Below are positions 1-39,664 of a DNA stretch of 39,664 nt, piece after piece. The first letter of the stretch is position 1. Each line of letters opens with the position of its first letter. Position numbers and translations under genes: made by a program. Below the pieces are notes generated by a model, which saw only the letters and a program-made list of their open reading frames with translations, did no database searches and had not been told where the DNA came from. Source of the DNA: a bacterium (GTDB taxonomy: Bacteria; Bacillota; Clostridia; Oscillospirales; Acutalibacteraceae); contig JAHKVW010000041.1 of assembly GCA_020624805.1 (NCBI GenBank), positions 1 through 39,664 of the forward strand. Reading direction: 5' to 3'.

Positions 1-1
1 C

Positions 2-328
2 AAGCTCGTGTCCGGCGGCACCGACAACCATGTCATGCTGATTGATCTGCGTGAGGACGGCGTGACCGGCAAGGAGCTGGAGCACAACCTCGACGAGGTA
101 CACATCACCGTCAACAAGAACACCATCCCCGGCGAGCCGCTCTCTCCGTTCGTCACCTCCGGTATCCGTATCGGTACCGCTGCCGTGACCACCCGCGGTC
201 TCAAGGAAGAGGATATGGATGCGATTGCCGAGTGCATCTCTCTCGTTATCAAGGACTTTGAAGGCAATAAGGCTAAGGTCGACGAGATGGTAGCGGCTCT
301 GTGCGAGAAGTATCCGCTGTACGAATAA
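2..328 (+). CDS. glyA: Serine hydroxymethyltransferase, C-terminal part
   Basis: This is the 3' end of a gene that begins before the window; the frame is open from base 2. The visible 108 or so residues begin [10 protein letters not shown] and contain NITVNKN-like (HITVNKN) and [16 protein letters not shown] segments, which are characteristic of the C-terminal domain of bacterial GlyA. The enzyme is a cytosolic PLP protein that interconverts serine and glycine while loading one-carbon units on tetrahydrofolate. The PLP lysine and active-site N-terminal domain lie outside the window. The gene ends at TAA and is followed by a palindromic AT-rich repeat instead of a clear T-tract terminator. Identity is strong from motif recognition; the internal GTG at position 8 is not a real start. 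Confidence 0.93.
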
Positions 329-339
329 TATTTCGAGAA

Positions 340-482
340 ATATTTACTGAAAACTGAAAACTTAACACTGAAAAATGAATAATATATGGCGGGACACCCG
401 CGCCTGAATAGTATTGTTCGAGCGCAGCGAGTGACCGCCATTATTCATTATTCAATTTTCAGTTTTCAATATTCACTGTTTT
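340..482. repeat. Imperfect inverted repeat between glyA and rarA
   Basis: The left arm (about 344-390) reads ACTGAAAACTGAAAAC then TGAATAATATATGGCGG. The right arm (about 429-478) is its approximate reverse complement, with CCGCCATTATTCATTATT and TTTTCAGTTTTCAATATT. The interior holds small hairpins, e.g. GCGGGACACCCGC. Related ACTGAAAACTGAA / GAATGAATAAT stretches recur near 6308-6330 and 37302-37340, so this is a dispersed intergenic repeat family in this genome. No ORF is carried. Confidence 0.75.
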
Positions 483-498
483 TCCGGAGGAAAAAACC

Positions 499-1761
499 AT
501 GAACACGCCCCTTGCCGACAGACTGCGTCCCGAATCTCTCGATGATATCGTGGGACAAAAGGAGCTTTTGGCTCCCGGACGACCGCTGAGAAAGATCATC
601 GAAAGCGGCAACATCCCCAACTTAATATTCTACGGCCCGTCGGGCGTGGGCAAAACGACCCTCGCGTCCTATATCGCGCGGATCACCAATCGCAGCTTCA
701 AAAAGCTCAACGGCACTACGGCGTCCACCGCCGATATCAAGGAGATCGTGTCCTCGCTGAACCCCTTCGAGGGTATCAACGGCGTGCTGCTCTATCTCGA
801 CGAGATCCAGTATCTCAACAAAAAGCAGCAGCAGACCCTTCTCGAGTTCATCGAGAACGGCTCCATCACCCTGATCGCCTCCACGACAGAGAATCCTTAT
901 TTCTACATCTATAACGCGATCCTCTCTCGCTCGACGGTGTTCGAGTTCCGTCCCGTCGAGCCGGACGAGATCTTGAAGGCGATCAACAGAGCGATCCGCG
1001 TGCTGAGCGAGGAAAAGGGCAAGGAGATCGTCTTTTCCGACGAGGCAAAGGCGCATATCTGCTCCGCCTGCGGCGGCGACGTGAGAAAATCACTCAACGC
1101 CGTGGAGCTCTGCGTTCTGGCAGGGGATGAGGGAGAGGTCATCCGGGTCGATGAGGAGCTCGCGAAGTCGCTGACCCAGCGCTCCGGCGCTCGCTATGAC
1201 CGTGACGGCGACTCGCACTACGATGTGATCTCCGCCTATCAGAAGAGTATGCGCGGCTCGGACGTCGACGCGGCACTGTTCTATCTGGCGCGTCTGGTGG
1301 AGGCGGGCGATCTGATTTCCGCCTGCCGCAGACTGGTCGTGTGCGCGTGCGAGGACGTCGGACTGGCGTATCCGCAGATCATCCCGATCGTCAAATCCTG
1401 TGTGGATATCGCGATGCAGGTCGGCTTCCCCGAGGCGCGGATCCCGCTCGCCGACGCGGTGATCATGGTGTGTCTGGCGCCCAAGTCCAACTCCGGCGTG
1501 AACGCGATCTCAGCCGCGCAGGAGGATGTGCGAAAGGGTCTCGGTCAGGTCGTGCCGCGGCAGCTGCAGAACGTCCATGCCGACGGCGAGGAGCGGGATG
1601 TGAAGGGGCAGCATTATCTTTACCCTCACAGCTATCCCAACCACTGGATCGACCAGCAGTATCTGCCCGACGATGTGCGCGACCATTGCTATTACGAGTT
1701 CGGCGACAACAAAACCGAACAGGCGTATCAAGCGTACTGGGATAAAATCAAAAACAGCTGA
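499..1761 (+). CDS. rarA: RarA/MgsA family replication-associated AAA+ ATPase
   Basis: A 420-residue cytosolic AAA+ ATPase of the RarA (MgsA, WRNIP1-like) family, which acts at stalled replication forks. The N-terminus PLADRLRPESLDDIVGQ is the family hallmark. Walker A is GPSGVGKT near residues 49-56 and Walker B is LLYLDEIQYL near residue 97; TTENPYF is the typical sensor-1 region. The C-terminal half carries the tetramerisation and clamp-loader-like domain, including SAAQEDVRKG and a PHSYPNHWIDQQYLP segment seen in RarA proteins. Length is normal for the family. The start is set by a strong CCGGAGGAAAA site 7-8 bases before ATG. It ends before a terminator at 1830, so it is transcribed apart from the starch genes. 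Confidence 0.95.
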   Translation: MNTPLADRLRPESLDDIVGQKELLAPGRPLRKIIESGNIPNLIFYGPSGVGKTTLASYIARITNRSFKKLNGTTASTADIKEIVSSLNPFEGINGVLLYLDEIQYLNKKQQQTLLEFIENGSITLIASTTENPYFYIYNAILSRSTVFEFRPVEPDEILKAINRAIRVLSEEKGKEIVFSDEAKAHICSACGGDVRKSLNAVELCVLAGDEGEVIRVDEELAKSLTQRSGARYDRDGDSHYDVISAYQKSMRGSDVDAALFYLARLVEAGDLISACRRLVVCACEDVGLAYPQIIPIVKSCVDIAMQVGFPEARIPLADAVIMVCLAPKSNSGVNAISAAQEDVRKGLGQVVPRQLQNVHADGEERDVKGQHYLYPHSYPNHWIDQQYLPDDVRDHCYYEFGDNKTEQAYQAYWDKIKNS

Positions 1762-1829
1762 TTGGTGTAAATGCACAGTAACAGCTAAGAGATAATATTG
1801 TCAATTGTGCAAATAAAACAGAAAGCATT

Positions 1830-1866
1830 CCGCGACAGATCCGAGCATCTGTCGCGGTCTTTTATT
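1830..1866 (+). terminator. Intrinsic terminator after rarA
   Basis: A perfect 11-bp stem CCGCGACAGAT / ATCTGTCGCGG (1830-1840 and 1847-1857) with a six-base loop is followed by TCTTTTATT. It lies 70 bases after the rarA stop. Confidence 0.9.
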
Positions 1867-1947
1867 CCGGTGTTTTCTTTGTGCATTATGCCCAAAAAAA
1901 CCATGAAAAATTATACAAGCTAAATCAAAATATATTTCTAATTCAGA

Positions 1948-2011
1948 AAATTATATTAGACATTTTTATGTATAATAACAGAGGCCAGGATTAAGAACTG
2001 GTTAAATTAAC
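1948..2011 (+). promoter_or_regulatory. Probable promoter of the starch operon with a small palindrome
   Basis: A perfect TATAAT at 1971-1976 lies in a very AT-rich stretch; the -35 is poor (TTATAT at 1951 has a short spacer), which could mean an activator or an upstream AT element is needed. A palindrome GTTAAATTAAC sits at 2001-2011, between the likely transcription start and the ribosome site AAGGAGGG at 2017-2024, and could be an operator. No catabolite-responsive element was recognised here. Confidence 0.5.
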
Positions 2012-2031
2012 ATGAAAAGGAGGGAACTATC

Positions 2032-3819
2032 ATGGGAATGAAAGGTAAACGGACAAAGCGCGTTATATCCCTTTTGCTATGTCTGACATTGCTTGTATCC
2101 ATGTTGGCGCTGGCTGTTTCCGTATCGGCGGCAGAAACCAGAAACATTGTGGCTACAGGCGCTGAAACCTATTATCTGTGGGGTGAGAACAGCAATTCTC
2201 CGAATTTCAGCGGCACCACTCCGACAGGTACATTTACTTATGATAGCTCGAAAGGCTACTACTACTATGACCTTAGCGGGTCAAGCGGCGACTACTGCTT
2301 TGTTGTTTCGAAGATCTCGGATTCCGCAAACTCGGCAGTCAAGACGCCCGCAGTGCAAACGATCGCCAACGCAGGTTCTTACTACCTGTCCTCGGGCAAC
2401 TACCACGGCTTCAACTGTATCCATCTGTGGAACCCGAGCGGCGATACCATCCGCATCAGCTTCACTTCCGAAACAGCGGGTCTCACCGCGGTAAAAGCGG
2501 GCAGTGATAATCCCACTCAGGTGCCCACTACGGCTCCCAAACCCACCACACCCTCGCCCACTCAGGGCGGCGGTACCAATCCGACCACCGCTCCTCAGCC
2601 GACACAGTCGGGCGGCAGTGACGGAAAGACCTATGTCTACTGTGAAAATGAAGCGGGCTGGTCATCGGTTACCGCTTATCTGTGGAACAGCACGAGCGAC
2701 AACAACAAGGCTTGGCCGGGCGCCGCAATGACTAACATCGGCGGCAACATCTGGCGCTATGAGCTGCAAAAGAGCTACAAGAACATCATCTTCAGCAACA
2801 ACGGCGCTTCCCAGACATCCGATCTCGCCTACCCCGGCGACGGCTACATCTGGAACAATAAGACCAACGAGTGGAGCATCTATGACACCTCGCCGTTGCA
2901 GATATCGTCCTTTGCGACCGATCTTGCGGCTCCCCAGTACGACGGTACGGGCATCACCCTTTCGGCGGAAGCGGAAGGCGAGGGAACGGTCTACTACAAG
3001 TTCTCTGTCACCAAGGACGGCAGCACGACTGTCCTGTCCGATTTCAGCACCGCTAATAAGGTGCTCTGGACGCCGCAGAATGCGGGTACCTATACCCTGA
3101 CCTATGACTTTAAGGACGCGAAGGGCAACCTCAATCAGCGTACCAAGAACTATGTCATCGAGGACGGCAGCTCTGTTGTTGCTCCCTACATCAAGACCGT
3201 TACCCCGAACGGCGGTGACATCCAGAACAATTCGAATGTTCAGATCAATGTAGCGGCAGGCGGCGGTAAAACCGGCACCAACCTGCTTTTCTATAAGTAC
3301 ACCATCAAGAATCCGTCCGGCGATATCGCGAATGTTCCGTATTACACACGCAACACGAGCTACGCCTTCACGCCGACGGCTCTCGGACTGCACACCCTGA
3401 CGCTCAACGTACAGGGCTCCGATAACAAGACCATCGAGCGCTCGTATCTCTTCAACAGCGTAGGCTCTGTTACACCGACAACACCGCCCGAGACACAGCC
3501 TCCGGTCCAGCCCACGCAGGCATCTCCGGATCCGACCGAAGCGCCTCCCGCTCCGACGCAGGCGCCTCCTGCTCCGACTCAGCCTTCCACAGATGCTCCC
3601 GCACCTGTTGCCGTGTATGGTGATGCTGACGGCGACGGAGATGTCACCATTCTCGACGCTACCTTCATCCAGCGCTATGCGGCGGGTATTAGTCTGCCGA
3701 CACCGCTCAACGAGCTGAACGCGGACGTCGACGGCGATGGCAGCGTTACGATCATCGACGCGACTCTGATCCAGCGTTTCAAAGCGGGAATCATCAAAAA
3801 ATTCCCCGTACAATCTTAA
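2032..3819 (+). CDS. Secreted dockerin protein with starch-binding modules
   Basis: A 595-residue exported protein without a recognisable catalytic domain. Residues 1-33 form a signal peptide (KRTKR, hydrophobic core, VSA-A cut). Residues 36-165 are an aromatic-rich module; after a Thr/Pro linker, residues 199-285 resemble a CBM26-type starch-binding module (VYCENEAGW, AYLWN, AWPGAAM, WRYEL). Two Ig-like beta domains follow (about 289-380 and 385-478), then a long Pro/Thr linker and a C-terminal type I dockerin (529-595) with two calcium loops, DADGDGDVT and DVDGDGSVT, each followed by an ATxIQR helix. Dockerins bind cohesins on scaffoldins, so the protein probably anchors starch to an amylosome-like complex. 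It sits 16 bases before the amylase gene in one operon. The general layout recalls the starch adherence proteins of Ruminococcus bromii, but I cannot assign a specific one. Confidence 0.88.
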   Translation: MGMKGKRTKRVISLLLCLTLLVSMLALAVSVSAAETRNIVATGAETYYLWGENSNSPNFSGTTPTGTFTYDSSKGYYYYDLSGSSGDYCFVVSKISDSANSAVKTPAVQTIANAGSYYLSSGNYHGFNCIHLWNPSGDTIRISFTSETAGLTAVKAGSDNPTQVPTTAPKPTTPSPTQGGGTNPTTAPQPTQSGGSDGKTYVYCENEAGWSSVTAYLWNSTSDNNKAWPGAAMTNIGGNIWRYELQKSYKNIIFSNNGASQTSDLAYPGDGYIWNNKTNEWSIYDTSPLQISSFATDLAAPQYDGTGITLSAEAEGEGTVYYKFSVTKDGSTTVLSDFSTANKVLWTPQNAGTYTLTYDFKDAKGNLNQRTKNYVIEDGSSVVAPYIKTVTPNGGDIQNNSNVQINVAAGGGKTGTNLLFYKYTIKNPSGDIANVPYYTRNTSYAFTPTALGLHTLTLNVQGSDNKTIERSYLFNSVGSVTPTTPPETQPPVQPTQASPDPTEAPPAPTQAPPAPTQPSTDAPAPVAVYGDADGDGDVTILDATFIQRYAAGISLPTPLNELNADVDGDGSVTIIDATLIQRFKAGIIKKFPVQS

Positions 3820-3835
3820 AAGGAGGTAACAGATT

Positions 3836-6214
3836 ATGAAGATATTTTCACGTGTTCTGGCACTGCTGATGTGCCTTGCGCTGATCGTCTCCGCTGCTGT
3901 TATCTCTGCACAGGCGGCAGATGAGGAGATCGCCGATGTTGCGGCGGATACCGATATCGCGGATACCGGCGCCGACAGCATCATTATCCATGTGGACAGC
4001 TCCGACAAGGTTCCCTACATCTACTACTGGAACGCACTCCCGACCAACAAGGAATGCGCTTATCCGGGCGTTAAGATGTCCAGAGATACGATGCCGGTCG
4101 GCGGCACATGGTACACCTACACTTTCGCAAACACATCTAAAATCAATTTCCTGCTGACCGACGGCACATCCGACCTGTCCGGACAGCTCTCCAAGGAGCT
4201 CACCCGTACGACCGGCGAGTGGTGGTACAGAAACGGACGTTTCAGCAAGAAGAATCCGTATGAGGCGGATGATTACACTGCTGTCGATATGCGTCAGGAT
4301 ACCATCTACTTCGTCATTACCACCCGCTTCTATGACGGCGATACCGGCAACAACGTTCACTGCTGGGATGACAAACAGGCGAACAACCCCGATTCAGACC
4401 CCGCATGGCGCGGCGACTTCAAAGGTCTTGCCGACAAGCTCGACTATATCAAGGCGTTGGGATTCTCCGCAGTTTGGATCACCCCTGTTGTCGAGAACGC
4501 GTCCGGCTATGACTATCACGGCTATCATGCACTCGATTTCTCTAAGGTAGACCCGCGTTATGAGAGCGACGACTTTACCTATGAGGATCTGATTGCCGCC
4601 GCCCATGAAAAGGGTATGAAGATCGTACAGGACGTTGTATGGAACCACACCTCTAACTTCGGTGAGGCTCACCTCGCTCCTCTCTTCACCAAGAACTATG
4701 ACGCTGATCTTTCCGATATCGAAGCTTGTATGGTTCCGTCCAAGGAACTGCTCGATTACTGCAATGTCAGCACTCCCGAGGAGTATTACAACCTCAAGCC
4801 CCAGCAGCAGTATGACTCCCGTTTGCAGCTGATGAAGCAGACCCAGGGCTTTACCGATATGGTATCGTACGATAAGGTAGCTAACCCCAATAACTACTAC
4901 CACAACGGTTATTTCGCCAGCCTGAACTGGGATGACTGGACCTGTAAGTTCTGTCAGATCGCGGGCGACTGCGTTGACCTGAACACCGAGAACAAGGCGG
5001 TCGCGGACTACACCGTAGACGCGTACGCGAACTACATCGATATGGGCGTTGACGCTTTCCGTGTCGATACCGTCCGCCACATCCCCAGACTCTCTCTGAA
5101 CAAGTGGTATAACGATCAGATCAACGCTGCGGCTAAGGCTTCCGGCAACAATAACTTCTATATGTTCGGTGAGGTATGCTGCCGCTACAGCCAGACATGG
5201 TATCGTGGCAACGCCGCTGAATCCGTCCAGTTCTATACTTGGGACGATAATGCGACCGATCTCGCGAAGCTTTCCGACAACACTGACGCTGCTACTATCA
5301 AGAACAATATCCAGAACGCCATCACCTACAGTGAGAACCACGTCAGCACCACCGGTCAGCCGACATCTCAGAACGCGTTCCTCAACGGCATCAGCTACCG
5401 TACTCCCGACTATTCCCAGAGCTCCGGCATGGGCGTTATCGACTTTACCATGCACTGGCAGTTCGATTCCGCTTCCGGCGCGTTTGGCGCGGCACTCGAT
5501 CAGGATCAGTACAACAACGACGCTACATGGAATGTCACCTATGTTGAATCTCACGACTATTCTCCCGACCAGAACCAGTTGCATCGCTTTACCGGCGGTA
5601 CCCAGACATGGGCTGAGAACCTCGACCTGATGTTCACCTTCCGCGGTATTCCGTGTCTGTATTACGGCGGTGAGGTAGAGTTCCAGAAGGGTTGCCGTAT
5701 CGACGAAGGTCCCAACATCGCTCTGGCAAACTCCGGCCGTGCGTACTTCGGTGATTATCTCGAAGGCTCTGTCAACACCACCGACTTCTCGCAGTACAGC
5801 AACGCGACCGGTACGATGGCAACGACCATGAACAGCACGCTGTGTAAGCATCTGCAGAAGCTCAACGCGATCCGTCGTGCTGTACCCGCTCTGCAGATGG
5901 GTCAGTACACCACTAACAGCAACTATGTCAGCGGCGGCGGTATGTCTTATATCAGACGCTACACCGGCGACTACAACGGCAAGAACGTTGACTCTCTCGC
6001 CTGTGTATCCGTCACCGACGGCGCTACCTTCAATAACATCCCCAACGGCACTTATGTAGACGCTGTTACCGGCGCTAAGAAGACCGTTAGCAACGGCACG
6101 CTGAGCGTAGAATCCACCGGTAAGGGTAACATGCGCGTATATGTTCTGGAGAACAGCAGTTCTACCGTTCACGGCGCGATCGGCCCCTCCGACGGTCAGA
6201 CTTACCTCAAGTAA
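3836..6214 (+). CDS. Secreted GH13 alpha-amylase with N-terminal starch-binding module
   Basis: A 792-residue secreted glycoside hydrolase that should cut alpha-1,4 bonds in starch. Residues 1-28 are a signal peptide ending AQA. Residues about 40-140 form a small beta module (IIHVDSSDKVPYIYYWN, YPGVKM) resembling CBM25/26 starch-binding domains. The GH13 barrel follows with all conserved regions: DVVWNH (region I), DAFRVDTVRH (region II, nucleophile Asp411), MFGEV (region III, acid Glu446) and YVESHD (region IV, Asp574). A C-terminal beta domain closes the protein. No dockerin is present, unlike the gene before it, so the enzyme is either free or held non-covalently. The start follows AAGGAGGT at ideal spacing. 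It is probably co-transcribed with the dockerin gene and ends at a clear terminator. The exact product pattern (amylase, neopullulanase, maltogenic) cannot be told from sequence alone. Confidence 0.92.
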   Translation: MKIFSRVLALLMCLALIVSAAVISAQAADEEIADVAADTDIADTGADSIIIHVDSSDKVPYIYYWNALPTNKECAYPGVKMSRDTMPVGGTWYTYTFANTSKINFLLTDGTSDLSGQLSKELTRTTGEWWYRNGRFSKKNPYEADDYTAVDMRQDTIYFVITTRFYDGDTGNNVHCWDDKQANNPDSDPAWRGDFKGLADKLDYIKALGFSAVWITPVVENASGYDYHGYHALDFSKVDPRYESDDFTYEDLIAAAHEKGMKIVQDVVWNHTSNFGEAHLAPLFTKNYDADLSDIEACMVPSKELLDYCNVSTPEEYYNLKPQQQYDSRLQLMKQTQGFTDMVSYDKVANPNNYYHNGYFASLNWDDWTCKFCQIAGDCVDLNTENKAVADYTVDAYANYIDMGVDAFRVDTVRHIPRLSLNKWYNDQINAAAKASGNNNFYMFGEVCCRYSQTWYRGNAAESVQFYTWDDNATDLAKLSDNTDAATIKNNIQNAITYSENHVSTTGQPTSQNAFLNGISYRTPDYSQSSGMGVIDFTMHWQFDSASGAFGAALDQDQYNNDATWNVTYVESHDYSPDQNQLHRFTGGTQTWAENLDLMFTFRGIPCLYYGGEVEFQKGCRIDEGPNIALANSGRAYFGDYLEGSVNTTDFSQYSNATGTMATTMNSTLCKHLQKLNAIRRAVPALQMGQYTTNSNYVSGGGMSYIRRYTGDYNGKNVDSLACVSVTDGATFNNIPNGTYVDAVTGAKKTVSNGTLSVESTGKGNMRVYVLENSSSTVHGAIGPSDGQTYLK

Positions 6215-6276
6215 TACCTAATTGAGATATTGCGAGGCTGATAAAGCCTTGATGATCTCAATAAAACAAACTATCG

Positions 6277-6306
6277 GCTCCCCTTCTCGTAAGGGGAGCT
6301 TTTGTT
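6277..6306 (+). terminator. Intrinsic terminator after the amylase gene
   Basis: A perfect 9-bp stem GCTCCCCTT / AAGGGGAGC (6277-6285, 6291-6299) with loop CTCGT is followed by TTTTGTTATT. Confidence 0.9.
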
Positions 6307-6364
6307 ATTACTGAAAACCGAAGAATGAATCAATATGGATTCTTCTTGTGATTGATGATAAATA

Positions 6365-6564
6365 GCGGCGTGTGACTTGTCATAAAACCCCGTGTGCAAT
6401 TAATCAAAAATAAGACGCGCAACTTTTCATAACAATCCCATGTATAATAATTCAAAAAAAGCGGCGCGCAACTTGTCATATTAATCCCGTGTGTAATTAA
6501 TCAAAAATAAGACGCGTAACTTTTCATAACAATCCCATGTATAATAATTCAAAAAAAGCGGTGC
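6365..6564. repeat. Tandem repeats of about 47-50 bp upstream of aspS
   Basis: Four consecutive related units start at 6365, 6414, 6461 and 6511, with a truncated fifth at 6558. They alternate as A-B-A-B: A units begin GCGGCG and carry CTTGTCAT, B units begin GACGCG and carry CTTTTCATAACAATCCCATG; both end TAATWATTCAAAAAWAA. The two B units are almost identical (one change), giving a 97-bp higher-order period. There is no ORF and no spacer diversity, so it is not a CRISPR array. The rest of 6307-6364 holds only a partial copy of the ACTGAAAAC family. Confidence 0.9.
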
Positions 6565-6570
6565 GCCGCC

Positions 6571-6599
6571 TTTACTTTGGGGGGCGGTTGTGATATAAT
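6571..6599 (+). promoter_or_regulatory. Sigma-A promoter of aspS
   Basis: -35 TTTACT (6571-6576), 17-base spacer, -10 TATAAT (6594-6599) with an extended TGA just before the -10. It lies 104 bases before the aspS ATG. The leader between shows no T-box motif. Confidence 0.85.
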
Positions 6600-6702
6600 A
6601 CTACAGAATATGGAAAAATTGCCTTGTTATGCGGCGGAGATGACCGCGCGAACGGCGTTGAATGCTCCCCGTATTGACAATGATTGAAAGGAATATGAGA
6701 AG

Positions 6703-8448
6703 ATGCAAGCTAACATTTATCGCTCCGTGACCTGCGGAGATTTGAGAGAAGAGCATATCGGTCAGGAGGTACGTATTGCGGGCTGGGTCGAGAATATCCG
6801 CGACCACGGCGGCGTTATGTTCCTCGATATCCGTGACGAGTACGGTGTGACCCAGGTCGTTGTGCATGATGACAACATGCTCAAGGACGTCAATCGCGAG
6901 TGTACCGTGACCGTCTCCGGTAAGGTCGTCAAGCGTGACGAGGATACCATCAATAAGAAGATCGCGACCGGTATGGTCGAGGTCGTCGCCGAGACCCTCA
7001 CCGTTCTCGGCAAGTGCAAGAATAATCTGCCGTTCGAGGTCGTATCCTCGACCGCGACCAATGAGGATACCCGCCTGAGATACCGCTTCCTCGATCTGCG
7101 TAATCCCAAGGTGCATCACAACATTCTCCTGCGTTCTCAGGTGATCTCCTTCCTGCGCCGGAAGATGAGCGAGATGGGCTTTATGGAGATCGCGACCCCG
7201 ATCCTCGGCGTTTCTTCTCCCGAGGGCGCGCGTGACTATCTGATCCCCTCGCGTAAGCATAAGGGCAAGTTCTATGCTCTGCCGCAGGCACCGCAGATCT
7301 TCAAGCAGCTTTTGATGGTCTCGGGCTTTGACCGCTATTTCCAGATCGCGCCCTGCTTCCGTGACGAGGACGCGCGTGCCGATCGTTCTCCCGGTGAGTT
7401 CTATCAGCTCGACTTTGAGATGGCGTTCGCGACGCAGGAGGACGTCTTTGCGGTAGCGGAGGAAGTCCTCTATGAAACCTTCAAGAAATATTCTGATAAA
7501 GAAATAAGCAAGCCGCCTTTCCGCCGCATTTCGTTCGCGGAAAGTATGCTGAAATACGGTACCGACAAGCCCGATCTGCGCAACCCGCTCGAGATCGTCG
7601 AGATCTCCGATATGTTTGAGGAGACCGACTTCAAGCCGTTCCTCAAAAAGTGCGTCCGCTCCATCAACGTGCCCGGCGCGGCGTCCTGCTCCAAGAGCTG
7701 GTTCAAGAAGATGGAGGAGTTCGCGCTCTCCATCGGCATGAAGGGTCTGGGCTATGTCAAGGTGACCGAGGATATGAAATTCGACGGTCCGATCGACAAG
7801 TTCTTAAAGCCCGGTGACAGAGAAGAGCTGATCGAGCGCAACGGCTCCAAGGCGGGCGACGTGATCTACTTCATCGCCGATACCGCCGCCGAAGCGCCCA
7901 AGCTCGCGGGTCAGATCCGTACCGAGGTCGCGACCCGACTCGACCTGATCGACAAGAGCCGCTTTGACTTCTGCTTCATCGTCGATTTCCCGATGTTCGA
8001 GCAGGATGAGGAGAGCGGACAGATCATCTTTACCCACAACCCGTTCAGTATGCCGCAGGGCGGTATGCAGGCGCTTCTTGAAAAGGATCCCTGCGATATC
8101 CTTGCTTACCAGTACGATATCGTCTGCAACGGCGTGGAGCTTTCCTCCGGCGCGGTGCGTAACCATGATATCGAGATCATGAAGAAGGCGTTCTCCATCG
8201 CGGGCTACACCGAGGATGATCTCAAAGAGAAGTTCAAATCGCTGTATACCGCTTTCCAGTACGGCGCTCCGCCTCACGCGGGCATGGCGCCCGGCGTGGA
8301 TCGTATGCTGATGCTGCTGACCGAGGAAGAGAATATCCGCGAGGTCATCGCCTTCCCGATGAACTCTAACGCGCAGGACGTCCTGCTCGGCTCACCCGGC
8401 GAGGTCAGCGAGATGCAGCTCAGAGAAGTGCATATTAAGTTAAGATAA
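6703..8448 (+). CDS. aspS: Aspartyl-tRNA synthetase (bacterial type)
   Basis: A 581-residue class II synthetase that charges tRNA(Asp), and perhaps tRNA(Asn), with aspartate. Order: N-terminal OB-fold anticodon-binding domain (1-105), motif 2 FRDEDARADRSPGEF near residues 218-232, the GAD insertion domain typical of bacterial AspRS (about 280-420), and motif 3 GMAPGVDRMLML near residue 527. His35 in the segment NIRDHGG sits where non-discriminating bacterial AspRS enzymes carry His and discriminating ones carry Leu (recalled from work on Pseudomonas AspRS). With gatCAB directly downstream, this supports mischarging of tRNA(Asn) followed by transamidation. The start is supported by GAAAGGAA upstream. 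A repeat element separates it from gatC, and read-through is possible. Confidence 0.95.
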   Translation: MQANIYRSVTCGDLREEHIGQEVRIAGWVENIRDHGGVMFLDIRDEYGVTQVVVHDDNMLKDVNRECTVTVSGKVVKRDEDTINKKIATGMVEVVAETLTVLGKCKNNLPFEVVSSTATNEDTRLRYRFLDLRNPKVHHNILLRSQVISFLRRKMSEMGFMEIATPILGVSSPEGARDYLIPSRKHKGKFYALPQAPQIFKQLLMVSGFDRYFQIAPCFRDEDARADRSPGEFYQLDFEMAFATQEDVFAVAEEVLYETFKKYSDKEISKPPFRRISFAESMLKYGTDKPDLRNPLEIVEISDMFEETDFKPFLKKCVRSINVPGAASCSKSWFKKMEEFALSIGMKGLGYVKVTEDMKFDGPIDKFLKPGDREELIERNGSKAGDVIYFIADTAAEAPKLAGQIRTEVATRLDLIDKSRFDFCFIVDFPMFEQDEESGQIIFTHNPFSMPQGGMQALLEKDPCDILAYQYDIVCNGVELSSGAVRNHDIEIMKKAFSIAGYTEDDLKEKFKSLYTAFQYGAPPHAGMAPGVDRMLMLLTEEENIREVIAFPMNSNAQDVLLGSPGEVSEMQLREVHIKLR

Positions 8449-8454
8449 AACGCA

Positions 8455-8546
8455 AAGACCCCCTTTCCTAAGGGGGCTGTCGCGAAGCGACTGGGGGTTG
8501 CAACCCTCCGCCCTATCGGGCACCTCCCTTAGAAAAGGGAGGCTTA
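8455..8546. repeat. Head-to-head pair of palindromic repeats between aspS and gatC
   Basis: The right half starts CAACCCTCCG, has a hairpin CCC-TAT-CGGG, and ends CACCTCCCTTAGAAAAGGGA GG as a stem. The left half is an inverted copy of the same layout with CCCCCTTTCCTAAGGGGG and GTCGCGAAGCGAC; the two meet at GGGTTGCAACCC (8496-8505). Members of the same family lie at 13955-14188, inside ksgA at 23811-23900, and at 37371-37484. It may also slow or terminate transcription, as there are stable stems. Confidence 0.85.
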
Positions 8547-8561
8547 CGAAAGGATGAGAAC

Positions 8562-8840
8562 ATGATTACACGAGAAGATATCGAAAATATCGCGCTGTTA
8601 AGTAAGCTGTTTGTCGACGAAAAGGACATCGACGGCTTGACCGAGGAAATGCAGAAGATCGTTGCCTTTGCCGACACGATCAACAGCGTTGAGGTGAAGA
8701 GCGGCGAGTTTGATAATATCAACAACCTGCAAAACGCTTTCCGCGCGGACGAGGTCAAAGAATCCTTACCCGTCGAGGAGATCCTGAAAAACGCCCCCGA
8801 ACAGGCGGAGGATCACTTCCTCGTCAGAAAGAGAGCGTGA
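8562..8840 (+). CDS. gatC: Asp/Glu-tRNA(Asn/Gln) amidotransferase subunit C
   Basis: A 92-residue protein with the GatC signature: an N-terminal helix with IENIALLSKL, a central helix with ITEEMQ-like text (LTEEMQKIVAFADTINSV), and a C-terminal FRADEV...APEQAEDHFLVRK tail. GatC is the small belt-like subunit that holds GatA and GatB together in the heterotrimer. It starts behind AAAGGATG and its stop codon is one base before the gatA ATG, so the three genes are translated as an operon. Length is standard for the family. Confidence 0.95.
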   Translation: MITREDIENIALLSKLFVDEKDIDGLTEEMQKIVAFADTINSVEVKSGEFDNINNLQNAFRADEVKESLPVEEILKNAPEQAEDHFLVRKRA

Positions 8841-8841
8841 C

Positions 8842-10299
8842 ATGGGACAGATCAAACGCATCCATGAGATGCTCGTTAATAAAGAGATCACCTGCGTTGA
8901 GCTGACACAACAGTACCTCGACGCGATCGAAAATTCCAATAAAGAATTAAACGCCTATATCACCGTCACCCCCGAGGTGGCGCTGGAACAGGCGAAGAAG
9001 GTGGATGAAAAGATCGCCGCCGGAGAAGAGATCGGTATGCTCGAGGGTATTCCGATGACCTTGAAGGACAATATCTCCACCAAAGGGATCGATACCACCT
9101 GCGCGTCCAAGATCCTGACCGGCTACAAGCCGATCTATGACGCGACCGTGTATGAGCTGCTCCAAAAAGAGGGCGTGGTCATGCTCGGCAAGACCAATAT
9201 GGACGAGTTCGCGATGGGCTCCTCCTGTGAGACCTCCTACTACGGCGGCGCGAAGAATCCGCACAGCCTCGACCATGTGTCGGGCGGTTCTTCGGGCGGC
9301 GTGGCGTCCGCTGTCGGCGGTAATCTCGCTGTTTACGGACTCGGCTCCGACACCGGCGGCTCGATCCGTCAGCCCGCGTCCTTCTGCGGTATCGTCGGCT
9401 TAAAGCCCACCTACGGCGCGGTATCGCGTTTCGGTCTGATCGCGTATGCCTCTTCCTTTGACCAGATCGGCCCGATCACCCACGATGTTGAGGACGCGGC
9501 GATCGTTTTTGACGCAATCGCGAAATATGATGAAAGAGATTCCACCTCGCAGGGCAGTGAGCCGACGCTCCCGACCCTGAAGGATGATATCAAGGGCAAG
9601 AAGATCGGTATCGCCAACCAGTACCTCGACGGCGTTCGCGAGGACGTCAAACAGGCTGTCCTCGACGCGGCAAAGGCGTATGAGGAGATGGGCGCCGAGA
9701 TCGTTTATTTCGATTTCCCCGAGCTGAAATTTGCCCTGCCGTGCTACTATATCCTCGCCATGGCGGAGGCTTCCTCCAACCTCGGACGCTACGACGGCAT
9801 CCGTTACGGCTACAAGGCGGAGCATTATAACGGCACGCACGATATGATCTGCCGCACCCGCTCGGAGGGTTTTGGCAAAGAAGTACAGCGCCGTATCCTG
9901 ATGGGCACCTATGTGCTGTCTGCGGGCTACTATGACGCTTACTATAAAAAGGCGGTCAACCTGCGCGGCGCGATCGTCGAGGCGTTCGACAGGGCGTTTG
10001 AGCTCTGTGACGTTATCCTTGCGCCGACCGCTCCCGTGACTGCGTTCAAGAACGGTTATCTCTTCAGCGAAGAGACCGACCAGCTCGAGGCGTATCTCTC
10101 GGATATCTGCACCGTACCGGTCAACGCGGCGGGACTGCCGGGCGTATCGATCCCCTGCGGCGTAGACGAAGAGGGTCTGCCCATCGGTATGCAGCTCATC
10201 GGCAAGAAGTTTGATGAAAAAACCATCCTCAACCTCGCCTATCGGTATGAGCAGAAAGAGGACAAATTTATCGAAACAAAGTGGGGTGTCAAGCTGTGA
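8842..10299 (+). CDS. gatA: Asp/Glu-tRNA(Asn/Gln) amidotransferase subunit A
   Basis: A 485-residue amidase-signature enzyme that frees ammonia from glutamine and passes it to GatB. The Ser-cisSer-Lys triad is visible as Lys75 (TLKDN), Ser150 (VSGGSSGG) and Ser174 (DTGGSIRQPA), matching the family spacing. GLKPTYGAVSRFGLIAYASS is the typical GatA segment after the triad. The gene overlaps gatB by four bases (GTGA), a sign of translational coupling. Length and motifs are all normal. Confidence 0.96.
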   Translation: MGQIKRIHEMLVNKEITCVELTQQYLDAIENSNKELNAYITVTPEVALEQAKKVDEKIAAGEEIGMLEGIPMTLKDNISTKGIDTTCASKILTGYKPIYDATVYELLQKEGVVMLGKTNMDEFAMGSSCETSYYGGAKNPHSLDHVSGGSSGGVASAVGGNLAVYGLGSDTGGSIRQPASFCGIVGLKPTYGAVSRFGLIAYASSFDQIGPITHDVEDAAIVFDAIAKYDERDSTSQGSEPTLPTLKDDIKGKKIGIANQYLDGVREDVKQAVLDAAKAYEEMGAEIVYFDFPELKFALPCYYILAMAEASSNLGRYDGIRYGYKAEHYNGTHDMICRTRSEGFGKEVQRRILMGTYVLSAGYYDAYYKKAVNLRGAIVEAFDRAFELCDVILAPTAPVTAFKNGYLFSEETDQLEAYLSDICTVPVNAAGLPGVSIPCGVDEEGLPIGMQLIGKKFDEKTILNLAYRYEQKEDKFIETKWGVKL

Positions 10300-11708
10300 A
10301 ATATGAATTAGTAGCGGGCTTTGAGACCCATGTAGAATTGCAGACGAACACCAAGATCTTCTGCTCCTGCACCACCAAGTTCGGCGGCGACCCCAACACC
10401 CATTGCTGTCCCGTGTGTATCGGTCTGCCCGGTACACTGCCCAAGCTCAATGAGCGCGTGGTGGAATACGCGATCATGGCGGGTCTCGCCACAAACTGCG
10501 AGATCGCCGAGATCGCCAAGATGGACAGAAAGAACTATTGCTATCCCGATCTGCCCAAGGCATATCAGATCAGCCAGTATGACAAGCCGCTGTGCGAGCA
10601 TGGCTATATTCAGCTTTCAAACGGAAGAAAGATCAGGATCCTGCGTATCCATATCGAGGAGGACGCAGGTAAGCTGATCCACAATCACGGTGACACCTAT
10701 GTCGACTACAACCGCGGCGGCGTACCGCTGATCGAGATCGTTACCGAGCCCGATTTCCGCAGTATCGACGAGGCGAAGGAGTACGTCGAAAAGCTCCAGC
10801 AGACCATGCGCTATATCGGGATCTCCGACTGCCGTATGCAGGAGGGCTCCATGCGCTGTGACGTCAATATCTCCGTCCGTCCCGAGGGCAGCGAGAAGCT
10901 CGGCACCCGTACCGAGATCAAGAATATGAACTCCATCACCAATATCGCGAAGGCGATGGATTATGAATATGAGCGTCAGGTCGATCTGATCGAGAGCGGC
11001 GGCGAGGTCGTGCAGGAGACCCTGCGCTATGACGACGCGACCGGCACCACCTCCTCCATGAGATCGAAAGAGGACGCGCATGACTATCGCTATTTTCGCG
11101 AGCCTGATCTGGTCACGATCAACGTACCGCGTGAGAGAGTGAAAGAAATACAAGCGCGCTTGCCGGAGTTGCCTGAGAAGAAATACGCGCGCTATACCGA
11201 GGAGTACGGTATCCCCGAAAAGGATGCGGCTCAGCTGACCAAGTACCGCAGTATCTCCGAGTATTTCGATAAAGCGAGCGAGGGGCTCAAATCTCCCAAG
11301 ACCGCGTCGAACTTCATCATCGGACAGATCTTCCGCAGACTGGAGACCGAGGCGGACAAAGAGGCGCTGGACATCAAGACCTCCGCGGAACAGCTGGGCG
11401 AGCTGTGCAAGCTGCTCGAGAGCGGTAAGCTCAAGAACAATCTTGCGAAAAAGGCGCTGGATCAGATGCTCGACAGCGGTAAGCCCGTGACCGAATTCGT
11501 CAGCGAATCCGATATGGCGGGTCTGGATGACGCGACCCTGACCGAATACTGCAACAACGCGATCAACGCGATGAAGAACGCGGTCGAGGATTACAAGAGC
11601 GGTAAGGAAAAGGCGCTGATGGCGGTTCTCGGCAATGTCATGAAGCAAAGCCGCGGTCGTGCCGACGCTCCGTCCGTCATCAAAAAACTGAAGGAATTGA
11701 TCGGATAA
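10296..11708 (+). CDS. gatB: Asp/Glu-tRNA(Asn/Gln) amidotransferase subunit B
   Basis: A 470-residue protein starting at GTG in the sequence GTGA that overlaps the gatA stop; an in-frame GTG at 10281 is less likely because it would add five residues inside gatA. GatB binds the misacylated tRNA and performs the kinase and amidation steps. Visible hallmarks are GFETHVELQT at the N-terminus, the zinc-ligand cysteines in FCSC and HCCPVC, the YPDLPKAYQISQYD segment, and IHIEEDAGKLIH. The YqeY-like tail domain occupies the last 150 residues. It is the last gene of the gatCAB operon and is followed by a strong hairpin. Confidence 0.96.
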   Translation: MKYELVAGFETHVELQTNTKIFCSCTTKFGGDPNTHCCPVCIGLPGTLPKLNERVVEYAIMAGLATNCEIAEIAKMDRKNYCYPDLPKAYQISQYDKPLCEHGYIQLSNGRKIRILRIHIEEDAGKLIHNHGDTYVDYNRGGVPLIEIVTEPDFRSIDEAKEYVEKLQQTMRYIGISDCRMQEGSMRCDVNISVRPEGSEKLGTRTEIKNMNSITNIAKAMDYEYERQVDLIESGGEVVQETLRYDDATGTTSSMRSKEDAHDYRYFREPDLVTINVPRERVKEIQARLPELPEKKYARYTEEYGIPEKDAAQLTKYRSISEYFDKASEGLKSPKTASNFIIGQIFRRLETEADKEALDIKTSAEQLGELCKLLESGKLKNNLAKKALDQMLDSGKPVTEFVSESDMAGLDDATLTEYCNNAINAMKNAVEDYKSGKEKALMAVLGNVMKQSRGRADAPSVIKKLKELIG

Positions 11709-11744
11709 ACCGACTTTGATCCGCATAATATGAGATAATATTGT

Positions 11745-11790
11745 CGGCGGGATGAGACACGTGTGTCTGTTCCCGCCGCAACTTTATACT
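11745..11790 (+). terminator. Hairpin after gatB, probable terminator
   Basis: An outer stem CGGCGGGA / TCCCGCCG (11745-11752, 11771-11778) encloses an inner AGACA / TGTCT stem. The following CAACTTTATAC has only a weak T-tract, so termination may be partial. Confidence 0.65.
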
Positions 11791-11813
11791 AATTACTAAT
11801 ACTCATTAAAACA

Positions 11814-11866
11814 CTTTAACATTTATTGCGTCATATTCCGCTAATAAATCTGTTAAAGCTTATAAT
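11814..11866 (+). promoter_or_regulatory. Inverted repeat abutting the -10 box of the PrsW-like gene
   Basis: CTTTAACATTTATT (11814-11827) is mirrored by AATAAATCTGTTAAAG (11843-11858), perfect except for a 2-base insertion, with a 15-base centre. TATAAT follows at 11861-11866 and no good -35 is visible at 17 bases. The arrangement suits an operator that covers the -35 region, or an activator site. Confidence 0.55.
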
Positions 11867-11905
11867 GGAATATTAGTATTATTCATCTGAGTGGGGTGTT
11901 AAGAA

Positions 11906-13432
11906 ATGTTTTCATCGACTGAGATATTTATGGTGATCGGGCTGCTGCCTGCCGCATTGCTGCTGTTCTATATCTACAAGATGGATCGTATCGAAAAGGA
12001 GCCGAAGGGTCTGCTTGTCGGACTGTTTTTCCTCGGCGTCGGAGCAACGATCCCGACGATCGTCGTAGAAGTATTGCTGTCGATTCTGAATAACGGCATC
12101 TTCTTCGGTTCTTTTACGAATGAATATGAGTATCTTTTTGTCGACGGCAAGGTGTACCTCTATGAATTTGTCAACAACTTTTTCGGTATCGCGCTTGTGG
12201 AAGAGGGCTTCAAGTGGCTCTTTATGTTCCTGCTCACCCGAAAAAGCAAGAGCTTCAACTGCCTTTTTGACGGTGTGGTTTACGCGGCGTTCGTCTCACT
12301 GGGCTTTGCCGCGGCAGAGAATGTCATGTATGTATTTACGGGCGGATTGGTCACCGGTGTGCTGCGTATGATCACCGCCGTACCCGCGCACTGTGCCTTC
12401 TCAGTCGTGATGGGCTATTTCTACGGCAAGTGGTTCATCAATCGCAATGCGGGCGCCTTGGAAAAGAACCTGTATCAAAACGGAGTAATCATGACGACGC
12501 CGAAGGGCTTCGGCGAAGGAAAATTCCTGCTGCTCAGTCTGGTTGTTCCGATGGCGATCCACGGCTTCTATGATTTCTGCTGCACCTTTACGTCGTATTC
12601 GTGGGTGTACTGGGTACTGCTGTTTTTGCTGCTTATCTTTTTGTATATCGTTTGCTTCCGCAATGTTTACGCGCTGTCAAAGAAAGACGCGTACATTACC
12701 TATCTCTGTATGGAGAAGGTACTTGAAAGATATCCCGACACGGCAGGCTATCTGTGCAGGATGCCCGAGCACATCGTGTTCTTTACGCCTCAGGTCATCC
12801 AGACGTCGATCATGAACCGTGAGCCTCACGGCGTCAAGATCACGGCAAACAATATGTATTACGCGCATCCGATGCCTGTCACAAGGCCAAAGCCCGCGCC
12901 TCAGCCGGTTTATCCGCAGCCTCAGCCGATACAGTACGGTCAGCCGATGAACGCACCTCAGGCACAGCCGATACAGTACGGTCAGCCGATGAACGTACCT
13001 CAGGCACAGCCGATGCAGTATGGTCAGCCGATGAACAGACCTCAGGCTCAGCCGATACAGTACAGTCAGCCGATACAGTACAGTCAGCCGATGAACGGAC
13101 CTCAGGCACAGCCGATGCAGTACGGTCAGCCGATGAACAGGCCTCAGGCTCAGCCGATGCAGTACGGTCAGCCGATGAACAGGCCTCAGGCTCAGCCGAC
13201 GCAGTACGCGCAGCCGGTGAACCAGCCCCAGGCACAGCCTGCGTCGTATGCGCAGCCGTTGCAGACCGCGCAGCCTGATTACAGCAACGGCGGTCGTCCT
13301 GTGGTGGATGAAGAGCCGTATACGACCCAGCTCGATAACCTCGAGCCTGTCGGCGGTTATCGCCGCCTCGGAGGAACTCCGACGATCCAGTTCCCCGATC
13401 AGAGTCAGAATCCGTATTATACACAGCAATAA
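11906..13432 (+). CDS. PrsW-family membrane protease with Q/P-rich repeat tail
   Basis: A 508-residue protein. The first 265 or so residues are a multi-pass membrane domain with the PrsW/CPBP-like motifs VEEGFKW (about 99-105), PAHCAFSVVMGYFYGKW (about 164-180) and AIHGFYDFCC (about 217-226); the Glu-Glu and the His residues are the presumed metal and catalytic positions. In Bacillus, PrsW cleaves the anti-sigma factor RsiW within the membrane. After a basic stretch, residues about 338-450 are a 13-residue tandem repeat around QAQPMQYGQPMNRP, followed by an acidic end. No anti-sigma factor or sigma gene lies next to it, so its substrate is unknown. Start follows GGGGTGTTAAGAAATG, a modest site. 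It converges with the thioesterase gene on a shared terminator. Confidence 0.85.
   Translation: MFSSTEIFMVIGLLPAALLLFYIYKMDRIEKEPKGLLVGLFFLGVGATIPTIVVEVLLSILNNGIFFGSFTNEYEYLFVDGKVYLYEFVNNFFGIALVEEGFKWLFMFLLTRKSKSFNCLFDGVVYAAFVSLGFAAAENVMYVFTGGLVTGVLRMITAVPAHCAFSVVMGYFYGKWFINRNAGALEKNLYQNGVIMTTPKGFGEGKFLLLSLVVPMAIHGFYDFCCTFTSYSWVYWVLLFLLLIFLYIVCFRNVYALSKKDAYITYLCMEKVLERYPDTAGYLCRMPEHIVFFTPQVIQTSIMNREPHGVKITANNMYYAHPMPVTRPKPAPQPVYPQPQPIQYGQPMNAPQAQPIQYGQPMNVPQAQPMQYGQPMNRPQAQPIQYSQPIQYSQPMNGPQAQPMQYGQPMNRPQAQPMQYGQPMNRPQAQPTQYAQPVNQPQAQPASYAQPLQTAQPDYSNGGRPVVDEEPYTTQLDNLEPVGGYRRLGGTPTIQFPDQSQNPYYTQQ
12919..13265 (+). repeat. 39-bp coding minisatellite in the PrsW-like gene
   Basis: About eight copies of a 39-bp unit encode a 13-residue repeat centred on CAGTACGGTCAGCCGATGAA. 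Neighbouring units differ by few bases, including silent ones, and a half-unit duplication (ATACAGTACAGTCAGCCG twice, 13065-13090) shows slippage. Copy number probably varies between strains. Confidence 0.92.
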
Positions 13433-13483
13433 ACAAAGAAGCCATCCCCTCGGGGAAAGGCTTAAGACTTGCATCATAATTGA

Positions 13484-13521
13484 AAAGGACTGTTGCATTC
13501 GATTGCAACAGTCCTTTCTTT
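13484..13521. terminator. Bidirectional terminator between convergent genes
   Basis: A perfect 14-bp stem AAAGGACTGTTGCA / TGCAACAGTCCTTT (13484-13497, 13504-13517) with loop TTCGAT. T-rich tracts lie on both sides (TTCTTTATT on plus, TTTTCAATT on minus), serving the PrsW-like gene and the thioesterase gene. Confidence 0.88.
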
Positions 13522-13927
13522 ATTCAGTGATTCTTTTTTTGACGTTCGCGTAGGTCTTGTCGAAAAATTGCTTCGCGTTGACAATGCAGCGAGTGTGCCT
13601 GCCCTTGCCGATCAGCTTTTCGTTATCGTAGACCTCCACCTCGAACTCGAGCTTTCTGCCGTCAACGGCGACAAGCGTGCTTCTGCACAGGATGGGAGCG
13701 CCGACGGGGGAGGAGGCGATATGTTCGATATCGACCTTTGTGCCGACCGTGGTCATCTCCAGATCCAGCGCGCTTTCCACCGATTGGGCGCAACACCCCT
13801 CGCACAGCGCGATCATCGCCGGTGTGGCGAACACGCGCAGGGAGCCGCTGCCCATCATCAGCGCGGTATTCTCATTGGTGACGGCAACGGATTTTTCCCC
13901 TTTTATGCCAATCGTTAATTCAGCCAT
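13520..13927 (-). CDS. Hotdog-fold thioesterase, FlK-like
   Basis: A 135-residue protein of the single-domain hotdog thioesterase group related to fluoroacetyl-CoA thioesterase FlK. Typical features are VFATPAMIALCEGCC on the central helix, with Glu as a likely catalytic residue, and VDIEHIASSPVG, where His is the usual base. It probably hydrolyses a small acyl-CoA in the cytosol; the substrate cannot be told. Start ATG follows AAAGGAGTAAAAC on the minus strand. It ends within the shared terminator. It is the last gene of a minus-strand run that begins far upstream with adhE, but repeats of 290 bases separate it from the phosphotransferase gene, so it is likely a separate unit. Confidence 0.82.
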   Translation of the reverse strand: MAELTIGIKGEKSVAVTNENTALMMGSGSLRVFATPAMIALCEGCCAQSVESALDLEMTTVGTKVDIEHIASSPVGAPILCRSTLVAVDGRKLEFEVEVYDNEKLIGKGRHTRCIVNAKQFFDKTYANVKKRITE

Positions 13928-13954
13928 GTTTTACTCCTTTTGCAGTGCCGGCTC

Positions 13955-14188
13955 AAAGCCTCCCTTTCCTAAGGGAGGTGGCAACGAGCGCAAGCGAAGT
14001 TGACGGAGGGTTGTCATATATGTGGTTTTATGATTTCCTGAATGGATGAAAAACATACGTTATATCAACCCTCAGTCACGGAACACAAGTGTCCGTGACA
14101 GCCCTCCTCAGCGGAGGCAGCAGACCCCTTTGTCCGCTATGCGGACATTTCCCCTAACAGGGGAATCTCCTTAGGAAAGGGAGCCTTT
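13955..14188. repeat. Composite palindromic repeat with inverted ends
   Basis: Ends are inverted copies: AAAGCCTCCCTTTCCTAAGG at the left and CCTTAGGAAAGGGAGCCTTT at the right (14169-14188). The left part contains GGTGGCAACGAGCGCAAGCG and ends GACGGAGGGTTG; the right part begins CAACCCTCAG, has the stem GTCACGGA... TCCGTGAC, and the paired runs GTCCGC / GCGGAC and TTCCCCT / AGGGGAA. A unique AT-rich stretch of about 50 bases joins the halves. The right part is closely matched at 37371-37484. It fills most of the gene-free 13928-14213. Confidence 0.88.
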
Positions 14189-14213
14189 AGTTGGACTAAC
14201 GGCACGCGTGCCC

Positions 14214-14969
14214 TTATTCGTACTCGACGACGTTGACCCAGCGCTCGAGGAATTCCTGCTCCTCTTCCTTGCCCTTGACGCTCTGTGTGCAGGCGACGAT
14301 GGGCATCCAGCGCTGTACATACTGCTTGGCGGTGTCGGTCTTTTGACAGAAGAGGTCAAGATACTTTTCCGCGACCTCGTCCATGCCCTTGAGGCAGAAC
14401 AGCATATAGGTGCGCGCGGCATCGGCAGCGGCGTTGCCCTGTGTGACATGCGACCAGTCGAGGATATAATAGCTCTCGCCCGGCGTGATGATGATGTTGG
14501 ACGGGGTGAAATCGCCGTGACAGATCTTCTTGTGGTTCTTCATACTGTCGAGGCGGGTATGCAGCTCATAGCGGGTGGTCGCGTCAAAGCGGCTGGCGCT
14601 GATCTTGCGGTTGAATTTATCCTTGATCTTGTTGAGCAGGGGTGCTTCTTTGCTGAAGATCTCTTTCTGGATGTTGACGAAGAGATCAAGGTACTCATCG
14701 AGGTTGTCGGGATTCTCTTCCATCAGCTGAGCGAGCGTCTTGCCGGGGATATACTCGGTGCGGATCGCCCACTTGCCGTCGATCTTGCTGACCTCGAGGA
14801 GCTTCGGGACATTCAGCCCCGTCTCTTCGATGCGCGCCTGATTCAGCGCTTCATTGAGGATATCCGCCTTGCTGTAATCGCTGTCGAATACCTTGAGGAC
14901 GGTATCGCCGTCTTTATAGATGACCTTTTTGGATCGTTGTGCTAAAATCTCATATTTGGTTTCGCTCAT
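14214..14969 (-). CDS. APH/choline-kinase-like phosphotransferase
   Basis: A 251-residue member of the phosphotransferase enzyme family (aminoglycoside phosphotransferase / protein-kinase-like fold). Near the N-terminus KKVIYKDGDTVLKVF supplies the ATP-binding lysine strand. The catalytic loop is ICHGDFTPSNIII and the metal-binding Asp is in YYILDWSHV. The start is taken at the ATG at 14969 because GGAGG lies six bases upstream of it; an earlier in-frame start at 14996 has no ribosome site. The family includes sugar, choline and drug kinases, so neither substrate nor resistance can be claimed. It lies 71 bases after adhE on the same strand with a GC-rich hairpin in between (about 15002-15022), so it may be expressed weakly by read-through. 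Confidence 0.82.
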   Translation of the reverse strand: MSETKYEILAQRSKKVIYKDGDTVLKVFDSDYSKADILNEALNQARIEETGLNVPKLLEVSKIDGKWAIRTEYIPGKTLAQLMEENPDNLDEYLDLFVNIQKEIFSKEAPLLNKIKDKFNRKISASRFDATTRYELHTRLDSMKNHKKICHGDFTPSNIIITPGESYYILDWSHVTQGNAAADAARTYMLFCLKGMDEVAEKYLDLFCQKTDTAKQYVQRWMPIVACTQSVKGKEEEQEFLERWVNVVEYE

Positions 14970-15040
14970 GGTGTGCCTCCATATCGTGATAGTCATTGTG
15001 TGGGAGCGGCTTGATGCCGCCCCATAGCGATCTCAACCGC

Positions 15041-17665
15041 TTATACGTCTTTGTGCTCGCCGTAGTAGGCGTTGAGATACATCTGCTTGATCTCGCTGAT
15101 CAGCGGATAGCGCGGATTCGCGCCGGTGCACTGATCGTCAAACGCCTGCTCGCTCATCTCGTCGAGGGTGGCGAGGAAGGCTTCTTCATCCTTGACATAA
15201 TCGCGGATGGTCGGCATGATACCGATCTCGGTCTTGAGAGCGGTGATCCTGTCGAGCAGACCCTGCAGCTTTTCATTGTCGTCGTTGCCGGTAACACCCA
15301 GCGCCTCCGCAATCTGAGCATATCTGCGCAGGGTGTGCGGATGATCGTACTGGGAGAAGGTGCCCATCTTGGTGGGAGCTTCTTTGGCGTTGAACATCAG
15401 CACCTCGTTCATCATCAGCGCGTTTGCGACGCCGTGAGGAATGTGGTGATAGGCGCCGAGCTTGTGCGCCATGGAGTGCATCACGCCGAGGAAGGCGTTG
15501 GCAAATGCCATGCCCGCCATGGTAGCGGCGTTCGCCATCTTCTCACGCGCTTCTTTGTTCGGCACACCGGTGACAGCGCTTTCATATGCCTTGGGCAGAT
15601 ATTCAAAGAGAACCTTGAGCGCTCCTATCGCCAGGCTGTCGGTGTAGTCGGTCGCCATGATGGAGGCGTATGCTTCCAGCGCGTGGGATACCGCGTCGAT
15701 ACCGGACGCGGAGGTCAGACCCTTGGGCGCGTCCATCATCATGTCCGCGTCAACGATCGCCATATCGGGCAGCAGCTCATAGTCCGCGAGCGGATACTTG
15801 ATGCCGCTGTTCTCGTCGGTGATGACCGCGAACGGCGTGACCTCACTGCCTGTACCAGCGGAGGTGGGGATAGCGATGAAATACGCCTTGTCGCCCATAT
15901 GCGGGAAGGTGTAGACGCGCTTGCGGATGTCCATGAAGCGCATCGCCATGTCTTCAAAATCGACCTCGGGATGCTCGTACAGCACCCACATGATCTTAGC
16001 CGCGTCCATCGGAGAACCGCCGCCGACGGCGATGATGACGTCGGGCTTGAAGCTCTCCATCATCTTGGCGCCCATCTTGGCGCAGCCGAGAGTGGGATCG
16101 GGCGCGACGTCGCTGAAGGTGGTGTGCATGATGCCCATCTCGTCGAGCTTCTTCTCCACAGCCGCGGTGTAACCGTTGGCATACAGGAAGCCGTCGGTGA
16201 CGATGAACGCTTTCTTCTTATTCATAACGCTGCCCAGCTCGTCGAGCGCGACGCTCAGACAGCCCTGTTTCATATAAACCTTTTCGGGTGCTCTGAACCA
16301 AAGCATGTTGTTCCTCCTCTTGGCTACGGTTTTGATGTTCAGCAGATGCTTGACGCCGACGTTCTCATAGATCGAGTTGCCGCCCCATGAGCCGCAGCCC
16401 AGTGTCAGCGAGGGCGCCAGACGGAAGTTGTAGATATCGCCGATACCGCCTTGTGAGGAGGGGGTGTTGACCACGATACGGCAGGTCTTCATGCGCTCCA
16501 TGAACTCGTCGAGCACATCCTTGCGGGTCAGCTCATTGATGTAGATGGAGGCGGTGTGACCGTAGCCGCCGTCCGCGATCAGCTGTTCGGCATTGTCAAA
16601 TGCCTCTTCGATGGTGTCGAATTTATACATTGCCAGTACGGGGGAGAGCTTTTCATGCGCGAACTCTTCGCTCAGCTCTACGCTCTGCACCTCGCCGATG
16701 AGGATCTTGCTGTTCTCGGGAACATCCACACCGCTGAGCTTGGCGATCTTGTAGGCGCTCTGACCGACGATCTTCGCGTTCAGAGAGCCGTTGATGATGA
16801 TGGTCTTGCGTACCTTGTCGAGCTCATCGGGCTTGAGGAAATAACAGCCGCGATATAAGAACTCCTTCTTGACCTGTTCGTAGATCGAGGACGGTACATG
16901 TACGCTCTGCTCGGAGGCGCAGATCATACCGTTGTCAAAGGTCTTGGAGTGGATGACGGAGTTGACCGCGAGGGTGATATCCGCGCTCTCGTCGATGATG
17001 GCAGGGGTATTGCCCGCGCCGACGCCCAGTGCGGGCTTGCCGGAGGAATACGCCGCCTTGACCATGCCGGGACCGCCTGTGGCGAGGATGATGTCAGCCT
17101 CTTTCATCAGGGTGTTGGTCATATCCAGCGAGGGGACGTCGATCCACGCGATGATGTCCTCGGGCGCGCCTGCCTTGACAGCCGCATCTAAGATGATCTT
17201 TGCCGCGTCGATGGTGCTCTTCTTCGCACGCGGGTGATGGGAGATGATGATGCCGTTGCGGGTCTTTAAGGAGATCAGGCACTTAAAGATCGCGGTCGAG
17301 GTCGGGTTGGTGGTGGGGATGACCGCCGCGACAACGCCGATGGGCTCCGCCACGCGAACGATGCCTGCCGCCGCGTCCTCTTCCACAACGCCGCAGGTGA
17401 TCGTGTCCTTGTAGGCGTTGTAGATGTACTCAGAGGCATAGTTGTTCTTGATGACCTTGTCCTCGACGACGCCCATGCCGGTCTCGGCGACAGCGTCCTT
17501 CGCAAGACTCAGACGCGCCTTGTTTGCCGCGGTAGCCGCAGCCTTGAAGATCGCGTCGACCTGCTCCTGAGAATAGGTGCTGAATCTCTCCTGCGCCTTG
17601 CGCACATCGTTGATTTTTCGCTCCAGCGCTTCTACGCTGTCTACGAGATACTTTTCCTTATCCAT
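15041..17665 (-). CDS. adhE: Bifunctional acetaldehyde-CoA/alcohol dehydrogenase
   Basis: An 874-residue fusion enzyme that reduces acetyl-CoA to acetaldehyde and then ethanol, using two NADH; such proteins form spirosome filaments. The N-terminal aldehyde dehydrogenase domain (1-440) has ILATGGPGMVKAAYSSGKPA, GVGAGNTPA and the active Cys in NGMICASEQS. The C-terminal iron-dependent alcohol dehydrogenase domain (about 455-874) has AVGGGSPMDAAK, IPTSAGTGSEVTPFAVI, and iron ligands in DAVSHALEAY and MHSMAHKLGAYHHIPHG. Start is the ATG at 17665 with GGAGG seven bases upstream; the longer reading frame to 17719 lies in the leader repeat. It is preceded by a good sigma-A promoter, a 170-base structured leader and a Rex-like operator (see separate entries), so redox control is likely. 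Confidence 0.97.
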   Translation of the reverse strand: MDKEKYLVDSVEALERKINDVRKAQERFSTYSQEQVDAIFKAAATAANKARLSLAKDAVAETGMGVVEDKVIKNNYASEYIYNAYKDTITCGVVEEDAAAGIVRVAEPIGVVAAVIPTTNPTSTAIFKCLISLKTRNGIIISHHPRAKKSTIDAAKIILDAAVKAGAPEDIIAWIDVPSLDMTNTLMKEADIILATGGPGMVKAAYSSGKPALGVGAGNTPAIIDESADITLAVNSVIHSKTFDNGMICASEQSVHVPSSIYEQVKKEFLYRGCYFLKPDELDKVRKTIIINGSLNAKIVGQSAYKIAKLSGVDVPENSKILIGEVQSVELSEEFAHEKLSPVLAMYKFDTIEEAFDNAEQLIADGGYGHTASIYINELTRKDVLDEFMERMKTCRIVVNTPSSQGGIGDIYNFRLAPSLTLGCGSWGGNSIYENVGVKHLLNIKTVAKRRNNMLWFRAPEKVYMKQGCLSVALDELGSVMNKKKAFIVTDGFLYANGYTAAVEKKLDEMGIMHTTFSDVAPDPTLGCAKMGAKMMESFKPDVIIAVGGGSPMDAAKIMWVLYEHPEVDFEDMAMRFMDIRKRVYTFPHMGDKAYFIAIPTSAGTGSEVTPFAVITDENSGIKYPLADYELLPDMAIVDADMMMDAPKGLTSASGIDAVSHALEAYASIMATDYTDSLAIGALKVLFEYLPKAYESAVTGVPNKEAREKMANAATMAGMAFANAFLGVMHSMAHKLGAYHHIPHGVANALMMNEVLMFNAKEAPTKMGTFSQYDHPHTLRRYAQIAEALGVTGNDDNEKLQGLLDRITALKTEIGIMPTIRDYVKDEEAFLATLDEMSEQAFDDQCTGANPRYPLISEIKQMYLNAYYGEHKDV

Positions 17666-17688
17666 TGTTATTCCTCCTATACAGGAAA

Positions 17689-17858
17689 TTAAGGCAACAC
17701 CGCCCAATTCGCGGCGCACGCCTTGCTTTTATTATTATCTCATCAGAGTGTCCGAAAACCAACATCCATATGTCAGTTTGCATACCGATCATTCAGAAAC
17801 TCTGACGAAAAATCTTACTGCGCAATCCGCACACCTGAAATGTGCGGTGTTGCCTTAA
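17689..17858 (-). other. 170-bp element with perfect 15-bp terminal inverted repeats in the adhE leader
   Basis: The ends are TTAAGGCAACACCGC (17689-17703) and GCGGTGTTGCCTTAA (17844-17858), a perfect inverted repeat. Inside, CCGCACA / TGTGCGG (17827-17833, 17841-17847) forms a hairpin that uses the same GCGG as the right end, so the two pairings exclude each other. TCAGAGT / ACTCTGA forms a third pair. It occupies almost the entire 5' untranslated region. TTAA at both ends could be a target duplication of a small non-autonomous transposon, or the closing helix of a regulatory RNA. Confidence 0.75.
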
Positions 17859-17874
17859 GCTTTTGCACAACATA

Positions 17875-17903
17875 AGTATAGCATATGCGGGGGTGGGATT
17901 CAA
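17875..17903 (-). promoter_or_regulatory. Sigma-A promoter of adhE
   Basis: On the minus strand TTGAAT (17898-17903), 17-base spacer, TATACT (17875-17880). The predicted transcript start near 17868 is only about ten bases before the leader element, giving a leader of about 200 bases. Confidence 0.82.
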
Positions 17904-17953
17904 TTTACATTTGCACCAAAGAAAAGCAAGGATTTTTGAGGGTTATAGACATA

Positions 17954-17971
17954 TTGTTATTTTTTTAACAA
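17954..17971 (-). promoter_or_regulatory. Rex-like operator upstream of adhE
   Basis: TTGTTATTTTTTTAACAA matches the clostridial Rex consensus TTGTTAA-N4-TTAACAA at 13 of 14 specified bases. Rex is an NADH-sensing repressor known to control adhE genes in Firmicutes. The site is about 50 bases upstream of the best -35; a weaker promoter with TTGTTA inside the operator and TATAAC 19 bases on could be the one it covers. Confidence 0.62.
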
Positions 17972-17991
17972 AGTTTAGTCGATTTGAGGAC

Positions 17992-18017
17992 AAAAAAAGA
18001 CCGATCATCATGACCGG
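17992..18017 (-). terminator. Intrinsic terminator for the minus-strand gene at 18114
   Basis: On the minus strand CCGGTC / GATCGG (one G-T pair) with a short loop is followed by a run of seven T residues. It lies about 95 bases after the stop codon and separates that gene from adhE. Confidence 0.72.
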
Positions 18018-18113
18018 CCTTTCCTGTTGATTGATTATGTTGTCGCTGATTCATTCACGCCTGACGGCAGAGTACGCAACTCAAATGAATCATTGTCTTC
18101 TGTTGCTTGATCG

Positions 18114-18371
18114 TTAACGGCTCGCCGCGATAACGCCTGCCGTGATCAGAACGATGTATAAGACTACGAATACGATACAAAGGATCAGGCTGACCCAGAA
18201 TACCTTACGTACCTTATTCGCGCTGAGATTAGCTTGCTCTACGTCGCCTGCGTTGATTGCTTTATTCATCGTGACGAAAGCGCCGATCGAGAAAAAGCCG
18301 CAGATGGTAAATAAGATCCATGTGAAAATGAACATAACGATGTGTTTTCCTCTGTTAGGCATTTCTTGCAT
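18114..18371 (-). CDS. Small two-helix membrane protein, CD225/dispanin-like
   Basis: An 85-residue protein with two hydrophobic helices (about residues 11-34 and 55-81) and a short loop AINAGDVEQANLSANKVRKV between them. A loop with a Gly-Asp and spaced Ala/Lys residues before the second helix is typical of the CD225/dispanin superfamily, which bacteria often encode next to DUF4234-type genes; here such a gene is its upstream neighbour. Function in bacteria is unknown. Start follows AAAGGAGAG at good spacing. It ends before a clear terminator at 17992. Domain assignment is by eye and moderate. Confidence 0.65.
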   Translation of the reverse strand: MQEMPNRGKHIVMFIFTWILFTICGFFSIGAFVTMNKAINAGDVEQANLSANKVRKVFWVSLILCIVFVVLYIVLITAGVIAASR

Positions 18372-18522
18372 AGTTTTACTCTCCTTTTTTTAAATAGTTT
18401 TGTATTGTGTATTTTAACAGATCCATTATCAAAGAGAGTTGCGCCGATAACGGGTTCTGTCAGTCGGTTTTATTCTGTCAAATGCAGATGAATCTGACAT
18501 GATTGGTCGATCCGTTCTTTGA

Positions 18523-19245
18523 TCAGCCGCGGATGTTGTAATCACCCGCGAGAAGATTCATAGCGGTCAACAGCTTGTGAGTATAGATGAACGGTCCGCA
18601 GATGATGAACGCGCCCAAAACGCCCCATAGCCAGAAGGTGCCTGCGCCGAAGCTGTACCTGATGCCTCTGCGTTTTAGCTCCGCGCTGATACGGCTGCTG
18701 GTATTGTGATACCAAATGATGGGCAGGATACCAAAGGTCAGCCATGAGAACAGGAAGAATACCAAACAATAATGCATCGTGCTTTTTCCGTCATATTGGG
18801 AAGCAATGGTGTTGATGTAGGTCGAAACCCTGCTCATGACGATGATGGGGTATATGCCGAAGGTGACGATCCCCAGGAAAAAGAACTTGACCAGACTGAA
18901 GTCGGTCGCAAGCGGAACCGCGGGACGACCGCCTTGTTGCTGATACTGCTGCGGCGCATACGATTGCTGTGCGTACTGCTGCTGCGGATACTGTTGCCGT
19001 TGCCGGTATTGCTGCTGCGGATACTGCTGCTGCGGATACTGCTGCTGCGGCTGCTGATACTGCGGCTGCTGATACTGCGGCTGCCGGTATTGCTGCTGCT
19101 GATATTGCTGTTGCGGCTGCTGATACTGCGGTTGTTGGTATTGCGGCTGCCGGTACTGCTGCGGGTATTGCTGCTGCGGATACTGCTGCTGCGGATACTG
19201 CTGCTGTTGACCGTATCGGTTCTGATCATAATTGTTTTGATCCAT
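18523..19245 (-). CDS. DUF4234-like membrane protein with YPQQQ-repeat N-terminus
   Basis: A 240-residue protein. The first 115 residues are almost only Gln, Tyr, Pro and Arg in repeats of YPQQQ and YQQPQ, a low-complexity, probably disordered cytosolic region. The rest has three hydrophobic segments: FFFLGIVTFGIYPIIVMSRV, HYCLVFFLFSWLTFGILPII and FWLWGVLGAFIICGPFIY, with the repeated FGIYPI / FGILPI motif and a following basic helix, as in DUF4234 proteins. Role unknown. Start ATG follows AAAGGAAACAAC. Its gene start is partly duplicated 130 bases upstream (see 19307-19375). Confidence 0.75.
   Translation of the reverse strand: MDQNNYDQNRYGQQQQYPQQQYPQQQYPQQYRQPQYQQPQYQQPQQQYQQQQYRQPQYQQPQYQQPQQQYPQQQYPQQQYRQRQQYPQQQYAQQSYAPQQYQQQGGRPAVPLATDFSLVKFFFLGIVTFGIYPIIVMSRVSTYINTIASQYDGKSTMHYCLVFFLFSWLTFGILPIIWYHNTSSRISAELKRRGIRYSFGAGTFWLWGVLGAFIICGPFIYTHKLLTAMNLLAGDYNIRG
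18935..19212 (-). repeat. 15-bp coding repeats in the DUF4234-like gene
   Basis: On the plus strand this is a run of CTGCTGCGGATACTG-type units, i.e. CAG-CAG-TAT-CCG-CAG read on the coding strand. Units alternate between YPQQQ and YQQPQ, with interspersed RQ units. Such a tract is prone to slippage, and multiples of 15 or 3 bases keep the frame. Confidence 0.88.
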
Positions 19246-19306
19246 TATTGTTGTTTCCTTTCGAATATAAAGTATTTGCTAATTCGAATCAATTGTTAAT
19301 CATTAT

Positions 19307-19375
19307 TCATTGCGGCATACTGTTGGGCACAAGGCAGAGTGATCGGGTAGTAGAGGCATAATTGTTTTGCTCCAT
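19307..19375 (-). pseudogene. Remnant of the start of a DUF4234-type paralogue
   Basis: A 22-codon frame beginning MEQNNY copies the start of the neighbouring protein (MDQNNY) at DNA level: CATAATTGTTTTGCTCCAT here against CATAATTGTTTTGATCCAT at 19227-19245, with an AAAGGA ribosome site before each. After six codons similarity is lost and a stop follows. It is likely a decayed or truncated duplicate. The flanking 19376-19465 holds nothing I can name. Confidence 0.6.
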
Positions 19376-19465
19376 ATTAGAAATGTCCTTTCACTTTGCT
19401 GCTCATTGCTGCTATGAAATACATCTTCAAAAGAATTATGGAATCCGTGAAGAGTTATTTGTTTA

Positions 19466-19612
19466 TCAGGGAACTAACACATCTCTCTCAAAAACCATCG
19501 TGGTGAGCTGTGTCTTTTCATCTTTGGTCGGCGCAGTCATCATCGTATGAAGTCGCCAACCTTCTTGTGCGTATTTGTTCAGCAGTCCCTTGAAGCCCTC
19601 TCCGTGTCTCAC
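19466..19612 (-). CDS. Small DUF4177-like protein, 48 residues
   Basis: A short frame starting at GTG, overlapping the stop codon of the preceding 124-residue gene as GTGA, which suggests coupling. The product begins VRHGEGFKGLLNKYAQEGWR and continues with a strand pair ending TTMVFERDV. The LNKYAQEGWRL segment followed by a beta strand ending FERD resembles the helix-strand core of DUF4177 proteins, but the usual first strand is missing. The first ten codons are nearly identical to the 3' end of the rubrerythrin gene (see 19579-19609), so this may be a fusion product or a broken gene. No functional claim is made. Confidence 0.45.
   Translation of the reverse strand: MRHGEGFKGLLNKYAQEGWRLHTMMTAPTKDEKTQLTTMVFERDVLVP
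19579..19609. repeat. Direct repeat, copy 1 (of rubrerythrin 3' end)
   Basis: Thirty-one bases starting TCAGCAGTCCCTTGAAG match 20021-20051 at 29 of 31 positions, in the same orientation. The two copies flank the 124-residue gene. Confidence 0.85.
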
Positions 19613-19983
19613 GATAACTCTTTGCCGATCAAATGAAGCTGAATAGGAAGATAAACATAATTATCGGATTTGCTTCCGAGCTTGTTGCAGTATTCAGCGG
19701 CTGAATCCTCAGAAAGTGATTCTTCCTTGATATAACATGCACCGCGATCAATATTATCGGGAGAAGGTTGATAGTCCCAAGGAATGTCATAATATTCATG
19801 AATCAAAACATAATCACCGTTTGGATCAATACAAAAGAACGACCAATCAAATTCAACGTCACCTTGACCGCCGATGCTTTTATAATTCACCTCTGAAATC
19901 AGTTTGTATCTGAATTTGGGGTTATAAGGATCATTTTTCAATTCACTGAGATTGATATCTCTTGTATTCATATTATTATTCAC
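19609..19983 (-). CDS. Hypothetical protein, 120-124 residues
   Basis: I do not recognise this protein. It is acidic and polar with no membrane segment or signal peptide; it has the segments GDVEFDWSFFCIDPNGDYVLIHEYYDIPWDY and RGACYIKEESLSEDSAAEYCNKLG (given here only as landmarks), suggesting a small alpha-beta domain of the kind found in immunity or phage-like proteins, but that is a guess. A GTG start at 19983 or an ATG at 19971 are both possible; neither has a good ribosome site. It lies between two direct repeats derived from the rubrerythrin gene and is more AT-rich than its neighbours, both consistent with insertion from elsewhere. Confidence 0.6.
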   Translation of the reverse strand: MNNNMNTRDINLSELKNDPYNPKFRYKLISEVNYKSIGGQGDVEFDWSFFCIDPNGDYVLIHEYYDIPWDYQPSPDNIDRGACYIKEESLSEDSAAEYCNKLGSKSDNYVYLPIQLHLIGKELS

Positions 19984-20003
19984 TGCCGAAACATTTCTTT
20001 AGC

Positions 20004-20546
20004 TCAGCCAAAGTATCTTTTCAGCAGACCCTTGAAGCCCGCTCCGTGTCTTGCTTCATCCTTCGCCATCTCATGAACGGTGTCATGGATTGCGTCGAGA
20101 TCGGCAGCCTTCGCGCGCTTAGCGAGATCGAGCTTACCGGCACAAGCGCCTGTCTCAGCCTCGACACGCAGCTCGAGGTTCTTCTTGGTGCTGTCGGTCA
20201 GCACTTCACCGAGCAGCTCCGCGAACTTCGCGGCATGCTCCGCCTCTTCAAACGCGTACTTGGTGAAAGCGGCACTTACCTCGGGATAACCCTCTCTGTC
20301 GGCAACTCTCGCCATCGCCAGATACATACCGACCTCGCTGCATTCGCCCTCAAAGTTGGAGCGCAGATCAGCCTTGATGTCCTCGGCAACGTCCTTTGCG
20401 ATACCTACTACATGCTCGCAGGCAAAGCCGGCGTTGTCGTCAAGCTTGTTGAATTTTTCGCCGGGTACTTTACAGACCGGGCACTTTTCGGGGGGAGTAT
20501 CTCCCTCGTGAACATAGCCGCATACAGGGCAAACCCATTTTGTCAT
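20004..20546 (-). CDS. Reverse rubrerythrin (rubredoxin domain first)
   Basis: A 180-residue protein with an N-terminal rubredoxin-like iron site (CPVCGY at about 6-11 and [11 protein letters not shown] at about 22-32), then a ferritin-like diiron four-helix domain with [35 protein letters not shown] and DEARHGAGF ligand segments. This order marks the reverse rubrerythrins of clostridia, which reduce peroxide and oxygen with NADH-derived electrons. The start is the ATG at 20546, since GGAGGAA lies eight bases upstream; the ATG at 20552 is too close to that site. An upstream AT-rich region probably carries the promoter (TTGTCA near 20605-20610), but I see no clear PerR box. Confidence 0.9.
20021..20051. 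repeat. Direct repeat, copy 2 (inside rubrerythrin 3' end)
   Basis: Encodes the [10 protein letters not shown] end of rubrerythrin on the minus strand; 29 of 31 bases match 19579-19609. Confidence 0.85.
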
Positions 20547-20726
20547 AATCATTTCCTCCTTTAGTGATTTAATTGATTAAAATGGTTGTAAAAATGATAA
20601 CATATTATGACAAGAATAAATTTCTAAATTGGAATAATCCGCAGTTTTCATCCATATTATTTTTGTGGGCATGATCCCCCGTGGTTCCTCCTTTGGGGGA
20701 GATGGATTTTTGAAGGAGTTGATGCG

Positions 20727-21269
20727 ATGCCATCCGTATTTTTGAGCCCGTCATTACAGGAATGGAACCCGTATGTCAACGGCGGGAGTGAGGAGTATTA
20801 TATGAATCTGGTCGCCGACGCGATCGAACCGTATCTGCGTTCGTCGGGGATATCCTTCTCGCGCAATTCGCCGAGCCAAACGCTCGGTCAGGCGATCGCG
20901 CAGAGTAACGCGGGAAATTATGATCTGCATCTGGCGATCCATTCCAACGCCGCCGGTTCGCAGAACAGCGGTACCGTCCGCGGGACGGACGTTTATTTTT
21001 TTCCGACAAGCGCCAAAGGGAAACGTGCCGCCGAGATCATCGCCGAAAATTACCGCGATATCTATCCACTGCCCGACAGGGTCAAGACGGTCGCGTCCGC
21101 GACGCTCGCGGAGCTTCGGCGCACCAAAGCGCCCGCCGTGCTGATCGAGACCGCCTATCACGACAACCTCGCCGACGCGGAGTGGATCCAGGAGAACATC
21201 GGCGCGATCGGGAGGAATCTGGCGCAGAGTATCGCGCAGATTTTGGGCGTGCCGTTCGTGGATGTATAA
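20727..21269 (+). CDS. N-acetylmuramoyl-L-alanine amidase (Amidase_3), no signal peptide
   Basis: A 180-residue zinc amidase-like protein that would cut the bond between N-acetylmuramic acid and L-alanine in peptidoglycan. Landmarks are GGSEEYYMNLVADAI (Glu ligand near residue 22), LHLAIHSNAAG (His near residue 72), and the catalytic Glu in AVLIETAYHDN near residue 141. The N-terminal PGHGG motif with the first zinc His of standard Amidase_3 enzymes is absent; the corresponding text is LSPSLQEWNPYVNGG. There is no signal peptide or wall-binding domain, so it may act in the mother cell, after lysis, or by another export route. The start follows GAAGGAGTTG. It is a single gene, followed by a promoter-hairpin region. 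Confidence 0.82.
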   Translation: MPSVFLSPSLQEWNPYVNGGSEEYYMNLVADAIEPYLRSSGISFSRNSPSQTLGQAIAQSNAGNYDLHLAIHSNAAGSQNSGTVRGTDVYFFPTSAKGKRAAEIIAENYRDIYPLPDRVKTVASATLAELRRTKAPAVLIETAYHDNLADAEWIQENIGAIGRNLAQSIAQILGVPFVDV

Positions 21270-21282
21270 GATGATTTTTTTG

Positions 21283-21329
21283 TTGCAGTGAAAACAGCCG
21301 TGTGTTATAATACAAGGTAACACACGGCT
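21283..21329 (+). promoter_or_regulatory. Promoter embedded in a 12-bp perfect palindrome (LUD gene)
   Basis: -35 TTGCAG (21283-21288), 17-base spacer, -10 TATAAT (21306-21311). The dyad AGCCGTGTGTTA / TAACACACGGCT (21296-21307, 21318-21329) straddles the -10 and the transcription start. It could be an operator, or a hairpin at the very 5' end of the message that may also help end amidase transcription; the T-run after it is poor. Confidence 0.75.
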
Positions 21330-21358
21330 TTGCTGTATCATTTGACGGAGGGAAAATC

Positions 21359-22018
21359 ATGGAAGAAAAAATGATGAAGAAAATCGAAAAAACAATGGAA
21401 AGACTGCGCGCCAATCAGATGGCGGCATACTATGTCGAGACCAAGGAAGAAGTTGTTCCGCTGCTCAAGACCCTGATGAACGAGGGTGAGACCGTCACCC
21501 ACGGCGGCTCTGTCACGCTCGGCGAATGCGGCGTGATCGATATGCTCAACAGCGGCGACTACAACTATCTCGACCGCTCCAAGGCGCAGACGCCCGAGGA
21601 GGTCGAGGAGATCTATCGCAAGGCGTATTTTGCCGATACCTATCTGGCAAGCGCCAACGCTGTCACCGAAGGCGGTCTGCTGTACAATGTCGACGGCAAC
21701 TCCAACCGTGTATCCGCGATCCTCTACGGTCCCAAGCAGGTCATCTTTATCTGCGGCTGCAACAAGCTCGTCAAGGATCTGGATGAAGCGGTCATGCGCC
21801 TCAAGAGCGTAGCCGCGCCGCAGAATACCAAGCGTCTGAATTGTCAGACCTACTGCGCTAAAGAGGGCGAGTGCCTGGCGATGGGCAACGACGCTTCTTA
21901 TATGTGCGACGGCTGTATGAGCTCTGAGCGCATCTGCTGTAACTATGTGATCTCCGCCCGTCAGCGTCACAAGGACAGATTGAAGGTCATCTTCGTCGGC
22001 GAGGAATTAGGCTACTGA
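21359..22018 (+). CDS. LUD-domain protein (LutC-like)
   Basis: A 219-residue cytosolic protein of the LUD (lactate utilisation) family, related to LutC and to the first part of LutB. Recognisable segments are ETVTHGGSVTLGECGVIDML, FADTYLASANAVTEGGLLYNVDGN (landmark) and GPKQVIFICGCNKLVKDL. The C-terminal part carries several cysteines (CQTYCAKEGEC, MCDGCMSSERICC) that could bind a metal or Fe-S centre. Stand-alone proteins of this type are common in Clostridia and their substrate is unknown; no lutA or lutB lies nearby. The start has GACGGAGGG upstream. It has its own palindromic promoter. Confidence 0.85.
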   Translation: MEEKMMKKIEKTMERLRANQMAAYYVETKEEVVPLLKTLMNEGETVTHGGSVTLGECGVIDMLNSGDYNYLDRSKAQTPEEVEEIYRKAYFADTYLASANAVTEGGLLYNVDGNSNRVSAILYGPKQVIFICGCNKLVKDLDEAVMRLKSVAAPQNTKRLNCQTYCAKEGECLAMGNDASYMCDGCMSSERICCNYVISARQRHKDRLKVIFVGEELGY

Positions 22019-22027
22019 TATTACTCT

Positions 22028-22108
22028 GTAGGGTACGGCATTTATGACGTACCGTTACCTGTCCGACAGATCCCTATATAAACCTTATATGTAAGGCATG
22101 GGTTAAAC
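22028..22108. repeat. TAGGG-type hairpin repeat and a second hairpin
   Basis: TAGGGTACGGCATTTATGAC then GTACCG at 22030-22055 folds as GGTACG / CGTACC; a close relative is at 32791-32817. GGCATGG / CCATGCC (22093-22099, 22106-22112) is a second stem. They fill the space between convergent genes and may serve as weak terminators. Confidence 0.7.
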
Positions 22109-22122
22109 CATGCCCCTCTCAC

Positions 22123-22278
22123 TCACTGACAATTACTCTCGTTCTTGTTCTCGGAACGATTCTCTTTGCAGTCGGTGGTGTTTTCGGACTTTTTATCGGT
22201 TGCGTAGCTCATGTTATTTGCGGTGTTCTGCGTGTTGTTCTGAGCGCTGTTCTTCGCGTTCTTCTTGGACTTGCTCAT
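22123..22278 (-). CDS. Small Asn/Lys/Ser-rich protein, 51 residues
   Basis: A tiny hydrophilic protein beginning MSKSKKNAKNSAQNN, with more than a third of residues Asn, Lys or Ser and two cysteines near the end (TTDCKENRS, ESNCQ). It has an excellent ribosome site, GGAGG seven bases before ATG, which supports real translation. Small Asn/Gln/Lys-rich proteins of this kind are frequent among spore proteins of Clostridia, and spore genes lie a few kilobases away, but no known small acid-soluble protein motif is present. The longer in-frame reading upstream runs through the antisense of the methyltransferase gene and is not real. Confidence 0.7.
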   Translation of the reverse strand: MSKSKKNAKNSAQNNTQNTANNMSYATDKKSENTTDCKENRSENKNESNCQ

Positions 22279-22332
22279 GTTGACACCTCCTTTATACACA
22301 TCCTTATTATTCCCGAAAAGAGGCGATTTATT

Positions 22333-23682
22333 ATGAAAATGAATGATTGTTTTGAACGGATGAAAACCGTCCTCGGCGAGGATTACGACCGTTTTCTGGA
22401 AACGGTGGACAAGCCGGCGTATAAGGCGATCCGCGTCAATACGCTCAAGATCCAGCCTGAGGAGCTGTTGCCGCTGTTGCCCTTTGCGGGGGAACAGGTG
22501 CCCTTTTCGGCGACGGGATATTATGTGGACGTCGAAAAGCTCGGCAAGCATCCGTTGCATCACGCGGGCGCGTTCTATGTGCAAGAGCCTTCGGCGATGT
22601 CCGCCGTGACGGCGCTGCATGTCGAGCCGGGTGATAAGGTGCTTGATCTGTGTGCCGCGCCCGGCGGTAAAAGCACCCAGATCGCCGCCGATCTGAATGG
22701 TACGGGATTGTTGTGGGCGAATGAGATCGTCCGTCCGCGCGCGCATATCCTCTTGTCGAATATCGAGCGCATGGGTGTAAAGAACGCCGTGGTGTCCAAC
22801 ATGAAGCCCGATGTGTTGTGTGATCGGTTAGAGGGCTTTTTCGATAAAGTTTTGGTCGACGCTCCCTGCTCGGGTGAGGGGATGTTCCGCAAGGACAAAG
22901 AGGCGATCTATGAGTGGTCGGCGGAGCACAGCCTTTCCTGTGCCGAACGCCAGAAGGCGATCATCCACTCCGCCGCCGCGGCAGTCAAGCCCGGTGGTGT
23001 GATGGTCTATTCCACCTGCACCTTCTCTCCGGATGAAAACGAAGGTGTGGTACAACATTTTCTCAGCGAGCATCCCGAGTTTGAGCTGATCGACACGGGC
23101 TGTCGCTTCGGTACCCCGACGATGGAGCACGCGATCCGTATCTATCCGTTCCACGGCGGTGAGGGACATTTTGTCGCCAAGTTCCGCAAGTGCAAGGGGA
23201 AGAACTATAAAGGAAAGATGTTCACCTATTTTGAGCCGCCCCGTGAGGAGCGCGTCGAGATCGAGAAATTCATCTGCGATATCCTGCGCAACCCGTATTT
23301 CAGACATTATCACGTGATCGACGAACGTATATTGAACCTGCCCGACGTCGAGCTGCTGCCCGATCTGGAGGGGATGAATATCCTGCGCGCGGGCGTAAAG
23401 CTGGGCGACTTCAAAAAGAATCGGATCGAGCCGCATCATAACCTTGCGACCTCGCTGACGCCCTATGACTTCAAGCAAAGGCTGATCATGAGCTGTGAGG
23501 ATGTTGCCGCCGCGCGATATATCAGCGGCGAGGAGCTGGAGATCGACAACTGGATCAACGGCTGGGGCGTTGCGACAGTCAACGGCGTGACGCTGGGATT
23601 GGGCAAGGCGGTCAACGGTCATTTAAAGAATAAGTATCCGAAAGGATTGCGTACACTCGCATGGAAAGACTTACAGATATAA
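22333..23682 (+). CDS. RsmF/NOL1-NOP2-sun family rRNA m5C methyltransferase
   Basis: A 449-residue enzyme that methylates cytosine-5 in 16S rRNA with SAM. Order: N-terminal region, Rossmann methyltransferase domain with motif I VLDLCAAPGGKSTQIAADL (about 105-123), the two catalytic-type cysteines Cys179 (DAPCSGEG) and Cys229 (STCTFSPDENE), then a C-terminal RsmF/PUA-like part (about 300-449) with GEGHFVAKFRK and LGLGKAVNGHLKNKYPKGLR. This layout is typical of Firmicutes RsmF (YebU-like) proteins. Its end overlaps the ksgA start by 22 bases, so the two 16S rRNA modifying enzymes form a coupled pair. Start follows AAAAGAGGCG, a modest site. Confidence 0.9.
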   Translation: MKMNDCFERMKTVLGEDYDRFLETVDKPAYKAIRVNTLKIQPEELLPLLPFAGEQVPFSATGYYVDVEKLGKHPLHHAGAFYVQEPSAMSAVTALHVEPGDKVLDLCAAPGGKSTQIAADLNGTGLLWANEIVRPRAHILLSNIERMGVKNAVVSNMKPDVLCDRLEGFFDKVLVDAPCSGEGMFRKDKEAIYEWSAEHSLSCAERQKAIIHSAAAAVKPGGVMVYSTCTFSPDENEGVVQHFLSEHPEFELIDTGCRFGTPTMEHAIRIYPFHGGEGHFVAKFRKCKGKNYKGKMFTYFEPPREERVEIEKFICDILRNPYFRHYHVIDERILNLPDVELLPDLEGMNILRAGVKLGDFKKNRIEPHHNLATSLTPYDFKQRLIMSCEDVAAARYISGEELEIDNWINGWGVATVNGVTLGLGKAVNGHLKNKYPKGLRTLAWKDLQI

Positions 23683-24617
23683 ATGTGATCCGCGAGCTGC
23701 TCAGCCGTCACGGGTTCACCTTTTCCAAGGCGTTGGGTCAGAATTTCCTGATCAACCCCTCGGTGTGCCCCCGCATGGCAGACGCCGCGGTAGAAAGCGT
23801 GAAGGTTACTCACCGGACACAAACGTCCGGTTCAAGCAATGAAACAATCCCTCCGAGTTCGTCAAAGACGAACCCACCTCCCTTTACCAAAGGGAGGCGT
23901 CGCGTCGGCGTGATCGAGATCGGTCCCGGTATCGGTGTGCTGACAAGAGAGCTGTTACAAAGAGCGGATAAGGTCGTCGCGGTCGAGTTGGACAAGCGCC
24001 TGCTCCCCGTATTGGACGAGACCTTAGGAGAATTCGATAACCTCAAGGTCGTCAACGCGGATGTGCTGGAGCTGGATCTGCACCGCCTGATCGAAGAAGA
24101 ATTCAGCGGCATGGAAGTGGTCGTATGCGCCAACCTGCCGTATTATATCACCTCTCCCGTGATTATGAAGCTGCTCGAGGACAAGCTGCCGATCAGCACG
24201 ATCACGGTAATGGTGCAAAAGGAAGCGGCGGTGCGGTTATGCGCACAGCCGGGTACACGCGACAGCTCCGCCATTACGGCGGCGGTGCGCTATTACTGCG
24301 ACCCCGAGCTGTTGTTTCATGTGTCGGCGGGGTCGTTCATGCCCGCGCCCAAGGTGGATTCGGCAGTCATACAGCTCGTCCTGCATGAGCCCGCGGTTCA
24401 CCCGAGGAATGAAAAAACCTTCTTCGCGGTGATCAAAGGAGCGTTTGCCCAGCGCAGAAAAACCGTGCTCAACTCGCTTTCTTCCTCACTTTCTCTTGAC
24501 AAGAACACAGTTCGTGATATACTGAAATCAGCGGGCGTGGATGAAAACGCCCGCGCCGAAAGATTGACTCTCGAAGACTTTTCCGCTATTTCCGACGCTG
24601 TTGATGAAATGGAGTAA
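23661..24617 (+). CDS. rsmA (ksgA): 16S rRNA dimethyladenosine transferase KsgA with a 33-residue insertion
   Basis: A 318-residue enzyme that dimethylates two adjacent adenosines in helix 45 of 16S rRNA. N-terminal GFTFSKALGQNFLINPSV, motif I VIEIGPGIGVLTREL, NLPYYITSPVIMKLLE (catalytic NLPY) and FAQRRKTVLNSL are all intact. Compared with Bacillus subtilis KsgA (292 residues, recalled), about 33 extra residues (50-82) lie between the helix ending AAVESVKV and the motif I strand. This insert is Pro/Ser/Thr/Arg-rich and is encoded by a palindromic intergenic-type repeat (23811-23900). The reading frame stays open and the rest looks normal, so the gene is probably functional, with a loop on the surface before strand 1. 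It starts inside the 3' end of the upstream methyltransferase gene and is followed after three bases by a small membrane protein gene. Confidence 0.93.
   Translation: MERLTDINVIRELLSRHGFTFSKALGQNFLINPSVCPRMADAAVESVKVTHRTQTSGSSNETIPPSSSKTNPPPFTKGRRRVGVIEIGPGIGVLTRELLQRADKVVAVELDKRLLPVLDETLGEFDNLKVVNADVLELDLHRLIEEEFSGMEVVVCANLPYYITSPVIMKLLEDKLPISTITVMVQKEAAVRLCAQPGTRDSSAITAAVRYYCDPELLFHVSAGSFMPAPKVDSAVIQLVLHEPAVHPRNEKTFFAVIKGAFAQRRKTVLNSLSSSLSLDKNTVRDILKSAGVDENARAERLTLEDFSAISDAVDEME
23811..23900 (+). repeat. Palindromic repeat inserted in frame inside ksgA
   Basis: Three successive hairpins: ACCGGAC / GTCCGGT (23812-23818, 23825-23831), GTTCGTC / GACGAAC (23857-23863, 23867-23873), CCTCCCTTT / AAAGGGAGG (23877-23885, 23889-23897). 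The order CAATCCCTCCG, variable hairpin, CACCTCCCTTT stem, GGC is the same as in the intergenic copies at 8501-8544 and (inverted) 13957-14015. Confidence 0.92.
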
Positions 24618-24620
24618 ATC

Positions 24621-24833
24621 ATGGAAAAAAAGAACTTTACCGTATTGATCGTTCTGATCGCTCTGCTGGCGATCAGCATCCTGCTGATGGGTATCTCTCT
24701 GCTCCTGTCCGAAAAGGTATTCGGTCAGGTGTCCAGCTACATCGCGATTGCCTGCGTTATTATTACGCTGGTGGGCGTGGTGATTGTCCTTCGCAGCAAT
24801 CATAAAAACAAAGACGATGAAGAAGACGAGTAA
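24621..24833 (+). CDS. Small two-helix membrane protein, 70 residues
   Basis: A 70-residue protein with two hydrophobic helices (about 7-30 and 38-58), a short loop SEKVFGQVSS, and a charged tail NHKNKDDEEDE that should lie in the cytosol. I recognise no family. It begins three bases after the ksgA stop codon with GGAG overlapping the end of ksgA, so it is translated from the same message. Function unknown. Confidence 0.7.
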   Translation: MEKKNFTVLIVLIALLAISILLMGISLLLSEKVFGQVSSYIAIACVIITLVGVVIVLRSNHKNKDDEEDE

Positions 24834-24878
24834 AACCGGATCGATCTGACGATCCAAGACAGGAAAAGGAGAGCTAAG

Positions 24879-25361
24879 ATGGCGAGAAGTGCAGTGGATG
24901 AACGGATCATCGATTTACCGATCGAATTGATCATCGGTCGGATGCGTACTGTCGGCTCGGAGAGCAATTTTGCGCTGCGTTCGGAGAATCCGACGCCCAC
25001 AGGGGTGTGGTTCAGGGTGCATCACGGCGCTTCCATGGCATCATGGGGTGAGAAGATCACCGTTACGCTGACGCCGATGGGGCAGCAGACAAAGGTGAAT
25101 ATCTTTTCCGAGTGCGGTATGCCGACCCAGCTCATCGATTACGGCAAGAATCGAAAGGTTGTCAACTACCTCTTTGATTTTATCATGCGTCCCGGTTACG
25201 GACAGCCCGCGCAGACGCCGTCGCTGAATCAGGATTACGCTCCGCAACAGGCTCAATCTGTACAACAGCCTGCCGCGCAGATGCGGTTTTGTACCGCCTG
25301 TGGTAAACCGATCATAGCCGGAGCGAGATTTTGCACCAATTGCGGCAATCCTTTACAATAA
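24879..25361 (+). CDS. Zinc-ribbon protein with unknown N-terminal domain
   Basis: A 160-residue protein. Residues 1-108 form an unrecognised alpha-beta domain (IIDLPIELIIGRMRTVG, VWFRVHHGASMASWGEKITV), residues 109-135 a Gln/Pro/Ala-rich linker, and residues 137-158 a zinc ribbon with CTACGKPIIAGARFCTNCG. The two CxxC pairs are complete. Such C-terminal ribbons are common in clostridial proteins of unknown role, often beside membrane proteins. Start follows AAAGGAGAGCTAAG. A terminator follows at 25379. Confidence 0.72.
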   Translation: MARSAVDERIIDLPIELIIGRMRTVGSESNFALRSENPTPTGVWFRVHHGASMASWGEKITVTLTPMGQQTKVNIFSECGMPTQLIDYGKNRKVVNYLFDFIMRPGYGQPAQTPSLNQDYAPQQAQSVQQPAAQMRFCTACGKPIIAGARFCTNCGNPLQ

Positions 25362-25378
25362 TATTTGCATATGCTTTG

Positions 25379-25408
25379 AAAGCACCTTTTCGGGTGCTTT
25401 TTCTTTTT
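25379..25408 (+). terminator. Intrinsic terminator before sipL
   Basis: Stem AAAGCACC / GGTGCTTT (25379-25386, 25393-25400) with a six-base loop, followed by TTCTTTTTG. Confidence 0.88.
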
Positions 25409-25415
25409 GTCCAAA

Positions 25416-25444
25416 TCATATTTTTGAAACGTGCCTCATAAACT
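25416..25444 (+). promoter_or_regulatory. Sigma-E sporulation promoter of sipL
   Basis: TCATATT (25416-25422), 14-base spacer, CATAAACT (25437-25444). This matches the Bacillus/Clostridium sigma-E consensus KMATATT-N14-CATAYAHT at 14 of 15 positions and sits 34 bases before the gene start. SipL is a known mother-cell gene. Confidence 0.8.
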
Positions 25445-25477
25445 GTACCATCATCATATTGGTTAAGGAGCGAAAAA

Positions 25478-27001
25478 ATGGAATATCATCTGACGAAGAA
25501 AACCATTTCACGGTTACGATATGCGGCGGATACGGTCACGGAACAGGCGGTCGATGTGGATCTCAGCCTGCCGGATTACTGTCCCGATATCGAGAAGATC
25601 CTGTCATGCACTCTGATCCCCGAGGTGAACATGACCAATGTCAGCGGCGATCGGCTGAACATCGAGGGCAGTTCCTGTGTGCGCGTCGTTTACCTCGACA
25701 GTGATCGGACGATCCGCGTGTACGAGTACCGCGCGCCGTTCTCGGAGAGTTTGCCGATGAAGGGTGAATCCCCGGACTGTGTGGTATATGTCGACGCAAA
25801 GCCCGAGTATCTGAACTGCCGCGCCCTCAGTCCGCGCAAGCTGAGCCTGCACGGAGCGTTCTCGCTCGGTGTGCGCATCGCGGTGAGGGATGAGCTGGCG
25901 TATTATGCCTATGACGACGGCGACGAGTTACAAACCAAAAGCGAACCGCTCACGGTCTCGACCCTCTGCGGGTTGAGTTCGGAGAGCTTTTCGGTGCAGG
26001 AGGATATCTCTGTCAGCGGCAAAAGCGATATCCATACCGTGATCAGTCACCGTCTGTCAGCGCGGATCACGGATATGAAGGCGATCCAAAACAAGATCAT
26101 GCTCAACGCGGAGCTCAAGCTCGATTTGATGTACCTGTCGGGGATCGAGGATCCCGCGCTCGAGTGTATGTCCTACAGCCTGCCGATCTCGCGCGTCGTC
26201 GACTGTGAGGGTGTGGACGAAAACGCCGTGATCGACGGCGAGCTGAGCGTGATGAGCAGTGATGTGCATCTGTCGGATGACGCGCTCGACGGCTCGTCGG
26301 TGCTGTCGCTGGACGCAAGGCTGTGCTTCAATACATTGTGTTACGCCGGCTGTGAGATCGAGGTGCTGTCGGATGTGTTCTCGACCGAAAAAGAGGCGCA
26401 GGTGCAGACGGAGCCCTTCTCCTGCAACAGCGATATCCTTTGCCGCAGCTTTACCGATACGGAAAAGGCGACGATCGGCTTGGATGAAGAGATCGGAAAG
26501 ATCCTCGACGTCCACTGTGAAAAGCTGACTGCGTCTTATACCGCCGCCGATGACGGTGTGATGATCAGCGCCAAGATGACGGTCGGCGTCTACTATGAGA
26601 ATCAGGAGAATGAAACCCGTTATGTCGAGCGTGACGCTGAGTTCGGCTTCCGTCCCGACACGGAGGGTCATACAGAGATCCTGCGCCTGCGTGCCGCGGC
26701 GGACAGCCTGAGCTTTCGGCTCAAGGATAACCGACAGCTCGAGCTGCGGGCGGAGATGTGTTACCGCGTGACGATGTGCAGACGGCTCAGCTGTGCCGCT
26801 GTCACCGGCGTGAGCGCCGATGATGACGCGCCTGAGAAAAAGCATGACGGCACGCTGATCCTGTATTATGCCGACGATGGCGACCGGGTGTGGGATATCG
26901 CCAAGCACTTCTGCTCCCGACCCGCGGATATCATCGCCGAGAATGACCTTGAGGGTGAGACGATCGGTGCGGGGATGATGCTGATGATACCGACTGCCTG
27001 A
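25478..27001 (+). CDS. sipL: SipL-like spore coat morphogenetic protein (DUF3794 plus LysM)
   Basis: A 507-residue cytosolic protein. It has repeated DUF3794 (SipL) domains: residues about 25-145 beginning VDLSLPDYCPDIEKIL, a second about 165-280, and a third about 325-430 ending in RLRAAADSLSFRLKDNRQLELRAEM (landmark). The C-terminus (about 455-507) is a LysM domain, YYADDGDRVWDIAKHFCSRP...MLMIPTA. In Clostridioides difficile SipL binds SpoIVA through its LysM domain and is needed to attach the coat to the forespore; this is established there. Here the gene is directly next to spoIVA, which fits that partnership. It follows a sigma-E promoter and an AAGGAGCG ribosome site. Confidence 0.9.
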   Translation: MEYHLTKKTISRLRYAADTVTEQAVDVDLSLPDYCPDIEKILSCTLIPEVNMTNVSGDRLNIEGSSCVRVVYLDSDRTIRVYEYRAPFSESLPMKGESPDCVVYVDAKPEYLNCRALSPRKLSLHGAFSLGVRIAVRDELAYYAYDDGDELQTKSEPLTVSTLCGLSSESFSVQEDISVSGKSDIHTVISHRLSARITDMKAIQNKIMLNAELKLDLMYLSGIEDPALECMSYSLPISRVVDCEGVDENAVIDGELSVMSSDVHLSDDALDGSSVLSLDARLCFNTLCYAGCEIEVLSDVFSTEKEAQVQTEPFSCNSDILCRSFTDTEKATIGLDEEIGKILDVHCEKLTASYTAADDGVMISAKMTVGVYYENQENETRYVERDAEFGFRPDTEGHTEILRLRAAADSLSFRLKDNRQLELRAEMCYRVTMCRRLSCAAVTGVSADDDAPEKKHDGTLILYYADDGDRVWDIAKHFCSRPADIIAENDLEGETIGAGMMLMIPTA

Positions 27002-27010
27002 TATGCTCCG

Positions 27011-27039
27011 TCATATCTCTTTACAAAGGCACATATATA
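27011..27039 (+). promoter_or_regulatory. Sigma-E sporulation promoter of spoIVA
   Basis: TCATATC (27011-27017), 14-base spacer, CATATATA (27032-27039): 13 of 15 positions fit KMATATT / CATAYAHT, with the same spacing as the sipL promoter. It lies 29 bases before the spoIVA ATG. Confidence 0.78.
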
Positions 27040-27067
27040 AATAGTATCAACAGTTACGGAGGATATC

Positions 27068-28546
27068 ATGGAAGAGAGAAGTATTTATAAGGATATAGAG
27101 AACCGCACCGGCGGGAATATCTATATCGGTGTGGTCGGGCCTGTGCGGACGGGTAAATCGACCTTTATCAAGCGGTTTATGGATACGCTGGTGCTGCCGC
27201 GAATCAAGGATGAGAATCTGCGGGAACGCGCACTCGACGAACTGCCGCAGAGCGCCGCCGGTCGGACGATCATGACCACCGAGCCGAAGTTCGTGCCCGA
27301 AAACGCCGTGCCGATCACCTTGGAGGACAACGCCCGACTGAGCGTGCGGATGATCGACTGCGTCGGCTACATCGTAGAGAGCGCGATGGGCTACATCGAG
27401 GACGACGGCGAGCGCATGGTGCATACGCCGTGGAGCGATCGGGAGATGCCGTTCCGTCAGGCGGCGGAGCTGGGCACCAAAAAGGTCATCACCGATCACA
27501 GCACCATCGGCGTGATGGTCACAACGGACGGCTCGATCGGCGATATCGACCGTGAGGATTATGTGAGCGCCGAGGAAAGGGTAGCGGCTGAACTGACCGC
27601 TGCCGACAAGCCCTTTATCATTTTGCTGAACACGACCGCGCCCGAGAGTGCGTCATCCTCTGCCTTAGCGACGTCCCTCAGCCAAAAATACGGCGCTCCC
27701 ACCGTTCCCGTCGACTGCGCGATGATGGATGAAACCGCCGTCAAGGCGATTTTGGCGACCCTGCTGTTCGAGTTCCCGATCAGGGAAATCCATGTGGATA
27801 TGCCCGAGTGGCTGAGGGGACTGAGCCGGGATAACTGGCTGCGCGCGGATGTGTTCGGCTCGATCCGTGATACCGCAAAAGGGATCACCAGGATTCGTGA
27901 GGTGCAGGACGCGGTACAGGGGCTGAGCGATAATGAGCATATCGACAGCGCGGAGCTGCGTTCGATGGATCTCGGTACAGGCAGGGCGGATATCGCGGTG
28001 CGGCTGCAGCCGGAATTGTTCTATCGGATCCTGACCGAGAAAAGCGGCATCGATATCCGTAATGAGCGTGAGCTGATGGAGTGTATCTGCGAGCTGGCGA
28101 ACGCGAAAAGCAACTATGACCGTATCGGCAAGGCGTATGAGGATGTGTTGGAGAGCGGGTACGGTATCGTGATGCCGACGATGGAGGAGCTGAGCCTGGA
28201 GGAACCCGAGATCGTGCGCCAAAGCGGTAAGTACGGCATCCGCCTCAAAGCGAGCGCGCCGTCCGTGCACATGATGCGCGTGCGCACCACCGCCGAGGTG
28301 ACGCCGATCGTCGGGTCGGAACAGCAGAGTGAGGAGCTGGTGACCTATCTGCTCAAGGAGTTTGAGGAAAGTCCCGCCAAGATCTGGGACAGCAATATCT
28401 TCGGCAAGTCCGTGAGCGATCTGGTCGGCGAGGGGCTGAACAATAAGCTCTGCCGTATGCCCGAAAAAGCACGGCTCAAGATAGGGGAGACAGTGGAGAA
28501 GATCATCAACGACGGCTGTAACGGATTGATTTGTATTATTCTGTAA
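27068..28546 (+). CDS. spoIVA: Stage IV sporulation protein A, coat-basement ATPase
   Basis: A 492-residue ATPase that polymerises on the forespore surface and anchors the spore coat. The N-terminus DIENRTGGNIYIGVVGPVRTGKSTF contains the Walker A motif GPVRTGKS (24-31); TTEPKFVPENAV and DCVGYIVESAMGYIEDDGERMV form the switch/Walker B region typical of SpoIVA. The middle and the C-terminal domain (KIWDSNIFGKSVSDLVGEGL) follow the family, and length equals that of Bacillus SpoIVA. Its ribosome site is ACGGAGGATATC. It has its own sigma-E promoter but may also be read through from sipL. Presence of this gene strongly implies an endospore former. Confidence 0.97.
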   Translation: MEERSIYKDIENRTGGNIYIGVVGPVRTGKSTFIKRFMDTLVLPRIKDENLRERALDELPQSAAGRTIMTTEPKFVPENAVPITLEDNARLSVRMIDCVGYIVESAMGYIEDDGERMVHTPWSDREMPFRQAAELGTKKVITDHSTIGVMVTTDGSIGDIDREDYVSAEERVAAELTAADKPFIILLNTTAPESASSSALATSLSQKYGAPTVPVDCAMMDETAVKAILATLLFEFPIREIHVDMPEWLRGLSRDNWLRADVFGSIRDTAKGITRIREVQDAVQGLSDNEHIDSAELRSMDLGTGRADIAVRLQPELFYRILTEKSGIDIRNERELMECICELANAKSNYDRIGKAYEDVLESGYGIVMPTMEELSLEEPEIVRQSGKYGIRLKASAPSVHMMRVRTTAEVTPIVGSEQQSEELVTYLLKEFEESPAKIWDSNIFGKSVSDLVGEGLNNKLCRMPEKARLKIGETVEKIINDGCNGLICIIL

Positions 28547-28565
28547 ATGAAAATAAACACAGATA

Positions 28566-28593
28566 AAGGGCTTCCCTTCCGGGAAGCCTTTTG
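28566..28593 (+). terminator. Intrinsic terminator after spoIVA
   Basis: Stem GGCTTCCC / GGGAAGCC with loop TTCC (28569-28588), with A residues before and TTTT after. Confidence 0.9.
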
Positions 28594-28672
28594 TACTGCG
28601 GAACAGTATTTCGGTACAGTACAATCGAGAAAAAATAATGGTTGAAATTCCCTGTCGGATGATGTATACTTT

Positions 28673-28948
28673 AGGATGACAGCAATAATCCGACCCTGCT
28701 GAAAATGGCAATATTTCGGCAAATTTCGGCTTATCAATCTTGGCAGGCGCCAGCCTGTCTGCACTTTCTGCACCGAAACTTGCTCGAAATCTTGCTCATT
28801 TTAAGTCCTGTGGAGTTTTGACGGAGCAGATTTTCGTCTGATCGCGGCAAAACCACAGCTAATCCTTGATGGATTAGCGAGGATTTTAACAAAGAGTAGG
28901 CGGAAATCTGCCCGCCAAAACCATGGTTCAGATTATTTCTGTCATCCT
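28673..28948. mobile_element. 276-bp structured element with 17-bp terminal inverted repeats
   Basis: AGGATGACAGCAATAAT (28673-28689) and ATTATTTCTGTCATCCT (28932-28948) are inverted repeats with one mismatch. The interior has several perfect stems: GGCAGGC / GCCTGTC, GCTAATCC / GGATTAGC, and an 11-bp bulged stem CTGTG-GTTTTG / CAAAAC-CACAG enclosing CAGA / TCTG. There is no ORF of note, and no clear target duplication. It could be a miniature transposable element or a structured RNA. It fills most of the gene-free 28547-29037. Confidence 0.65.
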
Positions 28949-29037
28949 GACATAGAATAATATGGGATAGCATGTGGTCGTATCGACCGATTCCGATACG
29001 GCTGATGTATCTCACTGCACATCGGGAGGCCGGATAT

Positions 29038-29415
29038 ATGGGTGAAAACATCACATTGTCATTGACGATCCTGTTGACGGGTTTTGCCGTGGTTTTTGCC
29101 GTGCTGCTGGTATTGATCGGCATCATCAAAGCTTACGGCACCGCCGTTTACAAGGTTCAGAACAGACGACAGCTGAAAAAAATAACACGCAACGCCGATT
29201 TGCCTAAGGCGGAACGTGAGCCGGAGGGGGAAGCTTATGCGGCGGATGAGGTCGATGAAGTGGATAATGACGAGCTGATCGCGGTGATCTCCGCCGCCGT
29301 TTACTCCATGTATGATTCACCGAAGAATATCCGGATCAAGGGCATCCGCAAAGCGCCCTCCCGCTCCAACGCATGGCGCAATGCCGGTATCTCGGATAAC
29401 GTCAGACCGTTCTGA
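29038..29415 (+). CDS. Sodium-pump decarboxylase gamma subunit, OadG-like
   Basis: A 125-residue protein with one N-terminal membrane helix (NITLSLTILLTGFAVVFAVL), a charged linker, and the C-terminal block ELIAVISAAVYSMYDSPKN...NAWRNAGI typical of clostridial OadG-type subunits. In sodium-translocating decarboxylases the gamma subunit joins the carboxyltransferase to the membrane pump. The ATG at 29038 is chosen because GGGAGG lies eight bases upstream; an earlier frame to 28972 has no such site. The beta subunit gene follows after 107 bases. No alpha (carboxyltransferase) or biotin carrier gene is next to it. Confidence 0.8.
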   Translation: MGENITLSLTILLTGFAVVFAVLLVLIGIIKAYGTAVYKVQNRRQLKKITRNADLPKAEREPEGEAYAADEVDEVDNDELIAVISAAVYSMYDSPKNIRIKGIRKAPSRSNAWRNAGISDNVRPF

Positions 29416-29477
29416 TTTGACAATCATCTTTGACATGCCTTGGGGCTTGTCGAGCTTTGCTTGCATTTATCATAGAT

Positions 29478-29517
29478 CGGGCAGAAAACTGAGGAATGAT
29501 GATCTGCCCGGGGAGGA
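29478..29517 (+). promoter_or_regulatory. Hairpin abutting the oadB ribosome site
   Basis: CGGGCAGA (29478-29485) and TCTGCCCG (29503-29510) form a perfect stem whose last base touches the ribosome site GGGAGGA (29511-29517). It could regulate translation or mark a processing site between the gamma and beta genes. Confidence 0.5.
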
Positions 29518-29522
29518 ACAAC

Positions 29523-30752
29523 ATGCAAATTTTTCAGGGATTTTTAGACGCGCTCAAGGGACTGTGGGAGTCTTCGGGCTTTATGCAGTTGACTTGGCAA
29601 AACTATGTGATGATCGTGATAGCCTGTGTATTATTGTACCTTGCTATCAAAAAGCAGTATGAACCGCTTCTGCTGCTGCCGATCGCTTTCGGTATGCTGC
29701 TGGTCAACCTGTACCCCGACATCATGGGTGCGCCGCATATCAATCTGGTGGAGATCGCTTCGATAGACGATCCCGCCGCCAAAGGTCACGTAATACGAGA
29801 GATCGGCGGCAAGATCTTTTATGAGGATCCCACCTACGGCGGTCTGCTGTACTATCTGTATCAGGGCGTCAAGCTCGGTATCTATCCGCCGCTGATCTTT
29901 TTGGGCATCGGCTGTATGACCGACTTCGGTCCGCTGATCGCCAACCCGAAGAGCTTTATCCTCGGCGCCGCCGCACAGATCGGTATCTTCATCACCTTTA
30001 TCGGCGCGATTTTCTTGGGCTTTACCCCCGCACAGTCCGGCGCAATCGGCATCATCGGCGGCGCGGACGGCCCTACGGCGATCTATGTCACCTCAAAATT
30101 AGCGCCCGAATTACTCGGCCCGATCGCGGTCGCGGCGTATTCCTACATGGCGCTGGTACCGATCATCCAGCCTCCGATCATGAAGCTGCTCACCACCAAG
30201 AAGGAGCGTGCGGTCGTAATGGATCAGCTCCGTCCCGTCTCCAAGCTTGAGAAGATCATCTTCCCGATCATCGTCGTCATCATCTGCGCGATCGTCCTGC
30301 CCTCCGCGGCTCCGCTGATCGGTATGCTGATGCTCGGCAACCTCTTTAAGGAGAGCGGTGTGGTCGAGCGTATCAGCAAGACGGCACAGAATGAGCTGAT
30401 GAACATCATCACCATCTTCCTCGGCGTGACGGTCGGCGCTACCGCGACAGGTACCGTGTTCCTCACTCCGAAGACATTGGGCATCATCGCGCTCGGTTTG
30501 CTGGCGTTCTGCATGGGCACCGCGTGCGGTCTGCTGTTCGGTAAGCTGATGTATAAGTTCACCGGCGGCAAGGTCAATCCGCTGATCGGTTCGGCGGGTG
30601 TTTCGGCTGTTCCGATGGCGGCGCGTGTCGCTAACAAGGTCGGTCAGCAGGAGAATCCCGGCAACTTCCTGTTGATGCACGCAATGGGACCGAATGTAGC
30701 GGGCGTTATCGGCTCCGCGGTCGCGGCAGGCGTACTGCTCAGCGTTCTGTAA
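29523..30752 (+). CDS. Sodium-translocating decarboxylase beta subunit, OadB/MmdB type
   Basis: A 409-residue polytopic membrane protein of the OadB family, which couples decarboxylation of a biotin-bound carboxyl group to sodium export. Landmarks are FLGIGCMTDFGPLIANPKS, the pump core GFTPAQSGAIGIIGGADGPTAIYV with the essential Asp, SYMALVPIIQPPIMKLLT and the C-terminal GNFLLMHAMGPNVAGVIGSAVAAGV (landmarks). The start at 29523 is set by GGGGAGGA; an upstream in-frame ATG at 29496 lies inside the hairpin. With only OadG beside it, the catalytic partner (oxaloacetate, methylmalonyl-CoA or glutaconyl-CoA decarboxylase) must be elsewhere, and the substrate cannot be told. Confidence 0.92.
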   Translation: MQIFQGFLDALKGLWESSGFMQLTWQNYVMIVIACVLLYLAIKKQYEPLLLLPIAFGMLLVNLYPDIMGAPHINLVEIASIDDPAAKGHVIREIGGKIFYEDPTYGGLLYYLYQGVKLGIYPPLIFLGIGCMTDFGPLIANPKSFILGAAAQIGIFITFIGAIFLGFTPAQSGAIGIIGGADGPTAIYVTSKLAPELLGPIAVAAYSYMALVPIIQPPIMKLLTTKKERAVVMDQLRPVSKLEKIIFPIIVVIICAIVLPSAAPLIGMLMLGNLFKESGVVERISKTAQNELMNIITIFLGVTVGATATGTVFLTPKTLGIIALGLLAFCMGTACGLLFGKLMYKFTGGKVNPLIGSAGVSAVPMAARVANKVGQQENPGNFLLMHAMGPNVAGVIGSAVAAGVLLSVL

Positions 30753-30768
30753 TATCAATATGAAGATC

Positions 30769-30803
30769 AACAGCCTTTTTGCGACGCAGAAGGGCTGTTT
30801 TTT
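30769..30803 (+). terminator. Intrinsic terminator after oadB
   Basis: Stem AACAGCC / GGCTGTT (30769-30775, 30793-30799) with further inner pairs, followed by TTTT. Confidence 0.82.
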
Positions 30804-30933
30804 GATGGAGAAAAGAAGAGCGATTTTGTCAAATGGTCTTTACGAAAACGACCGAGTATTTGTTTATTATGTCAAATTAGAAAAATATCTTTACTATTGT
30901 TCCGGAAAAGAATAATAAAGCGTATCTTTGCGA

Positions 30934-31027
30934 TATAATATAGAATGATTAAATAGGGAAGTATCCCTTTTTGGCTCAATACCTTTTTGACGGTAACCGG
31001 GCAAAGCTGCCGCGTTGCGGTAATACC
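30934..31027 (+). promoter_or_regulatory. Promoter -10 and structured leader of the CpsC-like gene
   Basis: TATAAT at 30934-30939 (no clear -35) is followed by a leader of about 100 bases. It starts with a mini-terminator AGGGA-AGTA-TCCCT plus T-run (30955-30972) and continues with GGTA ... TGCCGC-GTT-GCGGTA-A-TACC (30993-31027), two nested stems just before the ribosome site. The early T-run hairpin suggests attenuation. I could not match it to a known riboswitch. Confidence 0.45.
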
Positions 31028-31046
31028 ATCCGACAGGAGGATTTTG

Positions 31047-31748
31047 ATGAAAAAACAGATCACGATCGCTGATTTGCTGAAGATTTTTCTGCAGCATATC
31101 AAGCTGATTATTATTGTAACATTGTTGGGCGCGCTGTTGGCGTTCCTCTATGTTACGTATTTGGTGACGCCGATGTATTCTACCAGCGCGCTGATCATGG
31201 TACAGAACGGCAATTCGTTTGAGAGCGATATCAATAAGGCGAACAACAGTTCACTGAGCGGTGAGAAGGTCAACACCAGTGATATCACCTCTTCACAGAT
31301 GCTGGCGAATACCTGCTCGACGCTGTTCACGGTCGACCCCGATATGAAGAGCATCATCAGCGGCGCCACGATCAATATCAGCGTGGTGGAGGATTCTTAC
31401 TTTCTGAGAATCAGCTCGACCTCATCCGACCCCCATACCGCCGCGAATATCGCGAATCTGGTCGCGAATACCGCGCCGCAGGTCTTCAAAAAGTACTTCG
31501 GCGACGCCGGTAAGGTCGATACGGTAGAAGAAGCGAACGTTCCTTCCTCGCCCTCCTCTCCCAATAAGCCGAGATATGTCCTGATCGGTCTGTTGGTCGG
31601 TTTGGTGCTGTCGCTGGTCATTTCCTTCCTGCTGGAGATCATCGATACGACCATCAAGCCCGGCGACGACCTGTATAAGATGTATGATATCCCCGTATTC
31701 GCAGAGATCGTAGACTTTGAAACGGAAGGCGGTGGCAAGAAGAAATGA
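31047..31748 (+). CDS. Wzz/CpsC-like chain-length and kinase adaptor protein
   Basis: A 233-residue membrane protein of the polysaccharide co-polymerase type. A cytosolic start (KKQITIADLLKIFLQ), first helix (about 20-42), an extracytoplasmic domain with YSTSALIMVQN and IISGATINISVVEDS, then the proline-rich approach PSSPSSPNKPRYV and second helix (about 178-200), ending with a short cytosolic tail. In Gram-positive bacteria such proteins activate a separate BY-kinase through that tail; here the kinase gene overlaps it (ATGA). The start follows ACAGGAGGATTTTG. No glycosyltransferase or polymerase genes are adjacent. Confidence 0.88.
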   Translation: MKKQITIADLLKIFLQHIKLIIIVTLLGALLAFLYVTYLVTPMYSTSALIMVQNGNSFESDINKANNSSLSGEKVNTSDITSSQMLANTCSTLFTVDPDMKSIISGATINISVVEDSYFLRISSTSSDPHTAANIANLVANTAPQVFKKYFGDAGKVDTVEEANVPSSPSSPNKPRYVLIGLLVGLVLSLVISFLLEIIDTTIKPGDDLYKMYDIPVFAEIVDFETEGGGKKK

Positions 31749-32503
31749 AGCTGATCAATACAAATAAAGGCGATAAAGCCAATAAAAAAGGCAATAGTGC
31801 CGAAAAAGCAAAAAACGTCTTGACCTCCGACTCCAAATTCGCGATCGTTGAAGGATATAAGATCGCCCGTACCAATCTGGTGTTCTCGCTCACCGCACAG
31901 AACAGCAACTGCGTTGCCGTTACCTCGTGGAGCAAGGGTGAAGGTAAGAGTACCGCGACCGTTAACCTGGCGATCTCCTTCGCGAAGATGGGCAAGCGTG
32001 TGCTTTTGATCGATACCGACTTGCGTCGTCCGAACCTGCACAATCTGCTCAAGCTCAAGAATGATACCGGCGTGTCGGATATCATCGGTCAGTTCGGTGA
32101 TTTTCAGACTGCCGTTCACCGCAACGCGGTCACCAATCTGGACGTCCTGACCTCCGGCGCGATCCCGCCCAACCCCTCCGAGCTGCTGGCTTCTCCGTAT
32201 TTTGCGGAGCTGCTGAAGAAAGCAAAGGAAGAGTACGACTATGTGATCATGGATACGCCTCCTCTGGGCGTTGTTACCGATACGCTTCTGTTGAAGGACT
32301 ATGTCGGCGGCTATGTCATGGTCGTCCGTGAGAGGATCACCAGCCACGGCGATATCGAGCGCGCCCTGCAAAGCGTCAAGCTCGCCGATACCAAGGTGCT
32401 CGGCTTCCTCAAGGTCGGCTGTGAAATGCGCTCCAAGGGCTACGGCTACAACAAGTACAGATACCGTTACAACTACAATTACAACTATTATTACAAATAC
32501 TGA
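31745..32503 (+). CDS. CpsD/CapB-like bacterial tyrosine kinase
   Basis: A 252-residue BY-kinase. Walker A is SWSKGEGKSTATVNLA (about 60-75), Walker A' LLIDTDLRRPN, and Walker B YDYVIMDTPPLG. The C-terminal end is a tyrosine cluster: eleven Tyr in the last twenty residues, in the pattern RYRYNYNYNYYYKY; these are the expected autophosphorylation sites. The kinase controls polysaccharide export and chain length with its membrane partner, whose stop codon overlaps its start (ATGA). A terminator directly after the gene shows that the pair forms its own operon. Homologues are known as CpsD, CapB and YwqD; I give no symbol as the function here is open. Confidence 0.92.
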   Translation: MKLINTNKGDKANKKGNSAEKAKNVLTSDSKFAIVEGYKIARTNLVFSLTAQNSNCVAVTSWSKGEGKSTATVNLAISFAKMGKRVLLIDTDLRRPNLHNLLKLKNDTGVSDIIGQFGDFQTAVHRNAVTNLDVLTSGAIPPNPSELLASPYFAELLKKAKEEYDYVIMDTPPLGVVTDTLLLKDYVGGYVMVVRERITSHGDIERALQSVKLADTKVLGFLKVGCEMRSKGYGYNKYRYRYNYNYNYYYKY

Positions 32504-32509
32504 TCTCAC

Positions 32510-32545
32510 ACAGCTCTCCTGTCATCGGCAGGGGAGCTGTTTTGG
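32510..32545 (+). terminator. Intrinsic terminator after the BY-kinase gene
   Basis: Stem ACAGCTCTCCTG / CAGGGGAGCTGT (32510-32521, 32529-32540; one T-G pair) followed by TTTGG. Confidence 0.87.
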
Positions 32546-32579
32546 TGAAGGATAAAGGGTGAAGAGTGAGGATGAATTA

Positions 32580-32992
32580 ATTTGTAGGGGAGGGGCTTGC
32601 TCCTCCCGAAACACTTCAGTTATAAGCCATCAAATCGTGAAACAGATGATATTTTATTGTAGGGAGGGGCTTGTTGCTCAGCCGCAGACGGCACCCCTCT
32701 GCCCTTCGGGCGCTTCCCCGGCGGGGAGACCCATCCCGCAACTTTTCCGTTCTATGTCTACTGAGTGCGCAGCAAATCCAACCCCTCCGTAGGGTACGGC
32801 GCTTGCGACGTACCGAAACCTTTTCACTAAACGTCATTCACTGCGGAGCAAATCCCATCTTCCGTAGGGATGACCATCGGTCATCCGCATGGCAGAGACG
32901 TTTATTTCTTATCTCGCGTTTTCGATAACGGATACGCCCGCCATTCCACGGTGCGTCGGACGCATGCGTCCAAGCGCCGACCCCTACAATCT
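32580..32992. repeat. Cluster of TAGGG-type hairpin repeats
   Basis: At least five short hairpins of one family, each opening with GTAGGG: about 32583-32609 (GGGGAGG.. CCTCCC), 32660-32735 (longer, with CCCTTCGGGCG and CCCCGGCGGGG), 32789-32817 (GGTACG.. CGTACC), 32861-32890 (GGATGACC.. GGTCATCC), and an inverted one at about 32947-32992 (GGACGCATGCGTCC, CCCCTACAA). They fill 32546-33139, where there is no convincing gene. A related copy lies at 22028. Confidence 0.8.
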
Positions 32993-33139
32993 TTATGTAA
33001 CGCTGATTGTGGAACAGGGCTCCTTTGCTGCTTTTCCGCAACTTGATAAATCTGTGAGAAGTGGATCGGATTCTTATATGCTTCGGTTGAGAAAAGCAGA
33101 CACAAAACGAAATAAACTTGCAGGAATTTGATAAAAGGG

Positions 33140-33168
33140 TTGCAAAAGACGTCCGTTTGGTATATTAT
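33140..33168 (+). promoter_or_regulatory. Sigma-A promoter of the aminotransferase gene
   Basis: TTGCAA (33140-33145), 17-base spacer, TATTAT (33163-33168), with a leader of about 45 bases to the ATG. Confidence 0.75.
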
Positions 33169-33219
33169 ATAAAAGCATTATTTGTAAAATTTGCAATCTC
33201 AGAGAGGGAAATGTGCAAG

Positions 33220-34494
33220 ATGAAGTATCAAGATTATTCGAGAGAACAGCGTGACGCTGAGCTTTCAACCTTATGGGAAGAAATCAACATAATCAAGGAA
33301 AAGAACATCAAGCTGAATATGGCGCGCGGCGTGCCCAGTCCCGATCAGCTCGATCTGTCCAGAAAGATGCTGGACATCCTGACCTCGGAATCGGACTGCC
33401 ATGCCGAGGACGGCACCGACTGCTGTAACTACGGCGTGATGGACGGTATCCCCGAGTGCAAAAAGCTGATGGCGGACGTCATGGGCGTGACGCCCGACAT
33501 GGTCATGGTAGGCGGCAATTCCTCGCTGAACATGATGTTTGACACCATCTCTTTGTTTATGACCCACCCCGTTACCGGCGGTACACCCGCATGGTCGCTG
33601 GTGCCCGACCGTAAATTCCTCTGTCCCGTACCCGGCTATGACCGTCACTTCGGCGTGACCGAGTATTTCGGTTTTCAGATGATCCCGGTGCCGATGGATG
33701 AAAACGGCCCCGATATGGAGCTGGTCGAGGAGTTGGTCAAGGATCCTACTGTCAAGGGTATGTGGTGCGTGCCGAAGTACTCGAATCCCTCGGGTATCTC
33801 GTACTCCGATGAGGTCGTTCGCCGTATCGCGGCGCTGCAGCCTGCCGCTGCTGATTTCCGCGTCATGTGGGACAACGCCTACTGCATCCACGATCTGACC
33901 GATGATCATGACGAGATCCTCAACATCTTTGAGGAATGTGAGAAAACCGGCAACATCGACATGCCGATCGAGTTTTGCTCGACCTCCAAGATCACCTTCC
34001 CGGGCTCCGGCGTAGCGGCTATGGCGGCTTCCGCGAACAATATGGCGGTCATCAAGGGTAAGTATAAATTCCAGAACATCGGCTATGATAAGCTGAATAT
34101 GTTGCGCCATGTGCGCTTCTTCGGCGATATCGAGGGCATGAAGGCGCATATGAAGAAGCACGCCGAGATCCTGCGTCCTCGCTTTGAGATCGTGCTCAAT
34201 AAGCTCGGTGAGAACCTCGACGAGCTCGGTATCATTCGCTACAACCGTCCCCGCGGCGGCTACTTTGTCTGCGTCGATGTGCTCGACGGCACCGCGAAGC
34301 GTGTGGTGGAGCTGTGCAAGGAAGCGGGCGTCAATCTGACCGGCGCCGGCGCGACCTATCCCTACGGCAACGATCCGCACGACAGCAACATCCGTATCGC
34401 GCCGTCCTTCCCGAGCTTGGATGATCTGGCGAGCGCAATGGACGTCTTCTGCCTGTGCGCGCGCATTGCCGCTTTGGAGAAGCTGAACGCATAA
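33220..34494 (+). CDS. PLP aminotransferase, aspartate aminotransferase type (PF12897-like)
   Basis: A 424-residue fold-type I PLP enzyme. Landmarks are LNMARGVPSPDQLDLS near the N-terminus, VGGNSSLNMMFD (cofactor phosphate site), CVPKYSNPSGISYSDE, WDNAYCIHDL (Asp/Tyr contacts with PLP), the Schiff-base lysine in CSTSKITFPGSG, and NRPRGGYFVCVDV with the substrate carboxylate Arg later in SNIRIAPSFP. These fit the group of bacterial aspartate aminotransferases sometimes called type Ic. It would move the amino group between aspartate and 2-oxoglutarate, but other amino acids are possible. The start at 33220 is preferred over the ATG at 33211, which is only two bases from the GAGAGGG site, and over 33118, which lies upstream of the promoter. 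Confidence 0.85.
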   Translation: MKYQDYSREQRDAELSTLWEEINIIKEKNIKLNMARGVPSPDQLDLSRKMLDILTSESDCHAEDGTDCCNYGVMDGIPECKKLMADVMGVTPDMVMVGGNSSLNMMFDTISLFMTHPVTGGTPAWSLVPDRKFLCPVPGYDRHFGVTEYFGFQMIPVPMDENGPDMELVEELVKDPTVKGMWCVPKYSNPSGISYSDEVVRRIAALQPAAADFRVMWDNAYCIHDLTDDHDEILNIFEECEKTGNIDMPIEFCSTSKITFPGSGVAAMAASANNMAVIKGKYKFQNIGYDKLNMLRHVRFFGDIEGMKAHMKKHAEILRPRFEIVLNKLGENLDELGIIRYNRPRGGYFVCVDVLDGTAKRVVELCKEAGVNLTGAGATYPYGNDPHDSNIRIAPSFPSLDDLASAMDVFCLCARIAALEKLNA

Positions 34495-34514
34495 AACTCA
34501 ATCTAACACAAGAC

Positions 34515-34545
34515 AGCGTCCGCGGTTTTTGCGGGCGCTTTTTTC
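34515..34545 (+). terminator. Intrinsic terminator after the aminotransferase gene
   Basis: Stem AGCGTCCGC / GCGGGCGCT (34515-34523, 34531-34539; one T-G pair) followed by TTTTTT. Confidence 0.88.
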
Positions 34546-34567
34546 TGCAACCAAAACAGGATCAATA

Positions 34568-34640
34568 CCATAATTCGTTATTAGAAATATAGAATGTATA
34601 TTTCGATATTGGAATTATGGTGGCATTTTAATTCCATAAT
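34568..34640. repeat. AT-rich nested palindromes with two possible partners
   Basis: CCATAATTC (34568-34576) pairs with GAATTATGG (34612-34620), enclosing GAAATATA / TATATTTC (34584-34591, 34597-34604). The same ATTATGG can instead pair with CCATAAT at 34634-34640. It lies about 70 bases upstream of the secD promoter, in the gene-free 34495-34837. It may be an operator or a small repeat element. Confidence 0.7.
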
Positions 34641-34706
34641 CGAATCAAAGTGCCGCTTTTTTCTCCAAAAGAACAATGAAAACTTGAAAATCTTGCAAAA
34701 GTTTTA

Positions 34707-34735
34707 TTGACTTTTCAGGTGTAAGTCTGTATAAT
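34707..34735 (+). promoter_or_regulatory. Sigma-A promoter of secDF
   Basis: TTGACT (34707-34712), 17-base spacer, TATAAT (34730-34735), preceded by A/T tracts that resemble an UP element. One of the best promoters in the window. Confidence 0.9.
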
Positions 34736-34837
34736 TAATCTGTTATTGTGGATTTTTATATTGGTACTTTAGCGCCATATGCACGCAGTACGGTTAAAAA
34801 TCCGAAAGAAGAACCAAAAAATATGGAGGTCCAAGGC

Positions 34838-36175
34838 ATGAAAAGAATTTCTAAGCCTGTATTCTTCATTGTCGCTATCCTCATCATAGCGTTTGCGTTC
34901 ACGGCGTTCGCCGGAATCAAATACTATGACGGCGATATCCAGAAGACTGCGATCAAGGGTATCAGCGACATCAGATGGGGAATCGACATCCGCGGCGGTG
35001 TGGAGGCTACCTTTAAGCCCGCAGACGATATCGACGCCACGGATGAGCAGTTAGACTCTGCGAAATCGATCATTGAAACACGTATGGTCTCTAACGGTAT
35101 CACCGACTATGAGATCTATGCCGACTACGGCTCCGACCGTATCATCGTCCGTTTCCCGTGGAAAGAGGATGATACGACGTTCGATCCGGTCAGCGCTGTC
35201 AACGAGCTCGCGGCTACCGCGAAGCTGACGTTCCGCAATCCGAGCGGCGAGACCGTCATGGACGGTTCGGCTGTTGAGAAGGCGACTGCCGGTATCGATC
35301 AGTCCAAGGATTCTGCCGGTCAGTATATCGTGCAGCTCGAACTCAACTCTGAGGGTGCTCAGACCTTTGCTCAGGTCACCCAGCAGTACCTGAACCAGCA
35401 GATCGGCATCTATATGGATGAAACCCAGCTTTCCAATCCTACCGTACAGAGCGTGATCTCTGACGGTCACGCGCAGATCACCGGTAACTTTGACGCTGAG
35501 TCCGCGACCAAGCTCGCAAACCAGATCAACGGCGGTGCGCTGCCCTTCTCTCTGGAAGCTGCTTCCTACAGCGGTATCAGCCCCACACTGGGTCAGAACT
35601 CCCTGACAGCGATGGGCTACGCGGCGATCATCGCGTTCGCGCTGATCGCGCTGTTTATGATCATCAAGTACCGTGTGCCCGGTTTTGTCGCAGTTATCGC
35701 GCTCGTCGGTCAGATGGCGCTGGCTGTAGCCGCGGTCACCCGTTATTTCTCTGCTTTCGACTCCTTTACCATGACCCTGCCCGGTATCGCCGGTTTGATC
35801 CTGTCAGTCGGTATGGGTGTTGACGCGAACATCATTACCGCCGAGCGTATCAAGGAAGAATTCCGCGCAGGCAAGACGCTTGACGGCGCGATCGAAAAGG
35901 GTACCAAGAACTCCCTGACCGCGATCATCGACGGTAACATGACCATCGTTATCGTATCTGTCATCCTGATGCTGGTATTCGGCCCGTCCAACATCCTTTC
36001 ATGGATCTTCGGCGAGTCCACCACCGGTACCATCTACGCTTTCGGTTATACCCTGTTGATGGGTGTTATCTCTAACTTTATCATGGGCGTATGGCTCTCC
36101 CGCGTCATGCTCAAGAGCATCTCCGGTGTGAAGTGCTTGCGCAAAGAATGGCTGTTTGGAGGTGCGCGTAAATGA
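34838..36175 (+). CDS. secD: Protein translocase subunit SecD
   Basis: A 445-residue membrane protein of the SecDF motor that uses the proton gradient to help proteins leave the Sec channel. One N-terminal helix (PVFFIVAILIIAFAFTAFAG), the large outer P1 region with GIDIRGGVEATF and RMVSNGITDYEIY, NQINGGALPFSLE, then five more helices with GLILSVGMGVDANIITAERIKEE (landmark; it holds the conserved D-x-x-x-x-x-x-R/E motif). The start is at 34838, where GGAGG lies upstream at good spacing; the in-frame GTG at 34748 is only a few bases after the transcription start. secF overlaps by four bases (ATGA). SecD and SecF are separate here, as in many Clostridia, while Bacillus has a fusion. Confidence 0.95.
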   Translation: MKRISKPVFFIVAILIIAFAFTAFAGIKYYDGDIQKTAIKGISDIRWGIDIRGGVEATFKPADDIDATDEQLDSAKSIIETRMVSNGITDYEIYADYGSDRIIVRFPWKEDDTTFDPVSAVNELAATAKLTFRNPSGETVMDGSAVEKATAGIDQSKDSAGQYIVQLELNSEGAQTFAQVTQQYLNQQIGIYMDETQLSNPTVQSVISDGHAQITGNFDAESATKLANQINGGALPFSLEAASYSGISPTLGQNSLTAMGYAAIIAFALIALFMIIKYRVPGFVAVIALVGQMALAVAAVTRYFSAFDSFTMTLPGIAGLILSVGMGVDANIITAERIKEEFRAGKTLDGAIEKGTKNSLTAIIDGNMTIVIVSVILMLVFGPSNILSWIFGESTTGTIYAFGYTLLMGVISNFIMGVWLSRVMLKSISGVKCLRKEWLFGGARK

Positions 36176-37149
36176 AAAAGGATATGAACTTTGTCGGCAA
36201 GAGTAAGATCTTCTTCGGCATTTCGCTCGCGATCATCGCCATCGGTCTTATCTGCAATCTCATTTTCGGCGTCACCCTCGACATCCAGTTCAAGGGCGGT
36301 ACCATCGTCAATTATTCCTACACCGGTGAGATCGATCAGGAGGCGCTCAAGGACGCGATCCAGTCCGCGACTCCCGAACATCAGGTCTCTTTCACCATCA
36401 CTAAGGATATTATGAATAATGAGGCAGACGCTGACGCGTATGCTGTATCCATCCAGTTCTCCGGCAACGAGAGCATCGAGTCCGACGTCATCCAGGGCAT
36501 CACCACCGCGCTGGAGGAGAAGTTCCCCGATAACAACTTCCAGTACAAAGAGAACTCCTCGGTCGAGGCTTCTATGGGTCTGAAGTTCCTGTTGAAGTGT
36601 CTGACCGCGGTAGCGATCGCTTCTGTACTGATGGTCATCTATGTTACCATCCGATTCAAGCGTATCGGCGGTCTGTCCGCAGGTGTGATGGCGCTGGTAG
36701 CGCTGTTCCACGATGTGGCGATGATCTACTTTATGTATGTCATCTTCCGTATGCCGATCGACTCCAACTTCATCGCAGTCGTCCTGATGATCATCGGTTA
36801 CTCGCTGAACGATACCATCGTTATCTACGACCGTGTCCGTGAGGAACGCCGTCTGGCGGGTCCCAAGGCGGATATCGCGGATGTGTTCAACCACAGCGCA
36901 TCCTCCGTTATGGGTCGTACGATCGCGACGTCCATCACCACCCTCGTGGCGATCGGCACCGTTTATGTCGTAGCGCTGATCTTCAACCTCAGCTCCGTAC
37001 AGTCCTTCGCACTGCCGATGATGATCGGTATCGTATCCGGTTGTTATTCTTCGCTGTGCATCGCGGGTCCCCTCTGGGTACTCTGGAACAAGCGCGGCGG
37101 CAAGGGCGAAAAAGCCGAGGCTCCCAAGGCGGAAAAAGCAAAAGCCTAA
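36172..37149 (+). CDS. secF: Protein translocase subunit SecF
   Basis: A 325-residue partner of SecD. The N-terminal FVGKSKIFFGISLAIIAIGL helix, FGVTLDIQFKGGTIVNY (SecF signature), and the membrane segment YSLNDTIVIYDRVREERR with the conserved Asp/Arg motif are present; SSVMGRTIATSITTLVAIGTVYV is the next typical segment. The C-terminus is a short Lys/Ala/Glu-rich tail. The gene starts inside the secD stop (ATGA) behind GGAGGTGCG and ends before a strong terminator. Confidence 0.95.
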   Translation: MKKDMNFVGKSKIFFGISLAIIAIGLICNLIFGVTLDIQFKGGTIVNYSYTGEIDQEALKDAIQSATPEHQVSFTITKDIMNNEADADAYAVSIQFSGNESIESDVIQGITTALEEKFPDNNFQYKENSSVEASMGLKFLLKCLTAVAIASVLMVIYVTIRFKRIGGLSAGVMALVALFHDVAMIYFMYVIFRMPIDSNFIAVVLMIIGYSLNDTIVIYDRVREERRLAGPKADIADVFNHSASSVMGRTIATSITTLVAIGTVYVVALIFNLSSVQSFALPMMIGIVSGCYSSLCIAGPLWVLWNKRGGKGEKAEAPKAEKAKA

Positions 37150-37169
37150 GCGATTTTATCGTATTCATC

Positions 37170-37200
37170 AAGGCGTCACCTTCGGGTGGCGCCTTTTTTT
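37170..37200 (+). terminator. Intrinsic terminator after secF
   Basis: Stem AAGGCGTCACC / GGTGGCGCCTT (37170-37180, 37185-37195; one T-G pair) with a TTCG loop, then a T-run. Confidence 0.95.
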
Positions 37201-37204
37201 CAAT

Positions 37205-37484
37205 CAGTCATTGCGAAGCCCTTGACAGAGCGTCAAGGGCTGTGGCAATCTCAACCGAATCGATCAAGGCGCCGTCTTCGGACGGTGCCCTTTATACATT
37301 TACTGAAAACTGAAGACTGAAAATTGAAGAATGAATAATAGAGGTTACTCGCTTCGCTCAAACAATTATGCAATCCCTCAGCCTTTTATCGGTTTGAGCC
37401 CTCCTAGCGGAGGCAGCAGACCCTTTTGTCCGCATTGCGGACATTTCCCCTAGCAGGGGAATCTCCTTTACCAAAGGGAGCCTA
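37205..37484. repeat. Mixed palindromic repeats between secF and the DUF4363 gene
   Basis: Four items: AGCCCTTGAC / GTCAAGGGCT framed by CATTGCGA and TGGCAATCT (37207-37250); a terminator-like stem GGCGCCGTC-TTCG-GACGGTGCC (37269-37290); a copy of the ACTGAAAACTGAA / GAATGAATAAT family (37302-37340); and a long copy of the family seen at 14052-14188, with CAATCCCTCA, GCAGCAGACCC, GTCCGC / GCGGAC, TTCCCCT / AGGGGAA and CTCCTTTACCAAAGGGAG (37371-37484). No gene is present in 37150-37499. Confidence 0.85.
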
Positions 37485-37499
37485 ATATTATTCAGGCGC

Positions 37500-37880
37500 T
37501 TACAGAATGTTTTCCCATTTCATCAGCTTGGCGTTCTTGATGTCCTGTATCTTTCGTCTGGCGCAGGCGGAGGTCGCCAAAAAGTCCTCTGTATCCGCGG
37601 TTCTTGCGTATTGCCTGAGCATCGCGAGATCGGAGGAGATATGCCCGACTTCGCTGTGGAACATGAAGATGTTGAACATCCCGCTTTGCTTGCGAAACCG
37701 ATTATCGAGCTTTTCCGCCTCGGTCTCGGCGTCGAGCACCTCGTTGTGCATCATCTTCTCGTCCGCGCTGTCGAGCATCTTGATATACGCGTCGGCGTTA
37801 GAGGTGACATAGATATATTCGACCCCGCCGAGCAGCAATGCCAGCGCGATCATCCCCAGCGCGATCCATCCTCGTTTCAT
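37500..37880 (-). CDS. DUF4363 family protein
   Basis: A 126-residue protein with an N-terminal membrane anchor (GWIALGMIALALLLGGVEYIY) and an outward helical domain rich in charged residues, with EAEKLDNRFRKQSGMFNIFMFHSEVGHI as a landmark. This matches DUF4363, whose genes are regularly next to DUF421 genes, as here (four-base overlap, ATGA). Function unknown; the pair is widespread in spore-forming Firmicutes. Confidence 0.82.
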   Translation of the reverse strand: MKRGWIALGMIALALLLGGVEYIYVTSNADAYIKMLDSADEKMMHNEVLDAETEAEKLDNRFRKQSGMFNIFMFHSEVGHISSDLAMLRQYARTADTEDFLATSACARRKIQDIKNAKLMKWENIL

Positions 37881-38395
37881 TCCGCATCCTCCTGTTTCGA
37901 TTCTTCTTCCTGTTCCTGCAGATCCTTGCTTTGGATGCCGTTGCCGGCAAGCGCTTCTTCCGTCAATACGCTCAGGGTGCCGTTCGGCTCAATGATCCCC
38001 CAGCGCACGGTGCTTTCATCGGCGATATCCTTTTCGCGCAGGAGCGAATAGACGTCCTCGCGGCTGATCCGCAGTTTTCTCAGCTGAGAATCGATCATCT
38101 GTCCGTCCTTGATGATGACGATCGGATGACCGCAGATCAGGGAGCGGAATCGCTTGCTTTTCATCATCAGCAGTGAGACCAGCAGTTCGATCGCCACGAT
38201 CATCATGATCGGAACCAGCGAATTGAGCAGCGGTCGTTCGGCATTCTCGAGCGGGAGTGAGGCGACCTCGGAGATGATCAGGGTGATCACCAGCTCCGAG
38301 GTCTGCATATCGCTGACCTGACGCTTACCCATCAGGCGCACGGCGGCTGTGACGATGATGTAGATCAGGATCGTCCGTATCAGTAATGTGAGCAA
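37877..38395 (-). CDS. DUF421 (YetF-like) membrane protein
   Basis: A 172-residue protein with three N-terminal helices (LLIRTILIYIIVTAAVRLMG, LVITLIISEVAS, LVPIMMIVAIELLVSLLMM) and the C-terminal cytosolic YetF-type domain with IVIIKDGQMIDSQLRKLRISREDVYSLLRE (landmark). Members are common in endospore formers; no biochemical role is established. The start codon is TTG at 38395, with GGAGG eight bases upstream; no ATG fits. It overlaps the DUF4363 gene by four bases. Confidence 0.87.
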   Translation of the reverse strand: MLTLLIRTILIYIIVTAAVRLMGKRQVSDMQTSELVITLIISEVASLPLENAERPLLNSLVPIMMIVAIELLVSLLMMKSKRFRSLICGHPIVIIKDGQMIDSQLRKLRISREDVYSLLREKDIADESTVRWGIIEPNGTLSVLTEEALAGNGIQSKDLQEQEEESKQEDAE

Positions 38396-38470
38396 AATCT
38401 TCGCCTCCTGTTTCTCTCTTTATTATGTGAAAATGCAACAAAAAAATGTATGCAAATTCTGCATAGATTA

Positions 38471-38498
38471 TTGCATATTTCTTTCAAAGGATTATAAT
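38471..38498 (+). promoter_or_regulatory. Probable promoter of hprK
   Basis: TTGCAT (38471-38476), 16-base spacer, TATAAT (38493-38498). A second TATAAT at 38514-38519 lacks a clear -35. The leader is about 80 bases. Confidence 0.6.
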
Positions 38499-38596
38499 TA
38501 TTGGGTAGGGGAGTATAATATACAATGTATATGTGGAATTTTATGCGGCGTTGATGACGTCCGTTTATCATAGTTTTTTGAGAAAGAAGGTCTATT

Positions 38597-39562
38597 ATGA
38601 GCAGCCCGTATTCCGTAACATTAAAAAGACTGATCGACGAGATCGGTCTGTCCAGCTATTATATGCCCGTGGATCCCGAGGAGGTTCTCATCACCGTTAC
38701 CGACGTGGATCGTCCCGGTCTGGAGCTGGTAGGACACCTCAAATACTATGACAACCGATATCTGATCGCCTTCGGACAGACGGAGATGTCGTTCCTAGAA
38801 ATGGAGAATATGCAGACACAGCTCGAACAGCTTGAGCCGATCATCAGCCAAAAGCCGCCCGCGATGATCATCGCGCGCGATATCGAACCGCTCGAGTCGA
38901 TGTTGGAGCTGGCGCGTAAATACATGGTGCCGATCCTCACGACCGCTGATACCACCTCCGAAGTGGACGCGGCGATCGTATCCTTCCTGAATGTGGAGCT
39001 GGCACAGCGCATCACCCGCCACGGCGTACTGGTCGAGGTGTACGGCGAAGGTATTTTGCTGATCGGTGACAGCGGCGTCGGTAAGTCCGAGACCGCGATC
39101 GAGCTGATCAAGCGCGGACATCGTCTGATCGCCGACGACGCGGTGGAGATCAAGCGCGTTTCCAAAAAATCGCTGATCGGATCCTCACCTGCCAACATCC
39201 GCCATTTTATCGAGCTGCGCGGTATCGGTATCATCAACGCCCGCCGCATCTTCGGTATCGGCGCGGTCAAGGTCAGCGAGAAGATCGATCTGGTCATCAA
39301 CCTCGAGCTCTGGAACAGCAAGAAGGTCTATGACCGCATGGGCATGGACAACGAGTATATGGAGATCCTCGGCATCGAGATCCCCGTCGTCACCATCCCC
39401 GTCAAGCCCGGCCGTAACCTCGCGGTTATCATCGAGGTCGCCGCGATGAACCATCGCCAGAAGAAGATGGGCTACAACGGTGCTCAGGAGCTTTTGCAGA
39501 ACCTCGGCATGGACATCAGCCCCGAGGACATCGGTAAGAAGAAGATCGACACGAACTGGTGA
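38597..39562 (+). CDS. hprK: HPr kinase/phosphorylase
   Basis: A 321-residue bifunctional enzyme that phosphorylates HPr on Ser46 when glycolytic intermediates are high and removes the phosphate when they are low, which drives CcpA-dependent catabolite control. The N-terminal regulatory domain occupies 1-130. The C-terminal kinase domain has HGVLVEVYGEGILLIGDSGVGKSETAIEL with the P-loop GDSGVGKS at about 156-163, the HPrK signature ELRGIGIINARRIFG, and PVKPGRNLAVIIEVAAMNHR. Length and motifs are normal. In many Firmicutes it is followed by murB-rapZ-whiA; here the next 100 bases carry tandem hairpins instead. The start follows AGAAGGTCT. Confidence 0.96.
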   Translation: MSSPYSVTLKRLIDEIGLSSYYMPVDPEEVLITVTDVDRPGLELVGHLKYYDNRYLIAFGQTEMSFLEMENMQTQLEQLEPIISQKPPAMIIARDIEPLESMLELARKYMVPILTTADTTSEVDAAIVSFLNVELAQRITRHGVLVEVYGEGILLIGDSGVGKSETAIELIKRGHRLIADDAVEIKRVSKKSLIGSSPANIRHFIELRGIGIINARRIFGIGAVKVSEKIDLVINLELWNSKKVYDRMGMDNEYMEILGIEIPVVTIPVKPGRNLAVIIEVAAMNHRQKKMGYNGAQELLQNLGMDISPEDIGKKKIDTNW

Positions 39563-39664
39563 GGTGCTGTCCAAGAAATGGAGCCGCAGGCGAACATTGA
39601 TTGGTTAACAGCACCCATGCAAGGCTCTCCCAAGAAGCGGAGCTGTAGGCGAACGCTGATTGGC
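39563..39664 (+). ncRNA. Two tandem hairpins with a conserved core and compensatory changes
   Basis: Copy 1 has an outer stem GGTGCTGT / ACAGCACC (39563-39570, 39608-39615), then CCAAGAAATG (39571-39580) facing CATTGATTGG (39595-39604), which pairs with a tandem G-A step, then GA-GCC-GCA-GGC-GAA at the tip. Copy 2, 59 bases on, has CCAAGAAGCG (39630-39639) facing CGCTGATTGG (39654-39663) and tip GA-GCT-GTA-GGC-GAA; its outer left arm GGCTCTCC starts at 39623 and the partner lies beyond the window. Two base pairs differ by paired changes (A-T to G-C and T-A to C-G), supporting a conserved RNA fold. Confidence 0.55.

Follow-up and report, generated by a model that had tools for sequence, protein, structure and literature searches.

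How does the gene of a conserved rRNA-modifying enzyme come to carry a palindromic repeat in its reading frame, and has the peptide so encoded been recruited for a function? The ksgA gene in the window, by which we mean the whole analysed stretch of 39,664 nucleotides, raises both questions. The best-known protein-coding palindromes are those of Rickettsia, in which their persistence could be put down to genome decay. KsgA is not essential in E. coli. The first-pass annotation of this DNA held that residues 50-82 of KsgA are encoded by three consecutive hairpins of a repeat that recurs in the window, and that a mobile palindromic element has been domesticated there. According to our analysis, the segment at 23804-23898 is very probably half of a multi-copy palindromic repeat lying in frame in ksgA, which probably came in as a mobile element of the non-autonomous sort and which the enzyme probably tolerates without making use of it. 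The features of the gene, and the relatives of the repeat in the window, are as follows.

23661..24617, + strand: ksgA (rsmA), 318 aa, 16S rRNA dimethyladenosine transferase, identified from its ORF and NCBIfam
23804..23898, + strand: solo half of the family A repeat, in frame, delimited by comparison with other copies
23812..23831, + strand: hairpin 1, with a stem of 7-8 bp and two two-sided base changes in G017
23845..23855, + strand: conserved family A box CAATCCCTCCG, shared by copies
23855..23875, + strand: hairpin 2, variable, with the loop AAA or TTT among relatives
23877..23897, + strand: terminal hairpin 3, CCTCCCTTTACCAAAGGGAGG, identical in four species
8457..8543 (ends approximate), no strand: degenerate, paired copy of this kind of repeat, lying between genes
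13958..14185 (ends approximate, by eye), no strand: paired copy lying between genes, which encloses another palindromic stretch
37371 on, strand not given: intergenic relative of the repeat

The ksgA product scores 240.9 bits against the NCBIfam ksgA equivalog, above the cut-off of 171, and the insert-free KsgA proteins of the close relatives examined have 284-302 aa. That a copy of the repeat lies in frame within KsgA is borne out by the 318-aa ORF, the three hairpins and the genome-wide family matches; of the earlier delimitation, the three hairpins stood, whereas the insert occupies codons 48-80 (window 23804-23898) instead, with the frame kept and a net gain of 29 residues. The right end, GGAGGC, is sharp in comparison with other copies, and the left end, GGTTACTC, was set from intergenic copies and is less certain. 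As RNA, the 95 nt give -34.1 kcal/mol (z -5.4), a stability reached by 0 of 200 shuffles, and Rfam returned no match at E<=1 to window positions 23600-24100. The loop of hairpin 2 (window 23864-23866) reads AAA or TTT and residue 69 is correspondingly Lys or Leu, with Leu in 5 of 14 near-identical KsgA proteins; the two states look as if the hairpin had been inverted in place.

Matches to the family A element were found at 57 places in the source genome (G000) at E<=10, the ksgA copy included, with 40 of 85 candidates scored, and the best other match to the ksgA element has an E of 7.4e-17. The core of the terminal hairpin occurs there at 29 sites as the C-type CCTCCCTTTNNNAAAGGGAGG (<=1 mismatch) and at 57 sites as the G-type GCTCCCTTTNNNAAAGGGAGC, 86 in all, and the reversed control pattern of both core types has 0 occurrences in the same genome. 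Aligned copies carry, besides CAATCCCTCNG, both a variable and the terminal hairpin, and they end in GGAGGC or GGAGCC. An inverted partner box lies at most 170 nt upstream in 34 of the 44 distinct half-elements listed, the ksgA copy being among the 10 without one; family A has terminal inverted repeats by way of these partner boxes, and the ksgA copy is a single half. Paired elements, made of two halves in inverted orientation, measure about 170-205 bp (paired cores 171-203 bp in examples), and solo halves exist as well. The family is multi-copy, palindromic and mostly located outside recognised genes. Its recurrence within the window, as first described, was found again at the three intergenic places given above, where the copies are more degenerate than those elsewhere in the source genome. 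The window also contains other repeats: two 84-nt copies with 95% identity at 6386-6566, a 42-nt periodic array at 12880-13293, and a stretch with a spacing of mostly 15 nt at 18920-19221.

Across the genus, the exact repeat core was detected in 23 of 161 congeneric genomes, in some with other loops, and a solo intergenic half in G035 (L185) aligns with the query at 79% identity along 104 nt. These data bear on the idea that the segment is a native linker which, after drift or expansion, owes its likeness to the repeat to chance. The length of the linker does vary in the genus, as in G035, where 12 extra residues are not recognised as repeat, but the idea is refuted by the match in the source genome and by the one to the G035 half, and its chance of being right is negligible.

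The position of the insert in the protein agrees with the loop placement proposed at first, on the strength of both an AlphaFold2 model and an alignment with B. subtilis KsgA. In the predicted fold, the insert follows helix 35-50 and precedes strand 82-87, and it replaces a turn that comprises two residues in B. subtilis KsgA (a gap between matched stretches of the sequence alignment). The model superimposes on the B. subtilis enzyme with a TM of 0.81 by query and 0.87-0.89 by target, and its pLDDT is below 50 over residues 50-77, so the insert is predicted to be a disordered loop without a fold of its own. NLPYYITSP and EIGPGIGVLT are invariant across a 42-protein alignment, the first I of EIG being less certain.

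Alignment with close relatives, which had been suggested as a check, recovered ksgA ORFs without the insert, and the in-frame insertion accordingly has empty-site orthologues. By a DNA search that could miss strongly diverged copies, the insert was found in ksgA of 4 of the 161 genomes, namely G000, G112, G111 and G017, with the same junctions and length in each. All four belong to the 23 genomes that hold the repeat core, so that no filled genome was seen with the residues and without the repeat. Empty sites are found in the 289-aa KsgA ORFs of G012, G146 and G065, with a short piece (e.g. RSDAP) at the place of the insert, and in G044, where the linker at the same place is empty and the ksgA ORF partial. 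Three of these four nearest empty relatives (G012, G146 and G044) carry the exact core elsewhere, and it was not found in G065, a genome that is 66% complete.

In protein databases, the insert is present in 20 full-length proteins (P0001-P0020, the window's own and 19 more) among 120 listed; this listing admits open frames only, and hence shows the spread of the insert rather than an absence of frame loss. Fourteen of them are 318 aa long, namely the protein of the window plus 13 others with identities of 96-98%, and P0020 also has 318 aa. P0018 and P0019, with 300 aa and the insert, are shorter outside the segment, and P0017 (308 aa) is without KTNPPPFTKG, ten residues of the segment. P0015 and P0016 (335 aa) have 17 extra residues in the terminal hairpin, as does the short P0047. 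This variant likely reflects a second insertion into the first, because a similar nested piece occurs in intergenic copies of G044, G017 and G012. P0047, from a 412,921-base contig of Ruminococcus sp. M6(2020), is listed as a 259-aa KsgA starting inside the 17-residue variant, its N-terminal part having either escaped annotation or lost the frame. An assembly or binning artefact, the other early doubt about this locus, can hardly be the source of the insert: the assemblies are drafts and the ksgA of G112 has an odd 3′ end, but the junctions are the same in four genomes, and the 19 further proteins come from ENA, lgn and NCBI sources. In that G112 gene (L173), the 3′ quarter after about nt 704 is a clearly different, in-frame KsgA end, owing either to recombination between species or to a chimeric contig.

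A tree of 21 ksgA genes, computed with the linker left out, joins G000, G111 and G112 (100/99) and places G017 with the empty G012 (99/96), and identities up to 900 nt upstream of ksgA show the same kinship. The well-supported branches force two changes between filled and empty states, and a tree holding the four filled sequences in a single clade withstands the AU test (p 0.107). The pattern calls for recombination, loss or another insertion. Since the four genomes agree in the junctions and the length of the insert, we infer one insertion followed by allele exchange through recombination; there may also have been two separate insertions.

Whether the peptide is under selection was addressed by computing ω on codons 1-230 in six species pairs, a region chosen after whole-gene dN/dS had been dropped because of the different 3′ end of G112. 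The ω of the insert is 0.33-1.38, compared to 0.04-0.10 in the remainder of these codons, with Fisher p values of 0.01, 0.0004, 0.03, 0.0004 and 0.0001 in five pairs and 0.48 in the sixth, the pairs not being independent. Between G000 and G017, the insert differs at 15 of 99 nt, which is below the silent divergence of the remaining gene (dS ~0.5), and therefore some constraint remains on the insert. Among the 14 near-identical 318-aa proteins, there is no excess variability of the insert (4 of 33 positions variable, versus 22 of 285 outside; p 0.33). From these comparisons, the inserted peptide is weakly constrained.

Domestication in the strict sense, in which the peptide would have been recruited for KsgA function, for example by making an extra rRNA contact via its basic end, is consistent with two findings: the segment has been retained in four species, as well as in another 19 proteins from databases, and the basic PPFTKGR is the same in the four species. 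It is nevertheless improbable in view of the ω values, which amount to amino-acid change at a near-silent rate between species, the modelled lack of structure, the length variants P0017, P0015 and P0016 at this very segment, and the sister species that lack the insert. For these reasons, the label 'domesticated' was given up in favour of tolerated selfish DNA, which fits the data better.

The hairpins could also be kept for a reason that lies in the nucleic acid and not in the peptide, such as a structure in the ksgA mRNA, or because palindromes are subject to repair and template switching. In G017, hairpin 1 shows compensatory changes on both sides of the stem at two places, with none in slid versions; this points in such a direction, and so do the similar, reduced rates at which silent and replacement sites of the insert change and the AAA/TTT loop states among near-identical proteins, taken as hairpin inversion. 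The comparison involves four sequences, however, and its covariation was reached by 24 of 500 shuffles; for the silent-site difference, two pairs give p values of 0.03 and 0.18 (rounded counts). Hairpin 3 is unchanged in the four species, but identical runs of 32 and 35 nt are also found elsewhere in ksgA; the 32-nt block that spans hairpin 3 had been considered strongly conserved, and was dropped as evidence in the face of such equal or longer runs. We regard this explanation as unlikely, if less so than recruitment of the peptide, and constraint or repair acting on the palindromes is possible.

Returning to the reading of tolerated selfish DNA, the search for other in-frame copies led to rnmV-like and metH-like genes. 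The stems screened, 56 distinct ones from source-genome loci and 165 from further genus loci with a few from the source genome, are a part of all copies; those within rnmV and metH of the source genome deviate from the exact patterns and came to light when each gene was inspected. Within recognised genes, the screened stems that have a mid-gene position are those of ksgA, rnmV (G044 and G146) and metH (G069). Pfam was run on 18 candidate ORFs and the G146 rnmV, and the remaining ORF rows of the 165-stem screen were judged by eye. Three of the 18 candidates matched Pfam (ArgJ, amino-acid kinase and prolyl-tRNA synthetase) and were rejected, the repeat lying only in an upstream extension; the other 15 had no match and were dropped. 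Repeats directly upstream of a gene can keep the frame open, whereby starts may be predicted too far upstream and false, repeat-encoded N-termini may arise, as in L002 and L014 (checked with Pfam) and in L198, L212, L241, L278 and L303 (by eye).

The rnmV products of G044 and G146 score 56.2 and 53.0 bits against NCBIfam ribonuclease M5, below the cut-off of 110.65, and are termed RNase M5-like; the G146 protein has Pfam DUF4093 above cut-off in its C-terminal part. The metH fragment of G069, truncated at the limit of its locus, falls short of the metH cut-off and passes that of the domain model PRK07535 (methyltetrahydrofolate methyltransferase). For the two genes, 50 and 40 genomes were drawn and 28 were then chosen, of which 20 belong to the 23 core holders and 8 do not. 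An in-frame repeat is present in 11 of the 22 RNase M5-like linkers read (5 of 27 rnmV loci were not read, and one of the 28 genomes had no rnmV match) and in 7 of 23 MetH-like linkers (five genomes had no metH match), both counts referring to genes and genomes picked after first hits. Among same-length non-linker pieces of the same ORFs, 7 of 616 match (1/53 + 6/563), and these look like short motifs matching by chance.

Three families share these linkers. In rnmV, family A is found alone in G044, G146 and G069, together with family B in G012, G000 and G111, and with both B and C in G035; family C, a GTAG-type repeat, occupies the linkers of G017, G065, G071 and G127. In metH, family A occurs in G069, G000 and G017, and in the other orientation in G071, and family B in G044, G111 and G146. 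Family B is GTCATTGCGAGGAGC...GGCAATCTCAACCG, which we take to be akin to CGTC-type REPs. Families B and C, found in 13 and 16 of 404 loci, appear from their distribution to be dispersed repeats, with many of the B loci being rnmV itself and weak translated matches to B elsewhere as well. The rnmV and metH linkers displayed have no stop codon, and the repeats in them are sometimes nested. The source genome itself has in-frame repeats in three core genes, ksgA, rnmV (C61) and metH (C58), the last with a further palindromic stretch nested inside the repeat. It is probable that in this genus the flexible linkers of KsgA, RNase M5 and MetH are shared landing pads for three unrelated palindromic families, with repeated in-frame insertion in both orientations and nested, and that new protein loops keep arising from selfish DNA in this Bacillota lineage.

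As to the mechanism, a non-autonomous mobile repeat, presumably mobilised in trans by a transposase, would land in or near genes by transposition. A half with about two stop-free frames of six could leave an ORF intact upon insertion into a flexible linker; the mean over 56 halves is 2.1 stop-free frames, versus 1.42 in shuffles. In-frame insertions in flexible linkers would survive and be translated, and frameshifted or core insertions would be purged. The same filter would account for the in-frame linker copies in RNase M5-like and MetH-like genes. Of the earlier term 'mobile palindromic element', the repeat family and the empty sites are borne out, and mobility itself is inferred from the repeat pattern and these sites. 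No target-site duplication was seen at the ksgA insert, at whose junction the empty relatives have a linker that deviates in about 10 nt. A search with one transposase family (PF01797) found no transposase tied to family A: the source genome has one sub-threshold Y1-transposase-like ORF, whose locus contains no family A stem and GTAG-type repeats instead. This ORF of 176 aa, which has a PNHLH motif and stays under the Pfam cut-off (G000:C60:23042-23287, L156), contains two in-frame GTAG-type palindromes of its own (VGEGLAPP and GGASPSPTT).

Several related systems have been described. Rickettsia palindromic elements are palindromic repeats of about 100-150 bp, found between genes and in frame in conserved genes, and an insert-bearing guanylate kinase of this kind was reported to be active (PMC2229807, PMC10969869). 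As far as these accounts go, the ksgA element is similar in being a palindromic repeat that is both intergenic and in frame within a conserved gene, but it differs in its Bacillota host and in its three-hairpin half and paired architecture. Intragenic GTAG/CGTC REPs occur in many genes of several species, where they are argued to lie in flexible linkers or loops, and recB of two Xanthomonas carries different REPs in roughly the same position (PMC3733652). Family C in rnmV, with GTAG at its start, resembles the GTAG class as presented there, whereas the ends of family A carry neither tag: by eye, GTAG is absent from both strands of 23804-23898, and CGTC is internal only and not at the ends of the ksgA half. 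The main text of PMC3733652 contains no 'Firmicutes', 'Clostridi' or 'Ruminococc'. Enterobacterial RU/ERIC units are MITE-like, with reading frames fused into genes (PMC2759123), and the 107-bp Correia units of Neisseria are likewise MITE-like and fused in frame (PMC2229807); both have other hosts. In a search that mostly did not extend to subscription literature, no report of in-frame palindromic repeats in Ruminococcus or its relatives was found, and printed repeat sequences gave 11-letter matches only, judged to be chance. Protein-coding palindromes are thus a known kind, and the family, the host and the shared use of linkers look new.

If the in-frame repeats in three core genes are taken as true, core proteins of a Ruminococcus-type genus are being lengthened by selfish DNA. 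The empty and filled alleles in close species, together with several families in the same linkers, form a natural system in which one could ask at what rate proteins grow through selfish DNA, where in a protein it is accepted, and whether any insert comes to be recruited.
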